From: Candidatus Gastranaerophilales bacterium
Lineage (GTDB): Bacteria > Cyanobacteriota > Vampirovibrionia > Gastranaerophilales > Gastranaerophilaceae
NCBI GenBank assembly: GCA_944322665.1
Contig: CALUPM010000007.1
Location: 1 to 43,585, forward strand
DNA length: 43,585 nucleotides
Direction: 5' to 3'
The notes beneath the pieces are model-generated. The model saw only the letters and a list, made by a program, of their open reading frames with translations. It was not told where the DNA came from and searched no databases. Each line of letters starts with the position of its first letter. Position 1 is the first letter of the stretch. Of this stretch, positions 1-43,585 are shown piece after piece. Position numbers and translations under genes: made by a program.

Positions 1-635
1 AGTATTTTTTTTAGAAACAAACCCTTCAACTTTTCAACCATTCACCCTTTCAACCCCCTTCACTCTTCACCCTTCACCCTTCACTCTGATAAGAACTTAT
101 CGCCTTATCGCCTTGCAGTCCTATCGCCTTCCAAAACGAAACCTCCTAGCGCCCTAGTGCCTTAAAGCCTTAGTATCTTTTTCCAGAAACAAACCATTCA
201 TCCGTTCAACTTTTCAACCTTTCAACTCTCCTCACACTTCACACTTCACTCTTCAGACCCCTCACCCGAATTTGTAAGTTCGCATTTGCTCACTAACAAA
301 TTCTACCCTCTCCCACAAGGGGAGAGGGGATTATTTTACGTAAAGGACTTATCGTCTTAACGTCCTAACGTCTTTTCGTCTTTTTCAGAAACAAACCATT
401 CAACTTTTCAACTTCCCTCACCCTTCACCCTTCACTTTGATAAGAACTTATCGTCTTATCGCCTTTATCAACTTCCCTCACTCCTCACCCTTCACCCTTC
501 ACTTTGATAAGAACTTATCGCCTTATCGCCTTTATCAACTTCCCTCACTCCTCACCCTTCACCCTTCACTTTGATAAGAACTTATCGCCTTTTATCTTTT
601 CCGACTTCATGGTATTTTATAGAAAAGGAGAAAAT
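1..635. repeat. Pyrimidine-rich non-coding repeat field
   Basis: This stretch carries no credible gene. It is built from C/T-rich phrases such as ttcacccttcac, ttcaacttttcaac and cttatcgccttatcgcc. Four copies of a unit contain the inverted repeat GATAAG-AA-CTTATC, at 88-101, 439-452, 506-519 and 573-586; the last three are exactly 67 bases apart. The flanking sequence is nearly identical between the 471-532 and 538-595 units. An open frame does run through the last units into the downstream kinase gene, but its residues are repeat-encoded and a ribosome binding site marks the kinase start at 636. The unit is not a CRISPR, because the spacers are themselves degenerate copies. Confidence 0.8.
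306..328. repeat. REP-type perfect hairpin
   Basis: Perfect 9-base inverted repeat ccctctccc / gggagaggg with a 5-base loop (acaag). It is preceded by a weaker inverted repeat (aatttgtaag at 269-278 against ctaacaaatt at 293-302, one mismatch). The phrase resembles a short palindrome often seen scattered between bacterial genes. There is no T-tract, so a terminator role is not supported. Confidence 0.6.
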
Positions 636-1154
636 ATGGCTGATAAAATAATTATTTTTTCAGGGAAACAATATTCGGGAAAAGATACTGCAGCAAAGAT
701 TATGCTGGAGGCAATGCCGGATTACAGACGCTGCGCAATGGGCGATATAATAAAGATTACATACGGCAAAGAAAAAAATCTTTCTTATGAAGAGATTGAA
801 AAGAACAAACCAATCTATCGTCAGGATTTGATTAATCTCGGCAATTGGGGGAGAGCACAGGATCCTGATTACTGGCTGAAGAAAATTCTGGAGCAGGATG
901 GGAATATTATTGTAACAGATGTGAGAGTTCCGCATGAATACGAGGTTTTTAAGGCGGCAGGCGCTGTTACAATAAGGGTAGAGGCTTCACACGCAACCAG
1001 AAGCAAAAGAGGGACTTTAGTCGGAGAAACCGACATTACAGAAACAGGGCTTGACCATATTAATGACTGGGATTTTATAATCGACAACAACGAAGATTAT
1101 GAAAATTTGAAATCTGAAGTTTTAAAAATTGTAAAATTTCTCGCTGCTAAATAA
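636..1154 (+). CDS. P-loop kinase resembling animal-type phosphomevalonate kinase
   Basis: 172 residues. The start at 636 is chosen for the aaaaggag ribosome binding site just upstream; an earlier in-frame start lies within repeat DNA. It has a P-loop GKQYSGKDT near the N-terminus, then a YRQDLI helix, AQDPDYW, a strand ending VTDVRV, an Arg-rich segment (HATRSKRG) that could be the mobile lid, and a C-terminal GLDHIND-DFIIDNN element. This order matches the phosphomevalonate kinase family of animals (SGKxxSGKD, YRxDMI, QADP, SDTRR, GLD...DW-IEN) more closely than adenylate, guanylate or dephospho-CoA kinase. The family phosphorylates small phosphorylated substrates with ATP in the cytoplasm. 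No mevalonate-pathway neighbours are present, so the substrate is unknown; a nucleotide monophosphate kinase role is also possible. Confidence 0.72.
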   Translation: MADKIIIFSGKQYSGKDTAAKIMLEAMPDYRRCAMGDIIKITYGKEKNLSYEEIEKNKPIYRQDLINLGNWGRAQDPDYWLKKILEQDGNIIVTDVRVPHEYEVFKAAGAVTIRVEASHATRSKRGTLVGETDITETGLDHINDWDFIIDNNEDYENLKSEVLKIVKFLAAK

Positions 1155-1212
1155 CAACATTTTTGCTTTTTGTTTTTTGATTCAAAAAAAAAGAAACAAA
1201 AAGGAGAAATAA

Positions 1213-1689
1213 ATGGACATTGCCTCAAACAATCAGATTTCATTCCGCGCGAAATTCGCAGTAAGTGCACTCAACGAAAAATACAAAAACGGACTAAAAA
1301 ACGTTTGTCCAATCTTTGAAGAAATGACAAAAGAACATACAGGCAGACTGAGTCTTGTGGAAGATTTGAATAACAAACGTTACATTTTCAGACTTGGAAG
1401 AGGTCATATTTATGAAATAATTCAAAGACCGCAAACCGGATACCCGTCAAAAGAGTGGCTTTCTAATTTTATGGCATTAGAATCGGATAAGGAAAAGGCA
1501 GGAATTCTTGCGAAAATATTTGAAACCCTGCAGCTTATTCCGAAACAATATGACAAAAAATGGGCGGATAAGGAATTTCGCACTCAATTATTAAACAAAA
1601 TTAATGAAAAGCTGGGTGATGACAGCTATAATATTTCGCACATGTTTGAACCAATAGGACAGACTTTTCAATTTGAACGTTTTTGTTAA
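1213..1689 (+). CDS. Unassigned protein with N-terminal NQISFRAKF motif
   Basis: 158 residues, function not recognised. It begins with a short polar tail and the phrase NQISFRAKF, resembling the NVSFTGA start of the protein at 37591-37932. The rest is mixed charged sequence without signal peptide or membrane segment, ending in Cys. It has a good Shine-Dalgarno (aaggag, 1201-1206) seven bases before the ATG. That site lies at the edge of a weak inverted repeat (ctttttgttt at 1166-1175, aaacaaaaag at 1194-1203), which could partly mask it. It lies 58 bases after the kinase in the same direction and may be cotranscribed with it. Confidence 0.65.
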   Translation: MDIASNNQISFRAKFAVSALNEKYKNGLKNVCPIFEEMTKEHTGRLSLVEDLNNKRYIFRLGRGHIYEIIQRPQTGYPSKEWLSNFMALESDKEKAGILAKIFETLQLIPKQYDKKWADKEFRTQLLNKINEKLGDDSYNISHMFEPIGQTFQFERFC

Positions 1690-1732
1690 AAAAGAGACTT
1701 ATATAGCAAATTACACAAATATTATAAAAAGA

Positions 1733-1860
1733 GCGTCATTCTGAGGGCTTTAGCCCGAAGAATCTCCTTGCTTTTTCTGGGGATCCTTCGCCTTTGCACT
1801 CGCGATAAACGGGTACAGCTAACGCCTTTCACACGCTGCTCGTGCGGCTCAGGATGACGC
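1733..1860. repeat. MITE-like palindromic intergenic element
   Basis: About 128 bases bounded by imperfect terminal inverted repeats (gcgtcattct at 1733-1742, aggatgacgc at 1851-1860, one mismatch). Inside are gaagaatctcc and ggatccttcgcc, which also partly pair. The phrase pattern (gtcattctgag...cgaagaatc...ggatccttcg...caggatgac) is one I recognise as a widely scattered non-coding bacterial repeat. It encodes nothing. It lies between the convergent genes ending at 1689 and 1951. Confidence 0.65.
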
Positions 1861-1901
1861 TGTTTTGAAATTATTTGTGGAATTTGATATATTAGTCCAC
1901 T

Positions 1902-1932
1902 AAAAAAAGAGGATTTAAAAATCCTCTTTTTT
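1902..1932. terminator. Bidirectional intrinsic terminator
   Basis: An A-tract, agaggattt, a short loop, aaatcctct and a T-tract form a hairpin with A/T runs on both sides, so it can act in both directions. It sits between the plus-strand gene ending at 1689 and the minus-strand response regulator ending at 1951. Confidence 0.8.
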
Positions 1933-1950
1933 GATTTTATAGAATAAAGT

Positions 1951-2655
1951 CTACACCATACCCTCTTTAACAGCTTTCACCGCAGCCTGCACTCTGTCAT
2001 TTACGCACATTTTCTGAAGGATTGAACAAACGTGAGCTTTTGCAGTATGAACACTAACGATAAGTTCTTTAGCAATTTCGGTATTACTTTTACCTGTAAC
2101 AAGATGTTTGAGGACTTCAAACTCTCTTTCAGTCAGCGGAACTCTTCCTTCACCGTGGGATTTGTTCGGCAGAAATCCGATGTTCTCAACTTTCGGAAAA
2201 GCGTTGAGGGCTAGCTGTGCAACAACCGGATCAATCCAGCAGACGCCTATAGACACATCTCTCACGACATCCGCAAGTTTTTGAGGATCAATGTCTTTCA
2301 AACAGTAAGCACTTGCGCCTGAACTTAAAGCAGCAACAACTTCTTCTTCTCTGTCATGTGAAGTCAGAGCTATGATTTTAATTGCAGGCGAGAACTCTTT
2401 AATTTTAATCATGGCTTCGATTCCGTTCATTCCGGGAAGCCCTAAATCCATTAAAACAACATCAGGTTTATATCTTTCAATAAGTTTAAGACCCTCAACC
2501 GCATCTTCGGATTCCGCAACAACATTTAAATCAGAATTTTCATTAAGCGCGCATCTTAAGCCTACCCGCGTAAGTTTAAAATCTTCTACGATTACGATAT
2601 TAATAACCGTATTTTCAACACTTGTTTGTACTTCTGTTTGATTTTTAACTGACAT
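1951..2655 (-). CDS. Orphan NarL/FixJ-type response regulator
   Basis: 234 residues. An N-terminal extension of about 16 residues precedes a receiver domain (about 17-135) with the acidic pair E24-D25, phospho-acceptor D70 (in LMDLGLPG), T98 and K120 (in YCLKD). A LuxR-type helix-turn-helix follows at about 172-234 (LTEREFEVL ... GKSNTEIAKEL ... TAKAHV). The family is phosphorylated by a histidine kinase, dimerises and binds promoter DNA in the cytoplasm. No histidine kinase is adjacent, so the partner and targets are unknown. The start has a Shine-Dalgarno (gaggtg on the minus strand). The bidirectional terminator at 1902-1932 follows the stop. Confidence 0.93.
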   Translation of the reverse strand: MSVKNQTEVQTSVENTVINIVIVEDFKLTRVGLRCALNENSDLNVVAESEDAVEGLKLIERYKPDVVLMDLGLPGMNGIEAMIKIKEFSPAIKIIALTSHDREEEVVAALSSGASAYCLKDIDPQKLADVVRDVSIGVCWIDPVVAQLALNAFPKVENIGFLPNKSHGEGRVPLTEREFEVLKHLVTGKSNTEIAKELIVSVHTAKAHVCSILQKMCVNDRVQAAVKAVKEGMV

Positions 2656-2800
2656 TTTTCACCTCTCTTTTTTAATAATAAAATTTACCTGATGTCTACA
2701 TGACTATTAAAAAATGACAAAAAGAATTAATCCATTACCCTGTTAGCTAATATTGTAAAAAATACAATTAATCTCAGGGCATGTTTTTTGAATTTTGTTG

Positions 2801-2809
2801 TGCTATACT
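2801..2809 (+). promoter_or_regulatory. Extended -10 promoter for the GH13 gene
   Basis: TGC-TATACT is an extended -10 element. The -35 region is poor. The predicted start of transcription is about 27 bases before the ATG at 2843, with a ggag ribosome binding site at 2830-2833. Confidence 0.5.
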
Positions 2810-2842
2810 CGGGATATATACAAGAAAACGGAGAGCATTTTC

Positions 2843-5170
2843 ATGTTTGAATTTTTATTTGGAAAAAAAGAAACAAAAATCCCCGGAGAAAAACAAATAA
2901 ATGATATTTTCTCTAAACTTTCATCCCACTATGGTGTTGAAAAAATTTCGACAGAAAGAAAAAATTACCTTAGAAATATAATGATAAAAAACGGGTATTT
3001 AAATTATCCATACATTAAAGCGCTGGAAGAACTTACACCTGCGGAAATTCTTTACGCACTCCAGTTCAAATGGATAGACAATCATATATTTAATGATGGC
3101 AGATTTCGTTTTGACAATGACAAAATAAGCCCGCTTGCACGCGATAATGTTAAAAATTCAAACTGGATAAAAAAAGAAGGGCATGACATAAAGCTTATAA
3201 ACCTTGCATGTTTGAAAGACGGGAATAAAACAAAAGAAACAGGCAAATTTATGGACTGGCTGCGCCAGCTTTTGATACTTCCGACAGGAAATCCTGCAAA
3301 TGATATTTATAACACAACTATTTATTTAATACCGTTTCATCCGAGAGAATTCGGCTGTGCATATCTGCCAAGAAGCAGCGAAGTCAGTGAAAATCTTTTT
3401 GATAAAGAAATTTTTGAGCTTACGGGGCTGGATGCAAAAGGTCAGGTCCAAACTTTTATTAAGTTAGCCCAGCTTGCGGGGCACCCTGTGATTTATGATA
3501 TTCTTCCGCAGACAGGAAGGTTTTCAAAAGCAGTTCTTGCAAATCCTTCAATTGCAAGATGGTATGATGTAAATAACCTTCTTGAAAATCTTCACTCATA
3601 CACGGATTCACTTGTTGAAAACCGTTCGGGTGAAATTTTTAAAGAGCTTGAAAAATCAAACATTACAAACTGTGACAGAGAAGATCTCGAAGTCGTAAAA
3701 AATATTTATAAACAGCGGCTTGACGGAGGGGCAGGAGAACTCAGCGAACATTATCAAAAAATTTACGATGCTTTTGAAAGTATCCTCGACGCTTACAAGA
3801 AGAAGCTGTCTGACGAAATGCTGAAGAAAAATTCTCAGATAAAAATTCACAAAAGAGTAACTGAAATTGTCGCAGAAACACTTAATGTAAAAGCCGGTAC
3901 AAAACTTAACGAAGACGACATAACAAAACAAATTGATATTATTCAAAAACTCATTGAAAAGGGGCTATGGCCGGCCCCCGGAGGCGCATGGTGCTCTGCG
4001 GGCGTGCCTGTTTTTGACAAAATGAGCGAAGGCAGAGATTATCCCGTTTTCAAACACTACAACTACAAAGGAGAAGATGTTTCGTATTTTGCAAATCTGG
4101 ACTGCCAGACACCTTACTATTTTGCATATCTGGAAAACGGAACTTTCAACGAACCTGTTATTAATTATTTTATAAATTACATGAAAGACCTTCAAAAATG
4201 CTACAACTTTGACGGTTTCAGGGTTGATCATATTGACCATATTGTAGACAGAATTTCGGAAAAAGACGGCAAACCCATAAGCTACAGGGCGCCGAGATAC
4301 GTTTTGAACAAACTCAACTCCGCAATGAAAGCAAAAATTCCTTACTTTGGAACGCTTGCCGAATATATGCTCTGGGATGACTTTTTGAAAGAATACCACG
4401 AAGATATGAACTTTGACCTTTTATGGGGTAATGATATTGTTTCCCAGTCAAGCAAAACTCCGGAACAAATTCTTGAGGATAACAACCATCTTTCCAACTA
4501 CAACGTCAAGTTGAAAAGCAAAAACAAACTTGCAATCCTGAAAACTTACAACAATCAGGACGGAGAATTCAGAAGCATAGACCGATATCCCGGACAGCTC
4601 GGAGAAGCAGGAGCATTATATAAATGGTTCAAATACAAATTTCTTCCGGGCGGAAAGTTTGCGCAAAGACCGGTTCTATACGTTGACGGAGATGAAAGCT
4701 TCACGAAAACCGGAATTGAAAGCGTAATCGGAGAAGAAATTTCAATGGCGCGCGGATACAATTACGATTTTTACAAAAAATTTGACGCAATAGACAGATT
4801 TGTAAAAAATCACAACATCATAACAGACGGCGAAGCGCAGATTATATTGCAGGAAGAGGACGGTTTTGCAGCATGGATAATTTCAAAAGAGCCGATGAAA
4901 AACGCTTTTCTGGTAATATCAAATTACAAAAATCCCGAAGAAAAAATAACAAAACAGGATGACAACGGAAATTCATACGCGGAAATCGTACACGGAACCC
5001 CAGTTGAAAATAAAAAAATCTGTCTGCCCGGAGAATTCAAAATCAAATCCGAATTTGCTATTGACGGGGAAGATTTTGTAAAAAGCAAATACAAAACAAC
5101 GGACAATACGATTTCAATAGACAGGCTTGAACCCGGAGAATTCAGAGTTTTCGGGATTGAAAAAGGCTGA
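2843..5170 (+). CDS. Divergent GH13 (alpha-amylase clan) enzyme
   Basis: 775 residues; the start follows ggag at 2830-2833. The four GH13 signature regions can be traced: region I near D219 (YDILPQT, divergent from the usual DVVxNH), region II GFRVDHIDH with probable nucleophile D462, region III TLAEYM with probable acid/base E507, and region IV TYNNQD with the third acid D573. A helical, charged stretch at about 260-375 interrupts the barrel between regions I and II. There is no signal peptide, so it is probably cytoplasmic, acting on alpha-glucan or a glucoside. Family members hydrolyse or transfer alpha-glucosidic bonds; I cannot assign the substrate. No other glycogen gene is nearby. Confidence 0.78.
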   Translation: MFEFLFGKKETKIPGEKQINDIFSKLSSHYGVEKISTERKNYLRNIMIKNGYLNYPYIKALEELTPAEILYALQFKWIDNHIFNDGRFRFDNDKISPLARDNVKNSNWIKKEGHDIKLINLACLKDGNKTKETGKFMDWLRQLLILPTGNPANDIYNTTIYLIPFHPREFGCAYLPRSSEVSENLFDKEIFELTGLDAKGQVQTFIKLAQLAGHPVIYDILPQTGRFSKAVLANPSIARWYDVNNLLENLHSYTDSLVENRSGEIFKELEKSNITNCDREDLEVVKNIYKQRLDGGAGELSEHYQKIYDAFESILDAYKKKLSDEMLKKNSQIKIHKRVTEIVAETLNVKAGTKLNEDDITKQIDIIQKLIEKGLWPAPGGAWCSAGVPVFDKMSEGRDYPVFKHYNYKGEDVSYFANLDCQTPYYFAYLENGTFNEPVINYFINYMKDLQKCYNFDGFRVDHIDHIVDRISEKDGKPISYRAPRYVLNKLNSAMKAKIPYFGTLAEYMLWDDFLKEYHEDMNFDLLWGNDIVSQSSKTPEQILEDNNHLSNYNVKLKSKNKLAILKTYNNQDGEFRSIDRYPGQLGEAGALYKWFKYKFLPGGKFAQRPVLYVDGDESFTKTGIESVIGEEISMARGYNYDFYKKFDAIDRFVKNHNIITDGEAQIILQEEDGFAAWIISKEPMKNAFLVISNYKNPEEKITKQDDNGNSYAEIVHGTPVENKKICLPGEFKIKSEFAIDGEDFVKSKYKTTDNTISIDRLEPGEFRVFGIEKG

Positions 5171-5230
5171 TTTTTTGTAAAAATTATTTAAAATATTGCG
5201 CTATAACAGACTTTGAGCTATCCTGTTGTT

Positions 5231-6883
5231 ATGATTAAGCAGCTCAGGATAAAGGATTATATATTAATAGACGAATTGACGGCGAATTTTCATCAGGGTC
5301 TGAACGTCATAACAGGTGAAACCGGCGCCGGCAAAAGTATCCTGATCAGCGCAATTGACCTTGCGTTTGCTCCTAGAATTTCTAAGGAAGTCATAAAAAA
5401 CGGATGCGAAAAAGCGGTTATTGAACTTACTATTGAAAATAAAAAACACGACTTAAAACAGATTTTTGAAGAAAACGGAATTGATGATTTTGGCGAAGAA
5501 ATCACGCTTTCAAAAGAGATTACCCGTAACGCCGTAAGAACCCGCGTGAACGGAACGCTTGTCAATCAGGATCTTATAAAAACTTTAAGAACGCTGTTTC
5601 TGGACATACATTCACAGCACCAGACTTACTCATTTTTGCAGCCAAAATACCACATAACGCTTCTGGATACTTATGCAAAAGAGGTTTACGGCGCAAAACT
5701 GGAGGAATATAGAAAACTTTATTCCGAATACACTGCCCTCAAATCACAGCTTGAAAAAGCTAAAAATTCAGCAGATGTCACGGAAAACCAGATTGAATTT
5801 CTAAAATTTCAGGTGAGCGAAATTGAAAACGCTGAAATTCAATCACAATCAGAAGATGAAGATTTAACCTCCGAACTGGAAGTTCTTGAAAACGCAGAGA
5901 AATTGAAAGAACTTACAGGCTCTTCTTACTGGGCAATAAACGGGGACGACGGCTCAATACTGGAGGGGCTTGGCAAAATCAAACAAAATATCTCAAAAGC
6001 CGCCTCTTTTGACAGCAAATTGAATGAAGTTGAACAGAATTTGATAGAATGTATTGAAAATCTTCATGACCTGTCGGCAGAATTAAGAAACTACAGCCAG
6101 AATCTTGACAACGACACGGAAAGATTAAATGAAATTCAGGAAAGGCTGTTTCTTCTGGACAAACTTAAGCGCAAATACGGCGGAACGCTTGAAGCAGTTC
6201 TTGAAACTTATCAAAAATTAGCACAGGAGCTTTCCTCAATCGAATTTTCAACAAAAAACATTGAAGAACTTGAAGGGCTGATAGATAAGGCTGAAAAAAC
6301 ACTTTTTGAAAAAGCTAAAGAAATCAGCGAACACAGAAAAAATTATGCAAGCGTTTTGTCAGTTTACATTCAGGAGCGTCTTGCAAAACTTGAACTGCCG
6401 AAAGCCAGATTTGAAATCGCAGTAGGAGAAAAGCCGCTATCACCTGACGGAATTGACGACATTGAATTTTTGATATCAACAAATGTATCCGAGGATTTAA
6501 AACCGCTAGCGAAAGTTGCCTCGGGCGGCGAAATTTCCAGAGTAATGCTTGCGATAAAATCAATTTTTGCGCAAACTGACGACATTGATACGGTAATATT
6601 TGACGAAATAGACACAGGAATTTCCGGCAAAGCCTCCCAGAGCGTTGCAGACGAAATTCTGGAGCTTTCTAAATTCCATCAGATAATCCTGATTACCCAT
6701 CAGGCAATAATAGCCTCAAAAGCCGACAAACATTTTTACGTCAGAAAATCACAGGCTGATGAAACAAAAGTTGAAGTTTATGTTCTCACCGGCGACAACA
6801 GGATTAAGGCTCTTGCAGAACTTGCAGGCGGCGACATAAACGAGCAGTCTATAGAGTTTGCAAAATCCCTAATCGAAGCTTAA
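5231..6883 (+). CDS. recN: DNA repair ATPase RecN
   Basis: About 550 residues, the family's usual length. Walker A GETGAGKS lies at residues 29-36. A long coiled-coil middle (about 170-365) separates it from the ABC signature VASGGEISR and Walker B VIFDEIDTGISG near the C-terminus, the SMC-like order of RecN. It acts on the nucleoid in recombinational repair of double-strand breaks. The ATG at 5231 is preferred because MIKQLRIKDYILID matches the family N-terminus; a TTG at 5213 would add six residues. Neither start has a Shine-Dalgarno. A TATAAC at 5202-5207 could be the -10 box, which would give a very short leader. Confidence 0.95.
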   Translation: MIKQLRIKDYILIDELTANFHQGLNVITGETGAGKSILISAIDLAFAPRISKEVIKNGCEKAVIELTIENKKHDLKQIFEENGIDDFGEEITLSKEITRNAVRTRVNGTLVNQDLIKTLRTLFLDIHSQHQTYSFLQPKYHITLLDTYAKEVYGAKLEEYRKLYSEYTALKSQLEKAKNSADVTENQIEFLKFQVSEIENAEIQSQSEDEDLTSELEVLENAEKLKELTGSSYWAINGDDGSILEGLGKIKQNISKAASFDSKLNEVEQNLIECIENLHDLSAELRNYSQNLDNDTERLNEIQERLFLLDKLKRKYGGTLEAVLETYQKLAQELSSIEFSTKNIEELEGLIDKAEKTLFEKAKEISEHRKNYASVLSVYIQERLAKLELPKARFEIAVGEKPLSPDGIDDIEFLISTNVSEDLKPLAKVASGGEISRVMLAIKSIFAQTDDIDTVIFDEIDTGISGKASQSVADEILELSKFHQIILITHQAIIASKADKHFYVRKSQADETKVEVYVLTGDNRIKALAELAGGDINEQSIEFAKSLIEA

Positions 6884-6905
6884 GGTTCAAAAGATTTGAC
6901 TTTTT

Positions 6906-6934
6906 GGCGCAAGCCCTCAAAGAGGGCTTGCGCC
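6906..6934. terminator. Strong 13-bp hairpin downstream of recN
   Basis: Perfect stem ggcgcaagccctc / gagggcttgcgcc with a three-base loop, 22 bases after the recN stop. No long T-tract follows on either strand, so it may protect the 3' end or terminate only weakly. It lies between convergent recN and the sigma factor gene. Confidence 0.6.
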
Positions 6935-6946
6935 TTCACAATAACC

Positions 6947-6970
6947 AGAAAGAAAACCGGCAAAAGCCGG
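6947..6970 (-). terminator. Intrinsic terminator of the sigma factor gene
   Basis: On the minus strand, ccggc-tttt-gccgg is followed by ttttctttct. It lies 14 bases beyond the stop of the sigma gene. Confidence 0.7.
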
Positions 6971-6983
6971 CCGCGAACAATAA

Positions 6984-7964
6984 TCAATCCTCGATAAAAT
7001 CCTTAAAATGCCACAACTCCTTTTTCTCTCTGATTTTAGCAAGAGCAATATCTTCAAGCTGTCTGATACGCTCTTTTGAATACCCCATCTCACGCCCGAG
7101 CTGCTCCAGCGTCATGGGCGTACAGCCGTTTACTCCGAACCTGTAATTTATAATCTTCTTTTCTCTTTCGTCAAGCGTCTTTAAAAGATGATTGACAGAA
7201 CCTTTCAGAGTATTATTTTTTGTCTGCTCGTCAGGAGAATTGTATTTTTTATCCTGAATGTAATCCCCGACATTCAAATCATCAGTCACAGGAGTTTCAA
7301 GACTTATCGGCTCTTTAATTATTGATTTTCTGATAGCTGCAAGTTTTTTAGGTGAAAGCCCCATTTTTTCAGCAACCTCATGATCGCCCGGTTCACGCCC
7401 CAGTTCAAATGAAAGCATCGTAAAAACCTTCTTGTATTTTCTTATTTTATCCGCCATGTGAACAGGAATCCTGATAGTCCTTGAATTGTTTGAAATTGCC
7501 CTTATAATCGTCTGCTTTATCCACCACGTTGCATAGGTCGAGAATTTAAAATTCTTTGAATAATCAAACTTTTCAGCCGCTTTGATAAGCCCTAAAGACC
7601 CTTCCTGCACAAGATCCATAAACAAAACCCCCTGCCCGATATAGCGTTTTGCAATGCTTACAACAAGCCGCAAATTTGCCTGAATAAGCTTTCTCTTTGC
7701 AATATCAGCCTGAGAAGGCTTGCCCTCCTTAATCTGACGTCCCAAAACTTTTTCTTCTTTTGAAGAAAGCAGTTTAACTTTCCCGATATCTTTCAGATAC
7801 ATCTGCAAAAGGTCGTCCTCATTTGCGATGGAACTGAAAGTTTTCGGCTCGGTATTCATTAATTCTTCATCGTCACCGGATGTAATATCTTCCTGCAAAT
7901 ATTTATTTTGAAAATCTTTGAACAAATTTTCACTATCTTCCCTTAACTCAACGTTCAAACTCAT
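6984..7964 (-). CDS. Sigma-70 family RNA polymerase sigma factor (RpoD-like, probably group 2)
   Basis: 326 residues. Region 1.2 is at about 50-80 ([16 protein letters not shown]), region 2 at about 95-170 ([12 protein letters not shown] ... [12 protein letters not shown] ... RTIRIPVHM), region 3 at about 175-245 and region 4 at about 258-315 (SKERIRQLE). The long acidic region 1.1 of primary factors is only a short acidic tail. In region 2.4 the Gln that reads the -12 base is kept (Q151), but the position equal to E. coli T440 is I154. Region 4.2 has Lys where many RpoD proteins have Arg. These points favour an alternative, group 2-like factor, but it could be this lineage's main sigma. A Shine-Dalgarno (gagagga) precedes the start; a TATAAT lies at 8056-8061. 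Confidence 0.9.
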
Positions 7965-8070
7965 TGAAATATTTTCCTCTCTTCCAGCTAAATACTACAA
8001 TTTCAATGACGGAGAATTACGGAAAAAGTTGCATTTGAAATACAAAAAAAAGACTATTATAAGAAACAAA

Positions 8071-8094
8071 AAAAGACAGGTTTTAACCTGCCTT
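8071..8094 (-). terminator. Terminator of tRNA-Leu
   Basis: On the minus strand, ggcaggtt-aaaacctgtc followed by ttttttt gives a hairpin plus T-tract starting seven bases after the tRNA's 3' end. The plus strand also ends in a T-run, so it may work both ways. Confidence 0.7.
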
Positions 8095-8100
8095 TTTATT

Positions 8101-8180
8101 TGGGCATGAAGAGACTCGAACTCCCACGCGGTTAGCACTAGTTCCTAAGACTAGCGTGTCTACCATTCCACCACATGCCC
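8101..8180 (-). tRNA. tRNA-Leu(UAG)
   Basis: Acceptor arms GGGCATG / CATGCCC with discriminator A pair perfectly. The D-arm GTGGTGGAATGGTAGACAC, anticodon loop CTTAGGA (anticodon UAG, reading CUA) on stem CTAGT/ACTAG, a class II variable arm and the T-arm GTTCGAGTC all fit bacterial tRNA-Leu. The T-stem includes two G-U pairs. The 3' CCA is not encoded and must be added enzymatically. A terminator follows directly, and a broken copy of the tRNA's 5' part lies upstream. Confidence 0.93.
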
Positions 8181-8196
8181 ATATATTTAGGTTTTA

Positions 8197-8312
8197 TCAA
8201 TCCTTAAGGATTGAGGCGTGTCTACCACCTCTCGCAAATTGATACTCAATCAATTTGCTCGGCAGAGTACCACATGCCCATATATTTAGTTTTGATCAAT
8301 CCTTAAGGATTG
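8197..8312 (-). repeat. Duplicated tRNA-Leu 5' fragment interrupted by a hairpin
   Basis: The tRNA's 5' end and its upstream region occur twice. Both copies share gcgtgtctacca, accacatgcccatatattta and the palindrome caatccttaaggattg (8198-8213 and 8297-8312). In the second copy the D-arm is split by about 40 bases containing the inverted repeat gcaaattga / tcaatttgc (8234-8242, 8250-8258, 7-base loop), flanked by ctct/agag that can extend the stem. The second copy lacks the anticodon and 3' half, so it cannot be a working tRNA. Confidence 0.75.
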
Positions 8313-8347
8313 CGCTAATTCAAAAATATCCTAACATCATCTGATTG

Positions 8348-8500
8348 TCAAGGTTTTTGTTTGCCAAAATTTTCAGGATGGGCTGAATTTGACAAAATTA
8401 TTTCGTAATACTCGTTTTTGTCAATATTTACGCCCATTGTGCGCGTGTCACAGTATTTTTTCTTTTTCTTATTTAATAATTTTTTGTAATCGCCTGACAT
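8348..8500 (-). CDS. Possible small basic protein of 50 residues
   Basis: An ATG at 8500 opens a 50-residue frame (MSGDYKKLLNKKKKKY ... ending GKQKP). It is Lys-rich in the first third and then reads CDTRTMGVNIDKNEYYEIIL, which looks like real coding sequence. No Shine-Dalgarno is present, but a perfect TATAAT (8507-8512) lies six bases before the ATG, the same arrangement as other probable leaderless genes here. It is divergent from rplS and shares the gap with tRNA-Leu. No family is recognised, and chance cannot be excluded. Confidence 0.45.
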   Translation of the reverse strand: MSGDYKKLLNKKKKKYCDTRTMGVNIDKNEYYEIILSNSAHPENFGKQKP

Positions 8501-8534
8501 AGCTTTATTATATTACAAAATCTTAAAATGCCGC

Positions 8535-8667
8535 TTGCAAAAATTTATTCTTTGAGATACGATTAAATTTGCGAACGTGCGCCGGTGTGTTTTTGTGTGG
8601 AAAAAGCGTTCTTCACCGGTTAAGGAATTTAAAAAGTACGAAATATAAACTTATAAAGGAAAAAGAA
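8535..8667 (+). promoter_or_regulatory. rplS promoter and 5' leader
   Basis: TTGCAA (8535-8540), 17-base spacer, TACGAT (8558-8563). The roughly 100-base leader contains ccggtg (8582-8587) and caccgg (8614-8619), which can pair into a long-range hairpin. Autoregulatory leaders are known upstream of L19 genes in other bacteria, so this could be a site for feedback by L19; that part is inference. Confidence 0.5.
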
Positions 8668-9021
8668 ATGAACCCTATTATTGATGAATTAGAAAAAGCT
8701 TACATGGAAAAAGAAGTTCCGGATGTGAACCCCGGCGATACAGTTAAAGTTTTCGTAAGAATTATCGAAGGCAACAAAGAAAGAACTCAGGCTTTCGAAG
8801 GTACTATTATTAAAAAACACGGCGAAGGCATTAACAAAACCATTACTGTTAGAAAAGTATTTCAGGGTGTCGGCGTTGAACGTGTTTTCTTAATGCACTC
8901 ACCCAGAATTGAAAAAATCACCCTCCTCAGACGCGGTGATGTCAGACGTTCTAAACTCTACTACTTAAGAGAACGTTCAGGTAAAGCTACTCGTATCAAG
9001 GAAAAAATTGAAAAAAGATAA
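8668..9021 (+). CDS. rplS: Large-subunit ribosomal protein bL19
   Basis: 117 residues, normal length for L19. The start at 8668 follows aaagga; upstream frame extension is not protein-like. Family features seen: the N-terminal NPIIDELEKAYM helix, PGDTVKVFVRI, the RTQAFEGTII strand, the TVRKVFQGVGVERVF core and the C-terminal RRSKLYYLRERSGKATRIKEK tail. It sits at the 30S-50S interface of the ribosome. It overlaps the downstream rbgA start by 14 bases. Confidence 0.97.
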   Translation: MNPIIDELEKAYMEKEVPDVNPGDTVKVFVRIIEGNKERTQAFEGTIIKKHGEGINKTITVRKVFQGVGVERVFLMHSPRIEKITLLRRGDVRRSKLYYLRERSGKATRIKEKIEKR

Positions 9022-9862
9022 AATTCATATTAACTGGTATCCCGGACACATAGCAAAAGCTGAAAAAAAGCTTAAAGAACAGTTGTCACTTGTGGATGCA
9101 GTGATAGAAGTACTTGATGCAAGAATTCCGCTCTCAAGCGGTTACAAAAATATTGCGGGGCTGTTGAAAGACAAGCCCCGTTTAATTTTGTTCAACAAAT
9201 CCGACCTCGCCGATAAAACAAAACTTGAGGCGTTTGCAAAAAAAATAGAAGCTGATTCAGGGTTTCCGGTAATTCTTTCTGATGCCAAAAACTCTAAAGA
9301 TTTAAACCGGATAATAAAAAAAGTAGTAGAAATGTCAGAGCCGCGAATTCAGGCGATAATGCAAAAAGGACTTCTTCGCCGCCCGGCGCGCGTTATGGTT
9401 GTAGGAATGCCGAATGTCGGAAAATCAAGCATTATAAACAAACTTACACGCTCATCAAAGACCAAAACCGGCGCAAAAGCAGGTGTCACACGCCAGCAGC
9501 AATGGGTGAGAATTAACCCGCAGCTTGAACTACTCGACACCCCCGGGATTATCCCGATGAAGCAGGAGGATCAAACTATAGCTCTAAAACTTGCCTTTGT
9601 AAATTCGGTGTCAGAAAACGCCTACTCAAATATCGCGGTCGCGCGCGAACTTCTTGAAATATTAAACGAAAAATATCCCGATGTTGTAAGAGATTACTAT
9701 AATCTTAAAGACGAAGAACTTTCTCTTGAAAACATCTCTCAATCGCGCAACTGGCTGAAAACCGGAGGAGAGCTTGATTTGGAGCGTACGGCAATTTACG
9801 TTTTAAGAGATTTCAGGGACGGAAAAACCGGCAAATTCGTGCTTGACGATATTGAAGAATAA
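9008..9862 (+). CDS. rbgA: Ribosome biogenesis GTPase RbgA (YlqF)
   Basis: 284 residues with a TTG start inside the last codons of rplS. The start is supported by caagga five bases upstream and by INWYPGHIAKAEKK matching the family N-terminus. The GTPase motifs are circularly permuted: G4 FNKSDL comes first, then G5, then G1 GMPNVGKSS and G3 LLDTPG. RbgA assembles the late 50S subunit, recruiting proteins such as uL16. The overlap with rplS suggests translational coupling of two 50S-related genes. Confidence 0.95.
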   Translation: MKKDKIHINWYPGHIAKAEKKLKEQLSLVDAVIEVLDARIPLSSGYKNIAGLLKDKPRLILFNKSDLADKTKLEAFAKKIEADSGFPVILSDAKNSKDLNRIIKKVVEMSEPRIQAIMQKGLLRRPARVMVVGMPNVGKSSIINKLTRSSKTKTGAKAGVTRQQQWVRINPQLELLDTPGIIPMKQEDQTIALKLAFVNSVSENAYSNIAVARELLEILNEKYPDVVRDYYNLKDEELSLENISQSRNWLKTGGELDLERTAIYVLRDFRDGKTGKFVLDDIEE

Positions 9863-9897
9863 TTTTTGACACGGCGGAGCGCGCAGGAAAAACAAAA

Positions 9898-10605
9898 ATG
9901 AAAAATACGGTTAAAACAGAATTAACAGCAGATTCGCACATAATAAAACTTTTTGCACATGACGTATATTACAAAAATCATGTGATAATCGGCACGGACG
10001 AAGCCGGCAGAGGCCCTGCTGCAGGCGGAGTTTTTGCCAGTGCTGTTTGTTTTAACAAACGATCAAGAGAACTGGTCGAAAAACTATCAATTCTCAACGA
10101 CAGCAAACAGCTTTCAAAAAAGAAACGCGAACTTCTCTATGACATAATAAAAGAAAATTCAATCAATTCGACAGTTTGCATAGAAGTTGATGAGATTGAA
10201 AAGATTAACATACTTAACGCCTCCTTAAAAGCTATGAAACTTGCAGTCGAGAATGTATTAGAGCTTGCGGCAAGAGAAACCGGCTTGAATTACAAAAGCT
10301 TCTTTGTACTTGTTGACGGAAACAAAAGGATAAAAGATTTTGACTTATGTTCGCAAAAATGGGTTGTAAAAGGGGATTCTCAATCTGCCTCAATTGCGGC
10401 GGCAAGTATTTTGGCAAAAGTGTCCCGCGACAGATATATGGAGGAGCTGGACAGAGAATTTCCTGAATACGGCTGGGCAAATAACGCAGGATATTTGACA
10501 AAAGAACACATCCAAGCTATAGATAAATACGGGATGTGTAAATATCATAGACCTTCATTTTTAAAGAAACACTTCGCAAAGCAAGAGCAATTGAGTTTAT
10601 TTTAA
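9898..10605 (+). CDS. rnhB: Ribonuclease HII
   Basis: 235 residues. The hallmark GTDEAGRGPAAGG gives two of the four catalytic acids, followed by LNDSKQLSKKKRE, a DGNKRI segment and ASILAKVSRDRYM. The enzyme cleaves RNA in RNA-DNA hybrids and starts removal of single ribonucleotides from DNA. It follows rbgA by 35 bases with agga at 9885-9888 and is likely in the rplS-rbgA-rnhB unit. Its stop codon is one base from the stop of the convergent TPR gene, with no visible terminator between them. Confidence 0.96.
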   Translation: MKNTVKTELTADSHIIKLFAHDVYYKNHVIIGTDEAGRGPAAGGVFASAVCFNKRSRELVEKLSILNDSKQLSKKKRELLYDIIKENSINSTVCIEVDEIEKINILNASLKAMKLAVENVLELAARETGLNYKSFFVLVDGNKRIKDFDLCSQKWVVKGDSQSASIAAASILAKVSRDRYMEELDREFPEYGWANNAGYLTKEHIQAIDKYGMCKYHRPSFLKKHFAKQEQLSLF

Positions 10606-10606
10606 T

Positions 10607-12274
10607 TTAAACTTCAAACAAGGAACGCAATCTTGTTTCAATATCTTCTTCATCGAGATCCTGCGTAATTTTATTCAAATCAATCGCCATCTGATAGTAA
10701 TGCGCTGCGTCATTAGTAAAACCCATCTGCTGGCTTGCACGGCCTGCATTGAAGTATGCCAGAGTGTAGCTCGGATTAAGTTCAATCGCCTCTTCAAAAT
10801 ATTCCAGAGCTTCTTCTGCGTCCATCAGTCCGTCAAGGTATAAAATTCCGAGATTGTTATGGGCAAATTCATTTTCCGGATTGAGTTCAATCGCTTTGTG
10901 GTATGAAACAAGAGCTTCTTCAAGAAAATCGTTTTCCCATAGAGCAATTCCGCATTTTGAATAACCTCTGTAATCGTTCGGATTCAGAGTAATTGCGTCG
11001 CAATATGTTTTAATTGCCTTCTCAAGATCATACTGCGCCATATAAATATCACCTAGCGCAAGATATATGTCATAATTATTAGGGTCAAGTATAATTCCCG
11101 CCTGATAAGTTGCAACTGCGGCTTCAAGATTACCCTGCACCTCGCCGTAGATTGAGCCCAATGCCTGACAAACAATTGAAGTCCATTCACTGTCAGGATT
11201 TAATTCAATTGCGCGTTTGTAGTGTTCCACGGCATCGTCATAAAGTTCGGCTTTTGAATAGGCATAAGCCAGAGAATTGTTATAGAAAGGATTATCCGGA
11301 CATTCGTCAACCGCAAGCTTGAATGCGCTGATTGAATTTATTTTATCCTCTTTTCTCAGATAAAGATGACCGAGTTCGTAATAAATCTGTGCCTTGTTTT
11401 CTTCAAAAGAAAGAAGCTTTTCATAGCAGTCAATGGTTTCGTCAGTATTTTCGGGGAAGTAAGTCTGCAGAACGGTTGCAAGCTTTACAAGCACGTCGCG
11501 GTTTAAGGGATTAACTTCAAGCACCTGCCTGTAACAGTCCACTGCCATATCAAGCTCGTTGTTTTTAAGAGCAAGATCACCCATTTTGTTATAAAAAATA
11601 TCACTGTGATTTGTAGTCGAAACAGCTTTTTTATAAATATTTTCAGCCATCGGATAAAGCTTGAATTTCTCAAGAAACTTTCCTACTGTATTATAAGTAA
11701 AGACTGAAAAATCATCCGACATACTTTTGCAGAACATTTTTATACTGGGTCTATCCCACGCCAGCATAACAGTTCCAGATAGAAAATAATACAAAAAACT
11801 TAAATAGTCGGAAGCGTTTGCTGATTTTGAATTGATTTTCTGCAGGATTGACTGAGAAAGTATAAGCCTCGGGCGTGCTGAATTTAGTTTGCCCATCTTA
11901 ATAGCTGACTTGAACTCTTTTTCTGCAGAATTAAAATCCTCGGCCATTTTCATGAAGAAACCGGTGTACATGTGCGCATTCATGTTTTTAGGAGCGAGTG
12001 ACACCGCAGTTTTACACTGCTCTATTGCTGTATCAAGACTTATCTGCCCCTGCTCAAACATAAGACTTGCAAGCCTGTAATATGCTTCCGGCATAGTCGG
12101 ATCAAGTTTTACCGCATCTATATAAAATTCTATTGCCTCGTTAAGATCGTGTGTATTTTGTCTTATTAAATATCTTTCGTGTGCAACACGGGCTTTTTCC
12201 AGTGAATTTCTGGCTTTTTCGGCATTGTTGTTATTTGTTGCCAACTCTGGCTGTGCAAGAATTTGTTCTGACAT
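10607..12274 (-). CDS. Tetratricopeptide repeat protein
   Basis: About 555 residues. The start at 12274 is preferred over an ATG at 12286 because ggag (minus strand, 12281-12284) sits six bases before it. About twelve TPR-like repeats follow an N-terminal acidic helical stretch. The clearest are in the second half, each with A/G-x-x-Y and A-I-E-L-N-P, for example DDAVEHYKRAIELNPDS and EEALVSYHKAIELNPEN. No signal peptide or catalytic motif is seen. TPR arrays are protein-binding scaffolds; the partner is unknown. Confidence 0.88.
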   Translation of the reverse strand: MSEQILAQPELATNNNNAEKARNSLEKARVAHERYLIRQNTHDLNEAIEFYIDAVKLDPTMPEAYYRLASLMFEQGQISLDTAIEQCKTAVSLAPKNMNAHMYTGFFMKMAEDFNSAEKEFKSAIKMGKLNSARPRLILSQSILQKINSKSANASDYLSFLYYFLSGTVMLAWDRPSIKMFCKSMSDDFSVFTYNTVGKFLEKFKLYPMAENIYKKAVSTTNHSDIFYNKMGDLALKNNELDMAVDCYRQVLEVNPLNRDVLVKLATVLQTYFPENTDETIDCYEKLLSFEENKAQIYYELGHLYLRKEDKINSISAFKLAVDECPDNPFYNNSLAYAYSKAELYDDAVEHYKRAIELNPDSEWTSIVCQALGSIYGEVQGNLEAAVATYQAGIILDPNNYDIYLALGDIYMAQYDLEKAIKTYCDAITLNPNDYRGYSKCGIALWENDFLEEALVSYHKAIELNPENEFAHNNLGILYLDGLMDAEEALEYFEEAIELNPSYTLAYFNAGRASQQMGFTNDAAHYYQMAIDLNKITQDLDEEDIETRLRSLFEV

Positions 12275-12468
12275 TACGAGCTCCATATAAGATGTATAAT
12301 AAATTTTTCGTCATATATATATTAAACTTTATCCAACTATTTAAAAATCGTATAAATGTACCAGATGAAAGAATAATTTATACTAAAGTTGGAATCAAAT
12401 ATATGTAAACTGCATATTTAAAATTATTTTGAATAGCAAAAAAAATATTTACATGATTTATATATAAT

Positions 12469-13932
12469 ATGAAAATTCAAATACTAAGCACATTCAACAC
12501 ATACCCGAAAACTCAAAAAAATACAGAACCTGCCCGCCAGTATTATACAGCTTTAAAATTATATTCTGGCAACGATGTTTCATTTTGTTCATCTAATAAA
12601 ATGTATAGTAATAATTATTATGAAGCTGTTAATTATCTAAATTCTCAAAAAATAAAAGGAACCATTAAAGATATAAACGACCTTGACTTAGATAAATTAA
12701 ACGGCATACAAGAAGGACTCAAAACTTTTGAAAATCTAAACATTAAGCAAATATTTTTTGTATTAAGAGACTTAATTGCTATTAACATAAACAGAGGCTG
12801 CGAAAGATTTTGTGCTCATTGTATTCTTGATAGTCTGCCTCCGCAAAAAAATAATGACAAATATGCAAGCACGATTGCATTTGAAGATTTTACAACACTT
12901 CTAAATGATATAAAAGAGCTTAACACACGTTTGGGCACTAACATAATATCAAACAGAAATGCAGTGCCGCTTATTCTATTTTTTGATTCTGACAGCATAA
13001 AAACAACACTAAAAGATAACAATAATAATGAATACAATGCAGCTCAACTAAATCACATGCAATTCAGCGTTACGCAGAAACCCGGTGTAATTGATACTCA
13101 TGGCTGGGATCCAGGAAAAGAGCCTGAACTGCAAAAAAGAGCGGAAGACATTGTTAAGTATTTTTCTTCCGCTGAAAATCAACAGGAATTATTTAGACTA
13201 AACATCTCTTTAAACCCTTTTGACAAATTAAACCAGGAAGCCATACGCGCTGAAATAAACAAGGACTTTGAAAAGGCATTATACAAAAGACTTGAATATG
13301 CCTATCGTATAGCAAATATATTTTACACATTTACTCCAATTGCTGAGTCAGATAAGGTTACAGTAATTCAGTGTATTGCAAATGAAAATGATAAAAATAC
13401 TATTGAAGAAATAAAATATTATGGCAAAAATGCTCAGTATGAAATAGATAAAATGGTAATCAGAATATTGGAAAAATTATACGAAGACGATTTTTCTACG
13501 GAGAGAAAATACATTAAAACCGAAACAGACATTGAAAAATATCTCTTAATTTGGGGTAAAAAAATATTCGGTAGAATGAGATATGCAAGCAGACTGGGCA
13601 GAATGAGCCAGTTTTATAAAGACAAAAATGAGCTGGAAGAGAGAGCAGAAAGTGCCCGGGAAATTATGGATATAATCCAAAATAAAAAAACTCTTGCACC
13701 TGATGAAGAAAGCGAGATAGTTGATTATAAAAAGCCAATAAGAGGTTCCCTCCTTTCAGGATTGATTGATGTAAACGGGAAATTCTATGTTTTTAAAGAT
13801 CCAGTTTCAATCCCTACAGAAATTCAATTGAATTACAAAAATAAAAATAAAATAACAAGAAACCCTGCAAGAGGACTTGAAAAATTTTTCCTTATTACAA
13901 ATAAAATTATTAATTCTTTAAAAAAATACTAG
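12469..13932 (+). CDS. Divergent radical SAM protein
   Basis: 487 residues. GCERFCAHC gives C111-x3-C115-x2-C118, the 4Fe-4S/SAM motif, preceded by a hydrophobic strand (IFFVLRDLIAININR) as in radical SAM barrels. Later strand-like segments (PLILFFDSDS, GVIDTHGWDP, LFRLNISLNPFD) fit the barrel order, but there is no GGEP motif and no extra cysteine-rich SPASM domain. The N-terminal 40 residues end in GNDVSFCSS, like the SF motif of other orphan proteins here. No precursor peptide or partner gene is visible, so the reaction is unknown. The gene is more A/T-rich than its neighbours and has no Shine-Dalgarno; a TATAAT (12463-12468) directly abuts the ATG. Confidence 0.68.
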   Translation: MKIQILSTFNTYPKTQKNTEPARQYYTALKLYSGNDVSFCSSNKMYSNNYYEAVNYLNSQKIKGTIKDINDLDLDKLNGIQEGLKTFENLNIKQIFFVLRDLIAININRGCERFCAHCILDSLPPQKNNDKYASTIAFEDFTTLLNDIKELNTRLGTNIISNRNAVPLILFFDSDSIKTTLKDNNNNEYNAAQLNHMQFSVTQKPGVIDTHGWDPGKEPELQKRAEDIVKYFSSAENQQELFRLNISLNPFDKLNQEAIRAEINKDFEKALYKRLEYAYRIANIFYTFTPIAESDKVTVIQCIANENDKNTIEEIKYYGKNAQYEIDKMVIRILEKLYEDDFSTERKYIKTETDIEKYLLIWGKKIFGRMRYASRLGRMSQFYKDKNELEERAESAREIMDIIQNKKTLAPDEESEIVDYKKPIRGSLLSGLIDVNGKFYVFKDPVSIPTEIQLNYKNKNKITRNPARGLEKFFLITNKIINSLKKY

Positions 13933-14005
13933 AAGAAGATTTGAAAATAAGGGCTGCGCAAGTTCAGCAATACACCAATAATTATTTTATTTTGTATTTT
14001 TTTCG

Positions 14006-14014
14006 TGTTAAAAT
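14006..14014 (+). promoter_or_regulatory. Extended -10 promoter for proS
   Basis: TGT-TAAAAT forms an extended -10 box without a clear -35. A Shine-Dalgarno (agagga, 14041-14046) precedes the proS start at 14058. Confidence 0.4.
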
Positions 14015-14057
14015 AAAACAGCAGAAAAAGATTAAACAAAAGAGGATTTAATACATT

Positions 14058-15794
14058 ATGAAAATGTCGAAATTGTTTGTACAGACTCTAAGAGAATTTC
14101 CGTCGGACGCTGAAGTTGTTTCACACAAAATGCTCGGACGCGCTGGATTCATAAAAAAGCTTGCCCCCGGGGTTTACACATATATGCCCCTGATGTGGAG
14201 AGTTTTAAAGAAAGTTGAAAATATAGTAAGAGAAGAAATGGACAGAGCCGGCGCACAGGAACTTTTGATGCCATTTGTTCAGCCGAAAGAACTCTGGGAA
14301 GAATCCGGAAGATGGGAAGTTTACGGAAAAGAGCTTATGCGCCTGAAAGACCGCCACGACAGAGATATGTGCCTGGGGCCGACTCATGAAGAAATTATAA
14401 CCTCTGTTGCCCGTGACGCTCTTAAATCTTACAAACAACTGCCGGTAAACCTTTATCAAATCCAGTCAAAATTCCGCGACGAAATCCGTCCGAGATACGG
14501 ACTTTTAAGAGGCCGCGAATTTATAATGAAAGACGCCTACAGCTTTGATGTTGATGAAGAGGGGCTTGACAAAGAATATCAAAATATGGCGCAGGCTTAT
14601 AAAAAAATCTTTGAAAGATGCGGGCTTGCCACAAAAATGGTTCAGTCAGATTCAGGCGCCATCGGCGGAAGCGTATCGCACGAATTTATGGTAATCACGG
14701 ACACTGATGCCGGTGAAAACGATGTTTTCTACTGCAACGAATGTGCTTACAGCGCAAACTCAAACCACGCAATATCAAAATTACAGCCTGCTGTCACAGA
14801 CGGAAAAGAATTCTTCAAAGAAAAGAAAATTCTTGATACTCCCAATACCCACACAATTGAAGAACTCAGCGAATTTTTAAAGATTCCGCAGACATTAATT
14901 TTAAAATCTCTCATTTACATAATCGACAAAAAGCCGGTAATCGCGCTTATCCGTGCGGATAAAACCGTAGAAGAAACAAAATTGATGAACGCTGCAGGCG
15001 GAATTGAAGTGAGAATTGCAACAGCCGGCGAAATCGAAGAAATTATGAGAGAAAAAGGATTCACTGCAGAAGCCGGCTTTATCGGCCCGAACGGAATGAA
15101 AGGGATTAAGATTATTGCTGACGAAACAATTTATGATATGAAAAACTTTGTCGTCGGCATAAATCAAACAGACAAACATCTTGTCGGAGCAAATCTTCAA
15201 GACATTCTTACAGCTGACGTAATAAAAGCCGACATCCGCCTTGCAGAAGCCGGGGATCTCTGTCCGGAATGCGGCAAACCGTTGTTTGTCACAAAAGGTA
15301 TAGAAGTCGGCAACATATTCAAACTCGGCACAAAATATTCAAAACCGATGAATGCCGTCTACACTGACATAGAAGGTAAAACACACCCGTACATTATGGG
15401 CTGCTACGGAATAGGAATTTCAAGAACGGCAGCAGCCGCTGTCGAAGCGCACCATGATGAACACGGAATCAAATGGCCGCTTGCGATTGCGCCTTACCAC
15501 GCAATTGTGGTTCCGGTTAATATTCTTGATAAACAGCAGATGGAAGTTGCTGAAAAAATTTACTCGGAACTTCTCGCAGCAGGCGTTGAAGTTGTTCTTG
15601 ACGACAGGGATGAAAGAGCCGGCGTTAAATTCAAAGATGCGGATTTGATAGGATTTCCGTTCAGAATTACCGCAGGAAAAACGTTATCCGAAGGGCTTGT
15701 TGAATGCAAAGTCCGCGCAACTGACGAAGTTTTGAAGCTTGCTCCGGAAGATGCAGTCAAAAAAATCGTCGAAGCTGTTAAAAGTTTAAAATAA
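14058..15794 (+). CDS. proS: Prolyl-tRNA synthetase
   Basis: 578 residues, bacterial type. Class II motif 1 is in the N-terminal domain, motif 2 in the FRDEIRPRYGLLRGREFIMKD region, and motif 3 near YGIGISRTAAA. Between motifs 2 and 3 lies the YbaK-like editing insertion (about 220-385, with ALIRADKTVEETKL). A C-terminal anticodon-binding domain follows (APYHAIVVPVNI onward). It charges tRNA-Pro and clears Ala-tRNA-Pro. A second ATG two codons downstream is possible. A terminator at 15849-15880 separates it from gatD. Confidence 0.98.
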   Translation: MKMSKLFVQTLREFPSDAEVVSHKMLGRAGFIKKLAPGVYTYMPLMWRVLKKVENIVREEMDRAGAQELLMPFVQPKELWEESGRWEVYGKELMRLKDRHDRDMCLGPTHEEIITSVARDALKSYKQLPVNLYQIQSKFRDEIRPRYGLLRGREFIMKDAYSFDVDEEGLDKEYQNMAQAYKKIFERCGLATKMVQSDSGAIGGSVSHEFMVITDTDAGENDVFYCNECAYSANSNHAISKLQPAVTDGKEFFKEKKILDTPNTHTIEELSEFLKIPQTLILKSLIYIIDKKPVIALIRADKTVEETKLMNAAGGIEVRIATAGEIEEIMREKGFTAEAGFIGPNGMKGIKIIADETIYDMKNFVVGINQTDKHLVGANLQDILTADVIKADIRLAEAGDLCPECGKPLFVTKGIEVGNIFKLGTKYSKPMNAVYTDIEGKTHPYIMGCYGIGISRTAAAAVEAHHDEHGIKWPLAIAPYHAIVVPVNILDKQQMEVAEKIYSELLAAGVEVVLDDRDERAGVKFKDADLIGFPFRITAGKTLSEGLVECKVRATDEVLKLAPEDAVKKIVEAVKSLK

Positions 15795-15848
15795 TCTTGA
15801 GCCTTCTTTAAACAAAATTTAAAGCTTCCAGAACAAAAAAACATGTAC

Positions 15849-15880
15849 AAAACAACGGATTTTTAAAATCCGTTGTTTTT
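15849..15880. terminator. Bidirectional terminator between proS and gatD
   Basis: acaacggat and atccgttgt pair around an A/T loop, with A-runs on the left and T-runs on the right, so it can end transcription from both sides. Confidence 0.8.
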
Positions 15881-15923
15881 GTATTCAATCTTCAAGCACA
15901 GCCCAAAAACGAAAATTTCGTTC

Positions 15924-16652
15924 TTAATAGTCTTTTCCGACAGCAGCCCTGTGCGCAATATACTCTAACTTGTCATCCAGCGGTGCAAGTTCAATCTCAT
16001 CTTCATACCTTTTTTCAAGAGCAAGAGTAATCAGAAAATCCGCAAAATGCGGGTTCTTCGGAAGCAATGACCCGTGAAGATACGTTCCGAAAACATTCAA
16101 AAATTTTGCGCCTTCTGTATTATCATACCCGTTATTGCCGTTGCCGGTTGTCAAAATTGCAAGCGGTTTTGTGTCACCCTTGATATATGTTAATCCTGAA
16201 TGGTTTTCAAACCCGACAAGAGTTGAAGGTCTTAAAAATCCGGTGCGTGCCGTAACATTGCCGATGAACCTTTTTTCTCCGGCAACAGTATATGCATCAA
16301 GCAGACTTACACCGTTGAGCCTTTCTCCTTCAAAAGGCTGGTAATAATGTCCTAAAAGCTGATACCCGCCGCAGATACCGAGAAACACAGCCCCTTTATC
16401 TCTTTGTTCCGTCAGAAAATCTTTTTGTTTATACAGAGATTTTGAAACTTCAACCTGCTCTCTGTCCTGCCCGCCTCCGATAAAATAAAAATCACACTCC
16501 GGAATTCTATCTTCTCCGTTGATTTCGACATACTCAAAATCAATTCCGCGCCACCGGCAACGTTTGCGAAGCGTAATGATATTTCCCATATCTCCGTATA
16601 AATTCAACTGTTTCGGGTAAAGATGCCCGACTGATATTTTTATCTTCTCCAT
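15924..16652 (-). CDS. gatD: GatD-like glutamine amidotransferase (lipid II isoglutaminyl synthase subunit)
   Basis: 242 residues, the size of GatD. It is a triad-type amidotransferase: the nucleophile Cys lies in FLGICGGYQLLG and the His in FGTYLHG. Its opening (KISVGHLYPKQLNLYGDMGN) and FIGGGQDREQ match GatD rather than the longer CobQ/CobB. GatD supplies ammonia to MurT, which amidates the D-Glu of lipid II. No murT is in the window, although the two are usually adjacent. The start has TGA-TATAAT (minus strand, -10 at 16660-16665) seven bases upstream and no usable ribosome binding site, predicting a leaderless message. Confidence 0.85.
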   Translation of the reverse strand: MEKIKISVGHLYPKQLNLYGDMGNIITLRKRCRWRGIDFEYVEINGEDRIPECDFYFIGGGQDREQVEVSKSLYKQKDFLTEQRDKGAVFLGICGGYQLLGHYYQPFEGERLNGVSLLDAYTVAGEKRFIGNVTARTGFLRPSTLVGFENHSGLTYIKGDTKPLAILTTGNGNNGYDNTEGAKFLNVFGTYLHGSLLPKNPHFADFLITLALEKRYEDEIELAPLDDKLEYIAHRAAVGKDY

Positions 16653-16659
16653 ATCCTTG

Positions 16660-16697
16660 ATTATATCACAAATCTCCTTCGTGTTATAATTTGTAAT
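16660..16697. promoter_or_regulatory. Divergent leaderless promoters of gatD and tatD
   Basis: Two extended -10 boxes face away from each other: minus-strand TGA-TATAAT (16660-16665) for gatD and plus-strand TGT-TATAAT (16685-16690) for tatD. Each is exactly seven bases from its ATG, so transcription should begin at or next to the start codon. Confidence 0.65.
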
Positions 16698-17468
16698 ATG
16701 AATGAAACATATTTAATAGACACACATTCTCATATCTATATGATTGAAAAAATTTCCGTGGATGAAGTTTTACAAAATGCGATTTCTAACGGAGTAAAAA
16801 AGATTATCGTACCATCTTCCTGCGCCAGTGACATTGATGACGTTTTTGAACTTGCACAAAAATACGAAAATGTATATTGCTATTTAGGAATTCACCCCGA
16901 AGAAGCAAAGGACTGGAGCGGAGAGAATAAAGAAAAAATCAAAACACTTGCCGCTTCGCCGAAAGTTGTCGGAATAGGGGAGATCGGGCTTGATTATTAC
17001 TGGGACAAAAGTAATATTGATTTACAAAAAGAAATTTTTATAAAACAAATTGAGCTTGCAAATGAATTAAATCTGCCATTGAATATTCATGACAGAGATG
17101 CCCACAAAGACACCTTTGATATTTTAAAAGAACACAACAAAAATTCGGCGGTAATAATGCACTGTTTTTCAGGAAGTCCGGAGTTTGCGCTGGAATGCAT
17201 TAAAGAAGGCTGGTACATTGCACTCGGCGGAGTTGTAACATTTAAAAATGCAAAAAAAATGAAAGATGTCGCAAAAATTGTTCCGCTAGAAAAGCTTCTT
17301 CTTGAAACAGATGCGCCTTATCTTACACCCGTTCCTCACAGAGGAGAAGAAAACCAACCTGCTTACGTAAAATTCACGGCAGAAGAAATCGCCAAATTAA
17401 AAGGAATTTCTTTTGAAGAAACGGCACAAACAACAAGCGCTAACGCTGAAAAAATTCTTTCTATCTGA
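16698..17468 (+). CDS. tatD: TatD-family metal-dependent DNase/hydrolase
   Basis: 256 residues, standard length. Metal ligands are visible in order: DTHSHIY (HxH), GEIGLDYYW (Glu), NIHDRDA (His), MHCFSG (His) and LLLETDAPYL (Asp). The family comprises cytoplasmic TIM-barrel 3'-5' exonucleases or deacylases implicated in DNA repair and clearance. There is no Shine-Dalgarno; the -10 box is seven bases before the ATG. The 3' end overlaps the convergent XRE gene by eight bases. Confidence 0.94.
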   Translation: MNETYLIDTHSHIYMIEKISVDEVLQNAISNGVKKIIVPSSCASDIDDVFELAQKYENVYCYLGIHPEEAKDWSGENKEKIKTLAASPKVVGIGEIGLDYYWDKSNIDLQKEIFIKQIELANELNLPLNIHDRDAHKDTFDILKEHNKNSAVIMHCFSGSPEFALECIKEGWYIALGGVVTFKNAKKMKDVAKIVPLEKLLLETDAPYLTPVPHRGEENQPAYVKFTAEEIAKLKGISFEETAQTTSANAEKILSI

Positions 17469-17778
17469 ACATCCCGTTTAAAACACGATGCACAAGTTTT
17501 AATTCTTCATAATCAAGAGTGTTTAAAATATTTTGAATATCCTCTTTTAAATATTTCTCATCTTCCATATACGGAAAATCAAACAATTCTTTAACTTCAA
17601 CCCCAAATATACCGGCCATTCGGGCAAGGGTTTCCACAGACGGAGTATTTATGCCATTTTCAATTCTGCTGATATGTCTTGGCGCAAGTCCGGCAGCTTC
17701 TGCAAATTTTTCCTGTGTATATCCGATTTTATGCCTCAGGATTTTAATTCTTTGCCCGAGAGCCTCTTTTACATTCAT
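17461..17778 (-). CDS. XRE-family helix-turn-helix regulator
   Basis: 105 residues. The HTH (about 8-62) reads LGQRIKILRHKIGYTQEKFAEAAGLAPRHISRIENG with the usual PSVETLARMA extension. A C-terminal tail of about 35 residues (DEEKYLKEDI ... ELKLVHRVL) could dimerise or sense a signal. A strong aaggag lies before the start. It is divergent from the prepilin gene at 17932, and paired motifs in the shared gap are candidate operators, so it may repress itself and the pilin. Confidence 0.92.
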   Translation of the reverse strand: MNVKEALGQRIKILRHKIGYTQEKFAEAAGLAPRHISRIENGINTPSVETLARMAGIFGVEVKELFDFPYMEDEKYLKEDIQNILNTLDYEELKLVHRVLNGMFR

Positions 17779-17831
17779 AAATATCTCCTTTTAATTAGGA
17801 TAAATTTTATTAAAATAAAAATTAATGTGAT

Positions 17832-17896
17832 AATTTGTCTATAATTACATTGACATTCTATGAATTATATCCTATGATATAAATTGTCTAATTATA
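17832..17896. promoter_or_regulatory. Prepilin promoter flanked by repeated operator-like motifs
   Basis: TTGACA (17850-17855), 17-base spacer, TATGAT (17873-17878) is the best consensus promoter in the window. Two similar motifs flank it: aatttgtctataatta (17832-17847), ending just before the -35, and aaattgtctaattata (17881-17896), over the predicted start of transcription. Their position suits binding by the divergent XRE regulator; this is inference. Confidence 0.6.
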
Positions 17897-17931
17897 TCAA
17901 ACTGATACACATATAATATCAAGGAGTATAG

Positions 17932-18651
17932 ATGAAGAAAGCTTTTACTATGGCGGAGGTTCTTATTACGCTCGGTCTTATAGGAATAGTTGCCGCGCTT
18001 ACTTTTCCGCAGATGATAAAACACCACAAAAAAGTAGAGGCGGAAACCCGCCTAAAAAAGGCTTATTCTGTTATAAGCCAGGCATATCTGGCAGCACAGG
18101 TAAAGTACGGCGACGGAAATGACTGGGTTGACTGGAATGATGCGCAGACACTTGTTGAAGATTATTTTGCTCCATTTATTAATGATGTAAAAGTTTTTCC
18201 GCCAAACGCTGATTTGGGTAAAATAATGTGTTATGAAGATGAATATGCCGGGAAGCCCGCTAATGGCAGCACATTTCAGTATGCCTGGATGGATAACGTT
18301 GAGATAGGAAATCCGCTATATAGAAATATAACTGCCTCAATGCGCCTTACAGACGGCACATGTGTTGGTATCAACGGAACATCTTCAGATATCTCAATCG
18401 GCAGCGGAGCACAACAAAAAAATATTTTTATTGATATTAACGGCAGTTCTCGAGGTCCTAATATTGCGGGATATGACCTGTTTTTCTTTGTATTTAAAGA
18501 TAACAACATAGTTCCTTACGGATATAACTGGAGTCAGTCAGACTTAAAATCTGAAACAAGACAAAACAGCTGCAATAAAAAAAGTATTCATGGAGGCTAT
18601 GTTTGTGCAGCAAGGATTATGTCTGAAGGCTGGACTATCAAATACTGGTAA
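17932..18651 (+). CDS. Type IV prepilin-like (pseudopilin) protein
   Basis: 239 residues. It opens with a class III signal, MKKA followed by FTMAEVLITLGLIG: short basic leader, cleavage after Ala, Phe at +1, Glu at +5 and a hydrophobic helix. The remainder is a globular, Gly/Asn-rich domain with paired cysteines near the C-terminus (SCNKK ... GGYVCAARI). After processing by prepilin peptidase it would enter a type IV pilus or type II-like secretion filament. No pilus assembly gene is nearby. aaggag lies five bases before the ATG. Confidence 0.88.
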   Translation: MKKAFTMAEVLITLGLIGIVAALTFPQMIKHHKKVEAETRLKKAYSVISQAYLAAQVKYGDGNDWVDWNDAQTLVEDYFAPFINDVKVFPPNADLGKIMCYEDEYAGKPANGSTFQYAWMDNVEIGNPLYRNITASMRLTDGTCVGINGTSSDISIGSGAQQKNIFIDINGSSRGPNIAGYDLFFFVFKDNNIVPYGYNWSQSDLKSETRQNSCNKKSIHGGYVCAARIMSEGWTIKYW

Positions 18652-18683
18652 AATCAAATCAGTCATGATATTTTATATTTATC

Positions 18684-19496
18684 ATGAAAGAACGACTGGA
18701 CAAATATTTGACGGATTTAGGCTACTTTGAAACCAAAAGCAAAGCTGCGGCGGCAATTCTTGCCGGACACGTCAAGATTAACGACGAATACATAACCAAA
18801 GCCGGTTTTCAGATTAACCCCGAAAAAGAATACGACATTGTTATAAAATCAATGCCTTATGTTTCAAGAGGCGGTTTTAAGCTCCAAAAAGCGCTGGAAA
18901 CTTTTGAAGTTAATCCTCAAGGCAGATTTTGTCTTGATGCAGGAGCTTCTACAGGCGGTTTTACAGACTGTCTTTTACAGCACGGGGCAAAATTCGTTTA
19001 CTCTGCAGACGTCGGCTACGGACAGCTTGACTGGAAAATACGCTCGGACAGCAGAGTTAAAGTTATTGAGCGGACAAACCTTAAAAACTGCGAATTTTCT
19101 GAAATTTACGCTGAATATGAACCGCTTGCCGATTTGCTCGTAAGCGACCTTTCTTTTATTTCGCTCACAAAAGTTCTGGATAACCTGAAAAAACTATTAA
19201 ATCCGGAATTCCATGAAATGATACTTCTTATAAAGCCGCAGTTTGAAGCTGGAAAAGAGTTTGTTGAAAAAGGCGGGGTTGTAAGAGATAAAAAAGTACA
19301 CATTTCTGTGATAAAAAAAGTTGTTGATAAAGCCATGTCGCTTGATTATACAGTAAAAGATCTTACTTTTTCTTCCATCAAAGGCCCTTCCGGGAACATT
19401 GAATATCTTCTGTGGATTACGACAGAAAATGAAGAAGGGTTTAATACTGAACTTATCCCGCAAATAGCAGAGGAGGCGTTTGAAAAATTAAACTAA
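18684..19496 (+). CDS. tlyA: TlyA-family rRNA 2'-O-methyltransferase
   Basis: 270 residues. An N-terminal S4 RNA-binding domain (about 1-60, RLDKYLTDLGYFETKSKA) is followed by SRGGFKLQKALE and an FtsJ-type Rossmann fold with the SAM site CLDAGASTGGFTDCLLQ. Family members methylate riboses of 16S and/or 23S rRNA; some are called hemolysin A. No Shine-Dalgarno is seen, and the ATG lies inside an 8-bp inverted repeat (tcatgata / tatcatga). The 3' end overlaps the convergent gene by four bases. Confidence 0.94.
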   Translation: MKERLDKYLTDLGYFETKSKAAAAILAGHVKINDEYITKAGFQINPEKEYDIVIKSMPYVSRGGFKLQKALETFEVNPQGRFCLDAGASTGGFTDCLLQHGAKFVYSADVGYGQLDWKIRSDSRVKVIERTNLKNCEFSEIYAEYEPLADLLVSDLSFISLTKVLDNLKKLLNPEFHEMILLIKPQFEAGKEFVEKGGVVRDKKVHISVIKKVVDKAMSLDYTVKDLTFSSIKGPSGNIEYLLWITTENEEGFNTELIPQIAEEAFEKLN

Positions 19497-19966
19497 CCGC
19501 CTTTAGGGATATTTTGCAGATACACATTTGAATTAACTTCTATATATTTATACATATTCAAAACAATTCCGGGAGCGAAAAAGTAGTTATTGTTTGCCGG
19601 TGTAATCTTTAGCATCGAACGGTATTTGTCAATAGAAATTACACTTGCAAGAAACTCTTTTCCAACAGCACCGAATAAAATATAACCCGTTTTTGATTGA
19701 ATTTCTTTAATCTCAAACCTGTTTGCATTGACTGCTGCAATTGTCAGATAAAACAACCTGTCGCTGTTCATTGCAAACGTTCTGGTGCACATATCAAAAG
19801 ACACATTTTGCGGAGTAACCAGTGTGCTTAGATTTTGCGGCTGAAACTGGGGTATTTCCTGCGTCTGCTGCGTCTGCTGTTCAGCTTCAGCTGTTGCTTC
19901 TTCCGCCGCCGCCGGCAGAACTGAAATTATCAACGTTAAAACTAATATTAAAATTATATTTTTCAT
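19493..19966 (-). CDS. Small secreted or periplasmic protein of unknown function
   Basis: 157 residues from the ATG that overlaps the polA stop as ATGA; an alternative ATG at 19975 adds three residues. A signal peptide is clear: MKN, a hydrophobic run (IILILVLTLIISVL) and PAAAEEA as probable cleavage site. A Gln/Glu-rich linker (about 24-45) leads to a compact C-terminal domain (about 55-150) with no motif I recognise. It is the last gene of the tig-clpP-clpX-polA strand and is probably translationally coupled to polA. Confidence 0.75.
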   Translation of the reverse strand: MKNIILILVLTLIISVLPAAAEEATAEAEQQTQQTQEIPQFQPQNLSTLVTPQNVSFDMCTRTFAMNSDRLFYLTIAAVNANRFEIKEIQSKTGYILFGAVGKEFLASVISIDKYRSMLKITPANNNYFFAPGIVLNMYKYIEVNSNVYLQNIPKGG

Positions 19967-22812
19967 TCTTTCCATGATCCCCCTGCACTTACATCCACAA
20001 GAAGAGGAACTTCAAACGGCTGACCGAGTTCCATCGCCTCCAACACAAGAGATTTTACCTGTTCAAACTCTGATTTTTTAACCTCAAGAACAAGTTCGTC
20101 GTGAACCTGCAATATCATTTTTGACTCGAGATTGCCGCTTTTCAGTTTGTTATTTAATTCAATCATTGCAAGCTTAATCAAATCCGCAGCCGTACCCTGC
20201 ATAGGATGATTAATAGCAGCACGCTTGCCGAACTCTCTTATCTGAGTGTTTGAACTTGAAAGTTCACTTTCCAGATGACGCTTGCGTCCGTAAATTGATT
20301 CAACATACCCCTGTTTTTCGGCAAGAGTCACAATTTCATGCATATATTTTTTTACCCCGGGGTAGGTTTTGAAATACTTGTTTATAAAATCTTCCGCTTC
20401 TTCCCAGCTTATATCAAGCGCCTTAGCCAGCCCGTACTTGCTCTGTCCGTAAATTATCCCGAAATTAACAGCTTTTGATTTGTAGCGCATCTCTTTTGTA
20501 ACTTCTTCAACAGGAACGTCGAATACTTTTGAAGCAGTCAGCGTGTGAACATCCACTCCCGACTTAAACGCCTCTATCAAACGTTTGTCGCCTGAAATGT
20601 GCGCCAGAAGCCTCAATTCTATCTGCGAATAATCCGCTGACATTATAAGATAATTTTCTCTGTCTGACGGCACAAAAGCGTTTCGAATTTTGTTTCCTTC
20701 TTCCGTGCGAACAGGAATATTCTGCAAATTCGGATTTGATGATGAAAGCCTTCCTGTTGCTGTTATTGTCTGGTTGAAGGTGGTGTGAATTCTTCCGTCA
20801 TAAGGATTTATCAAAGAAGGAAGCGCGTCAGTATAAGTCGACTTTAGTTTTGTATATTTTCTGTATTGCAAAATCAAATCCGCGATTTCGTAATTTTCAG
20901 CAAGCTCTTCCAGAATTTCCGCACTTGTCGAATATTTTTTATTTTTACGTTTTTTGGGATTTGGAATTTGAAGTTTATCAAACAAAATCTCGCCGACCTG
21001 ACGGGGAGAATTAAGATTAAAACCTTCGCCTGCAAGGTCGTAAATTTTTCGCTCCAGCCTGTGCGTAGAATTTTCCATTGACTGCGACAAATTTTTCAAA
21101 TAATCCACATCAACCGAAACTCCGTTGTATTCCATATCCGCAAGCACAAATGAAAGCGGAAGTTCAATTTTTTCAAGCAATTGAAGTTCTTTTTCATCAA
21201 GCCGTTTATACCAGAATTCTGTCAGGTCACTAATTGTCGCCGCAACATCCGAAGCATAGGCAAAAACACCTTCCGCAGAGGCTTCCATTATCCCTGTTCT
21301 CTTTTTCCGGCTTGCTTCAAATGGTGCAAATTCAGTCATTATATGGTTTATCCGCTCTATTGCCTGAACTCCGAGTTCATGATTTCTTGCCGGCTCTTTG
21401 ATATAACTTGCAAGCATTACATCAAAAACAACACCTTTAAGTGCAGCCCCGAGACTGCGGAAAACATTAAACTCATTCTTCACGTCATAAGTAAGCTTTT
21501 TATAATTTTCATTCTCCAATAACGGAGTAAGTTCAGATAAAATCACATCCTGACTCAGCCCGTCCGGACTTCCAAACGGAATGAAAAAAGTCTGTGTTTT
21601 TATGTTTTCATCATCAGCAAAATGCAGACCGACGTTATAAGAAATATTTTTATTTACCGCAAAAGCAATTCCGCGAAGATTTGACTCAACCGCACTTTTA
21701 ACCTCACCGGTTGATTTTATCGAGAACACACCGGAGGCTGAAAGTTCCGATGTCATACTTTTTAAATCTTCTAAATTCAGAATTTGTTTTGTGTCGTATT
21801 TTATTTCAAACTTGTTAATCTCATTTCTGACAGCTTCGCCGAAAAGCCCCAGCTGCTGGCTGCCTGATACCGGCACTGTATTAGAATCTGAAATCTGTAT
21901 CTGCTCTGCATTTCTGTTAAATGAAGCAAAAATTTCGTTGATATTTCTCAAAAAACTGTAAAACTGAAGTTTTGTCAAGAATTCAGTAACAGCCTTAACA
22001 TCCGGAAGTTCAATATCCGCAAGCGTAAAATCAAAATCTATATCTAAATCTCTGACAATTGTAGCAAGATACTGACTTAATTTTGCAATCTCAACGCCGT
22101 TTACAATCTTTTCCCGCACCGATTTTTCCGTAATTTCATCCGTATGAGATAAAATATTATCGAGAGTTTTAAACTTTTCAAGAAGTTTGCAGGCTGTTTT
22201 TTCACCTATACCTTTAATTCCGGGAATGCAATCCGAAGTATCTCCTCTTAAAGCTTTGTAATCAATAACCTGATCCGGATAAACGCCTAATTTTTCGTGA
22301 ATTTTGTTCCAATCATATTCAACAAGTTCTCCTTTTGAGGGCAGGATAACCTTTACGCAGCCTTTTTCGTCAACAAGCTGAAAAGCGTCCTGATCGCCGG
22401 TCAAAATCAAAACTTTATGACCGAGTTCGCATGCCTTTTTGGAAATAGTTCCGATTACATCATCCGCCTCAAAGCCTTCTTTTGTATAAATCGGAATATT
22501 AAACGCCTTTAAACCTTCATAAATCAAATCCATCTGGATTTTCATCGGATCCGGCATTGCTTCACGATTTGATTTATACTCCGGATACCTATCTACCCTG
22601 AATGTATGGTGGCTTACGTCAAACGCAACCGCTATTGCATCAGGATTTAAATCTTTGTTTTTTAACAAATCAAACACCGACTTAAAAAATCCGTAAACAG
22701 CCCAGCTCGGGATTCCGTCCGTTGTTTTCATGTTGGTGCGCTCAAGCGCATAGTACTGCCGGAATGCAAGCGCATGACCGTCTATTAAAATTAGCGTCTT
22801 TTCATTTCCCAT
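19963..22812 (-). CDS. polA: DNA polymerase I, probably proofreading-deficient
   Basis: 949 residues. The 5' nuclease domain (about 1-300) has ILIDGHALAFR, EADDVIGT and LTGDQDAFQL. The polymerase domain (about 560-949) has SADYSQIELRLLAH (motif A), AVNFGIIYG (motif B) and LQVHDELVLEV (motif C). The middle 3'-5' exonuclease domain is present in length, but the DxE of exo motif I is absent: where DTET is expected it reads SIKSTGE. The exo II Asp (LTYDVKNE) and an exo III-like YASD remain. It fills gaps and removes Okazaki primers. It starts 37 bases after clpX with ggag upstream. Confidence 0.97.
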   Translation of the reverse strand: MGNEKTLILIDGHALAFRQYYALERTNMKTTDGIPSWAVYGFFKSVFDLLKNKDLNPDAIAVAFDVSHHTFRVDRYPEYKSNREAMPDPMKIQMDLIYEGLKAFNIPIYTKEGFEADDVIGTISKKACELGHKVLILTGDQDAFQLVDEKGCVKVILPSKGELVEYDWNKIHEKLGVYPDQVIDYKALRGDTSDCIPGIKGIGEKTACKLLEKFKTLDNILSHTDEITEKSVREKIVNGVEIAKLSQYLATIVRDLDIDFDFTLADIELPDVKAVTEFLTKLQFYSFLRNINEIFASFNRNAEQIQISDSNTVPVSGSQQLGLFGEAVRNEINKFEIKYDTKQILNLEDLKSMTSELSASGVFSIKSTGEVKSAVESNLRGIAFAVNKNISYNVGLHFADDENIKTQTFFIPFGSPDGLSQDVILSELTPLLENENYKKLTYDVKNEFNVFRSLGAALKGVVFDVMLASYIKEPARNHELGVQAIERINHIMTEFAPFEASRKKRTGIMEASAEGVFAYASDVAATISDLTEFWYKRLDEKELQLLEKIELPLSFVLADMEYNGVSVDVDYLKNLSQSMENSTHRLERKIYDLAGEGFNLNSPRQVGEILFDKLQIPNPKKRKNKKYSTSAEILEELAENYEIADLILQYRKYTKLKSTYTDALPSLINPYDGRIHTTFNQTITATGRLSSSNPNLQNIPVRTEEGNKIRNAFVPSDRENYLIMSADYSQIELRLLAHISGDKRLIEAFKSGVDVHTLTASKVFDVPVEEVTKEMRYKSKAVNFGIIYGQSKYGLAKALDISWEEAEDFINKYFKTYPGVKKYMHEIVTLAEKQGYVESIYGRKRHLESELSSSNTQIREFGKRAAINHPMQGTAADLIKLAMIELNNKLKSGNLESKMILQVHDELVLEVKKSEFEQVKSLVLEAMELGQPFEVPLLVDVSAGGSWKE

Positions 22813-22849
22813 ACACTTCTCCCAACATAAAATAACCGGTTAAAAAATA

Positions 22850-24160
22850 TTATGCACTGATTTCTTTGTCATCATTACCGTTGTTTTTGGTCGGAAGCTG
22901 GATTAATTCAGCCTTGTTGCGGTTTTTAACCATGTCAGCAGTAATTACAAATTTTTCAATGTTTCCTTTTGTCGGAACATCATACATAACATCAAGCATA
23001 ATTTCTTCAACAATTGACCTTAAAGCTCTTGCTCCGGTGTTGCGTTTCAAAGCTTCCTGTGCAATCAAATCAACAGCTTCCGGCTCGAATTCAAGATCAA
23101 CACCGTCCATTTCCATCAAACACTTGTACTGTTTTAAAACAGCGTTCTTAGGTTCGGTCAGAATATTTTTCAAAGCTTTTTCATTCAGCTGGTCAAGAAC
23201 AGCATAGATAGGAACTCGACCGATAAATTCAGGAATTAACCCGAATTTAACCAGATCATCCGGCTGAAGTTTTTTCAGCAATTTGACAGCATTTGCTTCT
23301 TTGTCAGCCTGAGAAAGAGGTGCTTTTGCGCCGAATCCGATAGTAGAACCGTCATTTGTACGGCGTTCTATAATTTTTTCAAGCCCGACAAACGCTCCGC
23401 CGACAATAAACAATATGTTACTTGTATCAATTTCAATAAATTCCTGATGCGGATGTTTTCTGCCGCCCTGCGGAGGAACGTGTGCAACCGTGCCTTCTAT
23501 CATTTTTAACAGCGCCTGCTGAACGCCTTCGCCTGAAACATCTCTGGTAATTGACGTATTTTCGGATTTTCTTGAAATTTTGTCTATTTCATCAATATAA
23601 ATAATACCTCGTTCCGCTTTTGCACTGTCAAAGTCGGCATTCTGATATAATCTGAGAAGAATATTTTCAACGTCATCACCGACATAACCGGCTTCTGTCA
23701 ATGTTGTTGCATCTGCAACAGCAAACGGAACATCAAGCATCTTTGCCAGAGTCTGCGCCAGCAAGGTTTTACCGCTCCCTGTCGGCCCGACCAGAAGAAT
23801 GTTTGATTTTTGAATTTCAACATTATCCTTCAAGTTTGTAGATTTGTTGTGTTTTAAACGTTTGTAATGATTGTAAACAGCAACAGCAAGAACTTTTTTG
23901 GCGTCATCCTGCCCGATAATATACTGATCTAGATATTCTTTAATTTCGTGCGGTTTTGGAATTGGTTTTTCTTCTTTTGCTTCTTCCTCTACGCCTTCTT
24001 TTTCTTTATTTTCAAAGAATTCTTCATCAAGGATTTCATTACAGAGCTCGACGCACTCGTCGCAAATATACACTTCCGGCCCCGCAATCAGTTTCTTAAC
24101 CTGATCCTGCGACTTGCCGCAAAACGAACATTTTAATCTGCTGTCATCATGTTTAGGCAT
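22850..24160 (-). CDS. clpX: ATP-dependent Clp protease ATPase subunit ClpX
   Basis: 436 residues. The N-terminal zinc-binding domain has C11, C14, C33 and C36. A Glu/Lys-rich linker (about 45-66) is followed by the AAA+ domain with Walker A GPTGSGKT, Walker [11 protein letters not shown], the pore loop AGYVGDDVE and the arginine-containing [10 protein letters not shown] segment. ClpX unfolds tagged proteins and feeds them to ClpP. It lies 14 bases after clpP with aaggag. Confidence 0.98.
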
Positions 24161-24174
24161 TTTATCTCCTTTAA

Positions 24175-24768
24175 TTAGCCTTTAACACCGTCACGTGTTA
24201 CTACCTTATCAATCATACCGTACTCTAACGCTTCCGCCGGAGTCATTATATAATCTCTATCGGTATCTTTTTCAATTTTCTTTAATGACTGTCCTGTATT
24301 GTTTGCAAGAATTTCATTCAAGGTTTTCTTAATTCTGATAATTTCAGCGGCCTGAATTTCTATATCGGTTGCCTGCCCTTGCGCTCCGCCAAGAGGCTGG
24401 TGAATAAGCACTCTTGAATGCGGAAGAGCCATTCTCTTGCCCTTTTTGCCGGCGGCAAGAAGGAATGCACCCATAGAAGCTGCCTGACCGAGGCATATAG
24501 TTGAAACATCAGCTCTTATATGCTGCATTGTATCATAAATCGCAAGTCCTGCCGTAACGCTTCCTCCCGGACTGTTTATATAAAGCATAATGTCTTTTTC
24601 GGGATTTTCGCTGTCAAGCAGCAACAACTGCGCAACAATCAAATTTGCAACCATGTCGTCTATCGGCGTTCCGAGGAAAATTATACGTTCTCTTAACAAT
24701 CTTGAAAAAATATCAAAAGAACGTTCGCCTCTGCTTGATTGTTCTATTACAACAGGTACAAAGCTCAT
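24175..24768 (-). CDS. clpP: ATP-dependent Clp protease proteolytic subunit ClpP
   Basis: 197 residues. The catalytic triad is S98 ([11 protein letters not shown]), H123 (SRVLIHQP) and D172 (DTDRD), at the numbering usual in Firmicutes ClpP. The N-terminal propeptide-like stretch is short. It forms the tetradecameric peptidase chamber with ClpX. It lies between tig and clpX with an aaagga ribosome binding site. Confidence 0.98.
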
Positions 24769-24805
24769 ATTCTGGTTCCTTTCTTATTTCATTATAATAT
24801 TTTTA

Positions 24806-26128
24806 CTATTTTGATTCTACTTTTTGTTTTTTAGGTTTTACAAAGTTTACGGAATTCTTCTCCATCAGAAAATCTCTGACTTTGTCATTAAGAGCCTGCT
24901 GTGAAAGCGACGTAATAATTTCAGGATTTTTGCCGAGCTGTTTCATCAAATCAGTCTGGCTCATTCCGTAAGCGGCGCTTATCTGGCTCAATTTGGCATT
25001 GATATCGGCAGGCTCCAGCTTAATATTTTCTTCCTGAGCAATTTTGCCGATAACTAAAGAGTTTTTGATTCTGATTTTAGCATCTTCTTTAATTGTTTCG
25101 GAAAGCTTTTCGCTGCCTTCGGTCTTTTCAACCGCATCCCAGCTTAAGCCCTGTGCCTGCAATCTCTGTTTGTAATCCTGCGTTAGGGATTCAGCTTCTC
25201 TGTCAATCATTGTCTGCGGAATTTCTACACTTGCAGCTTCTACGACTTTTTCAAAAATTGCGTTTTCAGATTTTTGTTTGTCTGAAGTTTCTTTCTGATT
25301 GTCGAGATATTTCTGAATATCTGCTTTTAACTCATCAACAGTCTTGAAGGGGCCGACTTTCTGAGCGAAATCATCGTTCAATTCAGGGACTTTTCTTTCT
25401 TTAATTTCATTAAGTTTAATTTTAAAAGTTGCCGGCTGACCTTTAAGTTTTTCATCATGATAGTTTTCAGGGAAGGTAACTTTTATTTCAAACTCATCTC
25501 CGATATTTTTGCCGGAAATCTGTTCGGCAAATCCGGGAATAAAATTTGAATGTCCGAGATCCAGCGGATAATTTTTAGCATCGCCGCCTTCAATTTTTTC
25601 GCCGTTTACAAAACCTTCAAAGTCAATCACTGCAATATCAGTATCTTTTGCCGGCCTGTCAACGACAAGTTCCTGAGTTGAATACTGATTAAGAACATTC
25701 TGGAGAGCTTTATCAAAAGCATCTTCAGGAATTTCTGTACTTTCAACATCAATCTTCAAATCTTTATAAGCACCGAGAATAACATCCGGTCTTGTTTCAA
25801 CTTTAACTTCAACTGTCAAATCCTGCCCTAGTGTAAAATCAAATTTTGTTATATACGGCTGTGTAATCACATCAAGATTATTTTCTTTTACGGCCTGCGA
25901 GATTGCAGAAGGCATAAGCCTGTCCAGCGCCTCATGCTTAATTCTTTCAGTTCCGACCTGTCTTTCAATAACAGAACGTGGAGCTTTGCCTTTTCTAAAA
26001 CCGTCTACATTTACATACTGAGCAATTCTTCTTACTGCTTCATCATAAGCTTTTGCCGCATCTTTTGCGGGGATTGTAATATCTATTTTATAGATGTTGT
26101 CGTGTTCTTTTTCTACTGCAAATTTCAT
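24806..26128 (-). CDS. tig: Trigger factor
   Basis: 440 residues. The N-terminal ribosome-binding domain has the signature VDGFRKGKAPRSVIE (about 40-56). The FKBP-type domain (about 155-245) has DIAVIDFEGFVNGE and the NFIPGFAEQI loop. A helical C-terminal chaperone domain follows, ending in a Lys-rich tail. It binds nascent chains at the ribosome exit tunnel. First gene of the tig-clpP-clpX-polA unit. Confidence 0.97.
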   Translation of the reverse strand: MKFAVEKEHDNIYKIDITIPAKDAAKAYDEAVRRIAQYVNVDGFRKGKAPRSVIERQVGTERIKHEALDRLMPSAISQAVKENNLDVITQPYITKFDFTLGQDLTVEVKVETRPDVILGAYKDLKIDVESTEIPEDAFDKALQNVLNQYSTQELVVDRPAKDTDIAVIDFEGFVNGEKIEGGDAKNYPLDLGHSNFIPGFAEQISGKNIGDEFEIKVTFPENYHDEKLKGQPATFKIKLNEIKERKVPELNDDFAQKVGPFKTVDELKADIQKYLDNQKETSDKQKSENAIFEKVVEAASVEIPQTMIDREAESLTQDYKQRLQAQGLSWDAVEKTEGSEKLSETIKEDAKIRIKNSLVIGKIAQEENIKLEPADINAKLSQISAAYGMSQTDLMKQLGKNPEIITSLSQQALNDKVRDFLMEKNSVNFVKPKKQKVESK

Positions 26129-26167
26129 AACTTTTTCCTTTTACTGATTAATCTTATTTCTTTTTGA

Positions 26168-26195
26168 ATTATACCCCAAAAAACTTTTTGTGCAA
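26168..26195 (-). promoter_or_regulatory. Promoter of the tig-clpP-clpX-polA unit
   Basis: On the minus strand, TTGCAC, a 16-base spacer and TATAAT. Transcription should start about 30 bases before the tig ATG, and aaagga follows. Confidence 0.7.
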
Positions 26196-26234
26196 GTCCA
26201 CCGGAAATAGGATATATTAAAGAAAAGAACACGC

Positions 26235-26263
26235 TTGCAAAATAGAAATTTATGTGCTAGCTT
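26235..26263 (+). promoter_or_regulatory. Promoter placing transcription start at the acyltransferase ATG
   Basis: TTGCAA (26235-26240), 17-base spacer ending in TGC, then TAGCTT (26258-26263). Only seven bases separate the -10 from the ATG at 26271, and no ribosome binding site is present. Confidence 0.5.
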
Positions 26264-26270
26264 AATCTGT

Positions 26271-26981
26271 ATGGTCAGACTGATTAATGCGGACAACGTA
26301 ATTTATCTGAAAAAACTTTTAAACGGGATATTAAAGACACAGGAGATTTTTACAATAATTAAAAGTGTTGACCCGCCGGACGTTGGCCCTTGTATTTATG
26401 CCATGTGGCACGGAAACCAGTTTTGTGTCTACGGGCTTCCGAACAGAACCAGCGGCAAGGTTAATGTTCTTGTCAGCACATCAATGGACGGAGATATAAT
26501 TTCTTACTGCGTCGGGAACCTGGGGCTTAAGACAATCAGGGGTTCTACAGCAAGAAGAGGTGCTGTCGGCGGTACAATGCAGATTCTTGACGCCTTGAAA
26601 AACGGGGAATCCGCGGCAATTATGGTTGACGGCCCGAAAGGCCCCGCCAAAAAAGTTAAAGGCGGAATTTTCAAAATCGCACACATGGCTCAAGTTCCGA
26701 TTGTGCCTGTCCACTGGTATTCCCCTCAGTTTAATTTTGTTAAACTTCCCAGCTGGGACAGCCTTACTTCCCCGATTTTATACACAAGGCTTATTAACAT
26801 TTACGGAACGCCGATATACATTCAAGAAGATCTTGATTCTGAAACAGAAAAAAAATATCAGGAAAAATTAAAAGAATCACTGATAAACTTAGAAGCAAAA
26901 GCTCCTCAAATATACAAGGAGGTAAAACACAAAATTCCATGGAAACTAAATCTGGACTTAAATTATCCGCGCTACAACTGA
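26271..26981 (+). CDS. DUF374-type lysophospholipid acyltransferase-like protein
   Basis: 236 residues. The motif order fits the DUF374 branch of glycerolipid/lipid A acyltransferases: AMWHGNQF with the probable catalytic His47, STSMDGD, IRGSTARRGAVG, MVDGPKGPAKKVKGGIF and a PIVPVHW strand. It probably transfers an acyl chain during envelope lipid or lipid A-type synthesis at the inner membrane; the acceptor is not known. The ATG at 26271 is chosen because the earlier TTG in frame is the -35 box. It overlaps the next gene by 43 bases. Confidence 0.8.
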   Translation: MVRLINADNVIYLKKLLNGILKTQEIFTIIKSVDPPDVGPCIYAMWHGNQFCVYGLPNRTSGKVNVLVSTSMDGDIISYCVGNLGLKTIRGSTARRGAVGGTMQILDALKNGESAAIMVDGPKGPAKKVKGGIFKIAHMAQVPIVPVHWYSPQFNFVKLPSWDSLTSPILYTRLINIYGTPIYIQEDLDSETEKKYQEKLKESLINLEAKAPQIYKEVKHKIPWKLNLDLNYPRYN

Positions 26982-27766
26982 ATTCCGTAACAGGTAATAA
27001 ACAGGCTAATCTTGAAAAAGTCAACAAACTTGTTTCGCAAAATCTTCCCGCAGATACAGATGTTTTGATTTTACCGGAAGTTTGGACTGTCGGCTGGGCA
27101 TGCGAAGAATTCTCCAAAAGCGGAGAAACTCTTGCTGAAAACAGTCCGGTATTTTCTCTCCTGTCTTCATTAGCAAAAAAATACAATATGTGGATTTTAG
27201 GCGGAAGTTTTATCAGAAAAGCCGAAAATGGTCTTTTGTACAACAGCTGCCCTGTCTTTGACAGAGGCGGAAATCTTGTTGAGGTTTATGATAAAAACCA
27301 TCTTTATTCATACTGCGGCTGCAGGGAAGGAAGCTTTATCACTCCCGGAGAAAAGGCTTTGATGATTGATATTGACGGGATTAAAACCGGTATTACAATC
27401 TGCTATGATATAAGGTTTCCTGAAATTTTCAGAGAATACCGTAAATACGGCGCTCAGCTTCTTGTTAATATGGCAGCATGGGGAATTGAAAAACCAATTC
27501 CGTGGGAGGTTCTCACTAAAGCAAGAGCCGTTGAAAATCAGGCTTATATGGTTGCGCTTACCCAGTGCGGACCGATTGATGTTAAAAATTGTAATATAGG
27601 TCATTCCAGAATAATCGACTTTCTCGGTAATACAATTGCAGAAATTAAAGACCAGAAAGAGGGATTTATGACTGCTCAAATTGATTTTTCCAAAATGGAA
27701 ACCTACAGAAATGAATGTACTGTTTTAAAAGATTTGAAAAGCAATTACGAGGTAATAATTAAATGA
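26939..27766 (+). CDS. Carbon-nitrogen hydrolase (omega-amidase-like)
   Basis: 275 residues. The nitrilase-superfamily triad is E47 (ILPEVW), K119 (VYDKNHL) and C155 (ITICYDIRFPE). The CYDIRFPE form points to the Nit2/YafV omega-amidase branch, which hydrolyses alpha-ketoglutaramate-type amides, though other amidases share it. The Shine-Dalgarno (aaggagg, 26916-26922) is 16 bases from the ATG, unusually far; no nearer start exists in frame. The start lies inside the acyltransferase gene and the stop overlaps dacB as ATGA, so the three genes form one operon. Confidence 0.9.
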   Translation: METKSGLKLSALQLNSVTGNKQANLEKVNKLVSQNLPADTDVLILPEVWTVGWACEEFSKSGETLAENSPVFSLLSSLAKKYNMWILGGSFIRKAENGLLYNSCPVFDRGGNLVEVYDKNHLYSYCGCREGSFITPGEKALMIDIDGIKTGITICYDIRFPEIFREYRKYGAQLLVNMAAWGIEKPIPWEVLTKARAVENQAYMVALTQCGPIDVKNCNIGHSRIIDFLGNTIAEIKDQKEGFMTAQIDFSKMETYRNECTVLKDLKSNYEVIIK

Positions 27767-29112
27767 AAAAACTTCTTTTGACATTTATAATTCTACTGAC
27801 AGGACTCTCTGTTCAGGCTGTACCATCCTCAATAGATGCGGCAATTTCCGAATCAGGTATCAATAAAGACGCTGTGTCTATTTCTGTTAAAAATGCAAGC
27901 GACGGAAAAACCCTCTATGAACACAAAGAAAATACTCCGATTCCACCGGCATCTACACTTAAAACAGTCACAGCTGCTGTTGCGGCAGACACTCTCGGAA
28001 ACAATTACGAATTTAAAACTCAACTTTACAAAACCTCTGATAATGTATTGTATTTGAAACTGGCTGCAGATCCTCTATTTAACAAAGGGAATCTTGAAAC
28101 TCTTATGAAAGAAGCCAAATCAAAAAATATCCTTGAGCCAAAAATGTTTTATATTGATGATTACGTCATTGACGGAGTTGAATGGGGCGAAGGCTGGCAG
28201 TGGGATGACGATTTAAACCCGCTTATGCCGAAATTCAGCTCCTATAATCTTGACGGGAACCTTCTGACCGTTACTATCGACCCTAAAAAGAAAGGCGCTC
28301 CGGCTTCTGTCAGACTTTCGACATTTTATCCGGTTACTTTTATGAACCTCACTGTTTCTTCAGACAAAAATTCAGTAAAGATTGCAAGAAATAACCACAT
28401 TGCCCCTGATGTAATCACTGTAAGCGGAGAAGTTAATTCAAGAGTTCAGTACAAATTTCCGGTTAATTCACCCAAAAGATACTTTATTATAAAACTTGAA
28501 GAAGCAATAAGTGCAGCAAAACTTGAATATTACGGAGATTTTCCGCAAAAGAAAATGCCCCCGTCAGGTGTTACTCTCGTTTCTGAAATAAAACACCCGC
28601 TCTCTGCTGTTCTTAAAATCATTTACAAATCAAGCAACAATATGATGGCTGAAACTGTATTTAAAGTTGCAGGCGGCAAATTCGTCAACAATACCGGTTC
28701 AATTAAAAGTGCTTTAAAAATGTTTGATGAATACTGCCAAAAAAACGGACTTAACCGCGACAACATAACCATCACGGACGGAAGCGGCGTTTCAAAAAAC
28801 AACCTTATGACAGCTGATTTTATGACGGATTTTCTGTTATTACAAACAAAAAGAGCTGATTTCGATAATTTTATGAAAATGCTTCCGACCGCAGGAGAGG
28901 GAACACTGGCTGACAGAATGCTTTATTTCAAAGATATTCTTTACGCAAAAACCGGAACCCTGTCAGGGATTAGCGCAATATGCGGTTACATAAAAACCCG
29001 CAGCGGAAACCTTGTAGCTTTTGACATTATGATAAATGACGCAAAGTTAAGTTCTTCTGACAAGAAAGCGGCAGAAGAACAGATAATCCGGGCAATTTAC
29101 AATAAATATTAA
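27763..29112 (+). CDS. dacB: D-alanyl-D-alanine carboxypeptidase/endopeptidase (PBP4 type)
   Basis: 449 residues with a signal peptide (MKKLLLTFIILLTGLSVQA). The three active-site boxes of the S13 family are present: SxxK at S64-K67 (PASTLK), SxN at S291-N293 (KSSNNMM) and KTG at 396-398 (YAKTGTL). The roughly 225-residue spacing between boxes 1 and 2 is the S13 hallmark. It trims and cross-bridge-cleaves peptidoglycan in the periplasm. The ATGA overlap couples it to the amidase gene. Confidence 0.95.
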   Translation: MKKLLLTFIILLTGLSVQAVPSSIDAAISESGINKDAVSISVKNASDGKTLYEHKENTPIPPASTLKTVTAAVAADTLGNNYEFKTQLYKTSDNVLYLKLAADPLFNKGNLETLMKEAKSKNILEPKMFYIDDYVIDGVEWGEGWQWDDDLNPLMPKFSSYNLDGNLLTVTIDPKKKGAPASVRLSTFYPVTFMNLTVSSDKNSVKIARNNHIAPDVITVSGEVNSRVQYKFPVNSPKRYFIIKLEEAISAAKLEYYGDFPQKKMPPSGVTLVSEIKHPLSAVLKIIYKSSNNMMAETVFKVAGGKFVNNTGSIKSALKMFDEYCQKNGLNRDNITITDGSGVSKNNLMTADFMTDFLLLQTKRADFDNFMKMLPTAGEGTLADRMLYFKDILYAKTGTLSGISAICGYIKTRSGNLVAFDIMINDAKLSSSDKKAAEEQIIRAIYNKY

Positions 29113-29148
29113 ACGGACAAAGCGGATGTAGAATACACAGAATAGGAA

Positions 29149-29979
29149 TTATGCACTTTTTATTTTATTTAAGGAATACACACCGGCAATAACACCTCCG
29201 ATACCGGCTATTATTCCGCCCATAAGTGAAGAATAAGTTCTGGATTTTGGTATATATTTTTTGACTGCAGAATAATCATTTTTAAGTGAGTCCTTGGCAG
29301 ACAGCGTAGCAAGCTTTTCATACATAACATTTGCGCGTTCCGAAATCGCCCTCATAACTTTTGCCCACTGTTCGCTTATTGCTTTACCTTTATCCGGAAG
29401 ATTAAGTATTGCTTCATCTCTTGCCGCACGGAAGGAATTACGGGCATTTTTATAGTCTTTAAGAGGTTTTTCAACAGCAAGCTGAGCGTCAGCAAATTCT
29501 CTTGCCGAAGCTTTCATTACAAGATACAAATTGGTATCTTTCGGATTTGCAGCGACATTTTTAGCGGCAGAATCGAGTGAATTTTTCAATTCGGCATATC
29601 GTGCATCTTTTAAAGCCTGTTGATAGACAGTTTTTGTTTCTGCAACCTGTTTGACGAACCTGTCATCTACATTGACCTCCTTAACCATTTGATTCCAGAG
29701 ATTTGCTTCAGGTTTAATTTTTTCGTCGGTAATGGATTTACCGGACAGCCTGTATTCTTTAGCGGCATTTTTTAGAGAATCAACAGCCTTAATCTCGGCT
29801 TTTGTTGCATTTTGCATAACTTTTTGCGAAAAAATTCTGTTGAAAGCATCGTCATTTTGCATTAACAATCTTTCAAGCGTAAATTTTCTCGGCGCCAGAA
29901 TATACCCTGCACCAAGTCCTAACCCTGATGATATTGCACCAACTCCGCACGGAGATACAGAAACCGTATTTGAACCCAT
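29149..29979 (-). CDS. Unassigned helical protein with glycine-zipper segments at both ends
   Basis: 276 residues from 29979, chosen because aggagt (minus strand) sits seven bases before it; an ATG 22 codons upstream has no ribosome binding site. N-terminus: VSPCGVGAISSGLGLGAGYIL, a hydrophobic Gly-rich run. Middle (about 35-245): long amphipathic helices rich in Ala, Lys and Glu. C-terminus: SLMGGIIAGIGGVIAGVYS, a second GxxxG run. This suggests membrane insertion at both ends with a helical bundle between. Function unknown. Convergent with dacB. Confidence 0.75.
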   Translation of the reverse strand: MGSNTVSVSPCGVGAISSGLGLGAGYILAPRKFTLERLLMQNDDAFNRIFSQKVMQNATKAEIKAVDSLKNAAKEYRLSGKSITDEKIKPEANLWNQMVKEVNVDDRFVKQVAETKTVYQQALKDARYAELKNSLDSAAKNVAANPKDTNLYLVMKASAREFADAQLAVEKPLKDYKNARNSFRAARDEAILNLPDKGKAISEQWAKVMRAISERANVMYEKLATLSAKDSLKNDYSAVKKYIPKSRTYSSLMGGIIAGIGGVIAGVYSLNKIKSA

Positions 29980-30097
29980 ACCGACACTCCTATATTCCTC
30001 ATTAATGTAAACCACACTAAAACTACCATATACATTATTACTCATAATTTAAATTTTTGTGGAATTTTTCGAGATTTTTTTACAAGTTGTTACAATC

Positions 30098-30126
30098 CTG
30101 AAAAGTACACAAATATATGATATAAT
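30098..30126 (+). promoter_or_regulatory. Promoter of the GT2 glycosyltransferase
   Basis: CTGAAA (30098-30103), 17-base spacer ending in TGA, then TATAAT (30121-30126): an extended -10 promoter. Confidence 0.65.
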
Positions 30127-30145
30127 AATAAATGGAGAAACATCA

Positions 30146-30994
30146 ATGGAACCGTTATTAAGCATAATTACACCGACTCTTAATATAGTTGAAAATGAAC
30201 ACGCAGACGAATTCAATCTGCTGGTCACACTTCTGGAACTTCAAACATACCCGAGAATTGAACATATTGTAATAGACGGCTCCTCCACTGACGAAACTAT
30301 TGACCTTCTGAAAGATTACAAAAATAAAGGCTACATAAACTTTTTTACTGAAAAGGACACCGGCAAATATCACGCACTTAACAAAGGTATAATGCGCGCA
30401 AAAGGAAAATATATCGCATTCATAAGCTGTGATGACTTTTACCACGACATAACCGCACTCAGCGATGCTGTCGCGGCGATGGAAAATGAAAAAGCAGATT
30501 TTTTATTTTCTCCTGCCTATTGCAGACACCCTGAAGGATATACATACCTTTTCATGCCTGCTATGTATAATGCTTTTCAGGTTGTTCCATGCGCACGACA
30601 GGGTATGATTTTCAGACGCGCAATGCTTGAAGAAGAGCGGTATTTTGATGAAAAATTCAAAATTATGTCAGATATGGATTTGATTATCAGACTTCTGATG
30701 AAAAGACGCAAAGGCATATTTTTTGAAACCAACTTTACGACATACAAATTAAGCCAGAAGACTTACGAAAACGGCGATCAGTGCATAAACGAAACAAGAT
30801 TAATTTTCCACAAGAATTTCCGCACACTGTACCCGCTTAATGACGAAATTATAGAAGGAATGGTATTATACTCGGAATTTCCGCCGGAACTTCTTGGAAA
30901 ACTTGCGGATTATTTTTCACCTGACGACAGAGATTTATTTTTTGAGCGCTGTGAAGAAATGCACCAGCTCAGACTTCAGCAGTACAGAGGCTGA
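30146..30994 (+). CDS. GT2-family glycosyltransferase
   Basis: 282 residues. The start at 30146 follows ggag (30134-30137); the open frame extends further upstream but crosses the promoter. The GT-A fold is clear: LSIITPTLN, IEHIVIDGSSTDETIDLL (nucleotide-sugar site), DTGKYHALNKGI and the metal-binding ISCDDFY. This resembles WcaA/WcaE-like enzymes adding sugars to surface polysaccharides. It stands alone, without other polysaccharide genes, so the product is unknown. Confidence 0.9.
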   Translation: MEPLLSIITPTLNIVENEHADEFNLLVTLLELQTYPRIEHIVIDGSSTDETIDLLKDYKNKGYINFFTEKDTGKYHALNKGIMRAKGKYIAFISCDDFYHDITALSDAVAAMENEKADFLFSPAYCRHPEGYTYLFMPAMYNAFQVVPCARQGMIFRRAMLEEERYFDEKFKIMSDMDLIIRLLMKRRKGIFFETNFTTYKLSQKTYENGDQCINETRLIFHKNFRTLYPLNDEIIEGMVLYSEFPPELLGKLADYFSPDDRDLFFERCEEMHQLRLQQYRG

Positions 30995-31041
30995 CGGCAA
31001 TCTACAGATTTAAAACACATGCGGCGGTACTAAAAAAAGCA

Positions 31042-31082
31042 TTAAAAAACCGGCATCTTATTATTGTTTAAGTCTGCCGGTT
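31042..31082 (-). terminator. Intrinsic terminator of the 481-residue acidic protein gene
   Basis: On the minus strand, the stop codon overlaps the start of an aaccggca/tgccggtt stem with a 19-base loop, followed by tttttt. Confidence 0.75.
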
Positions 31083-32526
31083 AGCCGAATGTTTTGAATG
31101 TACCTTCAACGTTCTTTTCTATGACTTTTTCTACCGAATCCATTTCCGTTTGTATTGCGTTTTGTTCGGTATCAAGCTGCTGAAGGCGGAGTTCAAGGTT
31201 TTTATCCTGTGCCTGAATGATTTCAATTTTTGCGTTAATCTGGTCTATTGCCTGATCGTATAAGTATTTTTCGTGTTCGTATTCATTCATAGCGTCATTA
31301 TAAGCATCCTGATCGGTTACAGTAGAGGTTGTCAGAGCGTAAGTTGAATAACCGTCGCCCTCCGGATTCGGGATTGATATTGAGATGAATCTTCCGGACG
31401 AATCTCTTTCTACGCGGCATCCGGGAACCCCTTTGACTTCTTTAACCTTAACATCACTGCCGATTGTGTAGCAGTTGATATTGGTCAGGATATTGCCGTT
31501 TTCATCGGTATTAGCTGCATTTTCGTCCAATTCCGACTTTTTATAGAAGTAAGGAACAGCTTCGCCTGTTGTAGTATTTGTTACATATCTGACATACCAT
31601 TCGTTTGTACCGTATTTTTGTTCAAGCTGAGCAGCCCATGCGGCTTCTTCTCTGAGAGCATCCGCAATTTCACCGCTTGTCAGTCCGCCGAAATACGGGT
31701 CATCTTCAAGTCCGGGATAGGTTGTAATGCTTGCAACTTCGGCATCAGACAATGTATAAGGCTCAGTTTCTTCAATAATGCCTTCTTTGACGTAATTGCC
31801 GTTTTCATCCGTCTGAACAAGAGTAACCGCTTCATCGGGATCGGTTGCTGTTTCATCCCAGAGATAGATAACCAGCATATCCTCAGTAAGGTCATCCCTC
31901 TCAACTTTATTACCTTCATCGTCAAGTGTATAGAAGGAGCCGTCTTCATCTTTGTAAACGAGTTCGGAATCTTCCAACCCTGTTCCGATTAAAGAATATT
32001 CAAAGTTAGCGATATCTTCTTCCGTACAGGGAACAATACCGGGCGTTCTGGTTATTTTATCAATAACATAATCTTCGCCTTCCTGTCTTACGGTATAGTC
32101 AACCCCATCAATATTGATAGAATTACCTACGACAGGAATAGTGTCAGCTTTTCCGAGTTCTCTTAAGACGGTTGCGCCGACGTAGTATTTTCCGTCCTGA
32201 ACGTTAATAATGCTTGTGGAAGCTGCAACCGGAACATAATCGTCCTGCCACTTTGAAAGATAACTCAGTGTATAAGTTCCGCCTGTTGCAATCATTGCAG
32301 TAATTTCGTTTGTCAAAGCGCCGTCATCAAATGTGTAAACGGTTTTTGTAAAACTGTCAACAGAAGGAGGCACCGGTACAGACATACCGAGCAAGTCATT
32401 ATAGTAGTTTGCAGACTGATTGGCTAAAGAAGTTCGCTGCTGGTTAATCTGCTGGCCTTCGAACTCCAGATTAGTCTTTCTGGCTGTCAAACCTAAGAAT
32501 CTAGCTTGTGAAGCTGCCATTCCCAT
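31081..32526 (-). CDS. Large acidic protein with conserved helical ends, function unknown
   Basis: 481 residues. The N-terminus (MGMAASQARFLGLTARK, then a Gln/Asn-rich EGQQINQQRTSLANQ) is a helix-forming start I have seen on unassigned proteins of this lineage. The middle (about 60-390) is strongly acidic with repeated DENGN, DEDG and DDEGN loops and strands. The C-terminal 90 residues are coiled-coil (QINAKIEIIQAQ ... LRLQQLDTEQ) ending FKTFG. Helical ends around a variable middle recall flagellar/axial filament proteins, but that is only a likeness. No Sec signal is visible. Possibly a surface or exported protein. Confidence 0.8.
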   Translation of the reverse strand: MGMAASQARFLGLTARKTNLEFEGQQINQQRTSLANQSANYYNDLLGMSVPVPPSVDSFTKTVYTFDDGALTNEITAMIATGGTYTLSYLSKWQDDYVPVAASTSIINVQDGKYYVGATVLRELGKADTIPVVGNSINIDGVDYTVRQEGEDYVIDKITRTPGIVPCTEEDIANFEYSLIGTGLEDSELVYKDEDGSFYTLDDEGNKVERDDLTEDMLVIYLWDETATDPDEAVTLVQTDENGNYVKEGIIEETEPYTLSDAEVASITTYPGLEDDPYFGGLTSGEIADALREEAAWAAQLEQKYGTNEWYVRYVTNTTTGEAVPYFYKKSELDENAANTDENGNILTNINCYTIGSDVKVKEVKGVPGCRVERDSSGRFISISIPNPEGDGYSTYALTTSTVTDQDAYNDAMNEYEHEKYLYDQAIDQINAKIEIIQAQDKNLELRLQQLDTEQNAIQTEMDSVEKVIEKNVEGTFKTFG

Positions 32527-32694
32527 AACTGGCTTTTTCCTTTCCGTTTAGTTCCATTATTCAGATATACGGCAGAAATGTCAGTAAACTTTAATATTTA
32601 GAGGCATTTTGTAACGAAATTGTAACATTTGCCCTCAAATATTATCAAAAATGGCGCTATATCAAATAATAATATTAGTAATGAACTTTGTATT

Positions 32695-32733
32695 CTCCTA
32701 GTATCTTAACATCCTGCTGTCTTAGTATCTTTT
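32695..32733. repeat. Echo of the 5' pyrimidine-rich repeat
   Basis: ctcctagtatcttaacatcc and cttagtatctttt resemble phrases at 145-183 and 355-385 (cttagtatcttttt, cttaacgtcctaacgtctt). It lies directly beside the stop codon of the metalloprotease gene. Confidence 0.5.
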
Positions 32734-32734
32734 A

Positions 32735-34537
32735 CTATGCGTACGTCCACCACTTCCAGTCAGGTTCGGGCTCCGTATAATCGTTATCATTATATAGAGT
32801 ATTAATATGGTTGGCTATTGTGTCCTTTTCTTGTGAACCGTCAACCGCTGTAGACATCTCACCCTTGTCATAGACATCTCCGCCGATACTGTCAACATAA
32901 TCCGCATCCGTCTGGTATGCTCTGTATTCTCCCCACATCGTTGCGGCTAAATAATAAAACCTTGCTAGTTTCTCATTGCTGAATTCAAATACAGAACGGA
33001 GGTAACCTTCATCATCAAGATATTCGTTGTTAGCCCAGGCTTCATCTATAAGAGTGTTGAGGTTTGCTGAATAATAATCATATTCCTCTTCTGTCAAAGC
33101 TCCTGCTTCATACATCTTGTCAATTGTACTCTGATCAACATCTTGAAAAGAACCTCCCCAGATATGAGAATTATAAGCGGCTGTAGCATGTGTCAGTTCA
33201 TGCACCAGAGTATCTATAAATTCAAACAGATCACCGTTTGCATAAGTATTCAAATCAAGAGTAAGACCGCAGTCGCCTGTGCTTGCCGTATAATTATGCT
33301 GTACTCCGTTTGCGTCAGTATAAGTTCCAGTTGCGTCGTCTTCACTGAAAGGAATTGAAACGGTAAATCCGTTATATATAATCTGACAGGGGAAATAAGA
33401 ATAAGCTCCTAAAACTGTTTGTGTCTCGTAATTAGGATTTCTCTCCGGAGTGTTCAAATCAGCAAGAGCGATTTGCCCGACATGAATTTCATTATATTCA
33501 TCCGTACCTGACGTGAGCCTGTCTAGAGCTTTCACCTGATCCGTAAGTCCTGCTGCTACCAGATATTCTCTTGTCATTTCAATAGCATATTCAAGTTTGC
33601 CCTGAGCGTCCAATTTGTCAAATTCTGCCTGAAGTTCTGCTGCAAAAGTTTCAACTTTGGACTTATAATCACTGAAAGATGATCCCAGTTCATCGCTTAT
33701 CAGCTCTTTTATTTCTTCAACTGTCAAAACGCCGTTATCATCCTTATCAAGGACATCAAAAACCCTGTTTAGAGAACCGAAAAAGTCATAGTTTGAATCT
33801 TCCCAGTCGTCATTCTGCGTTAAAGCAATAAGCTGTGCGCGGGTAATTCCTTTATCCGCAGAAATTGACGGATCAATAGTGCTCATATATTCAAACATAC
33901 TTTCTACATCGTCAAATTCTTCAATAAAAGATTCTTTGGGAACATCAGGTTCCTCTTCATCGTCATCATCGCCGCCGACAGTGGTGTCATCATCGTCGTC
34001 GCCTGATACCGTGGTGTCGTCATCGTCGTCTCCGCCGCCGACAGTAGTATCGTCATCATCATCACCAGTTTCAGTCTTTTTATGATGCAGATCGTAAATT
34101 ATCTGTTTTATATTTGCTATTTCTGACGCAGACTTGTCTAAAACAGAAACAGAGTATCTGTCTTCTACAGTCGTATCTGACGGCAACAATTCTCCTGTTG
34201 GTTTAAAATTAATATTACCGCCGATAGTAGCCGAGGAAGGTTCAAGCTGCGGTGCAATCCAATAATTTACTTCTCTGACAATAGAAGCTGTTGTTGGCAG
34301 CTTGAGAGATATATTTTTTACTGATTCATTCTTCTGCACCGCCTCGTTTGCAATAGAATAAATAGTGGCATCTTTGTTAGCTGCAAGAATTTCATCTACA
34401 ATGCTCGCTGTATCAATGGCATTCGCAGATACGCCTGCATTTGCAGCCGCTTTTTCAACTTCTTCTGTTACCTGTTTTTGTACTTCTGCGGTCTGCGCTC
34501 TTGCTACAACAGTCAGTAATTTTTGATTTATCTGCAT
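32735..34537 (-). CDS. Putative zinc metalloprotease with EF-hand and Asp-repeat linker
   Basis: 600 residues. Order: an Ala/Glu-rich helical N-terminus (1-80); a linker (159-193) with three tandem DDDDDTTV units of 11, 10 and 10 residues plus an acidic tail; a canonical EF-hand loop D264-E275 (DKDDNGVLTVEE); then a C-terminal domain with HELTH at 446-450, a zinc-protease HExxH. E499 (LIDEAW) is a possible third ligand. Two cysteines (C384, C423) might pair. No signal peptide, so secretion would need a non-Sec route. No known peptidase family could be named with confidence. It sits beside the acidic 481-residue protein on the same strand. Confidence 0.7.
   Translation of the reverse strand: MQINQKLLTVVARAQTAEVQKQVTEEVEKAAANAGVSANAIDTASIVDEILAANKDATIYSIANEAVQKNESVKNISLKLPTTASIVREVNYWIAPQLEPSSATIGGNINFKPTGELLPSDTTVEDRYSVSVLDKSASEIANIKQIIYDLHHKKTETGDDDDDTTVGGGDDDDDTTVSGDDDDDTTVGGDDDDEEEPDVPKESFIEEFDDVESMFEYMSTIDPSISADKGITRAQLIALTQNDDWEDSNYDFFGSLNRVFDVLDKDDNGVLTVEEIKELISDELGSSFSDYKSKVETFAAELQAEFDKLDAQGKLEYAIEMTREYLVAAGLTDQVKALDRLTSGTDEYNEIHVGQIALADLNTPERNPNYETQTVLGAYSYFPCQIIYNGFTVSIPFSEDDATGTYTDANGVQHNYTASTGDCGLTLDLNTYANGDLFEFIDTLVHELTHATAAYNSHIWGGSFQDVDQSTIDKMYEAGALTEEEYDYYSANLNTLIDEAWANNEYLDDEGYLRSVFEFSNEKLARFYYLAATMWGEYRAYQTDADYVDSIGGDVYDKGEMSTAVDGSQEKDTIANHINTLYNDNDYTEPEPDWKWWTYA
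33959..34063 (-). repeat. Coding tandem repeat (Asp-rich linker)
   Basis: Three GAY-rich units of 33, 30 and 30 bases encode DDDDDTTV plus Gly/Ser. Synonymous codons differ between units, so the repeat is old or selected at protein level rather than a recent slippage product. Confidence 0.8.
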
Positions 34538-34642
34538 ATTCCTCTAAGTCCTTTAATCCGGTTATCGGACTTTTAACTTTGAAACTTTAGGAGTTTTAAT
34601 ATTTAGTTAACAAAAATTTACTTTTTTATTTTCTTTAAATAT

Positions 34643-34672
34643 TTGCAAAAAAAATTGTGCCTGTAATATAAT
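34643..34672 (+). promoter_or_regulatory. Promoter of the oxidoreductase operon
   Basis: TTGCAA (34643-34648), 18-base spacer, TATAAT (34667-34672), followed by aaagga at 34700-34705. Confidence 0.65.
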
Positions 34673-34711
34673 GGAATTAAGATAAGCACATTTAATTTTA
34701 AAGGATTGGAA

Positions 34712-35713
34712 ATGACTGAACAAAGAATAGCCGTAATTGGCTGCGGTATGTGGGGCAGAAATATCGTCCGCAATTTTTATAACCTTAACGTTCTTGATAC
34801 TGTTTGCGATATTGATGACGAAAACCTAAAAAAAGTAAGAGAACAATATCCGGAAGTCAAAACAACCAAAGATTTTAATGAAGTTTTAAATAACAAAAAT
34901 ATTACGTCAGTTGTTGTCGTAACCCCGAGCCACACGCATTTCAAACTCGTCAAAGCTATGCTTGAAGCAGGGAAAAACGTTTACGTTGAAAAACCTATTT
35001 CAACAGTTGCACAGGAAGCAAGAGATTTATCTGAACTTGCCCATCAAAAAGGTCTTGTTCTTATGGTCGGACACCTTCTGCTTTATCATCCAGCCGTAAA
35101 CAGGCTTAAAATGCTTATTGAAGACGGCGTTCTCGGAGAAATCGTTTATGCTCAAAGCGACAGGCTCAACGTAAACTTCCACAAAAACGACAGAAGCGTT
35201 ATGTGGGATCTGGCACCTCATGATGTTTCCATGATAAGCTACGTCACCGGAAAAACTCCGTTAAGAGTAATTTCAGCAATCGGCTGCTCTTCAGACAGAA
35301 CAGATATTATGGATATAACCCATATCGGAATTCAGTTTGAAGACGGAGTTATAGGACACATTTCAGACAGCTGGATTACTCCCAAAAAACACGTAACTCT
35401 CCTTGTCAGAGGCACTAAAGCCACAGCAATTCTTGATGATACCGTTCCGGAAAATAAACTTGTAGTTTATGACAATTTTGAACAAAATACCACCCAGCAT
35501 ATTACAACACCTGATGTTCTGGAAATTGAACCGCTGAAACTTGAATGCCAGCACTTCATAAGCTGCTGCGAAACCGGCAAAAAAGCCCGCTCTGACGGAG
35601 ATAACGGATTTATGGTGACGCAAATCTTAGAAGAAGCCGAAAAAATTATGCTTGGAGAAAGAGTTAAAAATCTTGATTCAGTAAACTTTGCGCTTTCCAG
35701 AATGAAAAAATAA
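34712..35713 (+). CDS. Gfo/Idh/MocA-family NAD(P)-dependent oxidoreductase
   Basis: 333 residues from the ATG six bases after aaagga. The Rossmann fold starts at once (IAVIGCGMWGRN), the VVVTPSHTH and VYVEKPIS segments give the family's EKP motif, and a WDLAPHDVSM segment carries the family His. The C-terminal alpha/beta domain follows. Members oxidise or reduce sugars and related polyols, often nucleotide sugars. First gene of a four-gene operon, but none of the neighbours identifies the substrate. Confidence 0.9.
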   Translation: MTEQRIAVIGCGMWGRNIVRNFYNLNVLDTVCDIDDENLKKVREQYPEVKTTKDFNEVLNNKNITSVVVVTPSHTHFKLVKAMLEAGKNVYVEKPISTVAQEARDLSELAHQKGLVLMVGHLLLYHPAVNRLKMLIEDGVLGEIVYAQSDRLNVNFHKNDRSVMWDLAPHDVSMISYVTGKTPLRVISAIGCSSDRTDIMDITHIGIQFEDGVIGHISDSWITPKKHVTLLVRGTKATAILDDTVPENKLVVYDNFEQNTTQHITTPDVLEIEPLKLECQHFISCCETGKKARSDGDNGFMVTQILEEAEKIMLGERVKNLDSVNFALSRMKK

Positions 35714-35741
35714 CAATAATTTAAAGTAAAAGGACATCAAA

Positions 35742-36362
35742 ATGGATATTAAAAACAACACAGCAAACATCGTTTCAATAAGCAGAATTTTTGTAGCATT
35801 TGCTGCAATCGGGCTTTTATATATGGATTCACGTGCGGCTTATCTATGGTCGCTTCTTCTGACAATAATCGCCTTCAGCATGGACGGTGTTGACGGTTAC
35901 ATTGCAAGAAAATACAACCAGTCCTCCGAACTCGGCTCGGTGCTTGACATTATGGGCGACAGAATCGTTGAAGCTTCTTACTGGATAATTTTTGCGGTTA
36001 TGGGCTGGCTTCCGGCGCTGTTTCCGATTGTTTGTATAACAAGAGCTTTCACAACAGACAGCATCAGAAGCGTTGCTCTCTCAAAAGGCATGACCGCCTT
36101 TGGCGACAAATCTATGCAGACTACAAAATGGGGCAAATTCATCTGCGCTTCTAAATTTATGAGAATAAGTTATGCTGTTGCTAAAGTTGCGGCATTTGTA
36201 CTTTTGATTGCAGCATACACTCCCGATATCAACTTCAACCTTGCTGACGGTATAAGATTTATTGCCGAAATTCTTGCATGGATTGCGATTATATTCTGTG
36301 TTGTAAGGGCAATTCCGGTTGTTGCCGAAAGCGGAAAGCTGTTTGAAAATGGCAAAAATTAA
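35742..36362 (+). CDS. CDP-alcohol phosphatidyltransferase (PgsA-like)
   Basis: 206 residues with several membrane helices. The family signature is complete: D48-G-V-D51-G-x2-A55-R56-x8-G65-x3-D69-x3-D73, the metal- and CDP-binding acids. It joins a CDP-activated lipid to an alcohol such as glycerol 3-phosphate in the inner membrane. The acceptor is not defined by sequence; PgsA is the commonest possibility. Aaagga precedes the start, and the 3' end overlaps trmL by 14 bases. Confidence 0.88.
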   Translation: MDIKNNTANIVSISRIFVAFAAIGLLYMDSRAAYLWSLLLTIIAFSMDGVDGYIARKYNQSSELGSVLDIMGDRIVEASYWIIFAVMGWLPALFPIVCITRAFTTDSIRSVALSKGMTAFGDKSMQTTKWGKFICASKFMRISYAVAKVAAFVLLIAAYTPDINFNLADGIRFIAEILAWIAIIFCVVRAIPVVAESGKLFENGKN

Positions 36363-36798
36363 TATTGTGCTTTATGAACCCGAAATTCCGCAAAATACCG
36401 GAAACATTGCACGTCTTTGCGCCTGCACAGGAGCATCTCTGTATCTTGTCGGGAAACTCGGATTTTCATTGTCAAGCAAATATACAAAACGTGCCGGACT
36501 TGATTACTGGGACAGTGTAGATTTGCACAAAATTGAGTCAATGGAAGAATTGATTTCCGCAAACAAAGACGCTAACTTTTATTATCTGACAACAAAAACA
36601 AAACGCAAATATACTGATGTACAATTTAAAGACGGTGATTTTATTGTATTCGGCCCGGAAACAAGGGGGCTTCCGGATATTTACGTAAAAGACAAAAATG
36701 CTCTCACTATTCCGATGAAAGAAGGTCAGAGAAGCTTAAATCTTTCGAATTCCGTTGCAATAGTCGCCTATGAGGTTATAAGGCAAAATGGACTTTGA
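36349..36798 (+). CDS. trmL: tRNA (cytidine/uridine-34) 2'-O-methyltransferase TrmL
   Basis: 149 residues. SPOUT-fold features: INIVLYEPEIPQNTGNIARLC at the start, FGPETRGLP (knot, SAM site), IPMKEGQRSLNLSNSVAIVAYE at the end. It methylates the wobble ribose of certain tRNA-Leu species. The start lies inside the preceding gene and matches the family N-terminus; the 3' end overlaps nnrD by 11 bases. This window also holds a tRNA-Leu(UAG). Confidence 0.93.
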   Translation: MAKINIVLYEPEIPQNTGNIARLCACTGASLYLVGKLGFSLSSKYTKRAGLDYWDSVDLHKIESMEELISANKDANFYYLTTKTKRKYTDVQFKDGDFIVFGPETRGLPDIYVKDKNALTIPMKEGQRSLNLSNSVAIVAYEVIRQNGL

Positions 36799-37594
36799 AC
36801 TTCCTTTACGCAATGAAAATTCAAACAAAGGCACTTTTGGCAGAGTTTTAAATATAGCAGGCTCCGATTATATGCCGGGTGCAGCTTATTTATCAAGTGT
36901 TGCCACGTTGAAAGCCGGATGCGGGTATGTTTTTCTGGCATCTGAAGAAAGAGTGATTAATGCCGTTGCAGCGCAGACACAAAATGTAGTATTTGCCCAG
37001 ATTTCAGATATAGAAACTCTGCTTCAAACTGCGGACGTCCTTCTCATCGGCTGCGGACTTTCTACCGGCAAAAAAGCTAAACAAATATTTTTTGATACCC
37101 TGAAATCGGTTAAAAACATTCCTGTAATCATTGACGCTGACGGACTTAATATTTTATCCGAGTGTGACGAAATTAGGCTTCCTGAAAAATTAATTCTGAC
37201 GCCGCATATAAAGGAAGCCTCAAGACTTTTGCAGACAGCTTCTGAAAAAATTTCTGCAGATATGGAATTTTATGCAAAAAAAATTACTGAAAAATTCGAC
37301 TGTACAACGGTTTTAAAATCCAGCGAAACCGTTGTCTGCGGAAAAGATTTAAGGATTTACCACAACAAAAAACAGAACAGTGCTCTTGCTAAAGCCGGCA
37401 GCGGCGATGTTCTGGCCGGTATTATTGCAGGACTTTCTGCGCAAGGGCTGGATGAATTTAATGCTGCAAAAACCGGCGTATATATTCACAGTCTTGCCGG
37501 CGAATATGCAAAAAATGACCTGACCGAGTTTGCGGTTCTTGCAAACGATCAGATCAGGTACATTTCTTGTGCTTTTAAAAAACTTCTGAATTAA
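36788..37594 (+). CDS. nnrD: ADP/ATP-dependent NAD(P)H-hydrate dehydratase
   Basis: 268 residues. A ribokinase-like fold with GTFGRVLNIAGS (nucleotide loop), IDADGLNIL, LTPHIKEASRLL and the catalytic SALAKAGSGDVLAG loop. It repairs damaged (hydrated) NADH and NADPH. The NnrE epimerase domain that is often fused to it is absent here. The ATG lies within trmL; the stop overlaps the convergent gene by four bases. Confidence 0.93.
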   Translation: MDFELPLRNENSNKGTFGRVLNIAGSDYMPGAAYLSSVATLKAGCGYVFLASEERVINAVAAQTQNVVFAQISDIETLLQTADVLLIGCGLSTGKKAKQIFFDTLKSVKNIPVIIDADGLNILSECDEIRLPEKLILTPHIKEASRLLQTASEKISADMEFYAKKITEKFDCTTVLKSSETVVCGKDLRIYHNKKQNSALAKAGSGDVLAGIIAGLSAQGLDEFNAAKTGVYIHSLAGEYAKNDLTEFAVLANDQIRYISCAFKKLLN

Positions 37595-37932
37595 CCGAAG
37601 AAGTTAAATGCGCCTTCGCCTTTTTTATTGCTGATACCTTGCATTTCAGCAACTTCTTCAGGTGTCGGCATCGGAGCTTCTTTTACCGGTTTAACTTTAT
37701 CAGCCGAGATATTTTTCTTTGTTGAGAGGAATGAAGCTATACGACCGATAAAATTGTCTTTATCATGTGCGATTTTAGCATCTCTTAGTTGTCTTGCTGC
37801 TAATTTATCATTAACAGTGCCTTCAAGATTTGAAGAAGCCGAAACATAAGCTTCCTGAAAATCTTTAGCAACTTTGTTTGCAACACGTGTTCTTGCTCCG
37901 GTAAACGAAACATTTTGAATTCTTGAAATCAT
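37591..37932 (-). CDS. Unassigned small protein with N-terminal NVSFTGA motif
   Basis: 113 residues, function not recognised. It begins MISRIQNVSFTGARTRVANK, then a helical stretch (VAKDFQEAYVSASSNLEG...), a Lys-rich linker, a Pro-rich phrase (PMPTPEEVAEMQ) and ends GAFNFFG. No signal peptide or membrane helix. A strong aaaggag precedes the ATG. It overlaps nnrD by four bases at the 3' end. Confidence 0.75.
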   Translation of the reverse strand: MISRIQNVSFTGARTRVANKVAKDFQEAYVSASSNLEGTVNDKLAARQLRDAKIAHDKDNFIGRIASFLSTKKNISADKVKPVKEAPMPTPEEVAEMQGISNKKGEGAFNFFG

Positions 37933-38072
37933 CTTTTTCTCCTTTGATTTTAAATTAGTCGGGGTAACAATATATTTTCTTTTGGTTACTCATATTAATA
38001 ACTCAAAAAAATAAAAATTGCTATCCTGACCGAATTTAGTTTACAAATGTTAATCTAACACTTTAAGATGAT

Positions 38073-39203
38073 TTAACAATTAGCCACCTTACCTAATACA
38101 GTCCTGCATCTTGCGCCTGTACAGTCAGGAAGGTTGTTTGGAATATTATAATAAGCACAGTAGCCGAGAAGTGCAAAAGCCATGACTTCTTTAAAATTGT
38201 TGGAAATGCCATAATTTTCATGTGTTTTTAAATCAATGTGCTTCGGCAGATAATGGCGGAGGTATTTCATCAAAGTCTGGTTGTAAGCCCCGCCGCCGCC
38301 GATTACGACTTCGTTGATATCAACAGACGGATAAACAAACCTTTCATAAGCTTGAATAATTGACTTTGCGGTAAGAGCAGTCAGCGTTGCAATAACATCT
38401 TTCGGTTCATGCGGAGCAAAACGGAGTGCGTTTTCGGTATATTCCTTTGAAAAATATTCTCTTCCAGTCGTTTTGGGCGGATTTCTAAAGTAATATTCAT
38501 CCTGCAGAAGGCACTCCAGCCAGCTTTCTGAAATTGTTCCGGAGTTTGCAACATCACCGTTTTCATCATAGGGCATGCCGAAAAACTTTTGCATACAATA
38601 ATCTATCATCATATTTCCGGGGCCTGTGTCAAATCCGAAGGTTGCATTTTCTTTTGATACGACCGTAACATTTGAAATTCCGCCGATATTCTGGATACAG
38701 AAATTCTTCTTTAACGGCTTGAACCATTTTTCATCAGCAAAACACACAAGCGGGGCGCCTTCTCCTCCGCATGCAATATCAGCTTCTCTGAAATTTGAAA
38801 TTGTCATACAGCCTGTTTCTTTCGCAATAACAGCACTTTCGCCGATTTGCAATGTACTTTTCAAAGAAATTCCGTCTATTTTTTCATCAAACGGAAAATG
38901 ATAAATTGTCTGACCGTGACTTGAAATAAAATCAGGTTTTCCATGCTCCGAGATGATAATATTACATGCTTCCGCAAAACATTTTCCGACGGCGAAATTC
39001 ATCTGGCATAAATCTTTTACTGTCGCATTACCGCTGAAAAGATTAAACAATTTCGCTCTGATGTGTTCCGGATATTTGTAATTTATTCCGTGAATAAGTT
39101 TACAGCTTAAATCCGGCGAAACAATACAAAGTCCGGCATCTATGCTGTCACAGGATGTGCCGGACATTAAAGCTATTATCTTTTTACTTTCCAATTCCTG
39201 CAT
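38073..39203 (-). CDS. anmK: Anhydro-N-acetylmuramic acid kinase
   Basis: 376 residues from 39203; MQELESKKIIALMSGTSCDS matches the family start, and an ATG ten codons earlier lies in sequence that also holds the likely promoter. Motifs: MSGTSCDSID near the N-terminus, SHGQTIYH, QNIGGISN, FDTGPGNMMID (catalytic Asp) and VVIGGGGAYN. It phosphorylates anhydro-MurNAc from cell-wall turnover to MurNAc-6-phosphate. No Shine-Dalgarno; TAGAAT (39209-39214, minus) is five bases upstream. Confidence 0.95.
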   Translation of the reverse strand: MQELESKKIIALMSGTSCDSIDAGLCIVSPDLSCKLIHGINYKYPEHIRAKLFNLFSGNATVKDLCQMNFAVGKCFAEACNIIISEHGKPDFISSHGQTIYHFPFDEKIDGISLKSTLQIGESAVIAKETGCMTISNFREADIACGGEGAPLVCFADEKWFKPLKKNFCIQNIGGISNVTVVSKENATFGFDTGPGNMMIDYCMQKFFGMPYDENGDVANSGTISESWLECLLQDEYYFRNPPKTTGREYFSKEYTENALRFAPHEPKDVIATLTALTAKSIIQAYERFVYPSVDINEVVIGGGGAYNQTLMKYLRHYLPKHIDLKTHENYGISNNFKEVMAFALLGYCAYYNIPNNLPDCTGARCRTVLGKVANC

Positions 39204-39233
39204 TATAAATTCTATTTTATTAAAACATAACAT

Positions 39234-39872
39234 TTGCAGGCAATACTTTTTAAAATACTGTTACAAACAAAAGTAACAATTTACTCCCCAAATATCCACT
39301 TTCAAAAATTTTTCTTACACTTTTAAATTAACAACTCAGCCCCATTATAAAAATATCCCTAATCATTTCCAGTTTATAAACACCTCATCTTTATTAAAAC
39401 TTCCTTTAGCTTTTGTGTTTAAATAATCTCGTCTTAATACAGGACTTTTGCCATCACCTCTTTTTCTTTCACTGTCCTTACTATCTTCTCCCGATGCTTT
39501 TTATTAAAGCTTCCTCCGTTATCGTTCCGGTAGTCGAACTATTAAGTTTTAAATTTAGTCGATTTCATTTCCGACTTTCTAAATGTAACTTTAAGTTAAA
39601 AGTTTGACAAGTAAAAAAAAATTAATTAATTTTTACAATTGCCCATGCCCTTTGAGTTAGTAAGCAAAAATTCAAGTTCTTAAATCTTAATGAAGAAAAT
39701 TTAATGAATTTACGTAAAATTTGCATACAGGTTTAATTGACAAAAAAAATTTATAGAAACTTATTTTTATTTTTGTTGTATAATCATGGTGTTGGAAAAA
39801 ATAGTTTGAAAAAGTTTTATTTTTGGATATATAATATTATTTAAAAGTTTAACAGTTTTATCGGGATAGAAA
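39234..39872. other. Long A/T-rich gap without a credible gene
   Basis: About 640 bases. A 64-residue frame at 39413-39607 is hydrophobic, lacks a ribosome binding site and looks like chance. 39380-39560 is pyrimidine-rich on the plus strand, a little like the field at 1-635 but without its repeats. TTGACA occurs at 39737 without a matching -10. A good promoter for the WYL genes lies at 39806-39835. I see no RNA gene or known riboswitch. Confidence 0.6.
39806..39835 (+). promoter_or_regulatory. Promoter of the WYL regulator pair
   Basis: TTGAAA (39806-39811), 18-base spacer, TATAAT (39830-39835). The leader is about 30 bases with a weak ggga ribosome binding site. Confidence 0.65.
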
Positions 39873-40811
39873 ATGAAAGAGTTTATTAAAAATAATAAAA
39901 TAACCTACAATTTAATGTCATTTACGGCATTCAAAACACTTTTGATATTCTCATTATTATTGGAAGCGCCAAGATCTTATGAGGATATTATAGAATACTT
40001 CAAAAACCATGACTATATCAACGAAACAATCTCAGTTGATACAGCAAGGGTATACATAAATTCTTTACGCATGGCAGGCTGCGTAATAGAAAAAACAAAA
40101 CGTGCGGAAGGTTCAAAATTTGTTCTTATTTCGCACCCGTTTGAACTTGAAATTCCGCCGGAACAGATACGGGTATTCACTAAAATATACAAAACACTCT
40201 CTAAAAACATCAGCATAGAAGAACTAATTATGCTGGAAAAGTTTTTACGCAAACTGTGCGGAAGTATAAAAAATCCGGAATTTCAGCAGGCATTGGAAAA
40301 AGCCTCCCCGCTGACAGGTTATGATGTTGCCATGCTTGAAGATCTTCTTAAGTATTGCAAAAATAAAAATCAGATTGTTCTGGATTACAACTCTCCCCGC
40401 TCCGGAATTAAAGCGCTTGAAATTATATGCGACAAGATGGATTTTGAAAACAACAAACTTTACATTTACGGCACAAGTATTGATTATGAACAGTCAGCTT
40501 ACCTGCAGGTAAACAGAATTGTAAATATTCGTGAGATAAAACTGCATAAAGATAAGGATTTGAATATTAAAGAAATTAAAGTTTTATTTGAAGTAAATGC
40601 AAATTCACAGGAACTTCAACTAAGGGAAAACGAAAAAATAATATCAGTCAACAATGAAAAAACTTTAATAGAGGCAAAATCTTCAAACCAATTTGCACTT
40701 AAACAAAGGATTCTATCTTTTGGAAGTGCCTGTAAAGTTTTAGAACCTGCAGAATTCAGGGACGAAATTGTTACCATACTTAGAAATATGAGGGCGGAAT
40801 ATCAATCATGA
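39873..40811 (+). CDS. WYL-domain transcriptional regulator, first of a pair
   Basis: 312 residues. The N-terminal winged helix-turn-helix is at about 12-75 (AFKTLLIFSLLLEAPRSYEDII ... DTARVYINSLRMAG). The WYL core is at about 165-225 (KNQIVLDYNSPRSG ... KLYIYGTSIDYEQ) and the WCX C-terminal extension at about 265-310 (LKQRILSFGSACKVLEPAEFRDEI). WYL proteins sense ligands such as single-stranded nucleic acid and control transcription. Its stop overlaps the next start as ATGA, so the two are coupled like PafB and PafC. Confidence 0.82.
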   Translation: MKEFIKNNKITYNLMSFTAFKTLLIFSLLLEAPRSYEDIIEYFKNHDYINETISVDTARVYINSLRMAGCVIEKTKRAEGSKFVLISHPFELEIPPEQIRVFTKIYKTLSKNISIEELIMLEKFLRKLCGSIKNPEFQQALEKASPLTGYDVAMLEDLLKYCKNKNQIVLDYNSPRSGIKALEIICDKMDFENNKLYIYGTSIDYEQSAYLQVNRIVNIREIKLHKDKDLNIKEIKVLFEVNANSQELQLRENEKIISVNNEKTLIEAKSSNQFALKQRILSFGSACKVLEPAEFRDEIVTILRNMRAEYQS

Positions 40812-41734
40812 AAAAAATAAGCGATAAATATAATGAAGCCTGTATAAAGGTATTTGACATGCTGAAACTGCTCTCTAACGGAACAGCCAGATACAGAGAT
40901 ATTATAGAACTGTTTACAAGCAGCGAAAAATCAGAAAATGCTGCAGCGAACGTAATACTTAACAAATATCTGAATACTCTGAAAATTTTCGGCATAAACA
41001 TCTATAAAAGCAAAAATGTTTACTATCTTCAAAACTCATTTTTCTCAATTAATCTGGACGAAAATGATGCAAAAATCTTTTGCCTGCTGAATTCGGCAAA
41101 AGATTACCTTACCAGTCCAAAGCAGCAGGAAATCTTTGACAAATTTTTAAAAAGCATAGAAATGAGGCTTACAAAAACATCCAAAGAAATGGTTGACACA
41201 GAAAATCTGGAATTAGCTAAAATAAACAGCACCGAATATCTGAACAAATACAGAGATATAATCTCAAAATGTGAAGTTTGCTGTTACGAAAACCAGAAAT
41301 TAGAATTAAGTTTCAGGCAGGACAATAAAGATTACAAAGTAATATGCAGTCCCCGGGAACTAACCTTCAAAAACGGCAAGGCTTATTTATCAGTATTCAA
41401 CCATTTAAGCAGACAGATTTTTGATATTGCGGTAGATACAATAACATCAATGAGGCAGATGCCGGTAATTTCAAAAGGCAATGAAGTTTCAGTAACAGTA
41501 GTTTATAAAATAGGCAATGACCTTGCTAAATCTTATTGTCTGAAAGAATGGGAAACCTGCGACGGCACCCCGGACAAAAACGGCTGGCTTACTATCGTAA
41601 ACCACAATGAAGATTTCGACGTACTTTTAAAAAGACTTCTGAGATACGGAAGCAACTGTGTTGTAGTTTCGCCAAAAACCTTCAGAGAAAGCATGATTAC
41701 TGCAATTGACGACACTTTGAAAAATTACGGATAA
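40808..41734 (+). CDS. WYL-domain transcriptional regulator, second of a pair
   Basis: 308 residues, distantly similar to the preceding protein in layout: N-terminal HTH-like helices (about 8-70), WYL-like core (about 155-220, with KLELSFRQD and KAYLSVFNHLSRQIF) and WCX end (about 265-305, FDVLLKRLLRYGSNCVVVSPKTFRES). It is more divergent in the core. The two probably act as a heteromer, as PafBC does. dnaE starts 52 bases downstream. Confidence 0.78.
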   Translation: MKKISDKYNEACIKVFDMLKLLSNGTARYRDIIELFTSSEKSENAAANVILNKYLNTLKIFGINIYKSKNVYYLQNSFFSINLDENDAKIFCLLNSAKDYLTSPKQQEIFDKFLKSIEMRLTKTSKEMVDTENLELAKINSTEYLNKYRDIISKCEVCCYENQKLELSFRQDNKDYKVICSPRELTFKNGKAYLSVFNHLSRQIFDIAVDTITSMRQMPVISKGNEVSVTVVYKIGNDLAKSYCLKEWETCDGTPDKNGWLTIVNHNEDFDVLLKRLLRYGSNCVVVSPKTFRESMITAIDDTLKNYG

Positions 41735-41751
41735 TAAAAATTAACAAAGAG

Positions 41752-41780
41752 TTTTCATTAAAATCCGGATGTATTATTCT
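41752..41780 (+). promoter_or_regulatory. dnaE promoter, transcription start at the ATG
   Basis: TTTTCA (41752-41757), 17-base spacer, TATTCT (41775-41780), then six bases to the ATG at 41787. No ribosome binding site is present. Confidence 0.5.
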
Positions 41781-41786
41781 TAAATC

Positions 41787-43585
41787 ATGAGCACACAACA
41801 AGCATACGTACCGCTGCATTTGCACAGTGAATATTCTCTACTGGACGGGGCAATAAGAATAAAAGACCTGATAGATTTTGCAAAAGAAGCAGGCATGCCG
41901 GCAGTTGCCCTGACCGATCACGGCGTAATGTACGGGGATATGGAACTTTATACAACAGCCAAGGAAAACGGTATAAAACCAATTTTAGGCTGCGAATTTT
42001 ACGTACACGACGGAGATATAGAAGAAAAGAATAAACTTCACAACCCGTGTTACCACCTTGTGTTACTTGCAAAAAACAAAGCCGGCTATCAAAACCTTAT
42101 TAAGCTCACCTCCACTGCCTGGTGCAAAGGCCGCTATGTACATCCGCGTATAAACTTTGAATTGCTTCAGGAACATTCCGAAGGTTTAATATGTCTTTCG
42201 GCATGCTTAGGCGGAGAAGTTCTCCAGATGCTCTTAAAAGGGGACTATGATGCGGCAAAAGCGTGTGCCAAAAAATACAAAGATTTGTTTGGAGAAGATT
42301 ATTACATTGAACTTCAAGACCATGGCATTGACGAGCAAAAACGTACAAATCCGGAACTAATCAGGCTGGCAAAAGAACTTGATATAAAAATGGTCATAAC
42401 AAATGACTCTCACTATTTGAGAAAAGAAGACGCCGACATGCATGATACCCTTCTTTGCATGCAGACAAACAGCGACAAAGATGACCCGAACAGATTTCAC
42501 TTTCCGGGCAACGAATTCTATGTCAAAACGGCAGAACAACTCAGAGATGCGTTCAAATGGATGGATTCTGAAACTTTTAATCAGTGCATAAAAAATACAG
42601 TTGATATTGCAGACAAATGCCATCTGATACTTGAACTCGGAAAAAGTCCGCTTCCTGATTACAAAGTTCCGCAGGGATACACAATTGAATCTTATCTTGA
42701 ACATCTTGTTTATGACGGCTTGAAAAAACGTTACGGAGAAATTACAAAAGACTTAAAAGAACGTACGGATTACGAACTTGGCGTAATCAATCAAATGGGA
42801 TTTGCCGCATACTTTTTAATTACATGGGATTTCATACATTATGCAAAGACCCATGGAATTCCGGTCGGCCCCGGAAGAGGTTCGGCAGCCGGCTCTGTTG
42901 TTGCGTATTCTCTTGAAATCACAGACCTTGACCCGATTAAACATAAACTGTTGTTTGAAAGATTTTTAAATCCGGAACGTTTCACCATGCCTGATATTGA
43001 TATTGACTTCTGCATTGAACGCAGAGGCGAGGTAATTGATTATGTAACGAAAAAATACGGCGAAGATAAAGTCTGCCAGATTATCACATTTGGTACTTAT
43101 GCTGCAAAAGCCGCACTAAAAGGGATTTGCAGAATTTTAAAAGTTCCGTTTTCGGAAAGCAACAAGCTTGCAGGCCTAATTGAGCCGGCAATAGAAATTG
43201 CACAGGCAACAAACCCGAAAGCAAAAACTTTAAAAGATGCAATGCAATATGACGGTTCAGAACTGAAAACTCTTTACGACAAAGACGAACAGCTTCCCTC
43301 AGGCGACCCGATGGATGGAAAAACAGTCGGGGTAAAAAAGATTGTAGATCTTGCAATAGGTATTGAGGGGATTAAGAACAACACCGGCACGCACGCAGCA
43401 GGCGTAATCATAGCACCGGAACCTCTTGATCACATACTTCCTGTTCAGCCTTCAAAAGACGGAATAGTTCAAACAGGTTACCCGCCGCATGACGTTACGG
43501 AAGTCTTAAGCCTTTTAAAAATGGACTTTCTGGGGCTTCGAAACCTCACAACCATATACAAAACCGTTGATTTAATTAAAGAACA
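41787..43585 (+). CDS. dnaE: DNA polymerase III alpha subunit DnaE (partial, 3' end beyond window)
   Basis: The first 599 codons are visible and the frame is open to the end. The N-terminal PHP domain has apparently intact metal ligands (HLHSEYSLLDG, LTDHGVMYG, GCEFYV, YHLVLL, QDHG, NDSHY). The palm has VGPGRGSAAGS, the catalytic PDIDIDF and the third acid in KMDFLGLRN. It replicates the chromosome. Finger, beta-binding and C-terminal parts lie outside the window. A leaderless start is predicted. Confidence 0.97.
   Translation, partial: MSTQQAYVPLHLHSEYSLLDGAIRIKDLIDFAKEAGMPAVALTDHGVMYGDMELYTTAKENGIKPILGCEFYVHDGDIEEKNKLHNPCYHLVLLAKNKAGYQNLIKLTSTAWCKGRYVHPRINFELLQEHSEGLICLSACLGGEVLQMLLKGDYDAAKACAKKYKDLFGEDYYIELQDHGIDEQKRTNPELIRLAKELDIKMVITNDSHYLRKEDADMHDTLLCMQTNSDKDDPNRFHFPGNEFYVKTAEQLRDAFKWMDSETFNQCIKNTVDIADKCHLILELGKSPLPDYKVPQGYTIESYLEHLVYDGLKKRYGEITKDLKERTDYELGVINQMGFAAYFLITWDFIHYAKTHGIPVGPGRGSAAGSVVAYSLEITDLDPIKHKLLFERFLNPERFTMPDIDIDFCIERRGEVIDYVTKKYGEDKVCQIITFGTYAAKAALKGICRILKVPFSESNKLAGLIEPAIEIAQATNPKAKTLKDAMQYDGSELKTLYDKDEQLPSGDPMDGKTVGVKKIVDLAIGIEGIKNNTGTHAAGVIIAPEPLDHILPVQPSKDGIVQTGYPPHDVTEVLSLLKMDFLGLRNLTTIYKTVDLIKE

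Follow-up and report, generated by a model that had tools for sequence, protein, structure and literature searches.

Predicted Leaderless Transcription as a Recurring Start Mode in Gastranaerophilales, With the Divergent gatD/tatD Pair as the Leading Case

Introduction

TA-led (leaderless) genes have been described in Actinobacteria and Deinococcus-Thermus (Zheng et al., 2011; PMC3160421), in which a TANNNT box lies about 12 nt upstream of the start, the genes concerned stand apart from those with Shine-Dalgarno (SD) sites while existing beside an SD mode, and significance was shown against shuffled sequence. The Gastranaerophilales genes reported here are alike in these respects, and the sequence-only reading that first drew attention to them was right to cite a box at such a distance as a leaderless signature in Actinobacteria and Deinococcus. 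The two systems differ in the share of genes, which is about 20–40% of all genes for TA-led genes (PMC3160421) vs. about 10% of operon-first genes in the Gastranaerophilales genome. Unlike the systems of that survey, the latter has an AT-rich genome, a near-complete TATAAT preceded by TGN, and, in the present counts, AUG only. Among the genomes to which that survey assigns leaderless genes there are no Cyanobacteria, and a mention of Melainabacteria was not found in it.

In photosynthetic members of the same phylum, 19 leaderless mRNAs were found in Synechococcus UTEX 2973 (PMC6091082) and 51 in Synechocystis 6803, the latter as cited in PMC9938897, and cvkR/cas12k of Anabaena is a divergent leaderless pair with an 82-nt spacer (PMC9938897), to which the predicted pair gatD/tatD is similar. 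The 5′ ends were measured in those organisms, whereas in Gastranaerophilales they are deduced from sequence; moreover, the cases number 19 and 51 in these two photosynthetic genomes, and 101 other genomes of the phylum, pooled in the present analysis, show no box-to-ATG excess, whereas the mode in Gastranaerophilales appears to be a lineage-wide minority mode. In the GeneMarkS-2 classification, as summarised in PMC9581028, the class with leaderless transcription makes up 21.6% of bacterial species and, like the present genome, mixes SD and leaderless genes in one genome. The same summary names Cyanobacteria as an example of the weak-signal class, and no statement that the Gastranaerophilales lineage was included was found in it.

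No report of leaderless genes in Melainabacteria or Gastranaerophilales was found in the open-access literature. The remark in the sequence-only reading that this layout is not known to have been described for the lineage therefore stands as far as open-access papers go, but the phylum as a whole already has leaderless mRNAs at low frequency. Because these are known in photosynthetic cyanobacteria, the mode is new for the Gastranaerophilales lineage only.

Materials and Methods

The window, a stretch of 43,585 nt, is contig 7 of a 1.91-Mb Gastranaerophilales (Melainabacteria) genome (102 contigs, 96.6% complete). Its attribution to a cyanobacterial sister lineage was correct, because, among named records, its tatD has the closest relatives in Candidatus Gastranaerophilales (Melainabacteria) MAGs. 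At the contig start (window 1–300) there are tracts of short C/T-rich repeats (CCTTCACCCTTCA, TCGCCTTGCAGTC), and similar tracts are also present upstream of genes at C14 4022 and C10 1509. A 16S rRNA gene, of interest for its anti-SD end, was searched for in the MAG and not found.

Genome-wide tests used about 840 kb of stretches (44% of the genome) together with whole-genome pattern searches. In this sample 683 genes were called with a codon-usage model blind to upstream signals, and 411 operon-first and 166 operon-internal genes were set apart; gene calls and starts are predictions from a simple, purpose-made model. Upstream regions were dinucleotide-shuffled, in 200 rounds for the TATAAT test. 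Ortholog counts include the window's own copy where it is among the loci, their chance level for a box at 6–7 nt is about 6.5%, and related species are non-independent trials. For the comparison of lineages, 194 genomes of the phylum were searched for TATAAT-N5-T-ATG and, as a reference, for the corresponding word with spacing 9, a control that was added because a reversed pattern is not composition-fair for promoter words.

Results

The features discussed are collected in Table 1. The sequence-only reading had claimed that gatD and tatD each carry TGN-TATAAT exactly 7 nt before ATG and lack a ribosome binding site, and both points agree with the sequence. The AAGGA of gatD sits 1 nt from the ATG, a distance too short for pairing as an SD, and the orthologs have not retained it. 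Since start codons are predictions, the real starts might lie downstream and the genes be ordinary leadered ones. However, a later start would cut the conserved core of both proteins (the metal-binding D-T-H-S-H of tatD starts at residue 8, and the conserved K-I-S-V-G-H of gatD spans residues 5–10) and orthologs agree on the start positions, which makes wrong starts scarcely credible.

Table 1. Positions of the predicted leaderless-type genes and their −10-like boxes in the window
Feature	Position	Strand	Basis
gatD (lipid II isoglutaminyl synthase amidotransferase subunit), predicted leaderless	15924..16652	−	GatD-type GATase_3; NCBIfam match scores under its curated cut-off
Extended −10 box of gatD, TGA-TATAAT, 7 nt before ATG 16652	16660..16668	−	sequence; posterior 0.94
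Extended −10 box of tatD, TGT-TATAAT, 7 nt before ATG 16698	16682..16690	+	sequence; posterior 0.96
tatD (TatD-family DNase), predicted leaderless	16698..17468	+	TIGR00010, PF01026
TAGCTT, weak −10-like box, 7 nt before ATG of DUF374 gene	26258..26263	+	24/30 orthologs with box at 6–7 nt
DUF374 protein gene, probably leaderless	26271..26981	+	ortholog boxes
TATAAT, 6 nt before ATG of 50-aa ORF	8507..8512	−	genus orthologs
50-aa ORF, genus-conserved, upstream of tRNA-Leu, probably leaderless	8348..8500	−	genus loci
TATTCT, 6 nt before dnaE ATG	41775..41780	+	family loci
dnaE (cut by contig end), possibly leaderless	41787..43583	+	family loci
TAGAAT, 5 nt before anmK ATG, off modal spacing	39209..39214	−	family loci
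anmK (anhydro-N-acetylmuramic acid kinase), possibly leaderless	38073..39203	−	family loci

The divergent genes gatD and tatD are separated by a spacer of 45 bp. Only one other divergent pair in the 840-kb sample has both genes of leaderless type, on contig 13 with a 44-bp spacer, and the two pairs are among the tightest divergent spacers of the sample. The contig 13 pair (G000:C13 4993-5038, L027), near-identical to gatD/tatD in size, consists of what we take by eye to be a proB-like gene and a pterin-binding-like protein. A genome-wide search for a preferred spacing between divergent −10 boxes found none. With 17-bp spacers, the −35 positions would overlap the opposite −10 box, and therefore it is probably the extended −10 on which these promoters depend; by the same geometry, tight divergent leaderless promoters probably cannot be occupied together.

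SD-like motifs lie upstream of 63% of the genes called in the 840-kb sample, in line with the original observation that most other genes have clear SD sites. The test named beforehand, a genome-wide count of TANNNT before starts compared with shuffles, peaked sharply at 6 nt, with a lesser rise at 7, and did not refute the proposal. Among the 411 operon-first genes, TANNNT occurred at 6 nt in 36 (shuffle mean 13.2, maximum 21) and TATAAT at 6–7 nt in 18 (shuffle mean 1.2, maximum 5 in 200), the excess of TATAAT over dinucleotide shuffles amounting to a z of about 15–17. Counting TATAAT-to-ATG distances over the 840 kb with no gene calls gave 42 at 6 nt, 29 at 7 nt and about 17 elsewhere. The word TGNTANNNT was found at 6 nt in 14 operon-first genes vs. 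about 1 at neighbouring distances, and in none of the SD genes. Spacing 8 also showed a small excess. TATAAT at 6–7 nt was likewise absent from SD-bearing genes and present in 1 of 166 operon-internal genes, and the small TANNNT excess of the latter at 6 nt (8 vs. 3.5) perhaps reflects internal promoters or missed operon heads. Neither GTG nor TTG starts gave a TATAAT distance peak in the 840-kb sample.

An unsupervised motif model recovered TGnTATAAT with a spacing of 6 in 29 genes, 7 in seven and 8 in three, and a second broad hump beyond 18 nt corresponds to leadered genes. By this model about 39 of the 411 operon-first genes (9.5%) of this one genome fall in the 5–8 nt class, which extrapolates to roughly 90 genes in the genome as a whole. 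The spacing of 7 holds for gatD and tatD, but the modal genome-wide spacing is 6. An SD site was present in 0 of 38 selected leaderless-type genes, and 9 of the 38 had TTG 16–17 nt upstream. Recognised by eye, these genes presumably include lepA, uvrB, mnmG, proB, der, mazG, holA, nth, nadD, ribE and transporters, which look like housekeeping genes and not one pathway.

In sigma70 promoters, the canonical +1 coincides with the A of ATG when the spacing from the −10 box is 6, and T-A is a typical initiator. The base at −1 was T in 32 of 36 genes of the 6-nt class vs. 179 of 375 other operon-first genes (Fisher p = 9e-7), and this T therefore independently supports a start at the ATG. The excess of TATAAT-N6-ATG, counted over all occurrences in the sample, was practically all T-ATG (29 vs. 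about 6), and the counts with A, C or G at −1 were flat or nearly so. Transcription of the 6-nt class very probably starts at the A of ATG. A start just upstream of the ATG, giving ultra-short leaders of 1–5 nt with leaderless-like translation, would suit the small excess at spacing 8 as well as gatD and tatD, which have purines 5–6 nt past the box besides the A of ATG and whose 7-nt spacing may leave room for a leader of 1–2 nt. Against such leaders, the modal spacing of 6 is the one that canonically separates −10 and +1, and genes with this spacing almost always have T at −1; we regard them as unlikely for the class, though they deserve some weight.

The start type is conserved gene by gene. 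A comparison was made with about 400 kb from a genome of the same genus. Of the leaderless-type genes with an ortholog there, 15 of 16 kept the type, several of them with strongly diverged flanks, and 56 of 62 SD genes stayed SD and one became leaderless-type. A TANNNT box at 6–7 nt was found in 23 of 28 gatD orthologs. For tatD it was present in 47 of 63 rows (the window copy and 46 of 62 orthologs of Gastranaerophilales type), the others being SD-led (7) or neither (9). In one tatD clade (L074, L077, L079, L083, L084, L086, L090), the gene adjoins an apparent upstream ORF and has no −10 box and no SD.

At five tatD loci (L058, L065, L075, L093, L121), TATAAT is kept, but 19–25 nt including an SD separate it from the ATG. 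Subtracting the box-to-ATG spacing from the gatD–tatD gap gives 45−7 for a leaderless example, 56−19 for L058, 57−19 for L075, 59−21 for L093 and 64−25 for L121; the distance from the gatD ATG to the tatD box is therefore 37–39 bp in leaderless and SD-led forms alike, where the gap is measurable. From this constancy it follows that 11–19 nt were probably added between an unchanged tatD promoter and the start codon. In the protein tree of tatD, L058, L065, L075 and L093 make one supported group nested in leaderless ones, and the SD label needs four changes in total. Nothing else indicates as strongly as the tatD series that the box is part of the promoter and that leaderless copies would manage without SD.

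The series also bears on whether TANNNT by the ATG is no promoter at all and instead helps ribosomes to bind, as the AT-rich non-SD signals of Bacteroidota do. Non-SD genes are indeed AT-rich upstream, and non-canonical ribosome binding sites are common in other phyla according to the summary in PMC9581028. However, the motif has all of a −10 box, extended by TGN and fixed in its spacing, it is concentrated at operon heads and nearly absent from operon-internal genes rather than occurring irrespective of position, TTG lies at the distance given above in part of the selected genes, and upon leader insertion the box stays with the promoter and not with the ATG. A ribosome-binding signal of this kind is very improbable, and the promoter reading is retained below.

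According to the sequence-only reading, the same layout recurs at 26271, 41787, 8500 and 39203. All four boxes are present with the sequence and spacing claimed, and the view that they reflect the same start mode is supported by orthologs, but 26271 and 39203 fail on sequence alone (posteriors of 0.01 and 0.00 in the unsupervised model, whose gene set does not include dnaE and the 50-aa ORF). Within the window this model gives a high posterior only to gatD and tatD (Table 1), which are the only two of the six sites standing on their own sequence. Because TANNNT at 6–7 nt is expected by chance in 26.6 of 411 operon-first genes (about 6.5%), the four weaker sites are not significant alone; TANNNT by itself is weak in an AT-rich genome, and TAGCTT or TAGAAT singly proves nothing without orthologs.

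It is from orthologs only that these four sites gain support. Boxes at 6–7 nt were found in 24 of 30 DUF374 orthologs (as TANNNT), 11 of 20 dnaE family loci with the own copy included, 12 of 19 anmK family loci with the own copy at 5, and 12 of 12 genus members with a match to the 50-aa ORF. The anmK site, at spacing 5, is the weakest, and single sites may still be chance. The start of dnaE lies 52 nt behind a same-strand gene with which it may be co-transcribed, and its operon-first status is uncertain. The 50-aa ORF, which has no Pfam or NCBIfam match, is a probable unannotated small leaderless gene. It is lysine-rich, 12 of the 14 genomes in the genus have it, and a tRNA-Leu lies downstream in 5 of 7 loci scanned. 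At four anmK loci (L195, L197, L199, L204), an inverted repeat accompanied by a T run (AAGCTTGC..GCAAGCTTTTTTATATAAT) immediately precedes the −10 box and seems to be an upstream terminator fused to a leaderless promoter.

In the window's family, the count of TATAAT-N5-T-ATG at spacing 6 exceeded that at spacing 9 in 85 of 85 sampled genomes (6291 vs. 1706, 3.7-fold), with 57 vs. 11 in the genome studied here. The second family of the class gave 71 vs. 50 in three genomes, and the other 101 genomes of the phylum, pooled, gave 823 vs. 728 (1.13-fold), which is no excess like that of the window's family. Summed counts were 209 vs. 197 for six AT-rich Firmicutes and 20 vs. 12 for three Bacteroidota. 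Family f5 (G004, G010, G018, G032, G038), which belongs to a different class of the phylum and has larger genomes, showed 83 vs. 16 in its five genomes, about 5-fold, perhaps an independent case. Matches to a loose pattern, picked out by the earlier reader from an AT-rich genome, could have arisen by chance at the rate given above, but the genome-wide peak, the family-wide enrichment and the conservation in orthologs leave such an account hardly any credibility, and as an explanation of the whole class chance is ruled out by them.

Discussion

In this study, we concluded that the candidate genes are very probably leaderless genes of sigma70 type. The class combines the −10 spacing, an excess over shuffles, the lack of a functional SD, operon-first position and a T/A initiator. 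The original suggestion that leaderless starts are a recurring mode finds support in the genome-wide peak, the enrichment in every sampled genome of the family and the gene-by-gene conservation, and the mode would serve about 10% of operon-first genes in this one genome, beside a majority SD mode.

Considering the above results, we propose a probable model for expression of these genes. The (extended) −10 box 6–7 nt before the ATG would be recognised by RNA polymerase carrying its housekeeping sigma factor, and transcription would begin at the A of the ATG or within 1–2 nt of it, with an initiator of T at −1 and A at +1. The resulting mRNA would have no 5′ UTR, and therefore the ribosome would read a 5′-terminal AUG without SD pairing; by analogy with known leaderless mRNAs, entry may be by the 70S ribosome with initiator tRNA.

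A broader interpretation is offered tentatively, and we would not put it at even likelihood: leaderless initiation may be a stable, ancestral, AUG-only mode for conserved housekeeping and repair genes (with dnaE in part of the family), in which a gene passes from leaderless to SD-led or back when a few bases are inserted between its ATG and a promoter that itself stays unchanged, and tight divergent pairs (43–45 bp) may compete for one polymerase. This competition would follow from the position of each promoter's −35 on the other's −10 box.

These results would extend leaderless genes to a large, uncultured, non-photosynthetic gut lineage beside the photosynthetic cyanobacteria. The start-codon annotation of many metagenome genomes would be affected, because leaderless starts may be missed or misplaced by gene finders built around SD sites, and the 50-aa ORF is an example of a possible oversight. 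Furthermore, the tatD series, in which one conserved promoter appears to serve a leaderless or an SD-led gene depending on the species, may offer a direct view of leader gain and loss.
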